Shown here in pieces: positions 1-44,050 of a stretch of DNA of 44,050 nucleotides; within the stretch, counting starts at the first letter, position 1, and each line of letters opens with the position of its first letter. The notes under the pieces are model-generated. The model saw only the letters and a list, made by a program, of their open reading frames with translations, was not told where the DNA came from and searched no databases. The DNA is from a virus, in the IMG/VR virus record IMGVR_UViG_3300020215_000024, positions 1 through 44,050 of that record. The stretch is one strand, 5' to 3'. A program made the position numbers and the translations under genes.

Positions 1-98
1 AGGGTTCTGTGGATAACTTTACGTCTAAGGCTCACGTCGCTCAAAGGTGCCTTTGCGTTAAATTCTGCACTATAATTTAAATCCGCCCAGTTTTTCAT
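1..98 (-). CDS. Lysozyme-like protein, N-terminal fragment (duplicate of right-end copy)
   Basis: This is the first 32 or so codons of the 241-residue gene that is complete at 43296-44021, repeated because the contig overlaps itself. The start codon is the ATG complementary to 96-98, preceded by GAGG at a spacing of 10 nt. It lies one base after the stop of the upstream HTH gene, so the two are cotranscribed. It should be merged with the right-end copy when the genome is circularised. Confidence 0.9.
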   Translation of the reverse strand, partial: MKNWADLNYSAEFNAKAPLSDVSLRRKVIHRT

Positions 99-127
99 GC
101 TATTGAAACCTCGGCATCCTTTTTAAC
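1..127. repeat. 127-bp terminal direct repeat, left copy
   Basis: Bases 1-127 are identical to 43924-44050. The exact 127-bp length matches the overlap left by a de Bruijn assembler closing a circle at k=127, so it more likely marks a circular assembly than a real packaged terminal repeat. The repeat interrupts the lysozyme-like gene, whose N-terminus appears in both copies. Confidence 0.95.
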
Positions 128-342
128 TTATCCACATAGAGGCGATAGTCCTTAAGACGCGAATAATTCTTTTCGTCAGGGGAGAAGTAGCCATAATACC
201 AGTTATAAATGGTCTGTCTCTCGACCTTTAAGTCCTTGGCCATTTGGTACTTGCTCACAACACCCATCTCAAGAATCTCGCGCACAAGGTCATTTCCCGC
301 CTTGTACCCTTTTTTCATACCCTCAATAATCATATAACCCAT
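100..342 (-). CDS. Helix-turn-helix DNA-binding protein
   Basis: This 80-residue protein has a helix-turn-helix at about residues 27-48, with the pattern MAKDLKVERQTIYNW typical of Cro/XRE-like or transposase-type HTH folds. It is probably a phage transcription regulator. The ATG has AAAGGA five bases upstream. It is the first gene behind a strong promoter (426-454) and lies one base ahead of the lysozyme-like gene, so it heads the long leftward operon that crosses the contig junction. Targets are unknown; candidates are the repeats at 5384-5425 and 43831-43864. Confidence 0.6.
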   Translation of the reverse strand: MGYMIIEGMKKGYKAGNDLVREILEMGVVSKYQMAKDLKVERQTIYNWYYGYFSPDEKNYSRLKDYRLYVDKLKRMPRFQ

Positions 343-360
343 AATCGTCCTTTATCTCAG

Positions 361-415
361 CAGGGAACCCGGTACACCCCGGCGCGTCCCTTGCTCAATC
401 GTCAGGCTTTCCCTG
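361..415 (-). other. Structured 5' leader of the HTH operon
   Basis: Between the promoter and the HTH start codon the leader contains the inverted repeat CAGGGAA (361-367) and TTCCCTG (409-415), with an inner CCGG/CCGG pair at 369-372 and 379-382. A folded leader could affect early translation or elongation. There is no T-run, so it is not a simple terminator. Confidence 0.4.
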
Positions 416-425
416 AACAAGACCA

Positions 426-454
426 ATGATAACTTTTACTCATCCTCTTGTCAA
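426..454 (-). promoter_or_regulatory. Sigma70-type promoter for the HTH/lysin operon
   Basis: Read on the minus strand, TTGACA (449-454) is followed by a 17-bp spacer and TATCAT (426-431). It is the strongest promoter at the head of the long leftward operon that runs through position 1 into the right end of the contig. The leader is about 75 nt. Confidence 0.8.
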
Positions 455-509
455 CACTATTTTCGGATTTTTTTTAAATAAACTTGAGGGGAGATTTGTA
501 TAGGGAAAA

Positions 510-743
510 TCAAGCCTTGCTTTGGTTCCTGTGATAAAGATCGCTCATAATTTCTGGAAACCAAAGATGATCCTCATCCTTAACTTGAAATAAGCCGCCC
601 GGATTTTCGGAGTCACTTTTAACAAGCCAGCCTTCCGGAGTGTAAGAAACGAAAAAAGCTAAGCCTCTTTTAAACTGATAATCATCAAAAATACTCTTTG
701 CTTCAAAATATTCGGGCTCAATCCTGTACCAAACTGCTTTCAT
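510..743 (-). CDS. Small hypothetical phage protein
   Basis: This 77-residue protein begins MKAVWYRIEPEYFEAK and is rich in aromatic residues; I do not recognise it. I chose the ATG at 743 because AAGGA lies six bases upstream. A TTG further out (767) extends the frame but would overlap the long palindrome at 766-808. It lies downstream of repA, separated from it by the palindrome and repeat region. Confidence 0.6.
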   Translation of the reverse strand: MKAVWYRIEPEYFEAKSIFDDYQFKRGLAFFVSYTPEGWLVKSDSENPGGLFQVKDEDHLWFPEIMSDLYHRNQSKA

Positions 744-765
744 TTTCATTTCCTTCCTCAACTCC

Positions 766-808
766 AAAATGGCGTATGGTATATATATATACCTATACGC
801 ACCATTTT
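766..808. repeat. 43-bp AT-rich near-perfect palindrome
   Basis: The arms read AAAATGG, CGTAT and GGTATATA, returning as TATATACC, ATACG and CCATTTT, with a perfect 16-bp core (778-793) of alternating TA. It can extrude as a cruciform or fold as a hairpin in RNA. It sits directly beside four inverted TAGTCCTAY repeats downstream of repA, which suggests the melting region of a replication origin. A role as an operator of the downstream gene is also possible. Confidence 0.8.
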
Positions 809-821
809 AGGGTTGTTTGGC

Positions 822-983
822 TAGTCCTACCTGACCAAGTTTCCCTACAAGGCCATAGGACTAATTATCTTCTTTAGTTTCAATGGGTTCCGTTAATTGC
901 GCCGATACGATTTTTGTATCCGCGCTTTCAGTGGTAGTGGATAGTCCTACGGTGTTCACTTTTTCAGGGTGCTGTAGGACTAG
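822..983. repeat. Two inverted pairs of TAGTCCTAY repeats (candidate origin)
   Basis: Four copies of a 9-mer occur: TAGTCCTAC at 822-830 and 942-950, and its inverse at 855-863 (one mismatch) and 974-982. They form two inverted pairs with nearly equal spacers of 24 and 23 bp. The first pair encloses TTTCCCTAC (840-848), which recurs near the repA promoter. The array spans the last codons of repA and its 3' flank, next to an AT-rich palindrome. That is the expected arrangement of an origin bound by the adjacent Rep protein. This role is inferred. Confidence 0.6.
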
Positions 984-1934
984 TTTTTTGAGGCAAGAAA
1001 ACTCTTCATTTACGAGCCTGCAAACGGTGGATTTATTGATCCCTGTTTTCTGACTAACGACATACAAGGACTCGCCGGGGAAGTGGCTCATTCTGGTATA
1101 AATTGACCGGGCCAGGGGATTATCTTTAATCTCTTCCGGTAACATTTCAAGCCCTTCAATCTCAGCCTTATCATTAGTGACAGCCTGATAGTACAGATGC
1201 CTTAATGGCTTCTTACGCATGAAGCAACGGGCGTGCATATAGCGTTTATCAAGCGGATCGGGCTTCTTCGGTGCCTTGGCCCATTCAATCCCGATGCAGA
1301 AGTCCCACGCGCTATCAAGATCAACGCTTCCGTTAAGCCAACTTGCCGACGATTCCTTATTCCTTTTTTCATTCTTCTGACTATGATGGTTAAGCGCAAT
1401 CGTGCAATCGTTCTCCTCATAAATCAATTTCAGCTTATTCATGATCGGGGACGTATCCTTACTTTGCTGAATATCTTTACCGCCCGTCGTGCGCAAGAGG
1501 GGATCAATGTTGCAAAATACAGGCTTAATCTCTTTAATGTCCTGTTCAAGAATCTTGAGATCCTCGGGCATATTAAGACTCCGGGCTTTCGACACCTTAA
1601 ACCCCGGAATCCTTTTACCTTTACAAAGCCGCCTAAAATAAACAATCTGATCATCAATGCTTTCATCAATATTGACCACAAGCACCGGGCCTTGAATCAA
1701 CACCTTATTTCCCAAGAACGGTTCTCCTGTAATAATCGAGTAAGCCATCTGCCGAAAATAAACGCTCTTGCCGCCGTGGGGGGAATTAGAACCTTTGGGG
1801 AGTCCTGCGATAAATCCGAAGCCCTTCGGGAGAACATTCTCAATAATCCACTTATCCTCTTCCGGCTTCGGATCGTAATCAGCGGAGTCATAATACCCGT
1901 ATCCGCTTAACTGCATAATTGGAGTTTCTGTCAT
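861..1934 (-). CDS. RepA-like replicative helicase / AAA ATPase
   Basis: This 357-residue protein resembles RecA-fold hexameric helicases of the RepA/AAA_25 type used by phages and plasmids to start replication. The P-loop lies at residues 44-57 (G-L-P-K-G ... G-G-K-S) but carries an unusual five-residue insert, SNSPH, before GGKS. A Walker B-like strand (VFCNIDPLL, D144) and a conserved NHHSQK segment (182-187) follow. A C-terminal helix-turn-helix sits at about 289-310 (VVSQKTGINKSTVCRLV) and could bind the adjacent repeats. It is expressed from its own promoter (2086-2114) through a folded leader. No polymerase is encoded, so it probably recruits host replication proteins. Confidence 0.75.
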   Translation of the reverse strand: MTETPIMQLSGYGYYDSADYDPKPEEDKWIIENVLPKGFGFIAGLPKGSNSPHGGKSVYFRQMAYSIITGEPFLGNKVLIQGPVLVVNIDESIDDQIVYFRRLCKGKRIPGFKVSKARSLNMPEDLKILEQDIKEIKPVFCNIDPLLRTTGGKDIQQSKDTSPIMNKLKLIYEENDCTIALNHHSQKNEKRNKESSASWLNGSVDLDSAWDFCIGIEWAKAPKKPDPLDKRYMHARCFMRKKPLRHLYYQAVTNDKAEIEGLEMLPEEIKDNPLARSIYTRMSHFPGESLYVVSQKTGINKSTVCRLVNEEFSCLKKLVLQHPEKVNTVGLSTTTESADTKIVSAQLTEPIETKEDN

Positions 1935-1954
1935 ACATCACGCTTTCTTAAAGG

Positions 1955-2026
1955 CCTGCCAGCCCGTGTCTATTGCGGTAGGTAGGTGTTGTGCCTAGTG
2001 TCCGAAGACACCACGGGACTGACAGG
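1955..2026 (-). ncRNA. Structured repA leader RNA (three-way junction)
   Basis: In the repA 5' leader, read on the minus strand, a closing stem of about 14 bp pairs CCTGTCAGTCCCGTG with CACGGGCTGGCAGG, with one bulge and one G-U pair. Inside are a GTGTC-TTCG-GACAC hairpin, a classic ultra-stable C(UUCG)G tetraloop, and a weaker TAGG...CCTA hairpin. The element ends about 20 nt before the repA start. It could be a cis-regulatory RNA controlling replication initiator synthesis, or a binding site for it. I match it to no known riboswitch family. Confidence 0.6.
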
Positions 2027-2085
2027 TTAAAATTTATTAATAAAACTGTGATTTTCGCAATAGATTAAGCGACACAACGGCTTAT

Positions 2086-2114
2086 ATTGTATGACGTAGG
2101 GGAAACCCTGTCAA
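2086..2114 (-). promoter_or_regulatory. repA promoter
   Basis: On the minus strand TTGACA (2109-2114), a 17-bp spacer and TACAAT (2086-2091) form a near-consensus sigma70 promoter. Transcription should start near 2079, leaving a leader of about 145 nt that contains the structured RNA at 1955-2026. Confidence 0.8.
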
Positions 2115-2135
2115 ATTTCTAGACCATTTCCCTAC
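2096..2135. promoter_or_regulatory. Candidate operator flanking the repA -35 box
   Basis: GTAGGGGAAA (2096-2105) and TTTCCCTAC (2127-2135) form an inverted repeat that brackets the TTGACA of the repA promoter. TTTCCCTAC occurs again inside the candidate origin (840-848), and a 15-bp stretch including GTAGGGGAAA recurs at 43711-43725. Binding by RepA (autoregulation) or by the neighbouring RHH protein is plausible. Confidence 0.45.
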
Positions 2136-2163
2136 AGGGCAAATTGAGGTAGACCGGGGGGAT

Positions 2164-2310
2164 TTACTTCTTGACTTTTAAATACTCATCAATCCAGCGG
2201 GTAACAAGGCCTCTGACCGTAAAACCCTCTTTCTTAAGCTTCTCTTGGAAGCGGTCATACTTTTTTTCTTCAACTTCAACATTAAGACGCACAAGATTTT
2301 CTTTTGCCAT
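2164..2310 (-). CDS. Ribbon-helix-helix regulator (CopG-like)
   Basis: This 48-residue basic protein begins MAKENLVRLNVEVEEKKYD. A short strand (LVRLNVEV) is followed by two helices ending TRWIDEYLKVKK, the layout of ribbon-helix-helix (CopG/Arc-type) DNA-binding proteins. It lies just upstream of the repA promoter in the same direction, a classic position for a copy-number or replication repressor. The -10 box of its promoter ends six bases before the ATG, so the mRNA is probably leaderless. Confidence 0.6.
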   Translation of the reverse strand: MAKENLVRLNVEVEEKKYDRFQEKLKKEGFTVRGLVTRWIDEYLKVKK

Positions 2311-2316
2311 GGAAAA

Positions 2317-2346
2317 ATTTTATCATATTTACTCATGCGGTGTCAA
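2317..2346 (-). promoter_or_regulatory. Promoter of the RHH gene (leaderless)
   Basis: On the minus strand TTGACA (2341-2346), an 18-bp spacer and TAAAAT (2317-2322) lie only 6 bp before the ATG at 2310. Transcription should therefore start at or within one or two bases of the start codon. The -35 box overlaps the stop codon of the upstream 32-residue ORF. Confidence 0.7.
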
Positions 2347-2441
2347 ATTTCCAGACGTGGCCTAATCAAGATTCCCCGCCTCTCATACTCCGCAATCAGC
2401 GCGAGGAGGGCAGGGGGAAGGGTAGACTGGAGGCGGATCAT
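2343..2441 (-). CDS. Short hypothetical protein (32 aa)
   Basis: The ATG overlaps the stop of the upstream gene as ATGA, the usual junction in this genome. The 32-residue product (MIRLQSTLPPALLALIAEYE...) has a hydrophobic helix and a basic tail. I recognise nothing in it. Its support is position and coupling only. Confidence 0.45.
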   Translation of the reverse strand: MIRLQSTLPPALLALIAEYERRGILIRPRLEI

Positions 2442-2710
2442 AAACCTGTATACTCTCCCTTCATGGCGTTATGAATCGTAATCACCGCATCACGCATAAA
2501 AGATTCCGCATCAAGCGGCTGATAGCACATGGGCTTTACCTTATCCACATCTTCAAACTTGAAACAATCATCATAGGAGCCGTCTAAGATTCCTTGCGCA
2601 AGTTCCAGCCTCATGCGCTCCAAGGCAGATTTCTTATCCTTAGCGATTGACTCCAAAAGCGTTGCGGGGCATTCAAATTTCCAACAATAATTATTCACTA
2701 GCTTGCTCAT
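2438..2710 (-). CDS. Hypothetical protein
   Basis: The product has 90 residues, is acidic, and carries scattered cysteines and an aromatic N-terminus (NNYCWKFECP). GGAG lies eight bases before the ATG. It is one of a run of small leftward genes between the two RHH genes. I do not recognise its family. Confidence 0.7.
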   Translation of the reverse strand: MSKLVNNYCWKFECPATLLESIAKDKKSALERMRLELAQGILDGSYDDCFKFEDVDKVKPMCYQPLDAESFMRDAVITIHNAMKGEYTGL

Positions 2711-2723
2711 GTCGTGGGCTCCT

Positions 2724-2957
2724 TTAAGGTTTATAGAGCATCTTGTTAAATGGCTTCATTGCTTTGCGAAAGAATTTGTCTCGTTCTTTTCTGTTACATT
2801 TCGCAACTTTGGCAATATGCCGTAACTGCTGAACGAAAGCCGCGCCAAGCTCCTCGGCTAAGTCCCAATGCTCATCGGCAAATCTCTCACTATCTTTCAT
2901 GCTATTAATGCGAGTAACAGCCGCTTGAATTGCTTTGTGTACTTTTCTCGATTGCAT
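2724..2957 (-). CDS. Hypothetical basic helical protein
   Basis: The product has 77 residues, is lysine and arginine rich and predicted mostly helical (KVHKAIQAAVTRINSM, HIAKVAKCNRKERDKF). AGGAGC precedes the ATG. It may bind nucleic acid given its charge, but this is not shown. It sits 13 bases upstream of the next gene in the leftward operon. Confidence 0.7.
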   Translation of the reverse strand: MQSRKVHKAIQAAVTRINSMKDSERFADEHWDLAEELGAAFVQQLRHIAKVAKCNRKERDKFFRKAMKPFNKMLYKP

Positions 2958-2966
2958 AGGGCTCCT

Positions 2967-3146
2967 TTAGCGTGTCGAATTACAAAACATTTCAAATCGT
3001 TGCTTGCACTTTGTTGAGCAGTACCAATAGAACTTGCGGCGAGGCTTAGTCAGCCGCTTGTTGCATCCACGACATTCCGGGCCTTTAGTAACAAGCTCTC
3101 GGCAATACCGCTTGAATGCCTTTTCACCCTTTGAAAGCTTTTTCAT
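2967..3146 (-). CDS. Zinc-finger microprotein
   Basis: This 59-residue, very basic protein has two cysteine pairs (CRGCNKRL and YCSTKCKQ) separated by a basic stretch, consistent with a single zinc finger that binds nucleic acid. AAAGGAG lies upstream of the ATG. The ATG-started frame ends at TAA nine bases before the next gene start. It resembles small DksA/HNH-like zinc proteins only loosely. Confidence 0.6.
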   Translation of the reverse strand: MKKLSKGEKAFKRYCRELVTKGPECRGCNKRLTKPRRKFYWYCSTKCKQRFEMFCNSTR

Positions 3147-3170
3147 ATCTTGGGGCTCCTTTAGCGGGGG

Positions 3171-3299
3171 TTATCCGTTAACACAATATTGTTTAGCTTC
3201 TTCTTCAGTGTTGAATTCAGCAACAACGGGCGCAATCTCGGGATGCCCGACTTGCCACTTTCTCCAAAAGTTATTAAATTTAATCGTGTATCCGTTCAT
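3171..3299 (-). CDS. Short hypothetical protein (42 aa)
   Basis: I chose the ATG at 3299 because GGAGG lies four bases upstream; the longer frame overlaps the preceding gene extensively. The product begins MNGYTIKFNNFWRKWQVG and ends with EEEAKQYCVNG, the shape of a small phage alpha/beta protein. A protein of similar design (a strand followed by an EAKQFL-type helix) is encoded at 4244-4525, so the two may be distant paralogues. Confidence 0.6.
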   Translation of the reverse strand: MNGYTIKFNNFWRKWQVGHPEIAPVVAEFNTEEEAKQYCVNG

Positions 3300-3330
3300 G
3301 GTGCCTCCGTTCTTTGTGGGTTGGGGGAAA

Positions 3331-3762
3331 TTAGTTAGTTCTGTAAATAAAATATTCGCCTTCTTCAATCTCTTCAAAGTCATAAGGTGCGAGGAAATGA
3401 CCTCTTCCATCTGCGCTAATAGCGGCTTCAACAAATTCCTCAAGGCCGCAAGTTTTCTCAACAAGCGAAAGAATGAAATCGTTCGCACCCTCACAAGATT
3501 TTTCCTGCATATGTTTCAGCGATTCTTCACCAGACGCATCAAGGCCGCATTCCGAGATAATAAATGACGCATTGAAGGCCCATAAGGAATCTTTGATTTG
3601 TTCTTTTGCGGCTTCGTCGGCTTCTTCATCGGTTAAAACTAGGTATTCTTCACGGCCTACTTCAAAGCGATTATCATCAATTTCTTGCACTTCATCTTTA
3701 TCCACGCCTAAATATTTCACAAGGGCTTCCAGTTTCGTCTGTTTTTTGATATTCTTCTTCAT
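3331..3762 (-). CDS. Conserved-looking phage protein of unknown function
   Basis: This 143-residue acidic protein has a central EYLVLTDEEADEAAKE segment followed by SLWAFNASFI. I recall similar segments in small proteins of other tailed phages, but no function is known to me. It carries no catalytic motif I can name. The start is the first ATG of the frame; the SD is weak (GGAG 14 nt upstream). It follows a strong hairpin (3799-3829) in the leftward transcript. Confidence 0.75.
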   Translation of the reverse strand: MKKNIKKQTKLEALVKYLGVDKDEVQEIDDNRFEVGREEYLVLTDEEADEAAKEQIKDSLWAFNASFIISECGLDASGEESLKHMQEKSCEGANDFILSLVEKTCGLEEFVEAAISADGRGHFLAPYDFEEIEEGEYFIYRTN

Positions 3763-3798
3763 GGTTTGCCGCGCTCCAATCGCGGTAGACTGCTTGGC

Positions 3799-3829
3799 CC
3801 CCTGTCTCTAGCGCTAACTAGGGCAGGGG
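3799..3829 (-). other. Intergenic RNA hairpin
   Basis: CCCCTG (3799-3804) pairs with CAGGGG (3824-3829), and an inner CTAG/CTAG pair continues the stem. It lies between two leftward genes (ends 3845, starts 3762). There is no T-run, so it looks like an mRNA processing or stability hairpin rather than a terminator. Confidence 0.5.
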
Positions 3830-3844
3830 TATTTAGTTAAACTC

Positions 3845-3997
3845 TCACTCCCACACCGGGATACTTTTGAACCTCTCCATGATCTCCTGATCCGTCCCGC
3901 TAATCCTGATACTGTACTTAGCCGCATAGGCCTTAATTTCCTCAATCGTGCGGGCGTTCCTCCGATCAGCCTTCATCTCATCTTGTTTGGCGATCAT
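3845..3997 (-). CDS. Short hypothetical protein (50 aa)
   Basis: The ATG overlaps the upstream stop as ATGA. The product (MIAKQDEMKADRRNARTIEE...) is charged, with a helix then a short strand (YSIRISG) and another helix. I do not recognise it. Confidence 0.6.
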   Translation of the reverse strand: MIAKQDEMKADRRNARTIEEIKAYAAKYSIRISGTDQEIMERFKSIPVWE

Positions 3998-4251
3998 GGA
4001 TTATTCTTAAGCTTATCTTTGATATTCTGAATTGTTAAAATCGCATCATGTTCATTATCAATTGTTTTATACATACATCCGGAATGTACAACAATTTCAA
4101 CGTGATAAGGTCTTTCCATGAGTTCAAGCAGGGACTCAAGTTTATTTTGTGTCCGTTTCGTAATCGCTCCGTAACGCTCAAGCCTCTTTTCAATCGAGCT
4201 GGGCTTGTGCGGGTTTCCTTCTGCCATCGCTGTTCTTTTAATTTTAATCAT
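3994..4251 (-). CDS. Hypothetical protein
   Basis: The product has 85 residues with a basic N-terminus (RLERYGAITKRTQNKLES), a central strand segment HVEIVVHSGCMY and a helical tail. GGGAGA lies six bases before the ATG, which overlaps the preceding stop by 8 nt. The function is unknown. Confidence 0.65.
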   Translation of the reverse strand: MIKIKRTAMAEGNPHKPSSIEKRLERYGAITKRTQNKLESLLELMERPYHVEIVVHSGCMYKTIDNEHDAILTIQNIKDKLKNNP

Positions 4252-4525
4252 TTATTTTCTCCCATCCCTTTTCAGTTTCGTAATACGTTGCAATGCGGCT
4301 TGATTCATAATAAGCAGGGAAGGGCATTTTACCGTCGGGCCATATTTCATATTCCACGATCTGTCCATTACAAACGCCTTCGCCTTTACCGTCGTAGCTC
4401 GTAAGCCCATCACTGAGAAATTGTTTCGCCTCATCTAAAGTCCAAAACCTTTTAATCTCGGGCTCATCCTCGGGCTTTGTCGTGTATTCAACCATGAATA
4501 GCTTAATTGTCTTCACGCGCATCAT
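4244..4525 (-). CDS. Hypothetical protein
   Basis: The product has 93 residues, a hydrophobic beta N-terminus (IKLFMVEYT) and a helix LDEAKQFLSDG. It is small, acidic and rich in aromatics. GGAGAGGGAGA precedes the paired ATG codons. I do not recognise a family; the strand-helix layout resembles 3171-3299. Confidence 0.7.
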   Translation of the reverse strand: MMRVKTIKLFMVEYTTKPEDEPEIKRFWTLDEAKQFLSDGLTSYDGKGEGVCNGQIVEYEIWPDGKMPFPAYYESSRIATYYETEKGWEKIND

Positions 4526-4543
4526 TCTCCCTCTCCTTTGTGA

Positions 4544-4954
4544 TTACTGAATCTTGCTTGCTTTATATTCTTCGATAAACTTCTTGCGATTAATTCCAAT
4601 ATTAGCTTTGGATTGACTGTAATAACTAGAGCCAATATTCAGAATGGGCTTAAAGTGTTCCGTGAATAATCTTTCATACTCACCAAGCTTATCTCCGTCA
4701 CAATCGATAGCCGTTGCTCTGATCTCAATTTTGTTTTTATCAAGCGCATTGCATATTGCCGCTAAATAAAAGTTCTCGCTGATAGTAAACATTTTTTTAA
4801 ACGCTCTAAAGGCTCTCTGCTTAACGTTGATTGATGCGCCAACATATAGGCAAACTTTAATTCTGCCATAAGTATGATAGATGCCGTAAACGCCAACGGT
4901 TATATCGCATTTATCACCCTTACGATATCTCGAACTCCATTTAATTTCATTCAT
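4544..4954 (-). CDS. GIY-YIG nuclease domain protein
   Basis: This 136-residue protein has the hallmarks of the GIY-YIG fold: G-I-Y near the N-terminus (in VGVYGIYHTY), then CLYVGAS (YVG replacing YIG), a following VKQR arginine, and a late glutamate segment GEYERLFTEHFKPILN. The domain fills the whole protein, as in free-standing phage and homing-type endonucleases. I prefer the ATG at 4954, with GAGG five bases upstream, over the ATG at 4984, which has none. It could degrade host DNA, act in recombination or be a selfish element. It is the first gene after the RHH gene at 5018. Confidence 0.7.
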   Translation of the reverse strand: MNEIKWSSRYRKGDKCDITVGVYGIYHTYGRIKVCLYVGASINVKQRAFRAFKKMFTISENFYLAAICNALDKNKIEIRATAIDCDGDKLGEYERLFTEHFKPILNIGSSYYSQSKANIGINRKKFIEEYKASKIQ

Positions 4955-5017
4955 AATCGCCTCGCTCATACATACTTTATACATGATCTATTCATGATGC
5001 GCAAGTAAAAAAAGAGA

Positions 5018-5170
5018 TTATTTTTTGCCCATGATTTGGCGGCTGATCTCGACCATATGAGACCTAATGAAATCAGACAGGGAAGCGAAGCCTTTGACCT
5101 CTTTGGCTTTGTCCATAAGTTCCCGCTCATCCTTATTCACCAAGAATTGTATAGGCGTTTTTCTTTCCAT
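5018..5170 (-). CDS. Ribbon-helix-helix repressor-like protein
   Basis: This 50-residue protein begins MERKTPIQFLVNKDERELMD and continues FASLSDFIRSHMVEI. An N-terminal strand, a helix with a DERELM core and the SLSDFIR turn are typical of ribbon-helix-helix regulators. It is divergent from the late promoter at 5397-5425, with repeats between, the normal position of a phage switch repressor. Its own promoter ends six bases before the ATG, indicating a leaderless mRNA. Confidence 0.7.
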   Translation of the reverse strand: MERKTPIQFLVNKDERELMDKAKEVKGFASLSDFIRSHMVEISRQIMGKK

Positions 5171-5176
5171 AGAGAT

Positions 5177-5205
5177 ATTATCGTCAATGGTTCATGAAAT
5201 ATCAA
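5177..5205 (-). promoter_or_regulatory. Promoter of the RHH gene and left operon (leaderless)
   Basis: On the minus strand TTGATA (5200-5205), a 17-bp spacer and GATAAT (5177-5182) are followed by six bases and the ATG of the RHH gene. This is the likely start of the leftward operon 5170 to 2343. Confidence 0.65.
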
Positions 5206-5319
5206 GGGTTATTTTAGGCCTCATAATAGCCCTCACTTAATCCCGAGGTATCCAAGGTGCCTATCGTGCCGATCCTCGCTCTAATAGCCTCTAATGCGTA
5301 AATTTGGCCATCGTAGCTC

Positions 5320-5433
5320 TAGTATGCCAAGTGATTATCCCATACTATTAGTTGTGCCCCTGTCAGGCTTAATCCCCACATCTTGTAGTGTAACCCTTGA
5401 CAAGACCCCATATGTAGTGTAATGTATTACATT
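5320..5433. promoter_or_regulatory. Repeat-bearing regulatory gap between divergent arms
   Basis: The gap 5171-5493 holds no gene I can support. It contains TAGTATG (5320-5326) inverted to CATACTA (5341-5347), a direct repeat TGTAGTGTAA at 5384-5393 and 5413-5422 (29 bp apart, nearly three helical turns), and the palindrome TGTAAT-GT-ATTACA just after the second copy. These bracket and overlap the late promoter, so they are good candidate operators for the divergent RHH protein. Confidence 0.5.
5397..5425 (+). promoter_or_regulatory. Rightward promoter of the packaging/late arm
   Basis: TTGACA (5397-5402), a 17-bp spacer and TAATGT (5420-5425). The second TGTAGTGTAA repeat and a TGTAAT/ATTACA palindrome overlap the -10 box. 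The first gene begins about 65 bp downstream. Confidence 0.75.
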
Positions 5434-5493
5434 GTAATACCGATATGTTTCTAACTTATCCTTAACTAGAGCCCAAGCTTATGAGCCTTAAAA

Positions 5494-5811
5494 TTGGATA
5501 GACGGCCCGGTCGAGTAGGGCGCAAGTCCCACTATCACGAACTCAACGTAGCCGAAATCCTCAAGTTATCTGAGAAGACCGTGCGTGAATGTCTCGAGGA
5601 TAAATCGGTGCCCATCCAGACACGCGCTGAACTTGGGATGAAGTTTATAAGTAAGCACTTGCCGGATAAGGTTAGTGTCTCAATGACTCAATTTAATTTA
5701 TCCGAGACCACGATTAACCGCATCCTGTCCCTGATGGAATCAGAAAATCCCAAAATTATTCAGGTCGAACCCACTACTAATAGTGTGCCGCAAATAACAG
5801 ATGAGGGTTGA
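5494..5811 (+). CDS. Possible terminase small subunit
   Basis: This 105-residue protein lies at the head of the packaging genes, two or three genes before the large terminase. It has an N-terminal helical DNA-binding-like part (AEILKLSEKTVRECLED) and a segment MKFISKHLPDKVSVS, a pattern I associate with small terminase-like phage proteins. The only usable start in this frame is TTG at 5494, with no clear SD; an ATG at 5481 is in another frame that stops after six codons. Small terminases recognise pac or cos DNA. The assignment rests mostly on position. Confidence 0.5.
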   Translation: MDRRPGRVGRKSHYHELNVAEILKLSEKTVRECLEDKSVPIQTRAELGMKFISKHLPDKVSVSMTQFNLSETTINRILSLMESENPKIIQVEPTTNSVPQITDEG

Positions 5812-5988
5812 GTGCTTATGCTATCTAATGCTATGTATGAACGGCCTATAATAGTTATTATCGGACGGGCACAAGCAGCGGGCTCTAACCGGGCCGGGCG
5901 GAAAGTGAATTCGGGGGTGGGGGCGGCGGGGTATCGGGATCAGGTCTCAACTCTCGCGCGGCGCGAAAATTTTCGGAACCTAATCTAA
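5812..5988 (+). CDS. Short hypothetical protein between terminase genes
   Basis: The frame is open from GTG at 5812, directly after the TGA of the preceding gene, or ATG at 5818, to TAA at 5988. GAGGG lies five bases before the GTG. The 56-58 residue product is basic, with a hydrophobic segment (PIIVIIGRA) then a Gly/Arg-rich part. The GC-rich stretch 5900-5935 may be an accident of composition, so the call is tentative. Confidence 0.45.
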   Translation: MLMLSNAMYERPIIVIIGRAQAAGSNRAGRKVNSGVGAAGYRDQVSTLARRENFRNLI

Positions 5989-6005
5989 ACACGCTAGGAG
6001 ATTAA

Positions 6006-6425
6006 ATGGCTACTTTGGAGTTGTGTGATTTATGCGGCGGGAAAGTACAGCGCGAATTCGTGAACCTAACTATGCGCGGCAGGATGCAGATGTACGACGG
6101 GAAACCGCCTGAGCCTCCAGCGGGATTTAAGTACGCGGAAAATGAAACGGAAAATTGTAAGACCTTCATCAAGACGTGGGACGCATACGGAAAGGTGATT
6201 AGCGAAATCCGTATGATGCCCAAGCCTCCAAAGTGGCGGCAGATTCAAGTGAAGTACGATCTCTGTGAAGATTGCTCCTCAAAGATGATGATGCTCCTCG
6301 AGCAGTTGCGCTCCAAGTATCACCTTGAGCAAAAAGAAATTCAGATGTTAGATGCTCCGCGTCAGAATCCGTGGTTCATGCTTGGATTTGATGAGGACTG
6401 GAAAGCGGATGCAAATGGGGATTAA
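6006..6425 (+). CDS. Zinc-ribbon protein upstream of terminase
   Basis: This 139-residue protein has two cysteine pairs, CDLCGG near residue 7 and CEDCSS near residue 89, which should join into one zinc ribbon around a long basic insert. AGGAG lies five bases before the ATG. Its place among packaging genes suggests a DNA-binding or packaging accessory role, but I recognise no named family. Confidence 0.7.
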   Translation: MATLELCDLCGGKVQREFVNLTMRGRMQMYDGKPPEPPAGFKYAENETENCKTFIKTWDAYGKVISEIRMMPKPPKWRQIQVKYDLCEDCSSKMMMLLEQLRSKYHLEQKEIQMLDAPRQNPWFMLGFDEDWKADANGD

Positions 6426-6540
6426 TTCCTCGCCCAGTTCCGAGTGCGTCCTGGAACTCATGGCTGAGATTGTTCCTGCGTTAAATGTCTGCGGCGTTTG
6501 CTCAGAAGCGCCAAAACGACAGCTCGGATTCATCCTGTGA
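6415..6540 (+). CDS. Short hypothetical protein with a CxxC motif (41 aa)
   Basis: ATG at 6415 overlaps the end of the previous gene, and its TGA (6538-6540) overlaps the GTG start of the large terminase as GTGA. The product MGINSSPSSECVLELMAEIV... contains CGVC. The coupling on both sides is the main evidence. Confidence 0.4.
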   Translation: MGINSSPSSECVLELMAEIVPALNVCGVCSEAPKRQLGFIL

Positions 6541-8138
6541 AGAAGCGGACGGAGGGAAGTTTACCCGTCAATAAACAGGCGCTTGAAGAGAAAATTTATG
6601 CGTATCTCGCCACGCGCCCGATGGCCTGGGGCAAGACCTTCTTTCCGCATCACTTTCGCATGGAGTCGCCGAAGTTTCACGCAGAGCTAGTCCAAGGCGC
6701 GATGGAGAATTTACTCCTCAGCGTGGCCGCGCCTCGTGAGAGCGCTAAGTCAACTATCCTCGTGTTCCTCTATCCCTTCCACGGCATTATGTTCAAGAGG
6801 TTCCATTTCATAGTCCTCCTGAGTAACACGTTTAAGAAAGCCGCGATGCACCTGGACACGATCAAGAAGGAGCTGATGGATAATGCGGCCTTGAAAGAGG
6901 CCTTCCCCGGCATCACGATAACGCGCGATGCGGAAGGTGATAGCGAGTTCCGGCATCCCGATGGATTCTCGGTCAAGTTCCTCTGCAAAGGCGTGGATCA
7001 GTTAGGCTCCATTCGAGGCGTCAAGTTTGGCGCGTACCGTCCCGACCTAATCATCTGCGACGATATGGAGGATGACGAACTTGTGAAGAATCCGGTACGC
7101 CGTCGTGATCTCCAGCTTGAATATGATGAGGCGCTGATCCCGGCTGGTGAACGCGGTAAGTGTCAGATTATTAATGTCGGCACAATTCTGCATGATGATT
7201 GTCAGATGGCGAAGCTCATCAATGACCAGTATTACCCGGAGTTTAAGAAGTTAATTTATCGCGCCCATATTAATCCCGGCAAGAAGGATGAGCGGTCGCT
7301 CTGGCCTGAGAAGTGGACACTTGAATGGCTTAACATGATGATGAAGAGTAAGCCGAATGTGTACGCGAAGGAACTCCAGAACGATCCTGTGGCGGGCGTG
7401 AACGTGCGCTTCGTCAGGGAAATGTTTCGCAAATGGCGTATCCAAGATGGTAACTATCAACTCTTCGATAATCACGGCAATATGGTCAGCTCCGACTCCC
7501 TCAAGCACTGCAAGGCGGCCATTTCCTGTGACCTCGCGTGGGAAGAGGACAAGGATGCGGACTCTTGCGTCCTGATGCCCGGACTCCTCACGCCGGATAG
7601 CAACATCCTCGTGTATCCGTACCTCTCGCGGAAGGGCGTGCGGCCCACGAATATTATTGAGTACTTGTTCACGACGGTGGAGCGCCTAGAGAAGATGACT
7701 GGGTCAAGTGTCCCCATCGGCTTTGAGAAAGCGATGCTGGAAAAAGTCACCCGCTGGATCTTGCGGCAAGAGATGAAGAAGAGGAATAAGTTTCTCATCA
7801 CGAAGTCCCTCTCTTGGGAAGGTGACAAGATCGAGCGCATCGAGATTCGCTTAGAGCCGCGCTATGCACAAGGCGCGATCTATCACATGGAGGGTATGGG
7901 CGATCTTGAGCACGAGCTTGAACGTTTCCCATCCGGGGCTCACGATGATTTACCAGATGCACTCCAAGGTCTTGTGCAGATGCTGGAAAATCCGAAGGCA
8001 AAGCAGGCCCAGACGACCGATGATCCCTTCATGAAGGTGCGCGACCTCTGTCTTAAGGCCAAGCAGAAAGCAAAGTTCCACGGCTTCGGCCAGAAACGTA
8101 CCTCGAAAGGTATCCCATTCCGCCGGAGTCCGTTTTGA
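6537..8138 (+). CDS. terL: Terminase large subunit (packaging ATPase/nuclease)
   Basis: This 533-residue motor cuts and translocates phage DNA into the prohead. An N-terminal ATPase has the Walker A variant APRESAKST and a Walker B strand LIICDDMED, about 100 residues apart. The C-terminal RNase H-like nuclease shows an aspartate strand (AAISCDLAWEED) and the late GAHDDLPDAL motif. Both domains and the length are normal for large terminases. I chose GTG at 6537, which overlaps the preceding stop, over the TTG at 6498. Small genes follow with ATGA overlaps. Confidence 0.92.
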   Translation: MKKRTEGSLPVNKQALEEKIYAYLATRPMAWGKTFFPHHFRMESPKFHAELVQGAMENLLLSVAAPRESAKSTILVFLYPFHGIMFKRFHFIVLLSNTFKKAAMHLDTIKKELMDNAALKEAFPGITITRDAEGDSEFRHPDGFSVKFLCKGVDQLGSIRGVKFGAYRPDLIICDDMEDDELVKNPVRRRDLQLEYDEALIPAGERGKCQIINVGTILHDDCQMAKLINDQYYPEFKKLIYRAHINPGKKDERSLWPEKWTLEWLNMMMKSKPNVYAKELQNDPVAGVNVRFVREMFRKWRIQDGNYQLFDNHGNMVSSDSLKHCKAAISCDLAWEEDKDADSCVLMPGLLTPDSNILVYPYLSRKGVRPTNIIEYLFTTVERLEKMTGSSVPIGFEKAMLEKVTRWILRQEMKKRNKFLITKSLSWEGDKIERIEIRLEPRYAQGAIYHMEGMGDLEHELERFPSGAHDDLPDALQGLVQMLENPKAKQAQTTDDPFMKVRDLCLKAKQKAKFHGFGQKRTSKGIPFRRSPF

Positions 8139-8296
8139 TGATAGAACGCGCGATTCGGGTGAGGCCTCGCCGCTGGTGGGTACCGGGCGATTACGATTAC
8201 GCACGCAAACTTGAACAGGAACTTAACTTTGAAAACGTAATGGCGCTACTGGAACTCGCAAAGGAGAGAATGGATGGAAGAGACGCGCAAGTATAG
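8138..8296 (+). CDS. Short hypothetical protein (52 aa)
   Basis: The ATG overlaps the terminase stop as TGATG and the frame runs to TAG at 8296. The product is basic at the N-terminus (MIERAIRVRPRRWWVPGDYD) with a helical tail. I do not recognise it. Confidence 0.55.
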   Translation: MIERAIRVRPRRWWVPGDYDYARKLEQELNFENVMALLELAKERMDGRDAQV

Positions 8297-8489
8297 GCTG
8301 ATTTTCTTGCCAGAGAAAGTGTATCAGACAATTCAGAATGGAATCGGTGCAACGAAGCTGGCCGCCTATGAGCCGCTTCACGCGCAAGGGATGGATAATC
8401 TCTACTTTATGGACGATGGGGTGATATTCCTTGATGAGAAGTATAGGCCCGAACTAACCGAGAAGGCGAGAAAAGGGATCCAGCTATGA
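8274..8489 (+). CDS. Hypothetical protein
   Basis: The 71-residue product has an initial strand (KYRLIFLPEKVY) and aromatic-rich centre (NLYFMDDGVIFLDEKY). AGGAGA precedes the ATG, which lies inside the end of the previous frame. The function is unknown; it may be a small packaging or virion accessory protein by position. Confidence 0.65.
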   Translation: MEETRKYRLIFLPEKVYQTIQNGIGATKLAAYEPLHAQGMDNLYFMDDGVIFLDEKYRPELTEKARKGIQL

Positions 8490-8692
8490 ACGCTAAGAAG
8501 ATTAAGGCGATGCGGAGACACTTCCGCGCAGTGTGCAATCGCAATAACGTTGAGATTATCCCAGGCGTATTCAAAGCCTACCTTCGAGACCTCCGCGCCT
8601 TCGGAATGTATGAAGAGTTTATCGAAAAATCAGCCCGGTATCGTTATCCTAATATGACCGAGGATCATAAAAAACTTGACACACAATCATAA
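8486..8692 (+). CDS. Hypothetical basic protein
   Basis: The 68-residue product begins MNAKKIKAMRRHFRAVCN, is strongly basic and helical, and is coupled to the upstream gene by ATGA. It is the last gene of the terminase cluster. Its final codons contain the -35 element of the promoter at 8676-8704. Confidence 0.65.
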   Translation: MNAKKIKAMRRHFRAVCNRNNVEIIPGVFKAYLRDLRAFGMYEEFIEKSARYRYPNMTEDHKKLDTQS

Positions 8693-8704
8693 TTATGTTA
8701 TCTT
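8676..8704 (+). promoter_or_regulatory. Sigma70-type promoter for an isolated microgene
   Basis: TTGACA (8676-8681), 17-bp spacer, TATCTT (8699-8704). Transcription should start near 8711 and reach the terminator at 8857-8905, giving an RNA of about 190 nt that encodes the ORF at 8717-8833. Confidence 0.75.
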
Positions 8705-8716
8705 GCGAGGTGTGAA

Positions 8717-8833
8717 GTGCAACATTCTAACCTATCACGGTTGATCGTTGCAATTATTAGGGAGCTTAAGCTGGAGGATAAGACCATCATCATCCTCGGC
8801 GAGGTTCTGAGCATCTTAGTTAAGAGACGTTAG
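8717..8833 (+). CDS. Microprotein in its own transcription unit (38 aa)
   Basis: GTG at 8717 has GAGG six bases upstream and the frame ends at TAG 8833. The product MQHSNLSRLIVAIIRELKLE... continues into a hydrophobic helix (TIIILGEVLSILVKRR). With its own strong promoter and its own terminator it is a monocistronic unit, unlike anything else in the late arm. It could be a regulator, an antitermination-like leader peptide or a small host takeover protein. The RNA itself might be the functional product. Confidence 0.5.
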   Translation: MQHSNLSRLIVAIIRELKLEDKTIIILGEVLSILVKRR

Positions 8834-8856
8834 ACGCCTTACTCATATTTAGACAC

Positions 8857-8905
8857 AGGCCAGTTGTGACCCGTAAATCAGGGTTGCGCTGGCCTTTTTT
8901 ATTTT
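8857..8905 (+). terminator. Intrinsic terminator
   Basis: AGGCCAG (8857-8863) pairs with CTGGCCT (8889-8895), with an inner ACCC/GGGT pair, followed by six T and ATTTT. The upstream flank AGACACAGGC and the GGCCTTTTTTATTTT tail recur at the terminator 11957-12002. The following 130 bp, up to the tRNA, hold no gene I can support. Confidence 0.85.
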
Positions 8906-9036
8906 AGTCCATCTGCAAGCGTTTGAAGGCGCTTCTTGGACATGGGGCGGCAAAACATAGTTTAGCCCCAACTATTTGGTAGCCGCACGATCGGCGGCTT
9001 TGAATCCGGGACACGCGGACTGGAGCCTAGGGTTGC

Positions 9037-9109
9037 GCTGGAGTAGCTCAATTGGCAGAGCATCTGTTTTGTAAACAGAATGTTGGGGGTTCAAGTCCCT
9101 CCTTCAGCT
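9037..9109 (+). tRNA. tRNA-Thr (anticodon UGU)
   Basis: A full cloverleaf is visible: acceptor GCTGGAG with CTTCAGC, D-arm with AGCTCA..GGCAGAGC, anticodon stem TCTGT/ACAGA around loop TTTGTAA (anticodon TGT at 9070-9072), and T-arm GGGGG-TTCAAGT-CCCTC. CCA is not encoded. It lies between the terminator at 8905 and the portal gene, 15 bp upstream of the portal start. It decodes ACA and may compensate for codon-use differences from the host. Confidence 0.93.
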
Positions 9110-9124
9110 TAAGAATGGAGCCTC

Positions 9125-11203
9125 GTGGCCGAAGAAAAAATTAGTGAGCAAGACTTATTCGATCTAAAGCAGGAAATCCTCATGGCGAAGAAGCTTAATG
9201 AGGAGTTTTTGCTGGGCCAAATGCAAGAGGCCATCCAGCGTTACACGGGAGAGTTCGTTCCGCTCATCGGGCAGAACTGGGACATTGCGCTCAACGAGAT
9301 TTATCCCGTCATACAGTTTAATTTGCCCTCAATTTACTTCCGCAATCCCCGCGCATTCCTGAAGCCGCGCACGAAGACGTATGTTGCCAAGGTTCGGAAT
9401 CCGCAAACGGGCACGATGGAGCAAGTCTTTATGGACTCCGCGAAGAGTGCGAAGACCCAAGAAGCCATCCTGAACTATTTACTACCCGAGATCCGCTACA
9501 AAAAGGAAGCTCAGAAGGTTTTGATGGACGCGCTCCTCTTCAAATTCGGCATCCTCTGGCACGGCTACAAGGGCGAGTTTGGCATGACGGATGAGCAGAG
9601 TATATTTATTGAGAAGGAGCAGGTGTGGGTGAGTCGGCTGAGTCCGATGCGTTTCCTGAAGGATCCGGCGGTCGGGATATCCGAGCTTGAGAATGCGAGA
9701 TGGATTGGCCGCTCATTCGATGTGCCGCTCCAGGACTTGATTGAGGACGATACGCTGGAGGTTGATAAGCGCATCAAGGGCAAGCACGGCTATGGCGACC
9801 GTGTTCATAACGGAAAAGTGGAGAAAGCCCTCGGCTCAACCAACGGTAACGACATCCTCCGGCCCGCAATGGTGCCGCTCTTAGACATTACCGATCAAAA
9901 GTTTAAGGATTCCACGCGTTCCCGCTTCGTAGAAGTGTTTGAGATATTCCTGCGCCCAACTCCCAAAGAGAAACGCGACGGAAGCAGGGGAAAAGTTCTC
10001 CTCCTCACCTTCGAACAACCCAAGCCGCTTCGTAAACCGAACTCATGGCCGTATAAAGCCGAGGGTTGGCCCGCGATTCCGCTTGAATTTAATCCGGTTC
10101 CTGAGCGGCAGTTTGGTCTTGCCGACATTGACACGTATAAATCCATCGCAGATCAGAAGAATGCGATCGTGAATTTACAGTTACGGAATGCTCAGGAGAA
10201 TTCTAAGGTGTGGGTTGCCATTGCGAAGGATGGGCTCGACGGCGAAGAGGACTTAGAGATTATCGCCAAGGGTGAGCAGACGATTATTTTGTTCCCTGGA
10301 GAGTCTGTGCAGGGCAGGATGTCTGTGGCGTCTCCATCCGGCCAAGCATCGGGCGAATTATACCTCATCGACCAACGGATTCAGAAAAATTTAGAGGACA
10401 AATCAGGCGTCTCAGACCTTAAGCGCGGCTTCCTCCAGTCCGGCGAAGAGTCTGCGGCCTCCGTCAAGATTCGCTCAGCAGGAGCCAGCGTCCGGCCCGC
10501 GTATCGTCAAGATATCATGGCGGATTTTTTGAAAGAATCCTATCACTTGCTTCTTCAATACTCAAAACAGTTTTATACCGTGGATGAAGCGATTCGTATC
10601 ACAGGTTCTCTTGACACGCAATGGATTGAGAATCCTACAAAAGAGGAAATCCAGGCCGATTGTGACGTTGAAATCGACGTGGTCTCCATGCTCCCGGAGA
10701 ATCCTGAGAAAGAAATCCAGGAACTCCAGACTGTGCTTAGCCTCATGGTCTCAGGCCTTACTGACCCCGTCATCCGCCAGCAACTTGAGATGGAAGGGAA
10801 GAAGATTGAGCTCAGCCCCATCATCGAGAACCTGCTTATGCGTCTTAAGATCAAGAATCCTGACATATTCCGCAATATTCGGCCGGAAGAATCAGAGGGA
10901 TTTGTCAGCGTCAAGGAACTCAAGGACGCGCGGGAAAATGTCAAAGCTATGGTTGCGGGGGCAGAGATCCCAATACCTCCAGCTCAAGGCCAAGACCACC
11001 GGGCCAAGATTGAGGCTTATGCTTCCATAGCTGAGCTTGCGAACAACTCGCCCTCTGAAGAATCGCAGATGATTATCGCGAAACTGGATCAGCTTATAGC
11101 GATCCATGAACAGTTGCTTGAAGAAGAGATGAAGAAAGAGTCGCCGCGTCCCGGTTCACTGGTCAAGAAACCTGCTCCGATGCAGACCTTGGGTGCCCAG
11201 TGA
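9125..11203 (+). CDS. Portal protein
   Basis: This 692-residue protein follows the terminase and precedes the scaffold, the standard portal position. The N-terminal third (NEIYPVIQFNLPSIYFRNPR, then a KDPAVG segment) and the helical C-terminal coiled region fit podovirus-type portals, the dodecameric ring through which DNA passes. The length matches large P22-like portals. It starts at GTG with GGAG four bases upstream. No protease or MuF domain is fused. Confidence 0.85.
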   Translation: MAEEKISEQDLFDLKQEILMAKKLNEEFLLGQMQEAIQRYTGEFVPLIGQNWDIALNEIYPVIQFNLPSIYFRNPRAFLKPRTKTYVAKVRNPQTGTMEQVFMDSAKSAKTQEAILNYLLPEIRYKKEAQKVLMDALLFKFGILWHGYKGEFGMTDEQSIFIEKEQVWVSRLSPMRFLKDPAVGISELENARWIGRSFDVPLQDLIEDDTLEVDKRIKGKHGYGDRVHNGKVEKALGSTNGNDILRPAMVPLLDITDQKFKDSTRSRFVEVFEIFLRPTPKEKRDGSRGKVLLLTFEQPKPLRKPNSWPYKAEGWPAIPLEFNPVPERQFGLADIDTYKSIADQKNAIVNLQLRNAQENSKVWVAIAKDGLDGEEDLEIIAKGEQTIILFPGESVQGRMSVASPSGQASGELYLIDQRIQKNLEDKSGVSDLKRGFLQSGEESAASVKIRSAGASVRPAYRQDIMADFLKESYHLLLQYSKQFYTVDEAIRITGSLDTQWIENPTKEEIQADCDVEIDVVSMLPENPEKEIQELQTVLSLMVSGLTDPVIRQQLEMEGKKIELSPIIENLLMRLKIKNPDIFRNIRPEESEGFVSVKELKDARENVKAMVAGAEIPIPPAQGQDHRAKIEAYASIAELANNSPSEESQMIIAKLDQLIAIHEQLLEEEMKKESPRPGSLVKKPAPMQTLGAQ

Positions 11204-11328
11204 CGAACGCATTCATTTGTCTCGTTTGTTGCCAGACCTTCAGCGTGGATTCAACCGAAGACGTGACAGTTAAGACAGTCAATTGCCCAAATTGCAATAA
11301 CCTTGTTCACTCGATGGAGAGGGACTAA
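11200..11328 (+). CDS. Zinc-ribbon microprotein (42 aa)
   Basis: GTG at 11200 overlaps the portal stop as GTGA, and the TAA overlaps the next ATG as TAATG. The product has CLVCCQ and CPNCNN pairs and would fold as a lone zinc ribbon. It is one of many such microproteins in this genome. No function is known. Confidence 0.6.
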   Translation: MTNAFICLVCCQTFSVDSTEDVTVKTVNCPNCNNLVHSMERD

Positions 11329-11681
11329 TGGCGGAATCCGAACGTTTCAAACCTCACTATAACGCGGCCCTTGGCAAGATGATTCACACGAAGGATGACT
11401 ACCTTAAAGGTATCAAAGAACACGGCCTCATCCCGCAGAAGGAAGCGAAGCAGATCGCGGAGTCAAAGCGCAAGGAAGCGGAGAGGGGATATAAGCCCTC
11501 TGCCTGGGCGCATGACATGGCGCGTGAGATCAAGCGTTCCGGCGGCAAGCCTGGAAGCGCATTCTATAACGAGTTGTCTAAGCGCGGCGTGAATCCCAAG
11601 CAAATCAATGATCTTAAGAAAAAAGCAGAGCAAGTTCACCGTGACGGACGCGGTGGATTCCATAACGGAGACGGACGCTAA
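11328..11681 (+). CDS. Hypothetical portal-adjacent protein
   Basis: This 117-residue basic protein begins MAESERFKPHYNAALGKMIH and has a helical charged centre (EAKQIAESKRKEAERG). I recall similar FKPHYN..LG.. starts in small genes next to phage portals, but not their role. It overlaps its neighbours by one base on each side. Confidence 0.7.
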   Translation: MAESERFKPHYNAALGKMIHTKDDYLKGIKEHGLIPQKEAKQIAESKRKEAERGYKPSAWAHDMAREIKRSGGKPGSAFYNELSKRGVNPKQINDLKKKAEQVHRDGRGGFHNGDGR

Positions 11682-11905
11682 TGGCATTTATCATCATCGC
11701 TGACGGAACAATGATTAATACGGAGAACGTAGAAAGCGTGGAGCGCAAAGGAAAGCTCACGACTTCTATCATGATGACCTCTGGAGACAAACACTTAGCA
11801 GAGTTTCCATTTGAGGTCATGGTCAAGAGGATCGCAGAGGGTGACAACTCACTCAAAGAAATCCTCCGTAATATTGATAACAACACAATGAAGGTTCGGT
11901 TATAG
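11681..11905 (+). CDS. Hypothetical protein
   Basis: The 74-residue product begins MAFIIIADGTMINTENVESV, mainly beta then helix, resembling small domains that sense a bound ligand, but I cannot name it. It is the last gene before the terminator at 11957. Confidence 0.65.
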   Translation: MAFIIIADGTMINTENVESVERKGKLTTSIMMTSGDKHLAEFPFEVMVKRIAEGDNSLKEILRNIDNNTMKVRL

Positions 11906-11956
11906 ACGTAATTCACAGAATTTAATTTAGCCCAAGCCTCACTCTAAGTAAGACAC

Positions 11957-12002
11957 AGGCTCAGATCAGAGATCACTCTCCGGTCTGGGCCTTTTTTATT
12001 TT
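11957..12002 (+). terminator. Intrinsic terminator before the capsid genes
   Basis: AGGCTCAGA (11957-11965) pairs with TCTGGGCCT (11984-11992, one G-T pair) and is followed by six T and ATTTT. It shares AGACACAGGC upstream and GGCCTTTTTTATTTT downstream with the terminator at 8857. I see no consensus promoter between it and the scaffold gene, so read-through or an unrecognised promoter must express the capsid genes. Confidence 0.8.
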
Positions 12003-12029
12003 GAGCGGACGCTAAACAAGGAGATTTAA

Positions 12030-12881
12030 ATGAGCGAGACAGAGACAGCAGGATCAGCGGTAACGGAAACGGTGAACGTGAGCGCAAAGGAAATCTTAGC
12101 CCGCGTGTTACCCGAGACTCAACAAGCCGCCCCGGCCCAGGATGTCACGATTGAGGACATTAAGGGAAACGTCAAGTTTGATGACATTAAAGATCCGCTT
12201 GCCCGCGCTCTTGCTGAGAAGCGTCTCAAGGAACTCGAATCAGGATTTAACAAAAAGTATGAACAAGTTGCGAACCTCCGCAAAGAGTTGGAATCCAAGG
12301 CGGCGCAGATCAACGCTCCCCGCCAATGGACTCCGGATGAGTTAGACCGGGCGCTCAAAGACCCGGCATTTATTCAGTTAGTTCAGGCCCGTCAACAGCA
12401 CGCCTCATCGAATATGCCCCCGGCAAACTTCGACGGTTCCGCTGATGAGTGGAGCGCACTAACGCCGCAGGAAAAGCAAGCAGTGGTATCCGCGCAGAAC
12501 ACGGCACAGACAGCACTCGATGAAGTGTCCGCGCTCAAGTACCAGCTTAGCCGCACTGAGGAAGATTCAAAACTGAAGACAAGTTATCCCGACTACGACC
12601 CCAAGGTTGTTGACCAAATCCAACAGGATCTCGCAACCGGCAGGCTTCAAGCCACGCGGGAACATCTCTGGAAAGTCGCGAACTTTGAGAGTGCCGTTGA
12701 ACGGGCTTACAGACTCGGTCTTCAGGACAGGAAACTTCAAGTTACTGAAAAACTAAACGCATCTTCTAATCTCCCAAATCACAACGTGACTGCAAGCGGA
12801 GACGTGCCTGAGGAAATCAAGAAACAAGGCTTCGGCGCGATTGGCCGCTTCCGTCTCGAACAATTGCGGGGGAAGAAGTAA
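12030..12881 (+). CDS. Scaffolding protein
   Basis: This 283-residue protein directly precedes the major capsid gene. It is charged and helical, with a predicted coiled coil (about residues 65-95, EKRLKELESGFNKKYEQ), a Gln/Ala-rich middle and a basic C-terminal helix-turn (FRLEQLRGKK) of the kind that docks to coat protein. That order and composition fit an internal scaffold that is removed from the prohead. No protease motif is seen. AAGGAG lies upstream. Confidence 0.75.
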   Translation: MSETETAGSAVTETVNVSAKEILARVLPETQQAAPAQDVTIEDIKGNVKFDDIKDPLARALAEKRLKELESGFNKKYEQVANLRKELESKAAQINAPRQWTPDELDRALKDPAFIQLVQARQQHASSNMPPANFDGSADEWSALTPQEKQAVVSAQNTAQTALDEVSALKYQLSRTEEDSKLKTSYPDYDPKVVDQIQQDLATGRLQATREHLWKVANFESAVERAYRLGLQDRKLQVTEKLNASSNLPNHNVTASGDVPEEIKKQGFGAIGRFRLEQLRGKK

Positions 12882-12901
12882 TTCATAAAGGAACTAATTA
12901 A

Positions 12902-13849
12902 ATGGCTAACGAGTATTTCTTACAAACAACATTAGATCAAGTTCTCGTGACGAGCTTGGCTGATTATGGTTCGTCTGTCACAGATAACGCGTACTCCAGC
13001 AACACACTGCTCGGACTCATGGGCCGTGAACGCAAAGAGAAGATCAATGGCGGCACATCCATCATCCGGCAACTTGCTGATGCGATTCAGAATGATGGTG
13101 GGTTTTATTTAGGCGCTGATCCTTTGAACACATCGCAGTCCGATACGCTCAATGCCGTGGAATACAAGTGGCAGAACGCGTACGAACCGATCCAGATCAC
13201 ACGCGATGAAGAACGAATGAACTCCGGTAACGAACATAAGCTGATCGACCTGCTTGGACAGAAGATTAATTTGTCCACACTTGCGATCCGCCGCCGCATT
13301 GAACAGGCGATTTCCACACCGACTGCTGGCGCGAATAACCTGATTGACTTGGAAACTCTGGTAAATACCGGAACTCTCGGTTCAATCTCCGGTTCTTCTC
13401 AGCCGTTCTGGCAAGCCACGGTTACTGCTTCTGGCGCTTTCGCGACACAGGGCTTGACCGACATGACGACTGCTTACTACGCAGTCTCTGGCGGTGAACG
13501 TGAAGATAACCCGACTCACTTCTTCACGAACAAGACCGTGTTTCAGAAGTATGAGCAGACACGTCTTCCGCTTGAACGCTTGACTCCGGGCGGTATTGCC
13601 AATGCTGGGTTCGATGGCCTCACCTTCAAAGGTAAGCCCCTGACCTACGGCAATCACATCGGAAGCGGCCTCATGTTCGGCCTGAATATGAACTACATCA
13701 ATCTTGTTGTTGATAGCGAAACGGACTTCATCACAACTCCGTTCATCATGCCCTCGAACCAGACAGCGAAGGTTGCCTTCATTCTGTGGCGCGGTCAGAT
13801 GGTCACGGACAACCGTCGTCGTCACTTCAAACTTACGGGCATTTCCTAA
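12902..13849 (+). CDS. Major capsid protein (HK97-like fold)
   Basis: This 315-residue protein follows the scaffold. Its C-terminus (WRGQMVTDNRRRHFKLTGIS) is typical of one family of phage coat proteins, in which a hydrophobic strand is followed by an N-R-R turn and LTGI end. The central part carries DEERMNSGNEHKL and long beta stretches. Assignment to the HK97 fold follows from family knowledge, not from structure here. A strong SD lies upstream. It should be the most abundant virion protein. Confidence 0.88.
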   Translation: MANEYFLQTTLDQVLVTSLADYGSSVTDNAYSSNTLLGLMGRERKEKINGGTSIIRQLADAIQNDGGFYLGADPLNTSQSDTLNAVEYKWQNAYEPIQITRDEERMNSGNEHKLIDLLGQKINLSTLAIRRRIEQAISTPTAGANNLIDLETLVNTGTLGSISGSSQPFWQATVTASGAFATQGLTDMTTAYYAVSGGEREDNPTHFFTNKTVFQKYEQTRLPLERLTPGGIANAGFDGLTFKGKPLTYGNHIGSGLMFGLNMNYINLVVDSETDFITTPFIMPSNQTAKVAFILWRGQMVTDNRRRHFKLTGIS

Positions 13850-13861
13850 TAGGAGGGTCTC

Positions 13862-14128
13862 ATGGCCGCAGTTACACCGACTCACGTTATTAGGGCAAGT
13901 ATGGGCGACTATACGCTCCATATCGTTAGGCTTCCGGCAACAATGGATGCAACTAACACATGGGCGTCTGGAATCCCCGGAATCGTTTCGTGGCAATGCA
14001 CCGCCTCTGAAACGCCTGGCACTCAAACCAATTCAGGCATCGCGGTTTCTCTTTCCGGTAGCACATTCACATTCACACCGGACGAGGACAACCAAAGCGC
14101 CGAATTGTGGGTAATTTCGAAATCATAA
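13862..14128 (+). CDS. Small beta-rich virion protein
   Basis: The 88-residue, Ser/Thr-rich protein sits 13 bp after the coat gene with a full AGGAGG site. Length, composition and position suggest a capsid decoration or cement-type protein. No motif confirms this. Confidence 0.6.
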   Translation: MAAVTPTHVIRASMGDYTLHIVRLPATMDATNTWASGIPGIVSWQCTASETPGTQTNSGIAVSLSGSTFTFTPDEDNQSAELWVISKS

Positions 14129-14163
14129 ATCAAGGCGGGGCACGCGCCCTGTCACATGACTTC

Positions 14164-14191
14164 GGGGTGGGGGAGCGAACCTCTCCCGCCC
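14164..14191 (+). other. Intergenic GC-rich hairpin
   Basis: GGGGTGGGGGAG folds against CTCTCCCGCCC around a short CGAA-containing loop, followed by only three T. It may tune the coat-to-decoration gene ratio as a weak terminator or an mRNA-stabilising stem. Confidence 0.4.
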
Positions 14192-14222
14192 TTTGAAGGA
14201 TAAATAAAAAGGGAGATTTAAA

Positions 14223-15053
14223 ATGGCAATTGATACACAGACATACTTTAGCAAGGCTTCAAGCGGTTTCGGCGGATCGAACGCCGCTCAGTTTGATAAG
14301 TTTGAACAGTCTGCGACACCGAAGTACCACGTTGGATATCTCGTCGAACAAGCTGATGGTTCCGCGTACCGTTACGTCCACTTTGGCGCAACAGTGAACC
14401 GTGGCGTTCTTGTGGCGCAAGACTTCAGCGAAATGAGCGTTGCGGATACTGATAACGCCATCATCGCCCCGGCTTCTGCCGTTGCTGTGAATGGTGAAAC
14501 AGTGAAGCCTGGCGCTCTTGGATCGCGCTTCGTCGAGATCACGCTTTCCTCGATCGGTGCGAACCGTTTCGCGGGCGGCAAGTTCATTACGACTGATGAT
14601 ACCGGGGAAGGTTACACGTATGACATCGTTGGGAACACAGCGACTGATGATCCGGCTTCTGGAAATTTCCGCTTAGAGCTGGCTCAGCCGTTGCAGGTCG
14701 CAGTCTCAAACGATACCGACTTCTCGATCATCGCGAATAAGTATCACAACCTTGAAATCGCCACTGGCGCGACTGACGCAATCGTGGTCGGTGTTTCTTG
14801 CGCGACTATCAGCGCGGCTGATAACTACGGCTGGATTCAGACACGCGGCGTATGCGGCGTTCTGCAAGATGCTGACCTTCCTCCGATCGGATCAATGGTT
14901 CAGTTGTCTCTTGAAACTTCCGGCGCGGTCACACGTCTCGGCGGCACAACAGCGGGCTCCATCGGCAACTGGGAACACTCGGTTGTGGTTGGACGTTGCG
15001 TTGACATCGGCGATTCAACAGGTCATACCGCCGTTGATTTGATGCTCGACTAA
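14223..15053 (+). CDS. Capsid decoration / structural protein
   Basis: This 276-residue beta-rich protein has a segment NYGWIQTRGVCGVLQDAD followed by GSMVQLS and is rich in Gly, Ala, Thr and Asp. I have seen similar GWIQTRGVC segments in head proteins encoded just after phage coat proteins. It begins MAIDTQTYFSKASSGFGGS with GGGAG upstream. A role as head decoration protein is likely but inferred. Confidence 0.65.
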   Translation: MAIDTQTYFSKASSGFGGSNAAQFDKFEQSATPKYHVGYLVEQADGSAYRYVHFGATVNRGVLVAQDFSEMSVADTDNAIIAPASAVAVNGETVKPGALGSRFVEITLSSIGANRFAGGKFITTDDTGEGYTYDIVGNTATDDPASGNFRLELAQPLQVAVSNDTDFSIIANKYHNLEIATGATDAIVVGVSCATISAADNYGWIQTRGVCGVLQDADLPPIGSMVQLSLETSGAVTRLGGTTAGSIGNWEHSVVVGRCVDIGDSTGHTAVDLMLD

Positions 15054-15067
15054 GAGGTCAACTAAGG

Positions 15068-15742
15068 ATGCGGAAACGAGCCTTCATACTCGGTAATTCG
15101 GGGGAGCTTTTAGATCACGATCTGTCACGCTTAAAAGGTGAGACGGTCTTTGGTCTAAACTGCCTCCCCCTCCGCTGTCCTGAGATTATTACGGATTACG
15201 TTTGCCTTGACATCATGATGGCATTCGTGCCGGAGATTCGCGCTCTCGTACCGAAATCAGCCCGTAAGTATTACTCGCGCATGATGTGGAATGCGATTGC
15301 GGAAGAGGATGGGGTTCATGTGTATGACGCGTATCCAGACAAGTTGACGGGTTTTGAGTTTTCACAAGACCGGGTGTACGGAGGCCGGACAGTGGCTTAT
15401 GCGGCGCTCCAGATTGCGGCTTCTCAAGGATATGAAGAAATCTATCTTCTCGGAATTGATATGGGCCTTCCCGCAAACGGCATCATGCACATTCCAGAGC
15501 AACAAGTGATGCTGGACATGGTACGCGCTAAGAACCTGCGGAATCCCACGGTTGATAAGCGTGGTAAGAATCCGAATCATGAAGAAATGAAGGCGACGGT
15601 TACGAAGAATTTTATTTATGCGAAATCAGAGTTAGATAAGCGCGGTATTCAAGTTTTTAACCTTTCACGCGGTGGCAATCTTAACTGCTTCCCGAGAAGG
15701 ATATTCAGTGAAGTGGTAAAGGAGGAAGTGAATGTTCGGTGA
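15068..15742 (+). CDS. DUF115/MptE-like enzyme
   Basis: This 224-residue protein has the nucleotide-binding-like start FILGNSGEL, a GLNCLP strand, and the YLLGIDMGLP...HIPEQ stretch found in the DUF115 / 6-hydroxymethylpterin-pyrophosphokinase MptE-like and CMP-sialyltransferase-like superfamily. Members act on activated sugars or pterins. Encoded amid head genes, it may modify virion proteins or the host surface glycan during infection. Its end overlaps the next gene by 11 bp. The substrate is unknown. Confidence 0.6.
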   Translation: MRKRAFILGNSGELLDHDLSRLKGETVFGLNCLPLRCPEIITDYVCLDIMMAFVPEIRALVPKSARKYYSRMMWNAIAEEDGVHVYDAYPDKLTGFEFSQDRVYGGRTVAYAALQIAASQGYEEIYLLGIDMGLPANGIMHIPEQQVMLDMVRAKNLRNPTVDKRGKNPNHEEMKATVTKNFIYAKSELDKRGIQVFNLSRGGNLNCFPRRIFSEVVKEEVNVR

Positions 15743-16031
15743 TACGAATCATGGTTCAGTGAGATTGACGGAGGATGGCGCTGTAGGCCCTAGCGGGAAA
15801 CCGATTCGCGTGTTTAGCGCAACGCAGTTATCGGGCGGTACGGCAGGAATCTTAGTTCTGCGGAACGGTACAACCGATTCAGGAACTGTTTACGTGCAGA
15901 AGACGGCGGGAACGGTCAGCAACACGGACACGGTTAATTTTGAGGGCGGACTTCTGTTTCCAAGCGGATGTTTCTTTGATAAGGACGCGAATACGACTGC
16001 GGTAGTTGTTGAGTTCAGAGTAGAAAAATAA
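15732..16031 (+). CDS. Small beta-rich virion protein
   Basis: The 99-residue protein (MFGDTNHGSVRLTEDGAVGP...) is almost all predicted beta strand, with Gly, Thr and Val repeats and no catalytic residues. It overlaps the DUF115-like gene and is likely a head or tail structural component. It resembles 16511-16840 in general shape. Confidence 0.6.
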   Translation: MFGDTNHGSVRLTEDGAVGPSGKPIRVFSATQLSGGTAGILVLRNGTTDSGTVYVQKTAGTVSNTDTVNFEGGLLFPSGCFFDKDANTTAVVVEFRVEK

Positions 16032-16073
16032 ACAGGAAGGGGAATTATCCCCGCAACCTAAAGGAGAAGTGAC

Positions 16074-16511
16074 ATGGGTTCATGGGTATCAAAAGATGGT
16101 GTGTGGAAGCCCGCGATTGAGCGCGTCGCGGTTTATGACAAAAACGGGGATCCGACAATTTATGAAGGCCCGGATCGTTCTGCGATGGAGTATTTAAAAG
16201 AAACGGGTGAGACGCACCTCGGGATGCACTTTACTGAAGACCCGGACATTATTGAACGCGCCCATGAACGCAAGATGACCGTGGATCAATTTTGTAAGAC
16301 AGCGATTCATACCGAAGAGAAACGCAAGGCTGATTATGAAGCGAAGGCGGCTATCAAGGTGAACCATAAGGCTCCAGAACGCAAGCCTGCACAGAAACAA
16401 ACTCAGACTGGCGGGACTAACACTGCGGGTGCCGGACACTTAGAAGGCGGATTCACAGAGTCAACCAGCTCTCCTGTAACTGAAGCGATCGCGAAGACAA
16501 AGGTTAAATAA
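16074..16511 (+). CDS. Hypothetical virion-region protein
   Basis: The 145-residue protein has a charged N-terminal half (EYLKETGETHLGMHF, then MTVDQFCKTAIHTEE) and a long low-complexity Lys/Gln/Gly/Thr-rich tail. I do not recognise it. It shares a one-base overlap with the following gene. Confidence 0.65.
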   Translation: MGSWVSKDGVWKPAIERVAVYDKNGDPTIYEGPDRSAMEYLKETGETHLGMHFTEDPDIIERAHERKMTVDQFCKTAIHTEEKRKADYEAKAAIKVNHKAPERKPAQKQTQTGGTNTAGAGHLEGGFTESTSSPVTEAIAKTKVK

Positions 16512-16840
16512 TGCCCTACGCGCTGGATAGCTACGTGATTAAAAGGGCCGTCATTGATAACGCGACAAGCGGAGACAACACGCTCGTTGCGGCGGTGCCG
16601 GGCAAGAAGATTGTCGTGCTGAGTTTGACTCTTATCTCTGCCGGAACCATGACGGTGAGGTTTGAGTCTGGCGCGTCCGGCACCGCCCTCACAGGACAGA
16701 TGAGTGTCCTTGCGGCAACGGGTTTTCATTGGGGCTTCAATCCGATCGGACACATTGAGACGGCGGCTGGACAGTTACTTAACTTAGAACTCTCTGCGGC
16801 GACATCAGCGGATGGGTGCTTGAGCTATATCGAGGTTTAA
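16511..16840 (+). CDS. Small conserved phage beta protein
   Basis: The 109-residue product contains VAAVPGKKIVVLSLTLIS and ALTGQMSVLA, then LNLELSAATSADGCLSYIEV. This module is common in phage virion regions, often as a domain of larger tail or head proteins. The function is not established. The ATG overlaps the preceding TAA. Confidence 0.7.
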   Translation: MPYALDSYVIKRAVIDNATSGDNTLVAAVPGKKIVVLSLTLISAGTMTVRFESGASGTALTGQMSVLAATGFHWGFNPIGHIETAAGQLLNLELSAATSADGCLSYIEV

Positions 16841-17095
16841 GTGAAAGCGATTATTAAGAAGATTCTTGGCGGGAATAATTCTCAGTTTGAGATCTACGTG
16901 GACGTTTTGAATGACGCGGGTGAGATCAGCTTCTCTAAGACGATCGGGATTAATTATGTGCAGGATGATCCTGCGTTAGTTTTGGAACACGTTAAGGCCG
17001 CGATTAAGACGCACCTTGAGAAGTTTGAGCGGGAAGTTGCGAGTATTACGAAATCAGAAGTTGAGAAGTTGCTTGGTCAGGAGATTGAACTTTAG
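16841..17095 (+). CDS. Small hypothetical virion-region protein
   Basis: The 84-residue protein begins at GTG just after a TAA and is charged, with a beta N-terminus (FEIYVDVLNDAG) and a helical C-terminus. It is coupled to the next gene. I recognise no family. Confidence 0.6.
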   Translation: MKAIIKKILGGNNSQFEIYVDVLNDAGEISFSKTIGINYVQDDPALVLEHVKAAIKTHLEKFEREVASITKSEVEKLLGQEIEL

Positions 17096-17784
17096 TGGCC
17101 ATTGCGTTTGACAAATTCACGGATCTTGGGAACGGGACAGGGAATATCTCGGCGACACATACTCCGGTCGGGACTCCGAGAGGTGTGATTGTGCATGTGA
17201 CATCTACCGGGGCCTCTGACGAAGTGTCGGGCGTCACGTATGGAGGCACCGCGATGACGGAAGTAACCGGATCTCCGGTTGTCCTTGGTGGCGGTGAAGA
17301 CGGAAACGTGTCGAGTTGGTTTCTTGGCGCGTCTATTCCGACAGGCGCTCAGACTGTCACGGTGACGGTTAGCGGAGCCACAAACAAAGCCGCGTATTGC
17401 ATCACGTATACAGCCTCAGATGACACGGAAGTTGTGGACACATCTTCGACCTCCTCAACCTCTGCCGCAAATCCGTCTTTTACGGTGTCGCTCGGCGGAC
17501 GCTCCTGCGCGGTCTCTGAAATTTGGTATTCCGGTATGGGGGATCCGACAAACGTAACGCCTTTAACGGGCTGGACAAGCCGCGCAGAGTTTGACTTCGG
17601 CTCAGACATCGGCGGGATTTATACCTATGACACTATCGGCACATCCGATGTCACGGCTGGCTATACCTCTGGTGCGGATGACGTTGTGATTCTCGCGACA
17701 GCCATTGCGGAAGTTGTTGGCGGTGGCGGCGGAAGTGTGTTTACCCCTTACTTTTATCGTCAACATATTGCGAGGATGGCCTAA
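17095..17784 (+). CDS. Beta-sandwich virion protein
   Basis: The 229-residue protein is Thr/Ser/Gly rich, with an Ig-like start (ISATHTPVGTPRGVIVHV, VTYGGTAMTEV) seen in phage and bacterial surface proteins. It ends with a GGGGGS linker and a short amphipathic tail FTPYFYRQHIARMA that could anchor it to another virion component. It starts at GTG overlapping the preceding TAG. The precise role is unknown. Confidence 0.65.
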   Translation: MAIAFDKFTDLGNGTGNISATHTPVGTPRGVIVHVTSTGASDEVSGVTYGGTAMTEVTGSPVVLGGGEDGNVSSWFLGASIPTGAQTVTVTVSGATNKAAYCITYTASDDTEVVDTSSTSSTSAANPSFTVSLGGRSCAVSEIWYSGMGDPTNVTPLTGWTSRAEFDFGSDIGGIYTYDTIGTSDVTAGYTSGADDVVILATAIAEVVGGGGGSVFTPYFYRQHIARMA

Positions 17785-18656
17785 TGTTTAAAAATACAGC
17801 GGCGAAGTTTATCGTGTTCGCCTTTGATGCGACTACGAACGTACCAAAGACAGGTGATGCGGCGAATATTACCGTGTACGTGTCGAAGGATTATGGGGCC
17901 GTGACGGCTCTGACAGATACCTCCGCGACTGAGATGGATGCTACGAATGCGCCAGGATATTACCTCGTTGATGCGGCACAGTCTGAGACAAACGCAGATT
18001 GCTTGCTTGTTTCCGGAAAGTCCTCAACTTCAAACGTTAAGGTGATTGGCGCTCCGGCGGTCATCTACACACGCCCTCAGACAGGCTGGCTTGCTCCAAC
18101 TACAGCAGGACGCACGCTGGATGTCTCGGCAGGCGGGGAAGCGGGAATTGATTGGGCCAACATCGGATCTCCGACAACGGCTGTGGATTTAAGCGGAACG
18201 AATATTAAGACAGACCAGAAGGTTGACCTTAATACGATTAAGACGCAGACGGTGACATGCGCGGGCGGAGTCACAGTTCCAGCGGCAACATTGGCAAGCA
18301 CGACGAATATTACGGCAGGAACAATCACGACAGCCACAAACGTCACGACGGTTAATGGTCTTGCTAATAACGTTATCACGGCGGCATCCATTAACGCAGA
18401 CGCTATCACTGCGGCTAAATTAGCGAGTGATGTGACGGATGAAATCTGGGCAAAGGCCTGTACGGAACCGACCTCAGTTGTAGCGGCTAGCCCCACGGCT
18501 ATCGCGGCGCTTAGCTGGTTACTAACCTTGAGCCGGAACAAAATCACGCAGACATCCACTGAGCAGATTCTTAAGGCGGATGATGGGACGACCACAATCG
18601 CAACAAGCACCGTGAGCGATGACGGAACAACTGCAACGCGAGGAGAGTTTGCGTAA
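17784..18656 (+). CDS. Virion protein with tail-fibre-like repeats
   Basis: The 290-residue protein has an N-terminal module (FIVFAFDATTNVPKTGDAAN, then a KDYGAVTALTDTSATEM segment) known from many phage tail or head-fibre proteins. A Thr/Ala-rich low-complexity region (about 170-230) looks like a fibrous stalk. It probably forms a fibre or collar component. It starts where the previous gene stops. Confidence 0.7.
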   Translation: MFKNTAAKFIVFAFDATTNVPKTGDAANITVYVSKDYGAVTALTDTSATEMDATNAPGYYLVDAAQSETNADCLLVSGKSSTSNVKVIGAPAVIYTRPQTGWLAPTTAGRTLDVSAGGEAGIDWANIGSPTTAVDLSGTNIKTDQKVDLNTIKTQTVTCAGGVTVPAATLASTTNITAGTITTATNVTTVNGLANNVITAASINADAITAAKLASDVTDEIWAKACTEPTSVVAASPTAIAALSWLLTLSRNKITQTSTEQILKADDGTTTIATSTVSDDGTTATRGEFA

Positions 18657-18853
18657 TGGCAATTGATACGGCGAATAAACGCTATTCCATGATTGGATAT
18701 GACCTTCCTTTTGTGAGGGTCTATCCGGTTCCGGATTCAGCGATTACATCTCCGGATCGCCAGCAGTTTGTATTTAAGTATTCAGGTATTGATTTTAGCG
18801 GACAGGTTGCCGTGACATTTACGCCGCGCCTTCCGCTTCTGGGAGTTGGATAA
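18656..18853 (+). CDS. Small hypothetical virion-region protein
   Basis: The 65-residue protein begins MAIDTANKRYSMIGYDLPFV and is beta-rich. It starts at the stop of the fibre-like gene. The start resembles short tail-associated proteins, but I cannot name it. Confidence 0.6.
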   Translation: MAIDTANKRYSMIGYDLPFVRVYPVPDSAITSPDRQQFVFKYSGIDFSGQVAVTFTPRLPLLGVG

Positions 18854-19099
18854 ATGAACGAATGGGACGGAAAGGAGCGTAGAGAACAGAGTATGCAAAT
18901 GAATCAAGAAGATCGCGACCGTTTCATTCGTATGGATGCGAATTTGACTCATCTAGTGGACACAGTAGATCACCACAGAGCGGATTTTAAGAAACACCTG
19001 CAAGATGATGAGGATAGGTTTTCTGTGGTGTTTAAATTTATATGGGGAATTGGCGGAGCTGGAGCTCTCCTCATGATTTTATTTAATATTTCAAAGTGA
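18854..19099 (+). CDS. XhlA/holin-like small membrane protein
   Basis: The 81-residue protein has a charged helical N-terminus with coiled-coil character (NLTHLVDTVDHHRADFKKHL), followed by one C-terminal membrane helix (FIWGIGGAGALLMILFNIS). This layout matches haemolysin XhlA-like or Bhl-type phage proteins that sit beside lysis or tail hydrolases. With the next two genes it may form a small lysis or entry cassette. Its role is inferred from topology and place. Confidence 0.55.
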   Translation: MNEWDGKERREQSMQMNQEDRDRFIRMDANLTHLVDTVDHHRADFKKHLQDDEDRFSVVFKFIWGIGGAGALLMILFNISK

Positions 19100-19106
19100 G
19101 GGTTAA

Positions 19107-19259
19107 GTGATTGCTAAAACTATTAGCTTCTTGTTTGACAAGCTTATTGGACGGATTCCAGAACCTCGGCGGAGCTATTACCGGATGGAGCTTAAAAGTC
19201 TTCTCCTGGAAGTGGTAGAGGCTGGTGCGGAAGGTGCCGTGCGCGGTGCTAAGTCATGA
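19107..19259 (+). CDS. Short hypothetical protein (50 aa)
   Basis: GTG at 19107 has GAGGG four bases upstream and the TGA overlaps the next ATG as ATGA. The product MIAKTISFLFDKLIGRIPEP... is amphipathic and helical. It is flanked by the holin-like protein and the hydrolase, so a helper role is possible. Confidence 0.55.
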   Translation: MIAKTISFLFDKLIGRIPEPRRSYYRMELKSLLLEVVEAGAEGAVRGAKS

Positions 19260-19759
19260 AGTTTGAGACGGGGGACTGGGTATTTGTAAAAGGGAGCGGC
19301 TGGATCTCGAAGGTGATTAAGGCTGTCACGTTCTCGAAGGTCTCGCATGTCGGGATTATGTTCAATGACTCCATGATCTTTGAGACGGACATCAAGTGGG
19401 GCAAGGCGCAGATGAATCATATACGGAAGTATAAGCCGGAAGAGATCGAGGTGTACCGTATCCCGCACTTGTCCTGGGAAGCGAAGTATAAGCTCATGGA
19501 CTTGTGCAAGTTATATGAGGGGCGGCCGTACTCGAAGCTGGATATCTTGACGAACTTTATTTTCTCTCCGTTACATCCGAAATTGCGCGGCAAACTCACG
19601 ACGCTGATTGGGAACAAGAGGTTTCAAATCTGCTCCGAGCAGGTCTGTGATCTTACCTGGCTTGCGACGAAGCTGGATTATTTAGATTGCTCAGAAGGCG
19701 TGACACCGGATGACCTTTACTCGATCGCGCAGAAACACTTAACGAAAGTTGAGATCTAA
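19256..19759 (+). CDS. Permuted NlpC/P60-like peptidase
   Basis: This 167-residue protein fits the YiiX/YebB-like branch (circularly permuted NlpC/P60, papain fold) that cuts peptide or amide bonds in cell walls or lipids. The start GDWVFVKGSGWISKV, the histidine in KVSHVGIMF (H31) and the cysteine in QICSEQVCD (C126, with following S-E) mark the expected catalytic pair. The permuted order places the His before the Cys. Position between membrane protein and tail genes suggests local wall digestion at entry or lysis. Confidence 0.7.
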   Translation: MKFETGDWVFVKGSGWISKVIKAVTFSKVSHVGIMFNDSMIFETDIKWGKAQMNHIRKYKPEEIEVYRIPHLSWEAKYKLMDLCKLYEGRPYSKLDILTNFIFSPLHPKLRGKLTTLIGNKRFQICSEQVCDLTWLATKLDYLDCSEGVTPDDLYSIAQKHLTKVEI

Positions 19760-20980
19760 ATGCAAACATTTGCGGACTTAAAAGCTGAGATTAAGCGTCG
19801 AGCGATCCGCGATCAGGGCGGAACTCAATATGACGCGACGGTTGGAAATCTGATTAATTCAAGCTTGTTCCGGATCGGGCGTGAAGCGTTATGGCGGAGT
19901 CTTCGTCGCACATCGAAGTTCACAACCGTGACGAGTTATACGACTGGGAGCGGTGCAGTATCCGTCACGAATGGATCCAAGAATTTTAGCGTAACGGGCG
20001 CGACGTTTCTTACTGACGCAATCCGCATTGGGCGCAAGATTGAGTTTGGGACGAGTTCTAAGACGTATGAGATTGCGACAATTACAAGTGAGACCGCTGG
20101 GACACTTACGCAATCCTATGAGGGCACCACGTCCACGACGACCTCTTATGAAATCCTGCCGCAGGAAGAATATAACTTCCCAGCGCAAGTCAGTCACCGC
20201 ATGTTCCTGTGGCACGATGACTATGGGTATCCATTCAAAATGGAGTATGTGACGGATCAAGAGTTTCGGGATGCAGGCGTTGATGATGCTCAAGTCGGGA
20301 CACCTGTCCTGTACCGCATGTGGGGTGAGGACATGGTACTTGCTCAGCCTGTGGCCGCGTCAGTTATGACAGTTTCAAGTTCGTCTGCCTCTGACACCAC
20401 GCAGACCATCACAATTTTTGGGACAGTGAGCGGCTATCCGGACTTTGAGAGCATCAATCTAAACGGTACTTCCACGGTTGCGGGATCTAAGTCGTTTAGC
20501 TCGATTGAACGCGTGGTGAAGTCCGCGTCAACAACGGGCCGCATCACGGTCACATCAAATTCAGCGGCGGTCACGGTCTCAGTTCTCCCGGTCGGCGACA
20601 CCACAGCAGGTATCTTATATAGGAAGGCGCAACTCTGGCCGCTTCCTCAGTCCGTCATGGATATTAAGGTTCAGTATTACAAGGATGTGTATAGGCTCGT
20701 GAATGACAACGACGTGCATGAGCTTGGACAGGAATTTGATGAAGCGATTATCCTGCTCTGCGTTGGGAAGCTTAAGTACCAGGATAATCAGAAAGAGGGC
20801 GATAGGTTCATATCACTCTATACCGATGAACTGAAGTCTCTTAAGCGCACGAACGTGGACAAGATCGACCACTTCGTGAAGTTACGCAAGCCGAATCAAG
20901 GAATGTCTAAGGACTTCCTCACGAAGAATCTAAACTTTAGCCAGTTGGGCGGCGCATACGGCCCTATGTGGAGACGCTAA
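19760..20980 (+). CDS. Head-to-tail adaptor protein (P22 gp4-like)
   Basis: This 406-residue protein has a helical N-terminus (FADLKAEIKRRAIRDQG) and a C-terminal helical part (ELGQEFDEAIILLCVGKLKY) flanking two beta insert regions rich in Ser/Thr (about 60-135 and 190-270). Podovirus adaptors that extend the portal channel have this helical frame, here with Ig-like inserts. It precedes the hub gene as gp4 precedes gp10. Assignment is by order and composition. Confidence 0.65.
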   Translation: MQTFADLKAEIKRRAIRDQGGTQYDATVGNLINSSLFRIGREALWRSLRRTSKFTTVTSYTTGSGAVSVTNGSKNFSVTGATFLTDAIRIGRKIEFGTSSKTYEIATITSETAGTLTQSYEGTTSTTTSYEILPQEEYNFPAQVSHRMFLWHDDYGYPFKMEYVTDQEFRDAGVDDAQVGTPVLYRMWGEDMVLAQPVAASVMTVSSSSASDTTQTITIFGTVSGYPDFESINLNGTSTVAGSKSFSSIERVVKSASTTGRITVTSNSAAVTVSVLPVGDTTAGILYRKAQLWPLPQSVMDIKVQYYKDVYRLVNDNDVHELGQEFDEAIILLCVGKLKYQDNQKEGDRFISLYTDELKSLKRTNVDKIDHFVKLRKPNQGMSKDFLTKNLNFSQLGGAYGPMWRR

Positions 20981-22510
20981 GTGGCTGGAATTGACTTTCA
21001 GACGCGTTCACTTCCGGTCGGGATCATTAAGAGTAATGGCGGGCTTAACACAACCGCTTCGCCTCTTAATGTCGCGGATAATGAATCGACCGATCTCCAG
21101 AATATTGATTTTGATAAGTTTGGGAGTCTGCTCAAGCGCTCTGGCTACACACAGCTGAACTCTTCCGCGTTTAATAGCGGAGCCGCGTGGAACTCACTTC
21201 ATTGGTTCGAGCTATCGAGCGATACGGACTACTTGATCGGTACGTGCGGGAACAAGATCGCGAAGATGGACGCGCTGGATGGGACATGGGATGACATAAC
21301 AGGCGCTCTCACGATCACGGCTGGGAACAATAATCATACCGTCTGGACAACGTTCTTAGATACTGCAATCGGCACGAACAATGTGGACGCTCCGTTTCAG
21401 TGGACAGGAAGCGGGAATGCGACAGCGGCAACAGTTCCGAGCGGTCTTACCAAGGCCAAGTTTGTCACGGTATTTAATGGATACGTTCACTATACGCATG
21501 TGACAGTATCGGGGACAGCGCATAAGTCCCGCACGTATTGGGGCGCACAGGACTCGATCTCTTCCTTTGACTCTTCTGACTTCCGCGATATTAACCGCAA
21601 TGATGGCCAAGACATCACGGGCGTAAAGGTTCTTGGTAACGTCCAAGTCTTCTTTAAGAACCGCTCCATCTGGATTGAGTCATTTACAGGAGACGCTGAC
21701 ATCCCGTTTGTGTTTGAGAAGACGAAGTCGCACGTTGGATGCGTCGATCCTTTCTCGATTCAGGAAATTGATAACGGGCTCATGTTCTTGTCGGATGACG
21801 GTTACTACTATTTTGACGGCGCGGTCTCGACCAAGATCAGTGACCGGGTGACGTTTACTCTGATGAACACGCTGGAACCAAACCGTTTTGCAAGCTCCGT
21901 CTCATGCTACCAGAAATCCAAGAACCGTTACTGGGGCGCACACACACTTGCGGGCGGCTCAACACACTCACGCGTCATGACGTTTGATTCTTACAACAAT
22001 GCCTGGGGATATTACAAGGGGCATAACGCGAATTGTTTTGCCATCGTCACGACAAACGGGCAAGAGCGCGTGTACTTTGGCGATTATTCCGGCTACGTGT
22101 ACCGGGCAGATTCTGGAACAAATGACAATCCGGCTGGAGTCAGCACCGCCATTGACGCCTACTACTACACCAAGTGGTTCAACTTCGATGATCTTGTGAA
22201 TAAGAAAGGCGTGCCGCAAGCAGTTGTGTACTACCAGTTAGCAAACGCCACGCATACCCTTGCTTACTCCTGGGACTTTAGCTCGGGCGACGACTACTCA
22301 CTTACGATCTCGGCCAATACGAGTTCGTCCGTGTATGGAACCGCTCTCTATGACGAAGGAACTTTTGCTTCGGCTGGCGGTGATGAAGTGAGGAAGGATT
22401 TAACGGGCCGTGGCCGCGTGATACGGCTTAAGTTTGCCAATGGAAACCTGAGCGAGACCATGCAGATTGATGGGTTCGGATTACTCCCGCACCTGGAGAC
22501 AAACGCATGA
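20981..22510 (+). CDS. Tail hub / DNA stabilisation protein (P22 gp10-like)
   Basis: This 509-residue beta protein begins at GTG with FQTRSLPVGIIKSNGGLNT, then propeller-like repeats (SLHWFELSSDTDYLIGTCGN, MLSNDG-like FLSDDGYYYFDG). This pattern is that of podovirus hub or stabilisation proteins that plug the portal-adaptor tunnel. It is coupled to the adaptor gene by a GTG next to the stop. It ends with an ATGA overlap with the next gene. Confidence 0.7.
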   Translation: MAGIDFQTRSLPVGIIKSNGGLNTTASPLNVADNESTDLQNIDFDKFGSLLKRSGYTQLNSSAFNSGAAWNSLHWFELSSDTDYLIGTCGNKIAKMDALDGTWDDITGALTITAGNNNHTVWTTFLDTAIGTNNVDAPFQWTGSGNATAATVPSGLTKAKFVTVFNGYVHYTHVTVSGTAHKSRTYWGAQDSISSFDSSDFRDINRNDGQDITGVKVLGNVQVFFKNRSIWIESFTGDADIPFVFEKTKSHVGCVDPFSIQEIDNGLMFLSDDGYYYFDGAVSTKISDRVTFTLMNTLEPNRFASSVSCYQKSKNRYWGAHTLAGGSTHSRVMTFDSYNNAWGYYKGHNANCFAIVTTNGQERVYFGDYSGYVYRADSGTNDNPAGVSTAIDAYYYTKWFNFDDLVNKKGVPQAVVYYQLANATHTLAYSWDFSSGDDYSLTISANTSSSVYGTALYDEGTFASAGGDEVRKDLTGRGRVIRLKFANGNLSETMQIDGFGLLPHLETNA

Positions 22511-22878
22511 GGATCACAAAATCTTTACAGGTGAATCAGGGGCAAGACTTGAAGCCGCAGATGAAGACGCTGGATTCGGATATTCAGAAATTGTTTCAGG
22601 CCATGCAAGGACGGATCTCATTTGGCGCAGGCGGCGACGGAGTCAAGGGTGAGAACATCGCGGGGATTCAGCAGGAGTTCACGACATCAGGGACACCAGA
22701 CGCAGAGAACACGGTCGCGCACGGACTCGGAGCTGTCCCGACCGGGGAGCGTTACATCGTTCTCAGTCAAGACAAGGCTGGGAGTTTATATAAATCAGGC
22801 ACAACGTGGACGGCAACGAACGCGTACTTTAAATGCGACGTTGCCTCCGTAACTTTTAAGGTGTTTATCCTGCCATGA
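22507..22878 (+). CDS. Short tail fibre-type protein
   Basis: The 123-residue protein has a helical N-terminus followed by the beta motif VAHGLGAVPTG...YIVLSQDKAGSLYKSG. That motif recurs in tail fibre and virion proteins of many phages. It may be a tail-tip or fibre adaptor. ATGA coupling links it to the hub gene and the next gene. Confidence 0.65.
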   Translation: MRITKSLQVNQGQDLKPQMKTLDSDIQKLFQAMQGRISFGAGGDGVKGENIAGIQQEFTTSGTPDAENTVAHGLGAVPTGERYIVLSQDKAGSLYKSGTTWTATNAYFKCDVASVTFKVFILP

Positions 22879-23333
22879 TGAAGACGCCATCGAAGTCAAA
22901 TAACCAGTTTGGGATTGATGTGAGTTTCCCAGGGCTTTGCTCGTACTGTCACACGGAAGTTGCAAACTTTAATGGGAGCAGGGAAGTGTTACCGGGTGTG
23001 TTCCGTCCCATTATCACGACGCTAAAGGCCAACTATCGTGAGTCTATCTTCCAACTCAACGACGGAACGAAGATGGTTATCGCGCTATGCGAAGACTGCG
23101 ATGACGACATTGAGCCGAAGCACATGGCTGAACTCATGGAGTCGGAGATCAACGGGTGGCAGAAGGAAGTGGATGAGTTGCTTCCCGGATGGACAAACGA
23201 TCGAAAGCAATCCCATATGGAAGAGTGCGGGAAAAAGTTTATCAATAACAGGACTAATAAGCCGTGGACACTGGGCCAATTATCGAAGCTCACTACTCCT
23301 CGCAAGGACAAGTTAAAAGTGAGGACTAAATAA
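22875..23333 (+). CDS. Zinc-ribbon protein within the tail genes
   Basis: The 152-residue protein has CSYCHT near residue 17 and CEDCDD near residue 76, a predicted zinc ribbon, with a helical charged C-terminus. It overlaps neighbours by 4 bp and 1 bp. Zinc-ribbon proteins amid tail genes are unusual; it may be an assembly factor or a regulator carried by position. Confidence 0.6.
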   Translation: MMKTPSKSNNQFGIDVSFPGLCSYCHTEVANFNGSREVLPGVFRPIITTLKANYRESIFQLNDGTKMVIALCEDCDDDIEPKHMAELMESEINGWQKEVDELLPGWTNDRKQSHMEECGKKFINNRTNKPWTLGQLSKLTTPRKDKLKVRTK

Positions 23334-24115
23334 TGGCTCTGATTACAAGGGAATACACGTACTCTGCCGGGGCTGTCATCGTGGCGTCTCAGCACAATAC
23401 GAATGAGAACACGCTCTATAACGCGATTAATGGGAATTTGAACACCTCGAACCTGGCTAGCAATGCCGGGATCGTCGACACACAGCTTGCAACAATCAGC
23501 ACAGCGGGCAAGGTAAACGTTTCTGCGCTCACGGTCGGAAGTCAAGCAACGGGCGATTTAATCTACGCATCTTCAGCGTCAGCGTGGGCCAGACTTGGCG
23601 TTGGAACTTCTTCTCAAGTCTTGCTTGGCGGCACAACTCCTTCTTGGGGTACCGCCCCTGTCCCAGCTGGTGCAACTGTTCAAGTGGTCAATACTCAAAC
23701 AGGCGCATCAACAACGGGCACAACGACGATTCCGGATGATGACACGATCCCGCAGAACACGGAAGGCGATCAGTACATGACGCTTGCGATTACGCCGACC
23801 TCGGCAACAAACAAGCTGAAGATTGATGTTGTATTTATGGGTGAGTCAAGCACAGCGGCGGCTTTTACCGTTGCGCTGTTTCAGGATTCTACAGCAAACG
23901 CCCTTGCCGCTTCTTATGTTGATACAAATACAAATATCGCATTCGTAAACACATTCAGTCATTACATGACATCTGGAACTACTTCTGCGACGACTTTTAA
24001 AGTGAGAGCTGGTTCCGGCTCTGCGGGCACGACAACCTTTAACGGAAATCAAAGTAGCAGAAAGCTAGGCGGCGTCATGGCGTCCTCCATCACGATTACG
24101 GAGATTAAAGTTTGA
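23333..24115 (+). CDS. Tail fibre / receptor-binding candidate
   Basis: This 260-residue protein has an N-terminal part with YTYSAGAVIVASQHNTNENTLYN, a Ser/Gly/Thr stalk, and a C-terminal beta domain starting near IPDDDTIPQNTEGDQYMTLA (about 135 onward). I have seen such C-terminal domains in phage tail fibres and spikes. It is the only fibre of this size in the tail cluster, so it is the best host-recognition candidate, probably as a trimer. It is coupled to the acetyltransferase downstream. Confidence 0.65.
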   Translation: MALITREYTYSAGAVIVASQHNTNENTLYNAINGNLNTSNLASNAGIVDTQLATISTAGKVNVSALTVGSQATGDLIYASSASAWARLGVGTSSQVLLGGTTPSWGTAPVPAGATVQVVNTQTGASTTGTTTIPDDDTIPQNTEGDQYMTLAITPTSATNKLKIDVVFMGESSTAAAFTVALFQDSTANALAASYVDTNTNIAFVNTFSHYMTSGTTSATTFKVRAGSGSAGTTTFNGNQSSRKLGGVMASSITITEIKV

Positions 24116-24528
24116 GCATGATCGAGCAATTGATTGATATTTATCACCGGGAACACTGGCATGAGACACGGATGTCAGATGAAGAGACGCGCTATTACTA
24201 CGAGACGATGCTTAAGCGCGGCCAGATTCTCACATATGTCGAGAATGGCGAGATCCTGGGCGTGTGTGAGTATGCAAAGCTCAACTTAGCACAACTTGGC
24301 TACGTGATGATCTCGGACACAATCAATCCAGACATCCACGATGATAACGGCATGGTCATCTACATCACAAGCCTCTACGTTAAACCTGAGTGTCGCGGCA
24401 TCGGAATGGTTAGTTATTTCAAGAGCGAGTTAGAGAAACTTCATCCAGCAGTTAATTACTTCACGGGCGAAACGCAGGGCAAGAACCGGAAGGTTTGGCA
24501 TATTTATAAAAGGAGCGGGGTACGTTAA
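24112..24528 (+). CDS. GNAT acetyltransferase
   Basis: This 138-residue GCN5-type N-acetyltransferase shows the beta strand ITSLYVKPECRGIGMVSYFK, containing the RGIG acetyl-CoA loop, near residue 85. The TTG at 24112 overlaps the fibre stop as TTGA and has GGAG eight bases upstream, so I prefer it to the ATG at 24118. Adjacent tail genes suggest acetylation of virion protein or a host target. GNATs also occur as chaperone-like or anti-defence factors in phages. Confidence 0.65.
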   Translation: MSMIEQLIDIYHREHWHETRMSDEETRYYYETMLKRGQILTYVENGEILGVCEYAKLNLAQLGYVMISDTINPDIHDDNGMVIYITSLYVKPECRGIGMVSYFKSELEKLHPAVNYFTGETQGKNRKVWHIYKRSGVR

Positions 24529-25139
24529 TGGGAAAAACAAAAGACACTCAATCAAGTCAGCAGACAGCAAGTACGGCCTATACGCCGACGGCAGAGGAAA
24601 CGGAATTTAATAAGTTGCAGTTGGCTCAGGCCAAGGAATTTGATCCGATTCAAAGGGATCTGAATAAGAATGCCGGGAATTTGATTAATCAGTTGTTACT
24701 TGGAGAAGGGAATCTTCCGGGATTTCTCTCTAAGCTCCCAGGCGGCATTGATGAAAACGTGACGAACGATCTCGTGTCAAAGAGTTTGCGGGATGTGAAT
24801 GCGCAGTTAGCCGCGAGTGGCGCTGGAAGCTTTATGGAGTCCGGCGTTGCTCAGAGTGTCGGAGCGCGTACTGCGGGCGATATCCGTATGGGCGCAGAAC
24901 AGTTTAATATTGGGAACTTACTGAACTTGTTAAATCTCGCGGTGGGAGGACAGGCCCAAGTCCAGCAACCGACTCTCGCGACATCTAACATGCTGTCACA
25001 GAGACTCTCGGGACTCCGCAATGTTAGCCAGACCGGAACCATGAACGGAACATCCGTGAGGAAGTATGACTTCTTCACATCTCCATTCACACATCAGTAT
25101 ATGCAAAGCGTTAGTCAGGCCGTCGGAGGAGCTCGATAA
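24528..25139 (+). CDS. Internal/ejection protein (P22 gp7-like)
   Basis: The 203-residue protein is Gln/Ala/Asn/Leu-rich and helical, with a hydrophobic run (FNIGNLLNLLNLAVGGQAQ). It precedes two larger ejection-type genes, the order gp7-gp20-gp16 seen in P22-like phages. Such proteins leave the capsid first and help form a channel across the cell envelope. The assignment is from order and composition. Confidence 0.6.
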   Translation: MGKTKDTQSSQQTASTAYTPTAEETEFNKLQLAQAKEFDPIQRDLNKNAGNLINQLLLGEGNLPGFLSKLPGGIDENVTNDLVSKSLRDVNAQLAASGAGSFMESGVAQSVGARTAGDIRMGAEQFNIGNLLNLLNLAVGGQAQVQQPTLATSNMLSQRLSGLRNVSQTGTMNGTSVRKYDFFTSPFTHQYMQSVSQAVGGAR

Positions 25140-26389
25140 TGGCAAATGAAAATATGAGCACAAAGCCTAACATGAGCGTGAAGCAGACCGCGTCTCCGCA
25201 GGAACGCATGAAGGAGGCGGCGATTAAAGAAATGGAGAAGCAGACGAAGGCGCAGACGGCCGCACGGTTACAGCAAGGCCAGACCCCGGAGCAGATACTT
25301 CAAAGTTTATCTGGAGCGATTGAACCTCAGCAAGCTCCAGTGATGGATACGACAGGGCTAACACAGATGCTTGCACAGCTTGTCGCGCAGAAGACAGCTC
25401 CGGCGACGACCAGTGATAAGTTGCAGGCCGGGCTCACAATCTTAAGCGGCGGGATGATTCCGACACCCGGTTATGCTCGGATTCAGGATAAAAGGAAGAA
25501 TCCGTTGAGCGTGTCTGATATCACGGGGATCATGAATATTCAGAACAATATGAGTGAGGCCGCGCGCAGAAAAAAGGCTGATGCGAGACGTGCGCCTGGC
25601 GTTATAGCGCAAGGTCAGTCTGAAATCTTGAAATTTGGTCAACAACTCGCGCAAACAACTGGGGATTACTCACTCATTAACGCCATTATTGAGCAGAGCA
25701 AACAGTTGAATCCCGCGATGCAGAGTCAAGATCCGAATCAAGCGCCTGGGATTGAATCTGACCCAGCCTACGATCCCGCGTTTCGTCAGGAATACGTGAA
25801 GCAAGACATGGAGCGTACTTTCACGAACCGGAAAGAGCTAGATACCTACACAAGAAGCGTTGCTCCGGTCATGAAAGACCTGATGAAGTTCCAAGACATC
25901 GCCGAGCAATTACCGAATTACAAAAATGGAATCGTTAATCAGATGATTGCAAAGGGAGATGCTGTGGCAAAGGTCATCGCCGCAGATCCCGTTGCGGTTA
26001 GGTTTAACGCGGCCATTGATGCAGGGCTTGGAAATTTCGTTAAGTCAAACGGTGATTCAGGAACCCTGAGCAATCAAGACTTAGATCGTGTTAAGTCCGT
26101 GATTGGTAAAACTTCAATACCGTTTCTGGATAAGGTGCAGGTCTATAACGATATGGCTGAAAAGTATCTAACTCAGCTTGATACAAGAAAAGAACTCGCG
26201 AAAGATCCTAATTATGACAAAAGGTTCCCGCTGATAAAAGCTGGACGTGAGCGTTACATGAAAAACAAGGCGCTACTTGAAGCCTCTGGCCGCAAACAGG
26301 GTGGAGAAGAAGTTCCTTTCACAGAACGTCTTGCCGCGATATCGAAAGCCACAGGAGCAAAGATTACTTATTCAGAAGAGGGTGAATAA
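25139..26389 (+). CDS. Ejection/internal virion protein
   Basis: This 416-residue, Gln/Ala/Lys-rich helical protein has a long central coiled region and no catalytic motif I can see. It lies between a gp7-like gene and a very large protein, all overlapping by one base, as expected for the ejection protein set of podoviruses. It is probably packaged inside the capsid. Confidence 0.6.
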   Translation: MANENMSTKPNMSVKQTASPQERMKEAAIKEMEKQTKAQTAARLQQGQTPEQILQSLSGAIEPQQAPVMDTTGLTQMLAQLVAQKTAPATTSDKLQAGLTILSGGMIPTPGYARIQDKRKNPLSVSDITGIMNIQNNMSEAARRKKADARRAPGVIAQGQSEILKFGQQLAQTTGDYSLINAIIEQSKQLNPAMQSQDPNQAPGIESDPAYDPAFRQEYVKQDMERTFTNRKELDTYTRSVAPVMKDLMKFQDIAEQLPNYKNGIVNQMIAKGDAVAKVIAADPVAVRFNAAIDAGLGNFVKSNGDSGTLSNQDLDRVKSVIGKTSIPFLDKVQVYNDMAEKYLTQLDTRKELAKDPNYDKRFPLIKAGRERYMKNKALLEASGRKQGGEEVPFTERLAAISKATGAKITYSEEGE

Positions 26390-28599
26390 TGGGTAAGGCA
26401 ACAGTTGAGATTAAAGGAAAGACCGTAACGGTTGAGGGAACTCCAGAGCAGATTGAATCAGCAGTCAAGCAAATCACGGGATTTGAAGCTGAGAACGCAC
26501 CGAAGAAAAGTGCGGCTGAAAATATCGGCGGCGCGATTAAAGATGCGGGGACTGAAGTCATGCGCGGGTTTAGCCAGCAAGGCGCTGACATCATGGGGAA
26601 CCTGGATGCGGCGACGAAGATTGGGGAGAAGCTGACTGGTATCCCCAGATCTGGAACGTTTGGTGAAATGTCCGAGTCCTTACGCGCTGGAGCTGAGAAT
26701 ATTCCAGAGACGAACCTCGCGCCTCTCGATAAGCAAATGTATCAGACGGTCGGGCGTTTACCCGGAATGGCCGCTGAGTTTGCGGTATTAAATGAAGCCA
26801 CGATGGCGCTAAAAGTTCCAATGGTAATCAAAGCCGCGTTTGGGGATATTCCCGCAAGCGGACAGATGACGACTGCCGTCACGATGGGGATCCAGAGCGC
26901 GATTAATGAGTTTAGGCAATCAGAATCCTTCATCAAAGCAACGAATGCGGCTCAGTCTGGCGTCACGGCCACGCTTGGATTAGGCGTTGCGGCCGCCGCT
27001 GTCCCGAAAGCGATTGAGATCGGGAAGACGATGGGTAAGTCTGCGGCTAAGGCATTCCTTAAGGGCGTGACTGGTGATGAAAAGTTTGCGGAATCCTTCG
27101 TTCAGAATCCGTGGAAATTTAATCTGAATCCGTTTCAGAAGGTGTCGTCACTGAAGGATGTCGAGGCGGACAATCTCGCGAAGATCAAGGCTCTCGATGA
27201 TGAATATAAGATGAAGCTGAGTGATGTGAAGGTTCAGAATGCGGAGAAACGAGCCGCGCTTTCATCTGAACTTGATAAAGACTACTTCGCGATGCGTGAG
27301 AAGAACCGCGAGTTACAGGGTGCGTTATCAAGCAAAGGCAAGATGGATGTGGATAAGGTGTCTAAAGATGCCAAGATCTCATTTGACCGTACTGTGGACG
27401 GCGTACATACGGGCTTGCATGACAGCTTCAGTAATACGCTTACGAAGATTGATTTGCTTAAGGAAACATACGGCAAGAAAGTCGGCGCGGCAGTTGAGAA
27501 TGTCACGAATAAGGATCCGTTCTCGCGCATCAGTATGCACAAATATCTGACGAAGTATGCGGAGGTTGCTGAGAAGAATGGGTACAAGATCCAGCAAGGT
27601 CAAGTTGTCCCGGCGTTTGGTCAAGGAACAGCAGATGAAGCAACGGTTAAACTTCTTCAGCAAAACCTTGATGATATTAAAGCAGTTGTGAACCTTAGCG
27701 GTGTCCCGCTTGGATTCGCTCAGAAGAAAAAGGAACTCTGGCAGAAGATGGGTTACTCCGGCGAGTCTCCGGCCAATAACGTCCTGAAACAGTTAAGCGG
27801 CGCACTCAATCCTGTCAATATGGCAGATGATATCGTTGGGAATAATATCAAGGCAGAGATTGGGGCGCTCAAACAAGCTAACTCTGAATTTGCCACGATG
27901 CTTCCTAAGTATGAAGAGGCAATTAAAAACTTTACGCGCCTTGATGCAACAGGGAAGCCGATCGCAGACTTTCAGCGCGTTCTTAATGCGGTGCGCAACA
28001 ATGACAAGACGACGCTTAAGCAAATTGCAAAGGCGGACTCACTCCTCCCGCAAGAAGATCGCTTACTTCCCAAGGCAATGGATGCCGCAAAGCGTATCTC
28101 AAATGCTGAAACAATTCACAACGCTAATGTGAAGCTTGCGAAACGGAAGGCAACGGAACAATTGAGTGAGCTGAAGGTGAAGATCCGTGAGAAAGAATTT
28201 AAGATGCGGCAGGCCAATAAGGAGCGCAGGTTCAGTGAAGCTCAGCGTCTTAATCAGCAACTTAATAATATGAAAAACGTTGAGATGGCGAAGCTTGAGC
28301 AAACAACGGAACGCCTGAACTCTGAGATAGAATTTGCGAGACAGCAGAACCTGGCCCGTTCATTTACACCTCCGTCTGGAGCCCGGCGCACTATTCAGTT
28401 TGGCGCGGTAGCAAGCATGGCAGGCGGAGCCGTTGCGAATCCTGGGCTTGCGGCAATGGCTGGATTGGGAACGCTTGCGCTATCGCCGAAAGTCGCGGCG
28501 GCAACGGTGAAGGGCACTGCTAAGAATGCAAACGTTGCGGCTGATACGCTGAAAGCGCTTTCTCAGATGGTGAGTCAGCGTTTAGAGAAGATGTATTAA
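26389..28599 (+). CDS. Large ejection/internal virion protein
   Basis: This 736-residue protein ends the virion gene block. It has a charged coiled middle (about 250-620, with KVQNAEKRAALSSELDK) and two glycine-alanine membrane-like segments, one near residue 195 (TLGLGVAAAAV) and one near the C-terminus (MAGGAVANPGLAAMAGLGTL). Membrane segments fit a protein that spans the envelope to deliver DNA. No transglycosylase motif was found, unlike some podovirus ejection proteins. Confidence 0.65.
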   Translation: MGKATVEIKGKTVTVEGTPEQIESAVKQITGFEAENAPKKSAAENIGGAIKDAGTEVMRGFSQQGADIMGNLDAATKIGEKLTGIPRSGTFGEMSESLRAGAENIPETNLAPLDKQMYQTVGRLPGMAAEFAVLNEATMALKVPMVIKAAFGDIPASGQMTTAVTMGIQSAINEFRQSESFIKATNAAQSGVTATLGLGVAAAAVPKAIEIGKTMGKSAAKAFLKGVTGDEKFAESFVQNPWKFNLNPFQKVSSLKDVEADNLAKIKALDDEYKMKLSDVKVQNAEKRAALSSELDKDYFAMREKNRELQGALSSKGKMDVDKVSKDAKISFDRTVDGVHTGLHDSFSNTLTKIDLLKETYGKKVGAAVENVTNKDPFSRISMHKYLTKYAEVAEKNGYKIQQGQVVPAFGQGTADEATVKLLQQNLDDIKAVVNLSGVPLGFAQKKKELWQKMGYSGESPANNVLKQLSGALNPVNMADDIVGNNIKAEIGALKQANSEFATMLPKYEEAIKNFTRLDATGKPIADFQRVLNAVRNNDKTTLKQIAKADSLLPQEDRLLPKAMDAAKRISNAETIHNANVKLAKRKATEQLSELKVKIREKEFKMRQANKERRFSEAQRLNQQLNNMKNVEMAKLEQTTERLNSEIEFARQQNLARSFTPPSGARRTIQFGAVASMAGGAVANPGLAAMAGLGTLALSPKVAAATVKGTAKNANVAADTLKALSQMVSQRLEKMY

Positions 28600-28730
28600 G
28601 GCTTAAGCAGACGAGACTTTAACTTCTCGTGCGGAGTCCTGAGCAAGTGCTTGATTCCAAGAAACACGCACCCGGCAAGGATGGCTTTAAACACACTGTT
28701 ATTAAGTAACGCAATAAGGAAGTCTTCCAT
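28596..28730 (-). CDS. Small membrane protein antisense to the late arm (44 aa)
   Basis: A minus-strand ORF of 44 residues (MEDFLIALLNNSVFKAILAG...) has one membrane helix and a basic tail. Its stop overlaps the stop of the large ejection gene by four bases. A TTGACA-17-TAGGGT promoter ends eight bases before the ATG, so it could be an independent leaderless gene. Small membrane proteins here might be holin-like. The plus strand shows no competing gene in 28600-28770. Confidence 0.4.
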   Translation of the reverse strand: MEDFLIALLNNSVFKAILAGCVFLGIKHLLRTPHEKLKSRLLKP

Positions 28731-28738
28731 GAAGAGAT

Positions 28739-28767
28739 ACCCTAAATTGAACTCCTCACCTTGTCAA
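28739..28767 (-). promoter_or_regulatory. Candidate promoter of the antisense membrane gene
   Basis: On the minus strand TTGACA (28762-28767), 17-bp spacer, TAGGGT (28739-28744), eight bases before the ATG at 28730. The -10 box is a poor match, so support is moderate. Confidence 0.45.
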
Positions 28768-28778
28768 GCGATAAATGA

Positions 28779-28865
28779 ATGACGTGTATCCTGTGCGGAC
28801 ACTTCATCTACGGCGAGGGAAGGTATTGTAAAGACTGTGAGGTCTACGATAAAAACAAACGGTAA
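28779..28865 (+). CDS. Zinc-ribbon microprotein (28 aa)
   Basis: ATG at 28779 opens a 28-residue frame with CILCGH and CKDCEV pairs, enough for a lone zinc knuckle. It overlaps the GTG start of the metallophosphoesterase. Its size makes it uncertain. Confidence 0.4.
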   Translation: MTCILCGHFIYGEGRYCKDCEVYDKNKR

Positions 28866-29526
28866 TACGCTCGTTATCCCAGACATTCACTTTCCTTATC
28901 ATCATAGGCATTCCCTCGATTTCCTCCAAGACACCTACCGCAAGTGGCATTGTAAGCGCGTGATCTCAGTCGGCGACATGTTTGATATGCACAGGACAGG
29001 GCGGCATTTGCCGGAACCGGACTCCATGAGCATGAAGGAAGAGATCGAGATGGGGCGCGTAAATGTGAAGAGCCTCGGGAGCCTATTTCCCCGCATGGAC
29101 ATCTGCTACGGGAATCATGACCTCCGGGCATACAAGGCCGTGAAGGAAAAGGGAATTATAGCAGAGATGCTATATTCGCTCTCGGAACTATATCGGTGTC
29201 CACCTGGATGGAGATTTGATTATGAGTTCCGGCATGAGGGGGTGAGCTACTTTCACGGCGATGGGTACTCGGGTCAGAAGGGTGCGTTAGAAGCGGCCAT
29301 GAAGAGACGGGGATCGGTTGTGATCGGCCACCTGCACAGTTTTGGCGGCATTCATTACCATAATAATGGGCAAAATCAGATATTTGGGCTGAATGTCGGG
29401 TGCTTAATTGATGCGAGTCTCCCGGCCTTTAACTATGCCGCGACCGCGAAGGATAAGCCTACGCTTGGATGCGGAGTTGTGATTGAGGGTGGGCAGTCGG
29501 CTTACTTTGTGCCGATGGAAGTTTAA
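28837..29526 (+). CDS. Calcineurin-like metallophosphoesterase
   Basis: This 229-residue protein has all five metal-site motifs of the family in order: DIH (D16, H18), GDMFD (D47), GNHD (N92-H93-D94), H139 in YFHGD, and GHLH (H164, H166). It should hydrolyse phosphoesters such as nucleotides, nucleic acid ends or phosphorylated proteins with two metal ions. It is the last rightward gene and starts at GTG inside the end of the zinc microprotein. Its stop overlaps the converging acetyltransferase. Its substrate is unknown; phage members act in DNA/RNA metabolism or counter-defence. Confidence 0.85.
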   Translation: MRSTIKTNGNTLVIPDIHFPYHHRHSLDFLQDTYRKWHCKRVISVGDMFDMHRTGRHLPEPDSMSMKEEIEMGRVNVKSLGSLFPRMDICYGNHDLRAYKAVKEKGIIAEMLYSLSELYRCPPGWRFDYEFRHEGVSYFHGDGYSGQKGALEAAMKRRGSVVIGHLHSFGGIHYHNNGQNQIFGLNVGCLIDASLPAFNYAATAKDKPTLGCGVVIEGGQSAYFVPMEV

Positions 29527-29941
29527 ACACGAGCGTATCTTGCTCTCGCGTCTCAGCGAGTACGAACCCACACGCGAGCGCAATCTTAATTGAAGGCTGA
29601 TTGAAGGAGCGGATGAGGCAGACGAGAGGAGCGCGGCCCAGCTTAAGCGCCTCCTGTACCATTGTGCGGCCGTAACCTTTGCGGCGATGTTCCGGAGCCA
29701 CTGTCCAGGAGAGTTCATAGATGTCCTTCACCTTATCGAAGCGAACGGTTCCCACTGGCCCCTCCTCGTTTTCAGCTATATATAGGAAGCGTGAGGGGTT
29801 AGCAAGGGACGCCTCAAGCCACTGGGTATGATCCAGGAGCGGGACGAAGTTACTGTGGAACGAGTTCTGCCGCGTCACGGCATCATTGCGCCATAGGAAG
29901 AGGTTGGATAGGTCTGACAACTCTGCGGGCCGGAGTCTCAT
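29459..29941 (-). CDS. GNAT acetyltransferase (RimJ/RimL-like)
   Basis: This 160-residue protein starts MRLRPAELSDLSNLFLWRND and has SWTVAPEHRRKGYGRTMVQE, the strand and acetyl-CoA loop of the GNAT fold, at about 90-110. WRND with a later HTQW resembles RimL or PseH-type enzymes. I chose the ATG at 29941 because a TTGACA-17-TATTAT promoter ends seven bases upstream; the TTG at 29977 would lie inside the promoter. The 3' end overlaps the converging metallophosphoesterase by 68 bp. Confidence 0.7.
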   Translation of the reverse strand: MRLRPAELSDLSNLFLWRNDAVTRQNSFHSNFVPLLDHTQWLEASLANPSRFLYIAENEEGPVGTVRFDKVKDIYELSWTVAPEHRRKGYGRTMVQEALKLGRAPLVCLIRSFNQPSIKIALACGFVLAETREQDTLVFKLPSAQSKPTAHPQSQLRIQA

Positions 29942-29948
29942 GGCGGGG

Positions 29949-29977
29949 ATAATAGGGTTAGGAATCGCTCTTGTCAA
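29949..29977 (-). promoter_or_regulatory. Promoter of the GNAT gene (leaderless)
   Basis: On the minus strand TTGACA (29972-29977), 17-bp spacer, TATTAT (29949-29954), then seven bases and ATG. Transcription should start at the ATG. The -35 lies within the end of the upstream zinc-ribbon gene. Confidence 0.75.
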
Positions 29978-30110
29978 CTTGTTCCCAAGGGATCGTAAAC
30001 CAGAGCTGACTTGAGTCGCATTCAGGGCAGACTGGCACAGGCTTAATGCTCGGGTAGCTGAACTTGTGCGGGCAGTTGAGGCAGTAGTACTGTCGGAGGA
30101 TGAGTCTCAT
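29958..30110 (-). CDS. Zinc-ribbon microprotein (50 aa)
   Basis: The ATG overlaps the previous stop (ATGA). The product has CLNCPHKF and CPECDSSQLW, a clear lone zinc ribbon, and an acidic tail. It is the last gene before the GNAT gene, whose promoter lies within it. Confidence 0.65.
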   Translation of the reverse strand: MRLILRQYYCLNCPHKFSYPSIKPVPVCPECDSSQLWFTIPWEQVDKSDS

Positions 30111-30235
30111 GCGGACTCTGGAGAAATAATGATAATTCTAATCCTCTCATCAACCGCCTTGCGTTGCTCGGGAGTCATAAGATGATACAAGTTTATTGCG
30201 ATTTCTCTCCACTTTGATTCAGTAAGATCGTTCAT
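30107..30235 (-). CDS. Short hypothetical helical protein (42 aa)
   Basis: The product MNDLTESKWREIAINLYHLM... is helical and charged. It is linked by ATGA overlaps at both ends to neighbours. I do not recognise it. Confidence 0.6.
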   Translation of the reverse strand: MNDLTESKWREIAINLYHLMTPEQRKAVDERIRIIIISPESA

Positions 30236-30435
30236 TCCAGGGCCTTTAGGATGGAGTAGCGGCATGCGTAATGCCCTTGATCATACTCAAAATCTAAATC
30301 ATATTCACGCTCCGGCACCCTCTTCCTAAAGGCGGTGAGGATCTCCTCAATAACCCATTCATCTTTTTCTATGGTGAGCATAGTAAAATCGCAGCCTTGT
30401 AGAATCTTCACCAACTCTTCCCGCAACTCGCTCAT
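30232..30435 (-). CDS. Short hypothetical protein
   Basis: The 67-residue acidic helical protein begins MSELREELVKILQGCDFTML. It is coupled by ATGA to the genes before and after. No domain is recognised. Confidence 0.65.
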   Translation of the reverse strand: MSELREELVKILQGCDFTMLTIEKDEWVIEEILTAFRKRVPEREYDLDFEYDQGHYACRYSILKALE

Positions 30436-30725
30436 TCCCGCTCCTTCGGCTCAGGCTCCCACAGCACACAGCCAAACTTTTCTGCGGTTATGAACTCAGC
30501 GTGATAATGCGAACCGTCACAGACCGTTGCGCCATCATTAGTCTGCGGAGTTTCATAAAAACTTATCTTCCGATTCTTACATTGGCCCAGTTTAAAACCA
30601 ATATCAATTGGCCTAAAATCTTCATCGTGTGGATGGCTTACGTTATACCCCATACACTCGCCATCTTTAAGACACTCTTCATGCTCCTTGTTAACTACCC
30701 AGTGCTTGCAATTTATACAGTTCAC
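30432..30725 (-). CDS. Cysteine-rich hypothetical protein
   Basis: The 97-residue protein starts MNCINCKHWVVNKEHEECLK and has at least seven cysteines, the first pair CINC plus CGV and CKN segments, suggesting a metal-bound cluster. It belongs to a group of Cys-rich small phage proteins I cannot name. A GGAGAGCG site precedes the ATG. Confidence 0.65.
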   Translation of the reverse strand: MNCINCKHWVVNKEHEECLKDGECMGYNVSHPHDEDFRPIDIGFKLGQCKNRKISFYETPQTNDGATVCDGSHYHAEFITAEKFGCVLWEPEPKERE

Positions 30726-30750
30726 TCGCTCTCCTCCATTTGGGCGGGGA

Positions 30751-30855
30751 CTAGTTGATCATTAAAAATAGCGACATGGCTGTGAATGATCCACTAATGA
30801 ATCCGGCTAGCCACCAAATAAACTTTTCCTCGGTCTTCTTAACTATTACCTTCAT
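30751..30855 (-). CDS. Single-span membrane microprotein (34 aa)
   Basis: The ATG has GAGAGG and AAGGG upstream. The product has a basic N-terminus and one membrane helix (FIWWLAGFISGSFTAMSLFL). The function is unknown; it could be a small holin-type or membrane-remodelling peptide. Confidence 0.5.
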   Translation of the reverse strand: MKVIVKKTEEKFIWWLAGFISGSFTAMSLFLMIN

Positions 30856-30858
30856 CCC

Positions 30859-31035
30859 TTACCTCTCCGTGTGCGGGGTAACTGCTATATCACCACACCA
30901 ACAACACTTTTTTCTTGTTACAGTAAACATATACCTACCATGATTGCTCACAATACTTGGCGGTGGATCAACAGGCGTATATTCAAATTCATGCCAACAA
31001 TGCCGTTGCTCTTGAGGATTACTTTTACAGCTCAC
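30859..31035 (-). CDS. Zinc-binding-like protein (58 aa)
   Basis: The GTG start overlaps the previous stop as GTGA. The product has CKSNPQEQRHCWHEFEYTPV, then VDPPPSIVSN, and a CCWCGD pair near residue 44. The HEFEYTPV..PPP pattern and CxxC recall small phage proteins. Length and coupling support it. Confidence 0.6.
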   Translation of the reverse strand: MSCKSNPQEQRHCWHEFEYTPVDPPPSIVSNHGRYMFTVTRKKCCWCGDIAVTPHTER

Positions 31036-31193
31036 CGCCGCACCTTGCGCTTTTTCTTTGGCTTCTTAATTAGCCTAATTATAAACTCATAGTCTTTGCC
31101 AAGAGGAATATTTCCCGACCAAAAAGTAAATACATGATTCTGCGGGAAAGTATTTGTAAACCAACCTAAGCTCCAAACGTCAGTCTTAGCCAT
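31032..31193 (-). CDS. Short hypothetical protein
   Basis: I take the ATG at 31193 with GGGAGGGACGGG upstream; an ATG at 31217 would overlap the previous gene by 32 bp. The 53-residue product has an aromatic-rich centre (WSLGWFTNTFPQNHVFTFW) and a very basic C-terminus. Confidence 0.55.
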   Translation of the reverse strand: MAKTDVWSLGWFTNTFPQNHVFTFWSGNIPLGKDYEFIIRLIKKPKKKRKVRR

Positions 31194-31620
31194 CCCGTCC
31201 CTCCCGTTTCTCCTCACCTTGCCCCGAGATGGCCGACTTAATCAGGTCTTGAATGTTTCCACCTTCCCATTCTGCCGGACATCTTCCGCAAACAACGCCA
31301 TAAGCGACATCTAGTGCCTTCGTAAGCCGCTCGACCCGCGCCTCAAGATTATTTCTTTTCTTATTTTCTTCAACAAACCAAGAATGAAATCTACTCTTTA
31401 ACTCATCCAATCTTTCGATTTCTCGTCGCAAAAGACCAACGCAGGTACAATGCTCTTCGTCGTGTCCGCTTTGTTCATCCTTGGCATGAGCCATAGAGTC
31501 TTTCCAGTCCTGAATTTCTGCTTCAAGCCGCGCCTTCTCGCGCTCAAGCTTCGCAATCCGGGCTCTACAATGCAAATGGTCATCCACTCTAATAGGCTCA
31601 TTCTCCGCCGCGCCGCTCAT
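31186..31620 (-). CDS. Coiled-coil protein with cysteine pairs
   Basis: The 144-residue protein has a coiled coil at about residues 18-45 (RARIAKLEREKARLEAEI), HCTCV near 57 and CGRC near 112. It starts with an ATGA overlap. The role is unknown; it may be a scaffold or dimeric metal-binding factor. Confidence 0.65.
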   Translation of the reverse strand: MSGAAENEPIRVDDHLHCRARIAKLEREKARLEAEIQDWKDSMAHAKDEQSGHDEEHCTCVGLLRREIERLDELKSRFHSWFVEENKKRNNLEARVERLTKALDVAYGVVCGRCPAEWEGGNIQDLIKSAISGQGEEKREGRDG

Positions 31621-31853
31621 GACATCTCCTCAAACTTTGGCTTGCGAATATCTTCTTTTGATTTCACATTTGCACAAAGAAATTTATCGCACACATCGGA
31701 CGGTTCAATACCTTCTTGCTTAAGGCGGCAATATCCAAGCCCGATATAAACCCCATGTTTATCCGAGTTAAAATCATAGTAATAGCAGAAGTCACAAATC
31801 GGAATGCACTCATAGCCATCACCGCATTTGTTTTCTCTCGGTACGTCAATCAT
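31617..31853 (-). CDS. Cysteine-rich hypothetical protein
   Basis: The 78-residue protein carries about seven cysteines (KCGDGYECIPICDFCYYY and later GYCRLK, VCDKFLC), likely a metal-bound or disulphide-rich fold. It overlaps genes on both sides. It resembles 30432-30725 in composition and could be related. Confidence 0.65.
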   Translation of the reverse strand: MIDVPRENKCGDGYECIPICDFCYYYDFNSDKHGVYIGLGYCRLKQEGIEPSDVCDKFLCANVKSKEDIRKPKFEEMS

Positions 31854-31912
31854 ACCCGCTCCCGCATCCGTTTTAGGAGGGTGTCTACTAATTCAATCAT
31901 TCGTTCCTGCAC
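31850..31912 (-). CDS. Possible 20-residue leader peptide
   Basis: A GTG with GGAG eight bases upstream opens MQERMIELVDTLLKRMRERV, which ends with an ATGA overlap to the next gene. It may serve translational coupling rather than encode a working protein. Confidence is low because of the size. Confidence 0.3.
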   Translation of the reverse strand: MQERMIELVDTLLKRMRERV

Positions 31913-31958
31913 CTTTTCTTCTCCTTTTAAATTGGGGACGGGGCAGTTGGTACTGCGA

Positions 31959-32300
31959 TCACCAACCCTGTCTCTTTCTAAAAATCCTTGCGTAATGTTT
32001 CTTGCATAAACGCTTAGCATGAGCTTTCTTTCCGCAATCTTTCCCAAGACAAACCGAAGGTGGAAGATGTTGAAGCTGATGATGATAATCACAGAGCCAT
32101 ATAATTTCAGTAGGCTTTGAATAATCATCATGATGCCTCTGAGCTTCTAGCAAACAACCATCAACAGAGCAAGGTTCGGGTTCTTTGTGAACATAAAGAG
32201 CGATGTTTTGCGCTTTAATCTTCATTCGATTTTTGTCTTTATAGCGTTTTGACCGAGCTTTTCCTTTTGCAGAAATAGCATATTTACTATATCTATTCAT
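31959..32300 (-). CDS. HNH-like zinc-binding protein
   Basis: The 113-residue protein has a basic N-terminus, then CSVDGCLLEAQRHHDDYSKP followed by IIWLCDYHHQLQH. That layout (Cys pair, HH, DYSKP, WLCxxHHxxxH) matches small HNH-type nucleases of phages. A second motif, CGKKAHAKRLCKKHYARI, could bind another zinc. Phage HNH proteins cut DNA in packaging or degrade host DNA. I chose the ATG at 32300 with GGAGG upstream. Confidence 0.6.
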   Translation of the reverse strand: MNRYSKYAISAKGKARSKRYKDKNRMKIKAQNIALYVHKEPEPCSVDGCLLEAQRHHDDYSKPTEIIWLCDYHHQLQHLPPSVCLGKDCGKKAHAKRLCKKHYARIFRKRQGW

Positions 32301-32327
32301 TTTTCCTCCTACCACGCCACCCGTCCT

Positions 32328-32508
32328 TTAATTTGTTGGCCAGAGAGGGAAGTCAAATAAAGCTACAGCTTCCGAGGCCTTACGGTTACTCGCTTCCTCC
32401 CTGGCAACTCCGGCGGCGGCAGGATTCCCACTCTGCTCCTCTTAGGACACCGCGCCTTTCGGCTGTCGTCTCTCTAAAAACCGACCTTACCTGGTTATTT
32501 CTAACCAC
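32328..32508 (-). pseudogene. Region between genes with two incompatible reading frames (possible frameshifted gene)
   Basis: The 200-bp gap between 32528 and 32300 has no intact ORF. From GTG at 32508 one frame encodes MVRNNQVRSVFRETTAERRG... . A second frame, open up to the stop at 32328-32330, encodes a protein-like sequence ending ASNRKASEAVALFDFPLWPT but lacks a start codon. A frameshift would join them. Alternatively the minus-strand RNA is structured: TGGTTA-GAAA-TAACCA and GCC-GAAA-GGC are tetraloop hairpins in the same stretch. Confidence 0.35.
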
Positions 32509-32527
32509 GCCGCCAGAAAACCACGTG

Positions 32528-32677
32528 TTAATCCTTGTATATTTTCTCCGACCACATTAAGGCTTCATCTAACTTAGTGATCGTTAATGACTTTGCCCGT
32601 CCATCTTCGTTTGAATCTGCGTTCTTATTAAGCTCCGTTACTAAAGCTCGAATCTTTTCACTAATTTCATGTTTCAT
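32528..32677 (-). CDS. Acb2-like small helical hairpin candidate (49 aa)
   Basis: The 49-residue protein is an acidic two-helix design: MKHEISEKIRALVTELNK, then SLTITKLDEALMWSEKI. The second helix resembles the hairpin proteins of the Acb2/Tad1-type family that bind cyclic nucleotides and block CBASS or Thoeris immunity. The similarity is by eye and short. GGGAG lies six bases before the ATG. Confidence 0.4.
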   Translation of the reverse strand: MKHEISEKIRALVTELNKNADSNEDGRAKSLTITKLDEALMWSEKIYKD

Positions 32678-32706
32678 CTAATTCTCCCTTTCCCGCTCGG
32701 GGGCGG

Positions 32707-32994
32707 TTACATCTGCTCCATGTAAGTTTTAATTCTTATCGCTATTTCTTCTTTTGGAACTTCAGCCATACCAGAAAGAAGCTCCTTAACCATCGGGTCG
32801 CTAGACAACTTCCTGAACTCCTCCTCACTGTACTCCTTAAACTTTTCCCGCATATAACGAACCTGAGAAAAATGAGAACCGTTCAAAGGACTGGATATAC
32901 CCATAAGTTGATTAATTATTTGCTTTTGTCTGTTAGCATCACTTGCAAATCCATTTCCAATTCCGCCAAAAGAATATAAAGGGGAAATAGCCAC
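32707..32994 (-). CDS. Hypothetical protein
   Basis: The 95-residue protein begins MAISPLYSFGGIGNGFASDA, with a helical acidic C-terminus. It starts two bases after the stop of the previous gene. I cannot assign it. Confidence 0.65.
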   Translation of the reverse strand: MAISPLYSFGGIGNGFASDANRQKQIINQLMGISSPLNGSHFSQVRYMREKFKEYSEEEFRKLSSDPMVKELLSGMAEVPKEEIAIRIKTYMEQM

Positions 32995-32996
32995 AT

Positions 32997-33473
32997 TCAG
33001 CCCTCCGTCTTACCGAGGATGTCATCAATCTTCACGTCATCATCCCACTGATCAATGAAGAAGATGTCAGCGCAACCATTAATCTTACCAAATATAATCG
33101 GATCAGGTTTTGGAGCGGTTGCCTCATGTGTCACAGTCTCAAGCTTCGCAACATCAAAGCCGTCGAAGCAGTTAAGCGCCTTAGCTTTCCTCATAGACTC
33201 AAGAACATTCTGAGGAGGAAGGTCTTTGTAATTCTTAATGTCGATAAAGCAGAGACGATCATAGCTGTAGCACTTTCCGTACTTATTACTCCACTCCTTT
33301 AACGTCTTCGCCTTAAGAGCATTTTGAAAACGCTCAATCACGACAGGGGAGACGAAGCGGAAGTTCTCATAAGCAATCAATAGCTTCCGTTTAAATTCCA
33401 ATTTACGTTCAAGATCATTTGCCGCCGTTTCAAGTCCAAGCTCTCTAAGTTCAGCTACGGTTGTTTCCATCAC
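32997..33473 (-). CDS. Conserved-looking phage protein of unknown function
   Basis: The 158-residue protein has a helical N-terminus, a middle with CYSYDRLCFIDIKNYKDLPP and a C-terminal segment PDPIIFGKINGCADIFFIDQ ending in WDDDVKI. I recall this pattern from recombination-linked phage proteins of unknown role. It has no motif for an enzyme I can name. AAAGGAGAGCG precedes the double ATG. Confidence 0.7.
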   Translation of the reverse strand: MMETTVAELRELGLETAANDLERKLEFKRKLLIAYENFRFVSPVVIERFQNALKAKTLKEWSNKYGKCYSYDRLCFIDIKNYKDLPPQNVLESMRKAKALNCFDGFDVAKLETVTHEATAPKPDPIIFGKINGCADIFFIDQWDDDVKIDDILGKTEG

Positions 33474-33582
33474 GCTCTCCTTTAGGTTTATCCTTCATTG
33501 TTAATTGCCGCTTCATCTCCTCATCCAGATCCTCATTCGCTACCCATGAGGGAAGTTCGGAATACTTACTGTCCCGGTTCAT
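33451..33582 (-). CDS. Short hypothetical protein (43 aa)
   Basis: The ATG overlaps the upstream stop as ATGA. The product MNRDSKYSELPSWVANEDLD... is acidic then basic. Its 3' end overlaps the next gene by 23 bp. Confidence 0.5.
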   Translation of the reverse strand: MNRDSKYSELPSWVANEDLDEEMKRQLTMKDKPKGERDGNNRS

Positions 33583-33788
33583 AGGCCCTCCGCTTCGCCC
33601 GCATCATCAGTCTCCGTTGGAACAAAATCGCCAATATCAATTTCTTCTCGCGTTGTTTTAATCCCGTGTTGACTAAGATAATGCTCGATGTGTCTTGCAT
33701 ATTCGTCCCATCCGGGGCAATGGCGACTCGTGCTCATCTTTGATAAAAATGCCCGTCTGCAAACAGCCCAGATATTTAACTTATCCAT
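33579..33788 (-). CDS. Short hypothetical protein
   Basis: ATG at 33788 has GGAG seven bases upstream. The 69-residue product (MDKLNIWAVCRRAFLSKMST...) has a helical N-terminus and an acidic tail. The longer upstream frame is ignored because it would overlap another gene by about 100 bp. Confidence 0.55.
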   Translation of the reverse strand: MDKLNIWAVCRRAFLSKMSTSRHCPGWDEYARHIEHYLSQHGIKTTREEIDIGDFVPTETDDAGEAEGL

Positions 33789-34062
33789 TCGTGACTCCGA
33801 GAAAAGCAAAAGCAACAGCCCGTCCATCCTCGGCCCTTCGGGCCTCGTCAGGCGGAGTGTAAAAGCACCAGACCATTGCACCTTGACGCCCGGAATGAAA
33901 TTGGGTATAATTCTTCCCGTCGCAAGGGGTAGTGCCTGAGCGACCCAGATCGTTGCTAAGACGAACGGAATGAAGCCTCGGCGTAAAAACCGGGGCTTTT
34001 TTCTTTTCAGGGCATTCCGGACGGACTTCAGCCAACGTTTCTGGGCTTTTGCTTTTACTCAC
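33781..34062 (-). CDS. Hypothetical protein antisense to a small RNA unit
   Basis: GTG at 34062 has GGAGG upstream and overlaps the RusA stop; the C-terminus overlaps the following gene. The 93-residue product (MSKSKSPETLAEVRPECPEK...) ends with CFYTPPDEARRAEDGRAVAF. A plus-strand promoter and terminator lie within the same DNA, so either strand, or both, may be used. I recall similar PPDEARR ends in other phage sequences but no function. Confidence 0.45.
   Translation of the reverse strand: MSKSKSPETLAEVRPECPEKKKAPVFTPRLHSVRLSNDLGRSGTTPCDGKNYTQFHSGRQGAMVWCFYTPPDEARRAEDGRAVAFAFLGVTNG
33883..33911 (+). promoter_or_regulatory. Plus-strand promoter of a candidate small RNA
   Basis: TTGACG (33883-33888), 17-bp spacer and a consensus TATAAT (33906-33911), facing right inside the leftward operon. 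No plus-strand gene follows; a terminator lies 65-95 bp downstream. Confidence 0.7.
33918..34007 (+). ncRNA. Candidate phage small RNA (about 90 nt)
   Basis: The RNA would begin near 33918 and end in the terminator. Three stems are visible: GTCGC/GCGAC (33919-33944, with inner AGG/CCT), CGTT/AACG (33951-33967), and the terminator stem. No start codon with SD opens a convincing ORF. It is antisense to 33781-34062 and could base-pair with that mRNA or with host transcripts. No match to a named RNA family is claimed. Confidence 0.6.
33975..34007 (+). terminator. Intrinsic terminator on the plus strand
   Basis: GCCTCGG (33975-33981) pairs with CCGGGGC (33990-33996) and is followed by six T, C and four T. 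It faces right, opposite to surrounding genes, and closes the small RNA unit begun at 33883. Confidence 0.75.
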
Positions 34063-34507
34063 CCTGAGCCTCCGCTTTTTGGAGGCGATGGAGTGGCTCT
34101 TGCTTTTCTTCTTCCACCATCTTCCAGATTTTCACAGCAACTCCAGTTTTAGTTACTTCCTGCACCTTTACCAAACGGAACTCCCACACCTGACTGTCAT
34201 CGAACCCCATCTTCTCCGCCACGATGTCAATCAGCACCTTCGCCATGTTCTGCACGTCCTGTTTCTTCATCGCGCCATTCTTAAAGTACCAATCCTGACT
34301 GACCGCCATCTCAATCCCGAGCATATCTTCCTTCTTCGTATCGAAGGGCGGCACGTACAGCTTCGCCGTGTTTTTATACGCCCTCACTTCGGGCTTCATG
34401 AACACCTGTCTCTTTGCGTAATGAATCTGATACAAGGCGTTCATGGACGGCGGGGGAGTAGGCAACCTGAAGTCAACCGACTTCCCCCGAACCAGTCCAG
34501 AATCCAT
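34055..34507 (-). CDS. rusA: RusA-like Holliday junction resolvase
   Basis: This 150-residue protein fits the RusA family, which resolves four-way DNA junctions as a dimer. The start has FRLPTPPPSMNALYQI, and the catalytic cluster lies in KKQDVQNMAK...IDIVAEKMGFDDSQV (D84, N87, K90, D94, D103, D104), matching the family's D-x-x-N-x-x-K...D...DD order. Its start overlaps the stop of the preceding gene (TAATG). With the ssDNA-binding and Sak4-like proteins it should resolve recombination intermediates before packaging. Confidence 0.78.
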   Translation of the reverse strand: MDSGLVRGKSVDFRLPTPPPSMNALYQIHYAKRQVFMKPEVRAYKNTAKLYVPPFDTKKEDMLGIEMAVSQDWYFKNGAMKKQDVQNMAKVLIDIVAEKMGFDDSQVWEFRLVKVQEVTKTGVAVKIWKMVEEEKQEPLHRLQKAEAQGE

Positions 34508-35043
34508 TAAGCCACTAACTTCTTAAATGACTTAATCCGTTCACGCAAAACGCCCGTCTTCTTGCGCTTCGGCTTCCCGTTTTGATCCAGATCGTTCGGA
34601 TCAGCGACGGTTTCTTCTTCATGAATGATGTTGATGAGAAGTTCGCGGCCAAGAAGGGAAGCGCAGAACTCATCATTGATCTTGACATCCTTCAGATCAA
34701 GTTCAAGCGCCTGACAGAACTGTTTAAAACCAAGCAAGTGTTGCTTTGTCTTGTACCAGTTTGAGTTCTTCGTGGCAGGGTTGGCCCATACGCAAAGATC
34801 CATGAAGCCGGGGAACACTTTCTTGTTGGCGAACTTCATCTCATCACCAACCATGATCCCATCCACAATCGCCAGCTCAAGTTTTAGCGACTTCAAATCC
34901 TTGTCCTTGCTTGTTTCAACGCTGGCCTTATCAATCCGCACTTTAACGTTCTGCGCGACAGGTAACATCTCCTGCCTAACTTCCGTCAAGTCACCGACTG
35001 AAACTTCATTAATCACATCAAATCCCACTTGTTCATCACTCAT
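34507..35043 (-). CDS. Candidate ssDNA-binding protein of the recombination module
   Basis: This 178-residue, beta-rich protein (KLELAIVDGIMVGDEMKFAN; later LGRELLINIIHEE) sits between the RusA and Sak4-like genes. Sak4 operons often encode an OB-fold SSB at this place. Acidic residues are spread through the N-terminus, and the C-terminus is basic rather than acidic, which is not the usual SSB tail. I call it by context only. Confidence 0.55.
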   Translation of the reverse strand: MSDEQVGFDVINEVSVGDLTEVRQEMLPVAQNVKVRIDKASVETSKDKDLKSLKLELAIVDGIMVGDEMKFANKKVFPGFMDLCVWANPATKNSNWYKTKQHLLGFKQFCQALELDLKDVKINDEFCASLLGRELLINIIHEEETVADPNDLDQNGKPKRKKTGVLRERIKSFKKLVA

Positions 35044-35082
35044 TGTATTGCTCCTTGTTTTAATTTAAGGTCATCTGACCTT

Positions 35083-35871
35083 TTATTTCGTTGCGGTTGT
35101 TACACTGTTTGCTTTCTTAATTTCCTCAATAATCCTTGCGTAAGAAACGTTCTCAACGATCTCCGGCAAGTTGTAGCGATTCTTCGCGTTCCTCTGCGCT
35201 CCCTTCTGACAGCGAGCCATGTACGCATAGCTCTTACCGTCTGCCGCTTTCTTTTTATCTAGGTACAAAGACGCGCTGAACATTCCTTCAACCTTTTCCC
35301 TGAACCCACCTAAAATATTGGGGACAATCGGCGTGGTCTTATCAGACTTGCGTTCCATCGCCTCATCGCCCTCGACCTGTTCGTGGCAAGTCACAATGAC
35401 ATTGCCGGGGAAGGAAAGGAGGCGTGTTAACGTGAAGTTGTAGAGCCAGCGGGAGAGATTGCCGTACATGCCGCGAGTATCAAGTAAGCCTTGATTCGTC
35501 ACGAGCTTCTCGTACTTATTAATGTAGATCCACCGATTCTCAGACAGGAAGCTCATGTTGTCGAGGCCAAGCGTCTCCACTTTTCCTTCCTTAGCATCCT
35601 GATGCGCCTTTGTGATGAAGCTATCCATCCGTGCAAACGTGTCCTTAATATCCTCGGTCGGGGAGGGGATGAACTCTTCTGCGTATACAAGGTTATTCAG
35701 AAGCGCACTGTTTGACCGCGCTGTATCAAGACCGTTTGGCTCAGTCCCGATATAGGCAATCTTTGGACACGTAAACAGGAAGTGCGTCTTACCTGAACCC
35801 GCTGGGCCATTTGCAAGGGCCTTAATTGTCTGCTTCGCTTCACCGCTAATAATCTGCTCTTTCGTAATCAC
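35083..35871 (-). CDS. Sak4-like RecA-fold recombinase ATPase
   Basis: This 262-residue protein has a Walker A GPAGSGKTH at 22-30, a Walker B VETLGLDNMSF around D104, and a late strand VIVTCHEQVE near 158. Sak4 proteins are minimal RecA-like ATPases that anneal phage DNA together with an SSB. The size and motifs match. GTG at 35871 overlaps the preceding stop as GTGA. It is flanked by an SSB candidate and a Cas4-like nuclease, the usual recombination set. Confidence 0.75.
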   Translation of the reverse strand: MITKEQIISGEAKQTIKALANGPAGSGKTHFLFTCPKIAYIGTEPNGLDTARSNSALLNNLVYAEEFIPSPTEDIKDTFARMDSFITKAHQDAKEGKVETLGLDNMSFLSENRWIYINKYEKLVTNQGLLDTRGMYGNLSRWLYNFTLTRLLSFPGNVIVTCHEQVEGDEAMERKSDKTTPIVPNILGGFREKVEGMFSASLYLDKKKAADGKSYAYMARCQKGAQRNAKNRYNLPEIVENVSYARIIEEIKKANSVTTATK

Positions 35872-36698
35872 GCCTTCACCTCAATTTTCCGTTGATACAA
35901 CAGTTCTAATATTTGCGGATCGTCCGCACTTTTGCACAGGTCGCTAAACTCGCAGTAGTTACACAGGCCGTTGAAGGCCTTGGGAAACACATCATCCTTC
36001 TGAGCGAATTCCATCATGCGCTTCCATTTGGTATCAGACCTTTTCCAATCATCAATCTGCTCATTTGTCCGAGGGAATAGGTTTCGCTCAAATTTCTGAT
36101 AGTGTCCTGCTGGCTCACCCTTATACATCCGCTTCCGATGCCCAACCGCAATCCCGTTGATCCAGAACCCAGCGCAACTCCCGTACTCCTGCCTGATATG
36201 CTCCGTATACATCGTGACTTGAGCATCCAGCTCATACCGCTTCCAAAACGAATACTTCATCTTCTCCGTTGTCGTGGTCTTATGATCCCAGGCGTACACG
36301 GTCTGAGAGGGGATGTGCATCGCGACGATATCAATGATGACGTTATGAGAATCCTCACCGTTAAGCACCTTTCCCTTCACCTCAACCTTAAGAATCTTCC
36401 AGTCCTTGTCTTGCTCCCGGTAGAACTCGATGTAGTTCTTGAGGCAGAGGATGCCGCCTTCTTGAGACTTGGCTTCATCAGAAGGGTTGAGGTCAGCCGG
36501 ATACGCCGAGACAAACGCCTTTTCCACATCAGACCATTGACCGCCAAGATAGTGAGCCTGTAACCCGGCATGAATCGCAGAGCCCCACACGGAGTCATTC
36601 TGAAACTCTTGCTTATCAATCCGCTCAAGACACTCGACATACTTAAGCTGATACTGCCTCGGGCACCCGTTGAAACAACTGACTCGGCTGTGACTCAT
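35868..36698 (-). CDS. Cas4-like PD-(D/E)XK nuclease with Fe-S cluster cysteines
   Basis: This 276-residue protein belongs to the RecB/Cas4 nuclease group. It has SRVSCFNGCPRQYQLKY at the N-terminus (C8, C12), H43, a nuclease core with D123 in IIDIVAMHI and DHKTTT (D138, K140), Q160-Y164, and a C-terminal CNYCEFSDLC (C246, C249, C255). The N-terminal plus three C-terminal cysteines suit a 4Fe-4S cluster. It would process DNA ends for the Sak4-like protein. No CRISPR repeats are present, so a Cas4 adaptation role is not indicated. Confidence 0.8.
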   Translation of the reverse strand: MSHSRVSCFNGCPRQYQLKYVECLERIDKQEFQNDSVWGSAIHAGLQAHYLGGQWSDVEKAFVSAYPADLNPSDEAKSQEGGILCLKNYIEFYREQDKDWKILKVEVKGKVLNGEDSHNVIIDIVAMHIPSQTVYAWDHKTTTTEKMKYSFWKRYELDAQVTMYTEHIRQEYGSCAGFWINGIAVGHRKRMYKGEPAGHYQKFERNLFPRTNEQIDDWKRSDTKWKRMMEFAQKDDVFPKAFNGLCNYCEFSDLCKSADDPQILELLYQRKIEVKA

Positions 36699-36940
36699 CC
36701 TTCCGCCTCAATCACTCTCGGCCACCCATTCTCAAGATCAATCGTCCTTATCCCAAACTCCGTAAAGATCGGACTTGTCCAGCCCTTCTCACAGGCCGTG
36801 AGTACCGCGCCATAGATAGACTCCCGTGTCGTGTACGGCCCATCACACATCTTGATGAACTCATTCTCAGCCACTTGATCGTAATCATCACAGTGAATCC
36901 CGCACTTAAAGGCCCGTCCATTCGGCAACTTTGTCCTCAT
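36695..36940 (-). CDS. Hypothetical protein
   Basis: The 81-residue protein begins MRTKLPNGRAFKCGIHCDDYD and is mixed alpha/beta. It is linked by ATGA overlaps to the Cas4-like gene downstream and to the gene upstream. No motif is recognised. Confidence 0.65.
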   Translation of the reverse strand: MRTKLPNGRAFKCGIHCDDYDQVAENEFIKMCDGPYTTRESIYGAVLTACEKGWTSPIFTEFGIRTIDLENGWPRVIEAEG

Positions 36941-37164
36941 AAATTCTCCCTCACAATCATGCTTAACCCCGCCTTCATCTTCTCCTCACGCTCCTTCAAA
37001 AGTTTTGGCCCGAGACTTACAATCGTCTGTAGCGCATCCGCCGTAATCGCGAAATAATCAACCTCTCTCTTCGTTGCCGGATCAATAATGCCGCCGTCAT
37101 AGTAAAGCTCATTGTCATCGGCCTCGATCTCGAACCCGCCGAATTTGTTAAGTATCAAGCGCAT
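36937..37164 (-). CDS. Hypothetical protein
   Basis: ATG at 37164 overlaps the upstream stop (TGATG). The 75-residue product has a beta start (RLILNKFGGFEIEADDNELY) and a helical tail. The longer start at 37209 would overlap the upstream gene. Confidence 0.6.
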   Translation of the reverse strand: MRLILNKFGGFEIEADDNELYYDGGIIDPATKREVDYFAITADALQTIVSLGPKLLKEREEKMKAGLSMIVRENL

Positions 37165-37457
37165 CACGCCCCCTTTTTGTAAAAGTAAAATCCTTCCGGT
37201 TTCTCGCACACGCCAACTTTAATCTTCAGCTTCTTCGCTTGCTGATTTACGCATCCCCGAATTTGTTGCACATCCTTGACTCTCGTGCCCATCTCAACTA
37301 AATCCGACTTCGTAAGAAAAATACTCTTTGATCCATCCAAGTTCGCAATCGCTACTGCAATCTCGCCCCAGCACCGAGACTTTCCGACACTTGCCTCCAT
37401 CGGCTTATCCACGATCTTAAACTTGTTCATACTCTTCACTAATGTTGCCCCTGTCAT
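37164..37457 (-). CDS. Hypothetical protein
   Basis: The 97-residue protein contains MNKFKIVDKPMEASVGKSRC and SIFLTKSDLVEMGTRVKDVQ, a helix-turn-helix-like charged end followed by a basic C-terminus (KKLKIKVGVCEKPEG). A DNA-binding role is possible but unproven. GGAGG lies four bases before the ATG. Confidence 0.6.
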   Translation of the reverse strand: MTGATLVKSMNKFKIVDKPMEASVGKSRCWGEIAVAIANLDGSKSIFLTKSDLVEMGTRVKDVQQIRGCVNQQAKKLKIKVGVCEKPEGFYFYKKGA

Positions 37458-37633
37458 AAAACCTCCGACCTCTTTAATGGTTCCTGTTTAGAATTACGTG
37501 TTATTAACTTAATCTCTGCCTGTCCCTCCTGAAGCGCCGACATATACACCGCAATCGCGGCTAGTCTCCCCAGTACCGGGCGAAAGTACGGCTCACCTTT
37601 CAGATACACCTGATACAAGGGGAGGGGAGTCAT
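37454..37633 (-). CDS. Hypothetical protein (59 aa)
   Basis: I place the start at ATG 37633 because it overlaps the upstream stop as ATGA. A TTG-initiated longer frame is rejected since it runs through the small membrane-protein gene. The product MTPLPLYQVYLKGEPYFRPV... is basic with an amphipathic helix (AAIAVYMSALQEGQ). Confidence 0.55.
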   Translation of the reverse strand: MTPLPLYQVYLKGEPYFRPVLGRLAAIAVYMSALQEGQAEIKLITRNSKQEPLKRSEVL

Positions 37634-37713
37634 GGGCGCACCAAAATAGCCAAGGTATTGAGTCCAAGAAAAAACCATATTGTGATGAGGATTACCCAAT
37701 CTTTCCTAGTCAC
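37630..37713 (-). CDS. Single-span membrane microprotein (27 aa)
   Basis: GTG at 37713 overlaps the preceding stop (GTGA) and its TGA overlaps the next ATG, giving a coupled 27-residue ORF (MTRKDWVILITIWFFLGLNT...). The charged N-terminus and single helix look like a real membrane peptide. The function is unknown. Confidence 0.5.
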   Translation of the reverse strand: MTRKDWVILITIWFFLGLNTLAILVRP

Positions 37714-37874
37714 GACTCGACCTCGCGTCCAGTTTCCAGCTCAAACCACCTGTAGTCCGGCCAGTTGTCGTGATCGAGGGCTACGAGTTTTCCATCTCCT
37801 GAATATGCCGCGATATCAGCGTCCCACTTGTGAGCTAATTGATTAGCCTTGCGTTCAAATTCGCCGGTGGTCAT
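37710..37874 (-). CDS. Short hypothetical protein (54 aa)
   Basis: ATGA with the upstream gene and GTGA with the next one bracket this frame. The product has ADIAAYSGDGKLVALDHDNW followed by RWFELETGREVES; the strand order hints at a small beta domain. I recognise no family. Confidence 0.6.
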   Translation of the reverse strand: MTTGEFERKANQLAHKWDADIAAYSGDGKLVALDHDNWPDYRWFELETGREVES

Positions 37875-37981
37875 GGTTCAACATCCCTTATGGCATCCGC
37901 TAATTTCTTCGCCGCTGACTCAATCGAATTTCCCAAACTCATAAGTCCAGCTAATAAAATTATTGCTGATAATTCGCTCAT
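37871..37981 (-). CDS. Short hypothetical protein (36 aa)
   Basis: The product MSELSAIILLAGLMSLGNSI... has a moderately hydrophobic N-terminal helix, possibly membrane-associated, and a charged tail. ATGA overlaps join it to both neighbours. Confidence 0.5.
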   Translation of the reverse strand: MSELSAIILLAGLMSLGNSIESAAKKLADAIRDVEP

Positions 37982-38439
37982 ACCTTCCCCCGGAAGCGTT
38001 CCAGCAATTCTTTGGCTTCATCAGCCCATCTGCAAATAATTGTGCATTCCTCACCAACGTTGTGCCTGTAATGTTTCAGCGTCGCCAAGTTTTCTGCGGT
38101 AATAACCAGCCCGGAGGCATCGGGGCGAGACAGGGCCGGGCCGTAAGTCTGAACAAGCCGGGCAATGTTCATCGAAAAAGGTAGATAGGGCTTACCCTCT
38201 GCGGCCTTGATCTTGTCCAATAGCTCGCAACATTCTTTGTAAAATTCATCCTTGTCCTTGGCCGCATTGGGGGAGCGTGAGGCCCGATCATCTCGAATTG
38301 CCCCAGCGATACATTCTTTTAGAAATCCAAGATGAACATTACCGCAAAGAAAAGGCTTTTCTGGGTCACCGCCAATCCATTCAAGAATAATATTGGATAC
38401 AATTTCTTCGATGTCCGGCGTCTTAGGCGTAGGGGTCAT
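37978..38439 (-). CDS. Hypothetical protein
   Basis: The 153-residue protein is helical and charged, with a central CCELLDKIKAAEGKPYLPF segment and a C-terminal HYRHNVGEECTIICRWADEA. It is not recognised. It is coupled by ATGA on both sides. Confidence 0.65.
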   Translation of the reverse strand: MTPTPKTPDIEEIVSNIILEWIGGDPEKPFLCGNVHLGFLKECIAGAIRDDRASRSPNAAKDKDEFYKECCELLDKIKAAEGKPYLPFSMNIARLVQTYGPALSRPDASGLVITAENLATLKHYRHNVGEECTIICRWADEAKELLERFRGKV

Positions 38440-38783
38440 ACAGTCACAAGTCCTTTTTCGATAAGGTGAATCAGCATTTTGGCGCGCGCGTCAGCTTCGG
38501 TTTTTTCCTGAATCCATTCACCGTTAACACGGATACCCCACTCGATTCCGTCTTTTTGCCGAACAGGCAGGTAATAAGGATATTGCGGCAGCATCGCGCC
38601 TAGCTCCGCAACCGTGAAGGCGGAATAGTAATGGTCTGAGTTGGAATCCCAGTCTTGCGGCTTGTTTAAAATGACATGGCCACCATCAACGCGCATAATA
38701 AACAAGCTTTCTCCCTGCTTCACGCCAAGCTCTTTAAGCCGCTTCGATAACTCCAAACTTGATACCTGATCTTCTAGTCTCAT
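38436..38783 (-). CDS. Hypothetical phage protein
   Basis: The 115-residue protein has an N-terminal helix (SLELSKRLKELGVKQGESLF), then SDHYYSAFTVAELGAMLP, which I recall in small phage proteins of unknown role. No enzyme motif. It is coupled by ATGA. Confidence 0.65.
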   Translation of the reverse strand: MRLEDQVSSLELSKRLKELGVKQGESLFIMRVDGGHVILNKPQDWDSNSDHYYSAFTVAELGAMLPQYPYYLPVRQKDGIEWGIRVNGEWIQEKTEADARAKMLIHLIEKGLVTV

Positions 38784-38971
38784 ACCTTCCCTTTCTTCTC
38801 CGAGCGTCCACGGGGGACGGTGTAGGTGATAGTGACTGGAACAATTAAATCCTCGATGTGCCGCAAAAGAGCCGCTTGTTTATATTCGGGAAAGATATAA
38901 AGAGCGTCTTGCGAGGTTCTTATAGACCGAGTTTTGGGATTAATCGCGGCCCAAGCTGTCGTCTTCTTCAT
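38780..38971 (-). CDS. Short hypothetical protein
   Basis: The 63-residue protein begins MKKTTAWAAINPKTRSIRTS, with a basic C-terminus. The IR-containing strand pattern recalls small phage inner proteins. It overlaps neighbours by ATGA. Confidence 0.6.
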   Translation of the reverse strand: MKKTTAWAAINPKTRSIRTSQDALYIFPEYKQAALLRHIEDLIVPVTITYTVPRGRSEKKGKV

Positions 38972-39144
38972 TTCTTCCTCTCCTTGCGGAGTTCTGCGCG
39001 TAATTCGTAATCAATTGCTCCTCTTAATGTTTTGCCCGGATAGACTTTTCCGTTAATAAAAGAGGCGCTGTATCCAGCTTCACAATAAGCGTGGTTTTTC
39101 TGCAACCAGTTCAAACGCTCCGTGTCCGTGAATCGCTTCTTCAT
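38968..39144 (-). CDS. Short hypothetical protein (58 aa)
   Basis: I chose ATG 39144 (ATGA overlap with the upstream stop) over 39162. The product MKKRFTDTERLNWLQKNHAY... with YELRAELRKERKK is basic and helical. The DTERLNWLQ start is common in small phage proteins of unknown role. Confidence 0.6.
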   Translation of the reverse strand: MKKRFTDTERLNWLQKNHAYCEAGYSASFINGKVYPGKTLRGAIDYELRAELRKERKK

Positions 39145-39257
39145 GGCTTGACCTTTCCGCATTTACAAACCTTCGTGTTCTTGTAGAGAATCCCCATGGT
39201 TCCTTCGAGTGATTTATAACGGTGCTTATGTTTGTGCTTCCTGCGCTCAGGCTTCAT
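39141..39257 (-). CDS. Short basic protein with a CxC tail (38 aa)
   Basis: The product MKPERRKHKHKHRYKSLEGT... is very basic and ends with CKCGKVKP. Its ATG lies within the end of the previous membrane-protein gene. It may bind nucleic acid. Confidence 0.5.
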   Translation of the reverse strand: MKPERRKHKHKHRYKSLEGTMGILYKNTKVCKCGKVKP

Positions 39258-39375
39258 CGTTCGGGAACCTTTCTTTTGGGAATAACTTTCCGTACATGAC
39301 CAAGTTAATAATCACCATTGCGCAGAAATAAATAAGCATTGGTACTGCGATAAACATAAGATGCTCAGGCTTCAT
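39247..39375 (-). CDS. Single-span membrane microprotein (42 aa)
   Basis: The product has one membrane helix (FIAVPMLIYFCAMVIINLV) and a basic tail. ATGA couples it to the preceding small membrane gene. Two adjacent single-span proteins are a common design for holin/antiholin or spanin-like pairs. No further evidence supports that. Confidence 0.5.
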   Translation of the reverse strand: MKPEHLMFIAVPMLIYFCAMVIINLVMYGKLFPKERFPNDEA

Positions 39376-39473
39376 GCGGCACCCGGTAACCTAAGCACAT
39401 ACTTCCCGACAATGTGATACGTCAGCAACCCAAGCAGAAACCAGTGCCACCATTTATTCAGCTCAAGCTTCAT
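39372..39473 (-). CDS. Single-span membrane microprotein (33 aa)
   Basis: The 33-residue product has the membrane segment WWHWFLLGLLTYHIVGKYVL. It is coupled by ATGA to 39247-39375 and to the gene upstream. It might pair with that gene. Confidence 0.5.
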   Translation of the reverse strand: MKLELNKWWHWFLLGLLTYHIVGKYVLRLPGAA

Positions 39474-39559
39474 GGGCGGCTCCACGCTCTAAGAAATATT
39501 TCTTCTCCATCAAAAACAATTTCAAATTCCTGATTAATCCACAGCGCTTCATTCATGCC
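39470..39559 (-). CDS. Short hypothetical protein (28 aa)
   Basis: ATG at 39559 has GGAGG six bases upstream and overlaps the end of the previous gene by 11 bp. The product MNEALWINQEFEIVFDGEEI... is acidic with strands. The longer frame from 39721 is unlikely. Confidence 0.45.
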   Translation of the reverse strand, partial: GMNEALWINQEFEIVFDGEEIFLRAWSRP

Positions 39560-39851
39560 GCACCTCCGGAGATTGGGGGAGTTTGAGGGAGCGGACACGT
39601 TTGGCTGTAACAGAAGGATGTTCGCCGTCTTCAACCGTAACAACCTCTTCCGCTTCCTTGTCCAAAACTTCTGCCGCACTCTCGATGGCCCTGTTGTGGA
39701 TACGGAGGAGGGCTTGTTCAATGATTCCTAAATTGCTTTCCGAGAAACAAATACCATCGGAACTAATCGTCGCCGAGAACTCTGTTTCTTTTCCGAACCG
39801 CTCAAGCCTGTCTAGCGCTTTGGAGGCTTCTTTCTTAATCTGCTCAAGCAT
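39549..39851 (-). CDS. Hypothetical helical protein
   Basis: ATG at 39851 has GGAG six bases upstream. The 100-residue product has a long helix (EQIKKEASKALDRLERF), a middle strand and an acidic C-terminus. The extended frame from 39908 (GTG) is less likely. The function is not recognised. Confidence 0.6.
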   Translation of the reverse strand: MLEQIKKEASKALDRLERFGKETEFSATISSDGICFSESNLGIIEQALLRIHNRAIESAAEVLDKEAEEVVTVEDGEHPSVTAKRVRSLKLPQSPEVRHE

Positions 39852-39945
39852 GGGAGGCTCCGAAAGTAACGTGTCCACAACAAGCGCATATTTCAGCGGT
39901 CTTATCACTTGCGGTTTCTGGTATGTAAATTAAAGGGTCAAGCAT
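39844..39945 (-). CDS. Short CxxC protein (33 aa)
   Basis: The product contains CACCGH near residue 20, a minimal metal-binding pair. Its ATG overlaps the preceding gene's end and its stop overlaps the next ATG by 8 nt. Confidence 0.45.
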   Translation of the reverse strand: MLDPLIYIPETASDKTAEICACCGHVTFGASHA

Positions 39946-40117
39946 GGTCACGCTCTCCGGAGGGGGCCAGCGACTCTTGAATCAGAACGTATTCCGAAAA
40001 TAGTTCAAGACGCTTTGGCTCCATGTTGTAATACTTCCGGTAAACCTTCACAGCTTCGTCCATACTTTCAGCAACGATAGAGTGATTTTGAGAATCTCCA
40101 CAGGTATAAATGTTCAT
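39938..40117 (-). CDS. Short hypothetical protein (59 aa)
   Basis: The product MNIYTCGDSQNHSIVAESMD... has a helix then an acidic-basic tail. GGAATC precedes the ATG, and an ATGA overlap links it to the upstream gene. The function is unknown. Confidence 0.55.
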   Translation of the reverse strand: MNIYTCGDSQNHSIVAESMDEAVKVYRKYYNMEPKRLELFSEYVLIQESLAPSGERDHA

Positions 40118-40245
40118 GATTCCTCGCTCGGGGTGTTAGGCTCCGACTTGATTGTGTCTTTGAAGATTTGAATTAATGGAATTTTGATAAACAGGTGAAG
40201 CATCCAGCCCTTCGGCTCTCTACTGATTCTGGTTACGATTCGCAT
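40114..40245 (-). CDS. Short membrane-like protein (43 aa)
   Basis: I chose the ATG at 40245 (GGAG seven bases upstream); a shorter start lies at 40203. The product MRIVTRISREPKGWMLHLFI... has an amphipathic or short hydrophobic segment and a Ser/Glu tail. It overlaps the upstream gene's end. Confidence 0.5.
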   Translation of the reverse strand: MRIVTRISREPKGWMLHLFIKIPLIQIFKDTIKSEPNTPSEES

Positions 40246-40414
40246 TGACCTTCTCCAAAACGATAATGTGATTGTTATGGTCGTGGACGATTTCTAAAAT
40301 CAGGTGCGTCCAATTTCTTCCGCGAACTATTACCAACCGCCCGCACTCACCGCAGAAAGCAGACATCGAACCTTCTTTGAAAATCTGAGATCCGACCTCG
40401 TGCCGTTTGCTCAT
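40220..40414 (-). CDS. Zinc-ribbon-like small protein
   Basis: The 64-residue protein has CGECGR near residue 21, a single cysteine pair, then HLILEIVHDHNNH, giving possible Cys2His2-type metal binding. A start at 40366 with GAAGG upstream is an alternative to the first ATG. Confidence 0.55.
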   Translation of the reverse strand: MSKRHEVGSQIFKEGSMSAFCGECGRLVIVRGRNWTHLILEIVHDHNNHIIVLEKVNANRNQNQ

Positions 40415-40417
40415 GTT

Positions 40418-40549
40418 TTATCTTGCGTCAATCCCAATAAACACAGGCAATTTCCAATCCGATAATTTGCCACAGGAATAACAATATGAAGCGCCTGCGT
40501 AAATTTTTGCTCCGCATTCACAAACTACGATTTCAAATGGTGTTGACAT
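40418..40549 (-). CDS. Zinc-ribbon microprotein (43 aa)
   Basis: CECGAKIYAGASYCYSCGK is a compact double-cysteine zinc ribbon. GGGAGG lies upstream of the ATG. One of the clearest examples of the zinc-ribbon microproteins in this arm. Confidence 0.65.
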   Translation of the reverse strand: MSTPFEIVVCECGAKIYAGASYCYSCGKLSDWKLPVFIGIDAR

Positions 40550-40723
40550 TTATTCCTCCCGCCCGGGGGCTTTAAGTTTCAAATTACCAACTCCTGAATA
40601 AAGAGATGGATTTTCTGGATCGTCTTCAAAAAGACAGGATGGACAATGCGATTTCCTGTAAACAATAGTTAATTCGTGGGAAAACGTAGAACATGAATCG
40701 CAAAATCCATCGCAGATTCTCAT
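40550..40723 (-). CDS. Zinc-ribbon-like protein (57 aa)
   Basis: The product has CDSCST near residue 8 and CPSCLF near residue 27, two pairs for one zinc, and an acidic tail. Its stop is adjacent to the next ATG. ATGA joins it to the upstream gene. Confidence 0.6.
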   Translation of the reverse strand: MRICDGFCDSCSTFSHELTIVYRKSHCPSCLFEDDPENPSLYSGVGNLKLKAPGREE

Positions 40724-40860
40724 TCCCGCGCCTCCGTGGATGGGCCCGCGGGCTCATTTTCCCTGTCTTTTTTTTGTTCCCTGATTTGATCTGCGGCCCA
40801 CTCGCAATTTTCGCATTTGCATTTAGGGTTGTAGGTTCTAGCTTTTCCGATATGCTTCAT
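40720..40860 (-). CDS. Cysteine-containing short protein (46 aa)
   Basis: The product MKHIGKARTYNPKCKCENCE... has a CxCxxC cluster and a charged tail. The ATG overlaps the previous stop (ATGA). The function is unknown. Confidence 0.55.
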   Translation of the reverse strand: MKHIGKARTYNPKCKCENCEWAADQIREQKKDRENEPAGPSTEARE

Positions 40861-41072
40861 TTTGGCTCCATCTTTCCCAATTCGTAAGCGCTTAAAGCGG
40901 TCAACTCAAGGACATTACGCTTCGTCATTGAAGCCCGTTTAAATCTTTCGTAAAGCTGTTCGATTGTCAGCCATTCGCCGTTGTGATAAACCTGCTTCTC
41001 ACCAAGATCAATGTTGTCGAGAACGTATCCATTTCCAGGTTCAAATACTTTCTTCCGCTTTTTGCGTTTCAC
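40857..41072 (-). CDS. Small basic hypothetical protein
   Basis: The 71-residue protein starts at GTG overlapping the upstream stop (GTGA) and opens with a run of lysines and arginines (MKRKKRKKVFEPGNGYVLDN), then a helical part (TIEQLYERFKRASM). It may bind DNA or RNA by charge. Confidence 0.6.
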   Translation of the reverse strand: MKRKKRKKVFEPGNGYVLDNIDLGEKQVYHNGEWLTIEQLYERFKRASMTKRNVLELTALSAYELGKMEPK

Positions 41073-41920
41073 TCAGAACCTCCGGGCCCTGCGGGGGGCT
41101 GTCCACAAATCGGGCAGAATTTCCAGTTATCCCGAAATGGAATCCCTGCCGGATTGTTTGCCTTTAGTACATAATGACCTGAACGGGTTTTGCGTAGATG
41201 ATCGCAAGCAGAAGGATTTAGCCTTGCTCTTTCGTCAGTGCATTTCTCGCACTTACCACAAGCTGAACCAAGGGCATAAGAGCCTCTGCAAATTAAGCCT
41301 GTGTAACGCGCCTCAGCCTTCCCGCCTTGGGCCACACCGCAAGAGTATTGTTTAAATCCATATTTAAAATGAACATCGCAATGATCTTTGTGCGCCTCCG
41401 CACCCCGCCCCTTAAACTCTGCGAGGGCTGACTCAAACTCGGCAAGCTCAGTTTCTACGCCATTTGCTTCTGCGATTGTCGTTTCCATGCCGTAAGCCCA
41501 AATGCTCCGGCGCAGAGCTTTTGCCAGTTCAGAAGCGGCCCTCACAAGCCCCTCGACACCGGGACGGGAGGCCAACTTCTGATAGTTTTCCAAAAGAATC
41601 TGAACTGAAGTGTAAAAATGGTTTCCGGTATCGTAGAAATGAAGATGTTTTTTAATGATCTTAATGGCATTTCCTATCTGATCACCGTTAACCAAATCAT
41701 CAGGCAAAAGACCATCCTTGATAGAATGCTCACACTCGGGCCGGGAGGCGCGGTCTTCACTAATAACCGCCATAATGATTTTTTCGGTTCCAATCAGCCG
41801 TGCCTCATGCAGAGACTTTGCTTTCTCCCGATCTTTTCTATTGCCGTATTCGTGATCAAATTCCCAATTGCCCCAAATCTTCAAAGCTGCTTCTTTAGCG
41901 ATAATTTCCGGTGTCTTCAT
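41069..41920 (-). CDS. Hypothetical protein with terminal zinc ribbon
   Basis: The 283-residue protein is mostly helical at the N-terminus with a Cys-rich middle (CGKCEKC near 228) and ends with a CPICGQPP pair. The final motif is a common phage zinc ribbon, possibly DNA-binding. No enzyme domain is recognised. It has ATGA overlaps. Confidence 0.65.
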   Translation of the reverse strand: MKTPEIIAKEAALKIWGNWEFDHEYGNRKDREKAKSLHEARLIGTEKIIMAVISEDRASRPECEHSIKDGLLPDDLVNGDQIGNAIKIIKKHLHFYDTGNHFYTSVQILLENYQKLASRPGVEGLVRAASELAKALRRSIWAYGMETTIAEANGVETELAEFESALAEFKGRGAEAHKDHCDVHFKYGFKQYSCGVAQGGKAEARYTGLICRGSYALGSACGKCEKCTDERARLNPSACDHLRKTRSGHYVLKANNPAGIPFRDNWKFCPICGQPPAGPGGSE

Positions 41921-42588
41921 GGTTTCACCTTTGGGCAGAAGGGACAGGTTTTAATTTCGGTTTTATTCAAGCTTTCTGTTAAACAGCGAGGCTCATTTTC
42001 CGCATACCAATAGCTACCCATATCGTGCTCACACTTCTCGGCCTGAGCGGGGAGGGGTGCCGCAGGTTCCTCATTCACGCAATCGCAAAGCTCATCCGTA
42101 ATGCAGGAACAATCTCCTGTCTTAGCCGGAGCTTCCCGTACCGGAGCGGGAGAGAGGAGGGCGTCAATATCCGTTAATTCCCAATGAGCGCCGCTGACAG
42201 TGGAAGCTTTAGATTCAATCCAGACTTTTATTTTCTGGATTCCTTGCTCCAGCGCGGCGATCCGCTTTCCGTCCTCACTTACTTGGCGACCTAGCACAAT
42301 CGAGCTTTCTTTGTACCTGTCCCGTTCCTCCGAGAGCGTCTTAACTTGGGCTTCCAGAGATTCAATTGTTTCCTTGATCGATGTATCCATTTTTTCAACT
42401 GTGATACGTTCTTCCACAAGCGGCTTTAATTCCGCCTTCAGCCGTTTAACCTCTTGCTCAAGATTCCCAGCCTTCACATTAAGCCCCTGAACCAGTTCTT
42501 TGTAGCCACCCTTGCCGTTTATTTCTTGCTTCAACCGCTCGTTCTCCGCCCTCAAATCCTCAATCTTCTTCAGCTCTCCGATACCCAT
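41917..42588 (-). CDS. Coiled-coil protein with C-terminal zinc ribbon
   Basis: I place the start at ATG 42588, which has GGGAGAGG upstream. The 223-residue protein has long heptad coiled coils (DLRAENERLKQEI, LEQEVKRLKAELK, SLEAQVKTLSEERDRY) and a C-terminal part with DCSCI..CDC and CPFC cysteine clusters. The design suggests a dimeric scaffold that binds metal or nucleic acid at its end. I know no named homologue. Confidence 0.65.
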   Translation of the reverse strand: MGIGELKKIEDLRAENERLKQEINGKGGYKELVQGLNVKAGNLEQEVKRLKAELKPLVEERITVEKMDTSIKETIESLEAQVKTLSEERDRYKESSIVLGRQVSEDGKRIAALEQGIQKIKVWIESKASTVSGAHWELTDIDALLSPAPVREAPAKTGDCSCITDELCDCVNEEPAAPLPAQAEKCEHDMGSYWYAENEPRCLTESLNKTEIKTCPFCPKVKP

Positions 42589-42590
42589 CT

Positions 42591-42803
42591 CTAATTCCTC
42601 TCCCTTATGGCCCGCCACAGAGGGTCGTCCTTCACAGAATCCTTCGCGGCCCGGATTAACCCTTCCACGGTCTCAAATTGCCTCTGATACTCCTTAAGCG
42701 CCTGACTATCGTGCCGCATACAGAAGGGAGCCCCATCTCCATCCTGGCAATGCACCGTAATCTTCCGGCACTCTGTGCAAATCATCATGGGATATGCGCT
42801 CAC
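42591..42803 (-). CDS. Cysteine-rich hypothetical protein (70 aa)
   Basis: GTG at 42803 overlaps the preceding stop (GTGA), which I prefer over ATG starts that overlap it by up to 94 bp. The product has CTECRK and later HCQDGDGAPFC, a possible zinc site, then a helical tail. The function is unknown. Confidence 0.55.
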   Translation of the reverse strand: MSAYPMMICTECRKITVHCQDGDGAPFCMRHDSQALKEYQRQFETVEGLIRAAKDSVKDDPLWRAIRERN

Positions 42804-43039
42804 AGGGCACCTACGCTCCTCGCAACCCTCTCTGCCCATTCCCGTTCGAAAGGGGATAGCACCTTTGGCGTCGCATACCTTCCATCCCTCCACACAAGCC
42901 TGTCCGTCTCATCCCACACGTTCACATAGAAACCCTGCTCGTACATGTTCTCCGCCATGGCCTCAATAGCCGCCCAGCACCCATCCGTCACGTACTCCTC
43001 CCACACCGTCCCATCTACTGACAAATCCACGATAAACAT
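42800..43039 (-). CDS. Small hypothetical protein
   Basis: The 79-residue protein begins MFIVDLSVDGTVWEEYVTDG, then a long helix (WAAIEAMAENMYEQGFYV) and a DETDRLV strand. It starts one base into the preceding stop (TAATG). I do not recognise it. Confidence 0.65.
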   Translation of the reverse strand: MFIVDLSVDGTVWEEYVTDGCWAAIEAMAENMYEQGFYVNVWDETDRLVWRDGRYATPKVLSPFEREWAERVARSVGAL

Positions 43040-43299
43040 TAGGCCGCCCTCCGTCTCTTCAGGTTAGGGGAGTACCGCACGCCATCTGCCCCGGTTATCC
43101 GCCAAGGAAATCCATGATCTTCAAGCATCTGCGCTTCACTCACCGCCTCCTGATACTCCTCCCGGTCTAAGGCCCACGCATCCCAGCCGCCGTTAACCTT
43201 ATTCCCCGTATAAATCTCCACATCAAACGGGCCGACGGGTTCCCGGTACTCTGAACTCAGATACTTACTCGTTTCACGCTCAAGATGCCTATCGCTCAT
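43039..43299 (-). CDS. Small hypothetical protein
   Basis: The 86-residue protein (MSDRHLERETSKYLSSEYRE...) has an EYQEAVSEAQMLEDHGFPWR part like some phage regulators, but no motif is certain. Its ATG overlaps the stop of the lysozyme-like gene (ATGA). Confidence 0.6.
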   Translation of the reverse strand: MSDRHLERETSKYLSSEYREPVGPFDVEIYTGNKVNGGWDAWALDREEYQEAVSEAQMLEDHGFPWRITGADGVRYSPNLKRRRAA

Positions 43300-44021
43300 A
43301 GAGCCTCCTTGGTATAGAAATACGTGACATTCTTTATCCAGTTTTTATTAAGATTTTTCGGGTCATTAGAGGCCCCGACAGGCGCATAGGTCTTGGCCAG
43401 GAAAGAGATAAAATCGAGGCTCTGAGGCCCCTTTTTGTAGCGGGAATAGGCCTTCTGAATCGTCTGCAAACACCCTTTGCGGCACTGGGCCTCCGTCTTA
43501 GCCGAACAATACGGTTTTAGGATCCCATAAGGCTTCGTCCGGGAGTTCTCAGCCCGCTTAATAGCATCCGCTAAGCGCTCAAAGTCCGGAACCGTAGCAA
43601 AATTTATCGGACATTTCTGCCCACGCTTAGGTGCAATTCCAGAACCCTGTGCATTAACAACTTTTGCACAACCCTTACAGGAGTTTGTAAGGTTTACATA
43701 TAAAGATTTTGTAGGGGAAACCCTGAGGATATCCTGTTGAATCTGTGTGGAAGGTGTGGTACCGTAGATGGTCTTAGAGTCATTAGACGCAAATATGTCT
43801 ACCTGAAAAAAGACGCAAACGATGACTGCGACTAAACTTATAACATTACGTTTAGTCTTATAATGTATACTCTCTCTCTCCCTATACAATCGGTCGTTGG
43901 GGATAAAAGCGGGGGATAATTCAAGGGTTCTGTGGATAACTTTACGTCTAAGGCTCACGTCGCTCAAAGGTGCCTTTGCGTTAAATTCTGCACTATAATT
44001 TAAATCCGCCCAGTTTTTCAT
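43296..44021 (-). CDS. Lysozyme/transglycosylase-like protein with N-terminal membrane anchor
   Basis: This 241-residue protein has a signal or anchor helix at about 59-77 (RNVISLVAVIVCVFFQVDIF) preceded by basic residues. A C-terminal domain starts at IKRAENSRTKPYGIL, in which E158 is the candidate catalytic glutamate of a lysozyme-like fold, followed by an FISFLAKTYAPVGASNDP stretch typical of phage muramidase-like proteins. Seven cysteines lie in the exported part. It may be a signal-anchor-release endolysin. It crosses the contig junction and follows the HTH gene. A TTG at 43889 is an alternative start. Confidence 0.6.
   Translation of the reverse strand: MKNWADLNYSAEFNAKAPLSDVSLRRKVIHRTLELSPAFIPNDRLYRERESIHYKTKRNVISLVAVIVCVFFQVDIFASNDSKTIYGTTPSTQIQQDILRVSPTKSLYVNLTNSCKGCAKVVNAQGSGIAPKRGQKCPINFATVPDFERLADAIKRAENSRTKPYGILKPYCSAKTEAQCRKGCLQTIQKAYSRYKKGPQSLDFISFLAKTYAPVGASNDPKNLNKNWIKNVTYFYTKEAL
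43831..43864. repeat. Inverted and direct repeats inside the lysozyme-like gene
   Basis: GACTAAAC (43831-43838) is inverted to GTTTAGTC (43851-43858), and CTTATAA occurs at 43838-43844 and 43858-43864, 20 bp apart. The stretch lies in the codons just before the membrane helix. It may be an operator of the HTH protein encoded next door, or an origin-type repeat. Confidence 0.4.
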
Positions 44022-44050
44022 GCTATTGAAACCTCGGCATCCTTTTTAAC
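43924..44050. repeat. 127-bp terminal direct repeat, right copy
   Basis: Identical to bases 1-127. It contains the start of the lysozyme-like gene and the last codons of the HTH gene. It should be trimmed from one end to make the circular sequence. Confidence 0.95.

Follow-up and report, generated by a model that had tools for sequence, protein, structure and literature searches.

What does a promoter that faces right, followed closely by its own terminator, do within an operon that is transcribed to the left? This question is raised by a locus in the virus record IMGVR_UViG_3300020215_000024, which was analyzed over a stretch of 44,050 bases (the window). The two ends of the window are identical over 127 bp (1-127 and 43924-44050), indicating a complete genome that either has direct terminal repeats or was assembled as a circle. 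Judged from these 127-bp direct terminal repeats and its phage genes, the window is the genome of a tailed, uncultured phage. Rightward genes encode structural functions (terminase, portal and virion proteins), and from about 29.5 kb on the genes run leftward, including a recombination block of PDDEXK, AAA_24, DUF669 and RusA. Among the window proteins scanned no integrase and no repressor were found. The promoter-terminator unit (33883-34007, plus strand) lies directly downstream of rusA and points right, while the minus strand carries rusA (34055-34507; Pfam PF05866, 7.4e-9), the upstream gene in the leftward operon, and the genes below it. Downstream of the unit, the leftward gene likely to come next is a 69-amino-acid ORF (33579-33788, minus strand, ATG start inferred), for which a search for relatives found none. 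Elsewhere in the genome a tRNA-Thr (TGT) gene is located on the plus strand at 9037-9109, just upstream of the gene for a portal-like protein. A GNAT acetyltransferase gene (29459-29977) converges with the structural block and carries a TTGACA-17-TATTAT site on the minus strand at its start. Two copies of a 26-nt direct repeat, 81% identical, are found far apart, at 3932-3957 and 35116-35141.

The unit starts with a sigma-70-type promoter, TTGACG-17-TATAAT (33883-33911), matching the consensus at 11 of 12 positions; this is the general sigma-70-type consensus, which may differ from that of the host. It is the best plus-strand match of this type in the window and the only plus-strand site in 44 kb that reaches at least 11/12. 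The predicted small RNA is ~91 nt long (33917-34007), with its start placed ~6 nt past the -10 box and its end at the last T of the terminator tail, and is predicted to fold into three hairpins. Hairpin 1 (33919-33944) consists of a GUCGC..GCGAC stem with an inner GGG/CCU stem and an unpaired GUAGUG loop, with pair probabilities near 1. Hairpin 2 (33950-33964) is predicted to fold as UCGUU GCUAA GACGA. The third is the intrinsic terminator (33972-34007), with a 10-bp stem (33972-33999, 6 G-C pairs), a loop of 8 and the tail TTTTTTCTTTT, a T6-C-T4 pattern, running to 34007. The minimum free energy of 33912-34012 is -39.1 kcal/mol, compared to -30.1 +/- 3.3 for shuffled sequences (z -2.76), and none of 200 shuffles folded as well.

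Several smaller features were seen in and around the unit. A 13-codon GTG frame within the RNA was noticed by eye. The direct repeat GACGnnCGGAATGAA occurs at 33885-33899 and 33960-33974 (plus strand, 75 nt apart), one copy within the promoter and the other ahead of the terminator; the window holds just these two copies. An inverted CATTCCGGACG is present at 34013-34023 and further GAAAAGCAAAAGC-type copies at 34044-34056. An imperfect inverted repeat (28 nt, 79%) flanks the unit at 33801-33828 and 34087-34114, its right arm being located in the C-terminal end of rusA. These arms possibly mark an insertion boundary or reflect chance in low-complexity sequence. A mobile element, as the inverted repeats might suggest, was rejected: the window contains no second copy and the repeats are low in complexity. 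GC skew was also considered as a sign of a foreign or rightward-transcribed block and was discarded, since 11-12% of leftward windows are equally high, which is not significant.

Single promoter-like or terminator-like matches occur in this genome at chance level in looser scans. What stands out in the unit is the strength of its signals and the pairing of promoter with terminator. A strict scan of both strands of the whole window found one strong terminator, that at 33972-34007, and one promoter (at least 10/12) combined with a terminator, the unit at 33883-34007. Being the only strong terminator of the window, it is unlikely to belong to a generic feature of this genome. Indeed, apart from the unit the strict scan found no strong intrinsic terminator in 1-44050, even at ~29.5 kb where rightward and leftward genes converge. 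In dinucleotide shuffles of the 44 kb, a promoter of at least 10/12 located 40-250 nt ahead of a strong terminator was seen in 0 of 1000 cases, a result to be taken as an approximate guide and not as a formal P value because the criteria were chosen after the unit had been seen. From these sequence statistics it is very unlikely that the promoter-RNA-terminator arrangement arose by chance. The original prediction of a right-facing TTGACG-17-TATAAT promoter, about 90 nt with three stems and an intrinsic terminator within leftward genes was thus confirmed by the scans, the fold and the shuffles.

The absence of a known family, also part of that prediction, was borne out as well: with Rfam over the whole window the gathering score was reached by a tRNA alone, and none of the families reached it for the unit. 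Weak Rfam matches to ctRNA, RnaG and SpF25, seen at permissive thresholds, were dismissed as terminator look-alikes. One of these, ctRNA_p42d (RF00489), the copy-control antisense RNA of RepABC plasmids, has a similar terminator hairpin and U tail (17.9 bits versus a gathering score of 50), but the match covers the terminator alone and the unit lies in a phage operon with no rep genes around. Matches to plasmids and one phage obtained by blastn were short and covered no more than the terminator with the bases immediately ahead of it; blastn against E. coli gave no match to the unit. Short exact patterns were also used, in collections that may lack the records closest to the window. The 18-mer GATCGTTGCTAAGACGAA occurs in four IMG/VR contigs, always at one unrelated site with similarity ending at 21 nt, and the 20-mer GCAAGGGGTAGTGCCTGAGC gave two matches in GTDB with nothing alike outside the pattern; both were taken as chance. 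The 18-mer GTCGCAAGGGGTAGTGCC had no match in IMG/VR.

The AAA protein as query retrieved related virus records with 43-78% identity (some seen twice) and the named phage MW202524, and the capsid protein retrieved 13 further records. RusA homologues are present in 7 of the 21 records tested, and also in MW202524. Blastn of the unit against the 21 related records, the seven that keep rusA among them, gave no significant DNA match. A covariance model built from the single sequence recovered the window's own copy at 8e-27 and detected no homologue in 25 related records; many related records are fragments, so that this absence holds for the sequence present and is unproven elsewhere in those genomes. 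The fetched related loci contain no comparable promoter-terminator unit, and the unit is also lacking in relatives whose genes around rusA follow one another as in the window. In one related locus (L006), inspected by eye, the unit is absent right after rusA, and IMGVR_UViG_3300021061_000097 (13.3 kb), with a 100% identical capsid protein, matches neither the unit nor RusA. Neither the 69-amino-acid ORF nor a 93-amino-acid ORF opposite the unit was found in the related loci, and the stretch below rusA is therefore variable between phages. Whether relatives conserve the promoter and the terminator had been proposed beforehand as a touchstone, and the outcome was negative for the unit, the whole segment being missing there. 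This suggests a lineage-specific element and does not imply that it is functionless.

The 93-amino-acid ORF (33781-34062, minus strand) is a doubtful gene. Compared with true 93-codon stretches from the phage, its codon score is at the 4th percentile, a value that 19% of open shadow frames attain, and searches with Pfam, PHROGs and tblastn gave no match or no significant relative. At its start it shares a GTGA with the stop of rusA, and its end overlaps the start of the ORF that follows. Overlaps of a few bases between neighbouring genes are common in phages. Because of these short overlaps with both neighbours the ORF may still be a gene. If it is false, 266 nt separate the 69-amino-acid ORF (33579-33788) from rusA (stop at 34055), and the unit lies in this gap. 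The original prediction had named 33781-34062 as the gene to which the unit is antisense. With weak coding statistics and no relatives this partner is not well supported, whereas the interpretation as a self-contained, sRNA-like plus-strand unit in the leftward recombination operon stands. Gene or gap, the RNA and the leftward transcript are perfectly complementary, because the unit lies reversed in a stretch crossed by the rusA operon transcript.

The unit is probably a small regulatory RNA, judged by its promoter and terminator signals, which are suitably spaced, and by its predicted fold. It does not represent a leader: no plus-strand gene lies downstream, the DNA to the right being rusA on the minus strand, and a leader or attenuator was therefore rejected. 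A free-standing RNA made by the host polymerase is the simplest reading. The best reading of the sequence is a lineage-specific phage sRNA that would be made by host RNA polymerase and whose anatomy resembles that of lambda OOP. In lambda, transcription of the pO-oop-tO unit runs counter to cII-O and results in cleavage by RNase III (PMC5869508, PMC12197685). By analogy, we tentatively favour, with a probability of roughly 0.4, an autonomous phage small-RNA gene exerting OOP-like cis-antisense control of the leftward mRNA. Host RNA polymerase of the sigma-70 type would initiate at about 33917-33919 and produce a three-hairpin RNA of ~91 nt, stopping at the intrinsic terminator at ~34007. Within or close to the gap that separates rusA from the next small ORF, this RNA would pair with the polycistronic leftward mRNA, and the duplex would be cut by RNase III. 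Expression of the genes below rusA may thereby be uncoupled from that of the recombination genes.

The resemblance to OOP concerns the arrangement. Both are short autonomous promoter-RNA-terminator units opposite an early or replication operon and antisense at a gene junction, the present one being known from sequence signals alone (PMC5869508, PMC12197685). Such an autonomous unit in a phage genome is also characteristic of phage small RNAs in general, and is present here as sequence signals. However, the antisense target of OOP is the 3' end of cII, beside the replication gene O, while the neighbours of the unit are rusA (PF05866) and the orphan 69-amino-acid ORF and no cII or O was seen. 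Unlike that of OOP, the antisense partner of the unit is no firm gene. The OOP family of Rfam had no match over 33800-34080 up to E = 10. Many antisense RNAs have been observed while phages such as phiR1-37 infect their hosts lytically (PMC12197685). The misc RNAs of phiR1-37 and PAK_P4as15 are antisense transcripts opposite phage genes, as proposed for the unit, and mostly of unknown function (PMC12197685). Those RNAs were observed as transcripts, whereas that of the unit is predicted.

Since no firmly supported gene is located in the region complementary to the RNA, a cis-antisense role is weakened and action in trans is left open. It is possible that this autonomous RNA acts in trans as an sRNA, perhaps bound by Hfq or ProQ, through loops that pair with mRNAs of the host or other mRNAs of the phage, and that its antisense position is incidental. 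Its own promoter, two small open-loop hairpins and the long U tail of its terminator are the typical build of such sRNAs, phage-encoded examples are VpdS and PreS (PMC12197685), and the DNA below the unit holds no firm gene. However, the best duplex with translation starts of the phage itself was matched by 14% of shuffled sRNAs and is not significant, and without homologues no conserved seed can be named. Cis-antisense control is ranked slightly above trans action. A more specific variant is considered unlikely: an RNA gene of an undescribed family that the phage acquired recently, inserted after rusA in this lineage only, whose product would work in trans in the host, for instance as a decoy or sponge that captures one of its RNAs or proteins.

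Other explanations do without a regulatory RNA of this kind. The unit might work as DNA or through its transcription, a convergent promoter interfering with the leftward operon and the RNA being a by-product. The strong promoter consensus facing the operon would fit, but a specifically stable multi-hairpin RNA would be unnecessary, and the terminator would hold transcription to ~91 nt, short of the end of rusA at 34055, thus limiting collision with the leftward operon; we regard interference as quite unlikely. A chance or decayed functionless arrangement between genes, or a coding stretch at 33781-34062 that mimics a unit on its reverse strand, would explain why no relative keeps the unit and why this ORF fits so neatly, with short overlaps, between its neighbours. 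Against this stand the 0 of 1000 shuffles, the fold z-score of -2.76 and the weak coding signal of the ORF, which make it improbable. Least credible, and indeed hardly likely at all, is an RNA anti-CRISPR (Racr) or a tracr-like mimic, that is, a promoter-driven solitary RNA resembling a CRISPR repeat. Racrs are likewise promoter-driven small non-coding RNAs of phage genomes (PMC10651486), but no CRISPR-repeat similarity was detected in the unit: the best match to a CRISPR-repeat family, DR36, scored 11.5 bits versus a gathering score of 38, and the window holds no repeat-like copies.

On its signals, the unit downstream of rusA is an orphan example of an already known kind, the phage small RNA, with a sequence that belongs to no known family. 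The evidence is sequence-based, and its practical value is that it offers a clear and cheap target for an expression test. If expressed, the unit would join the few compact RNA regulators known from uncultured phages, as one with an orphan sequence. In that case the variable cargo that this phage carries behind rusA, in a recombination block that is shared in other respects, would be a gene for an RNA instead of a protein.
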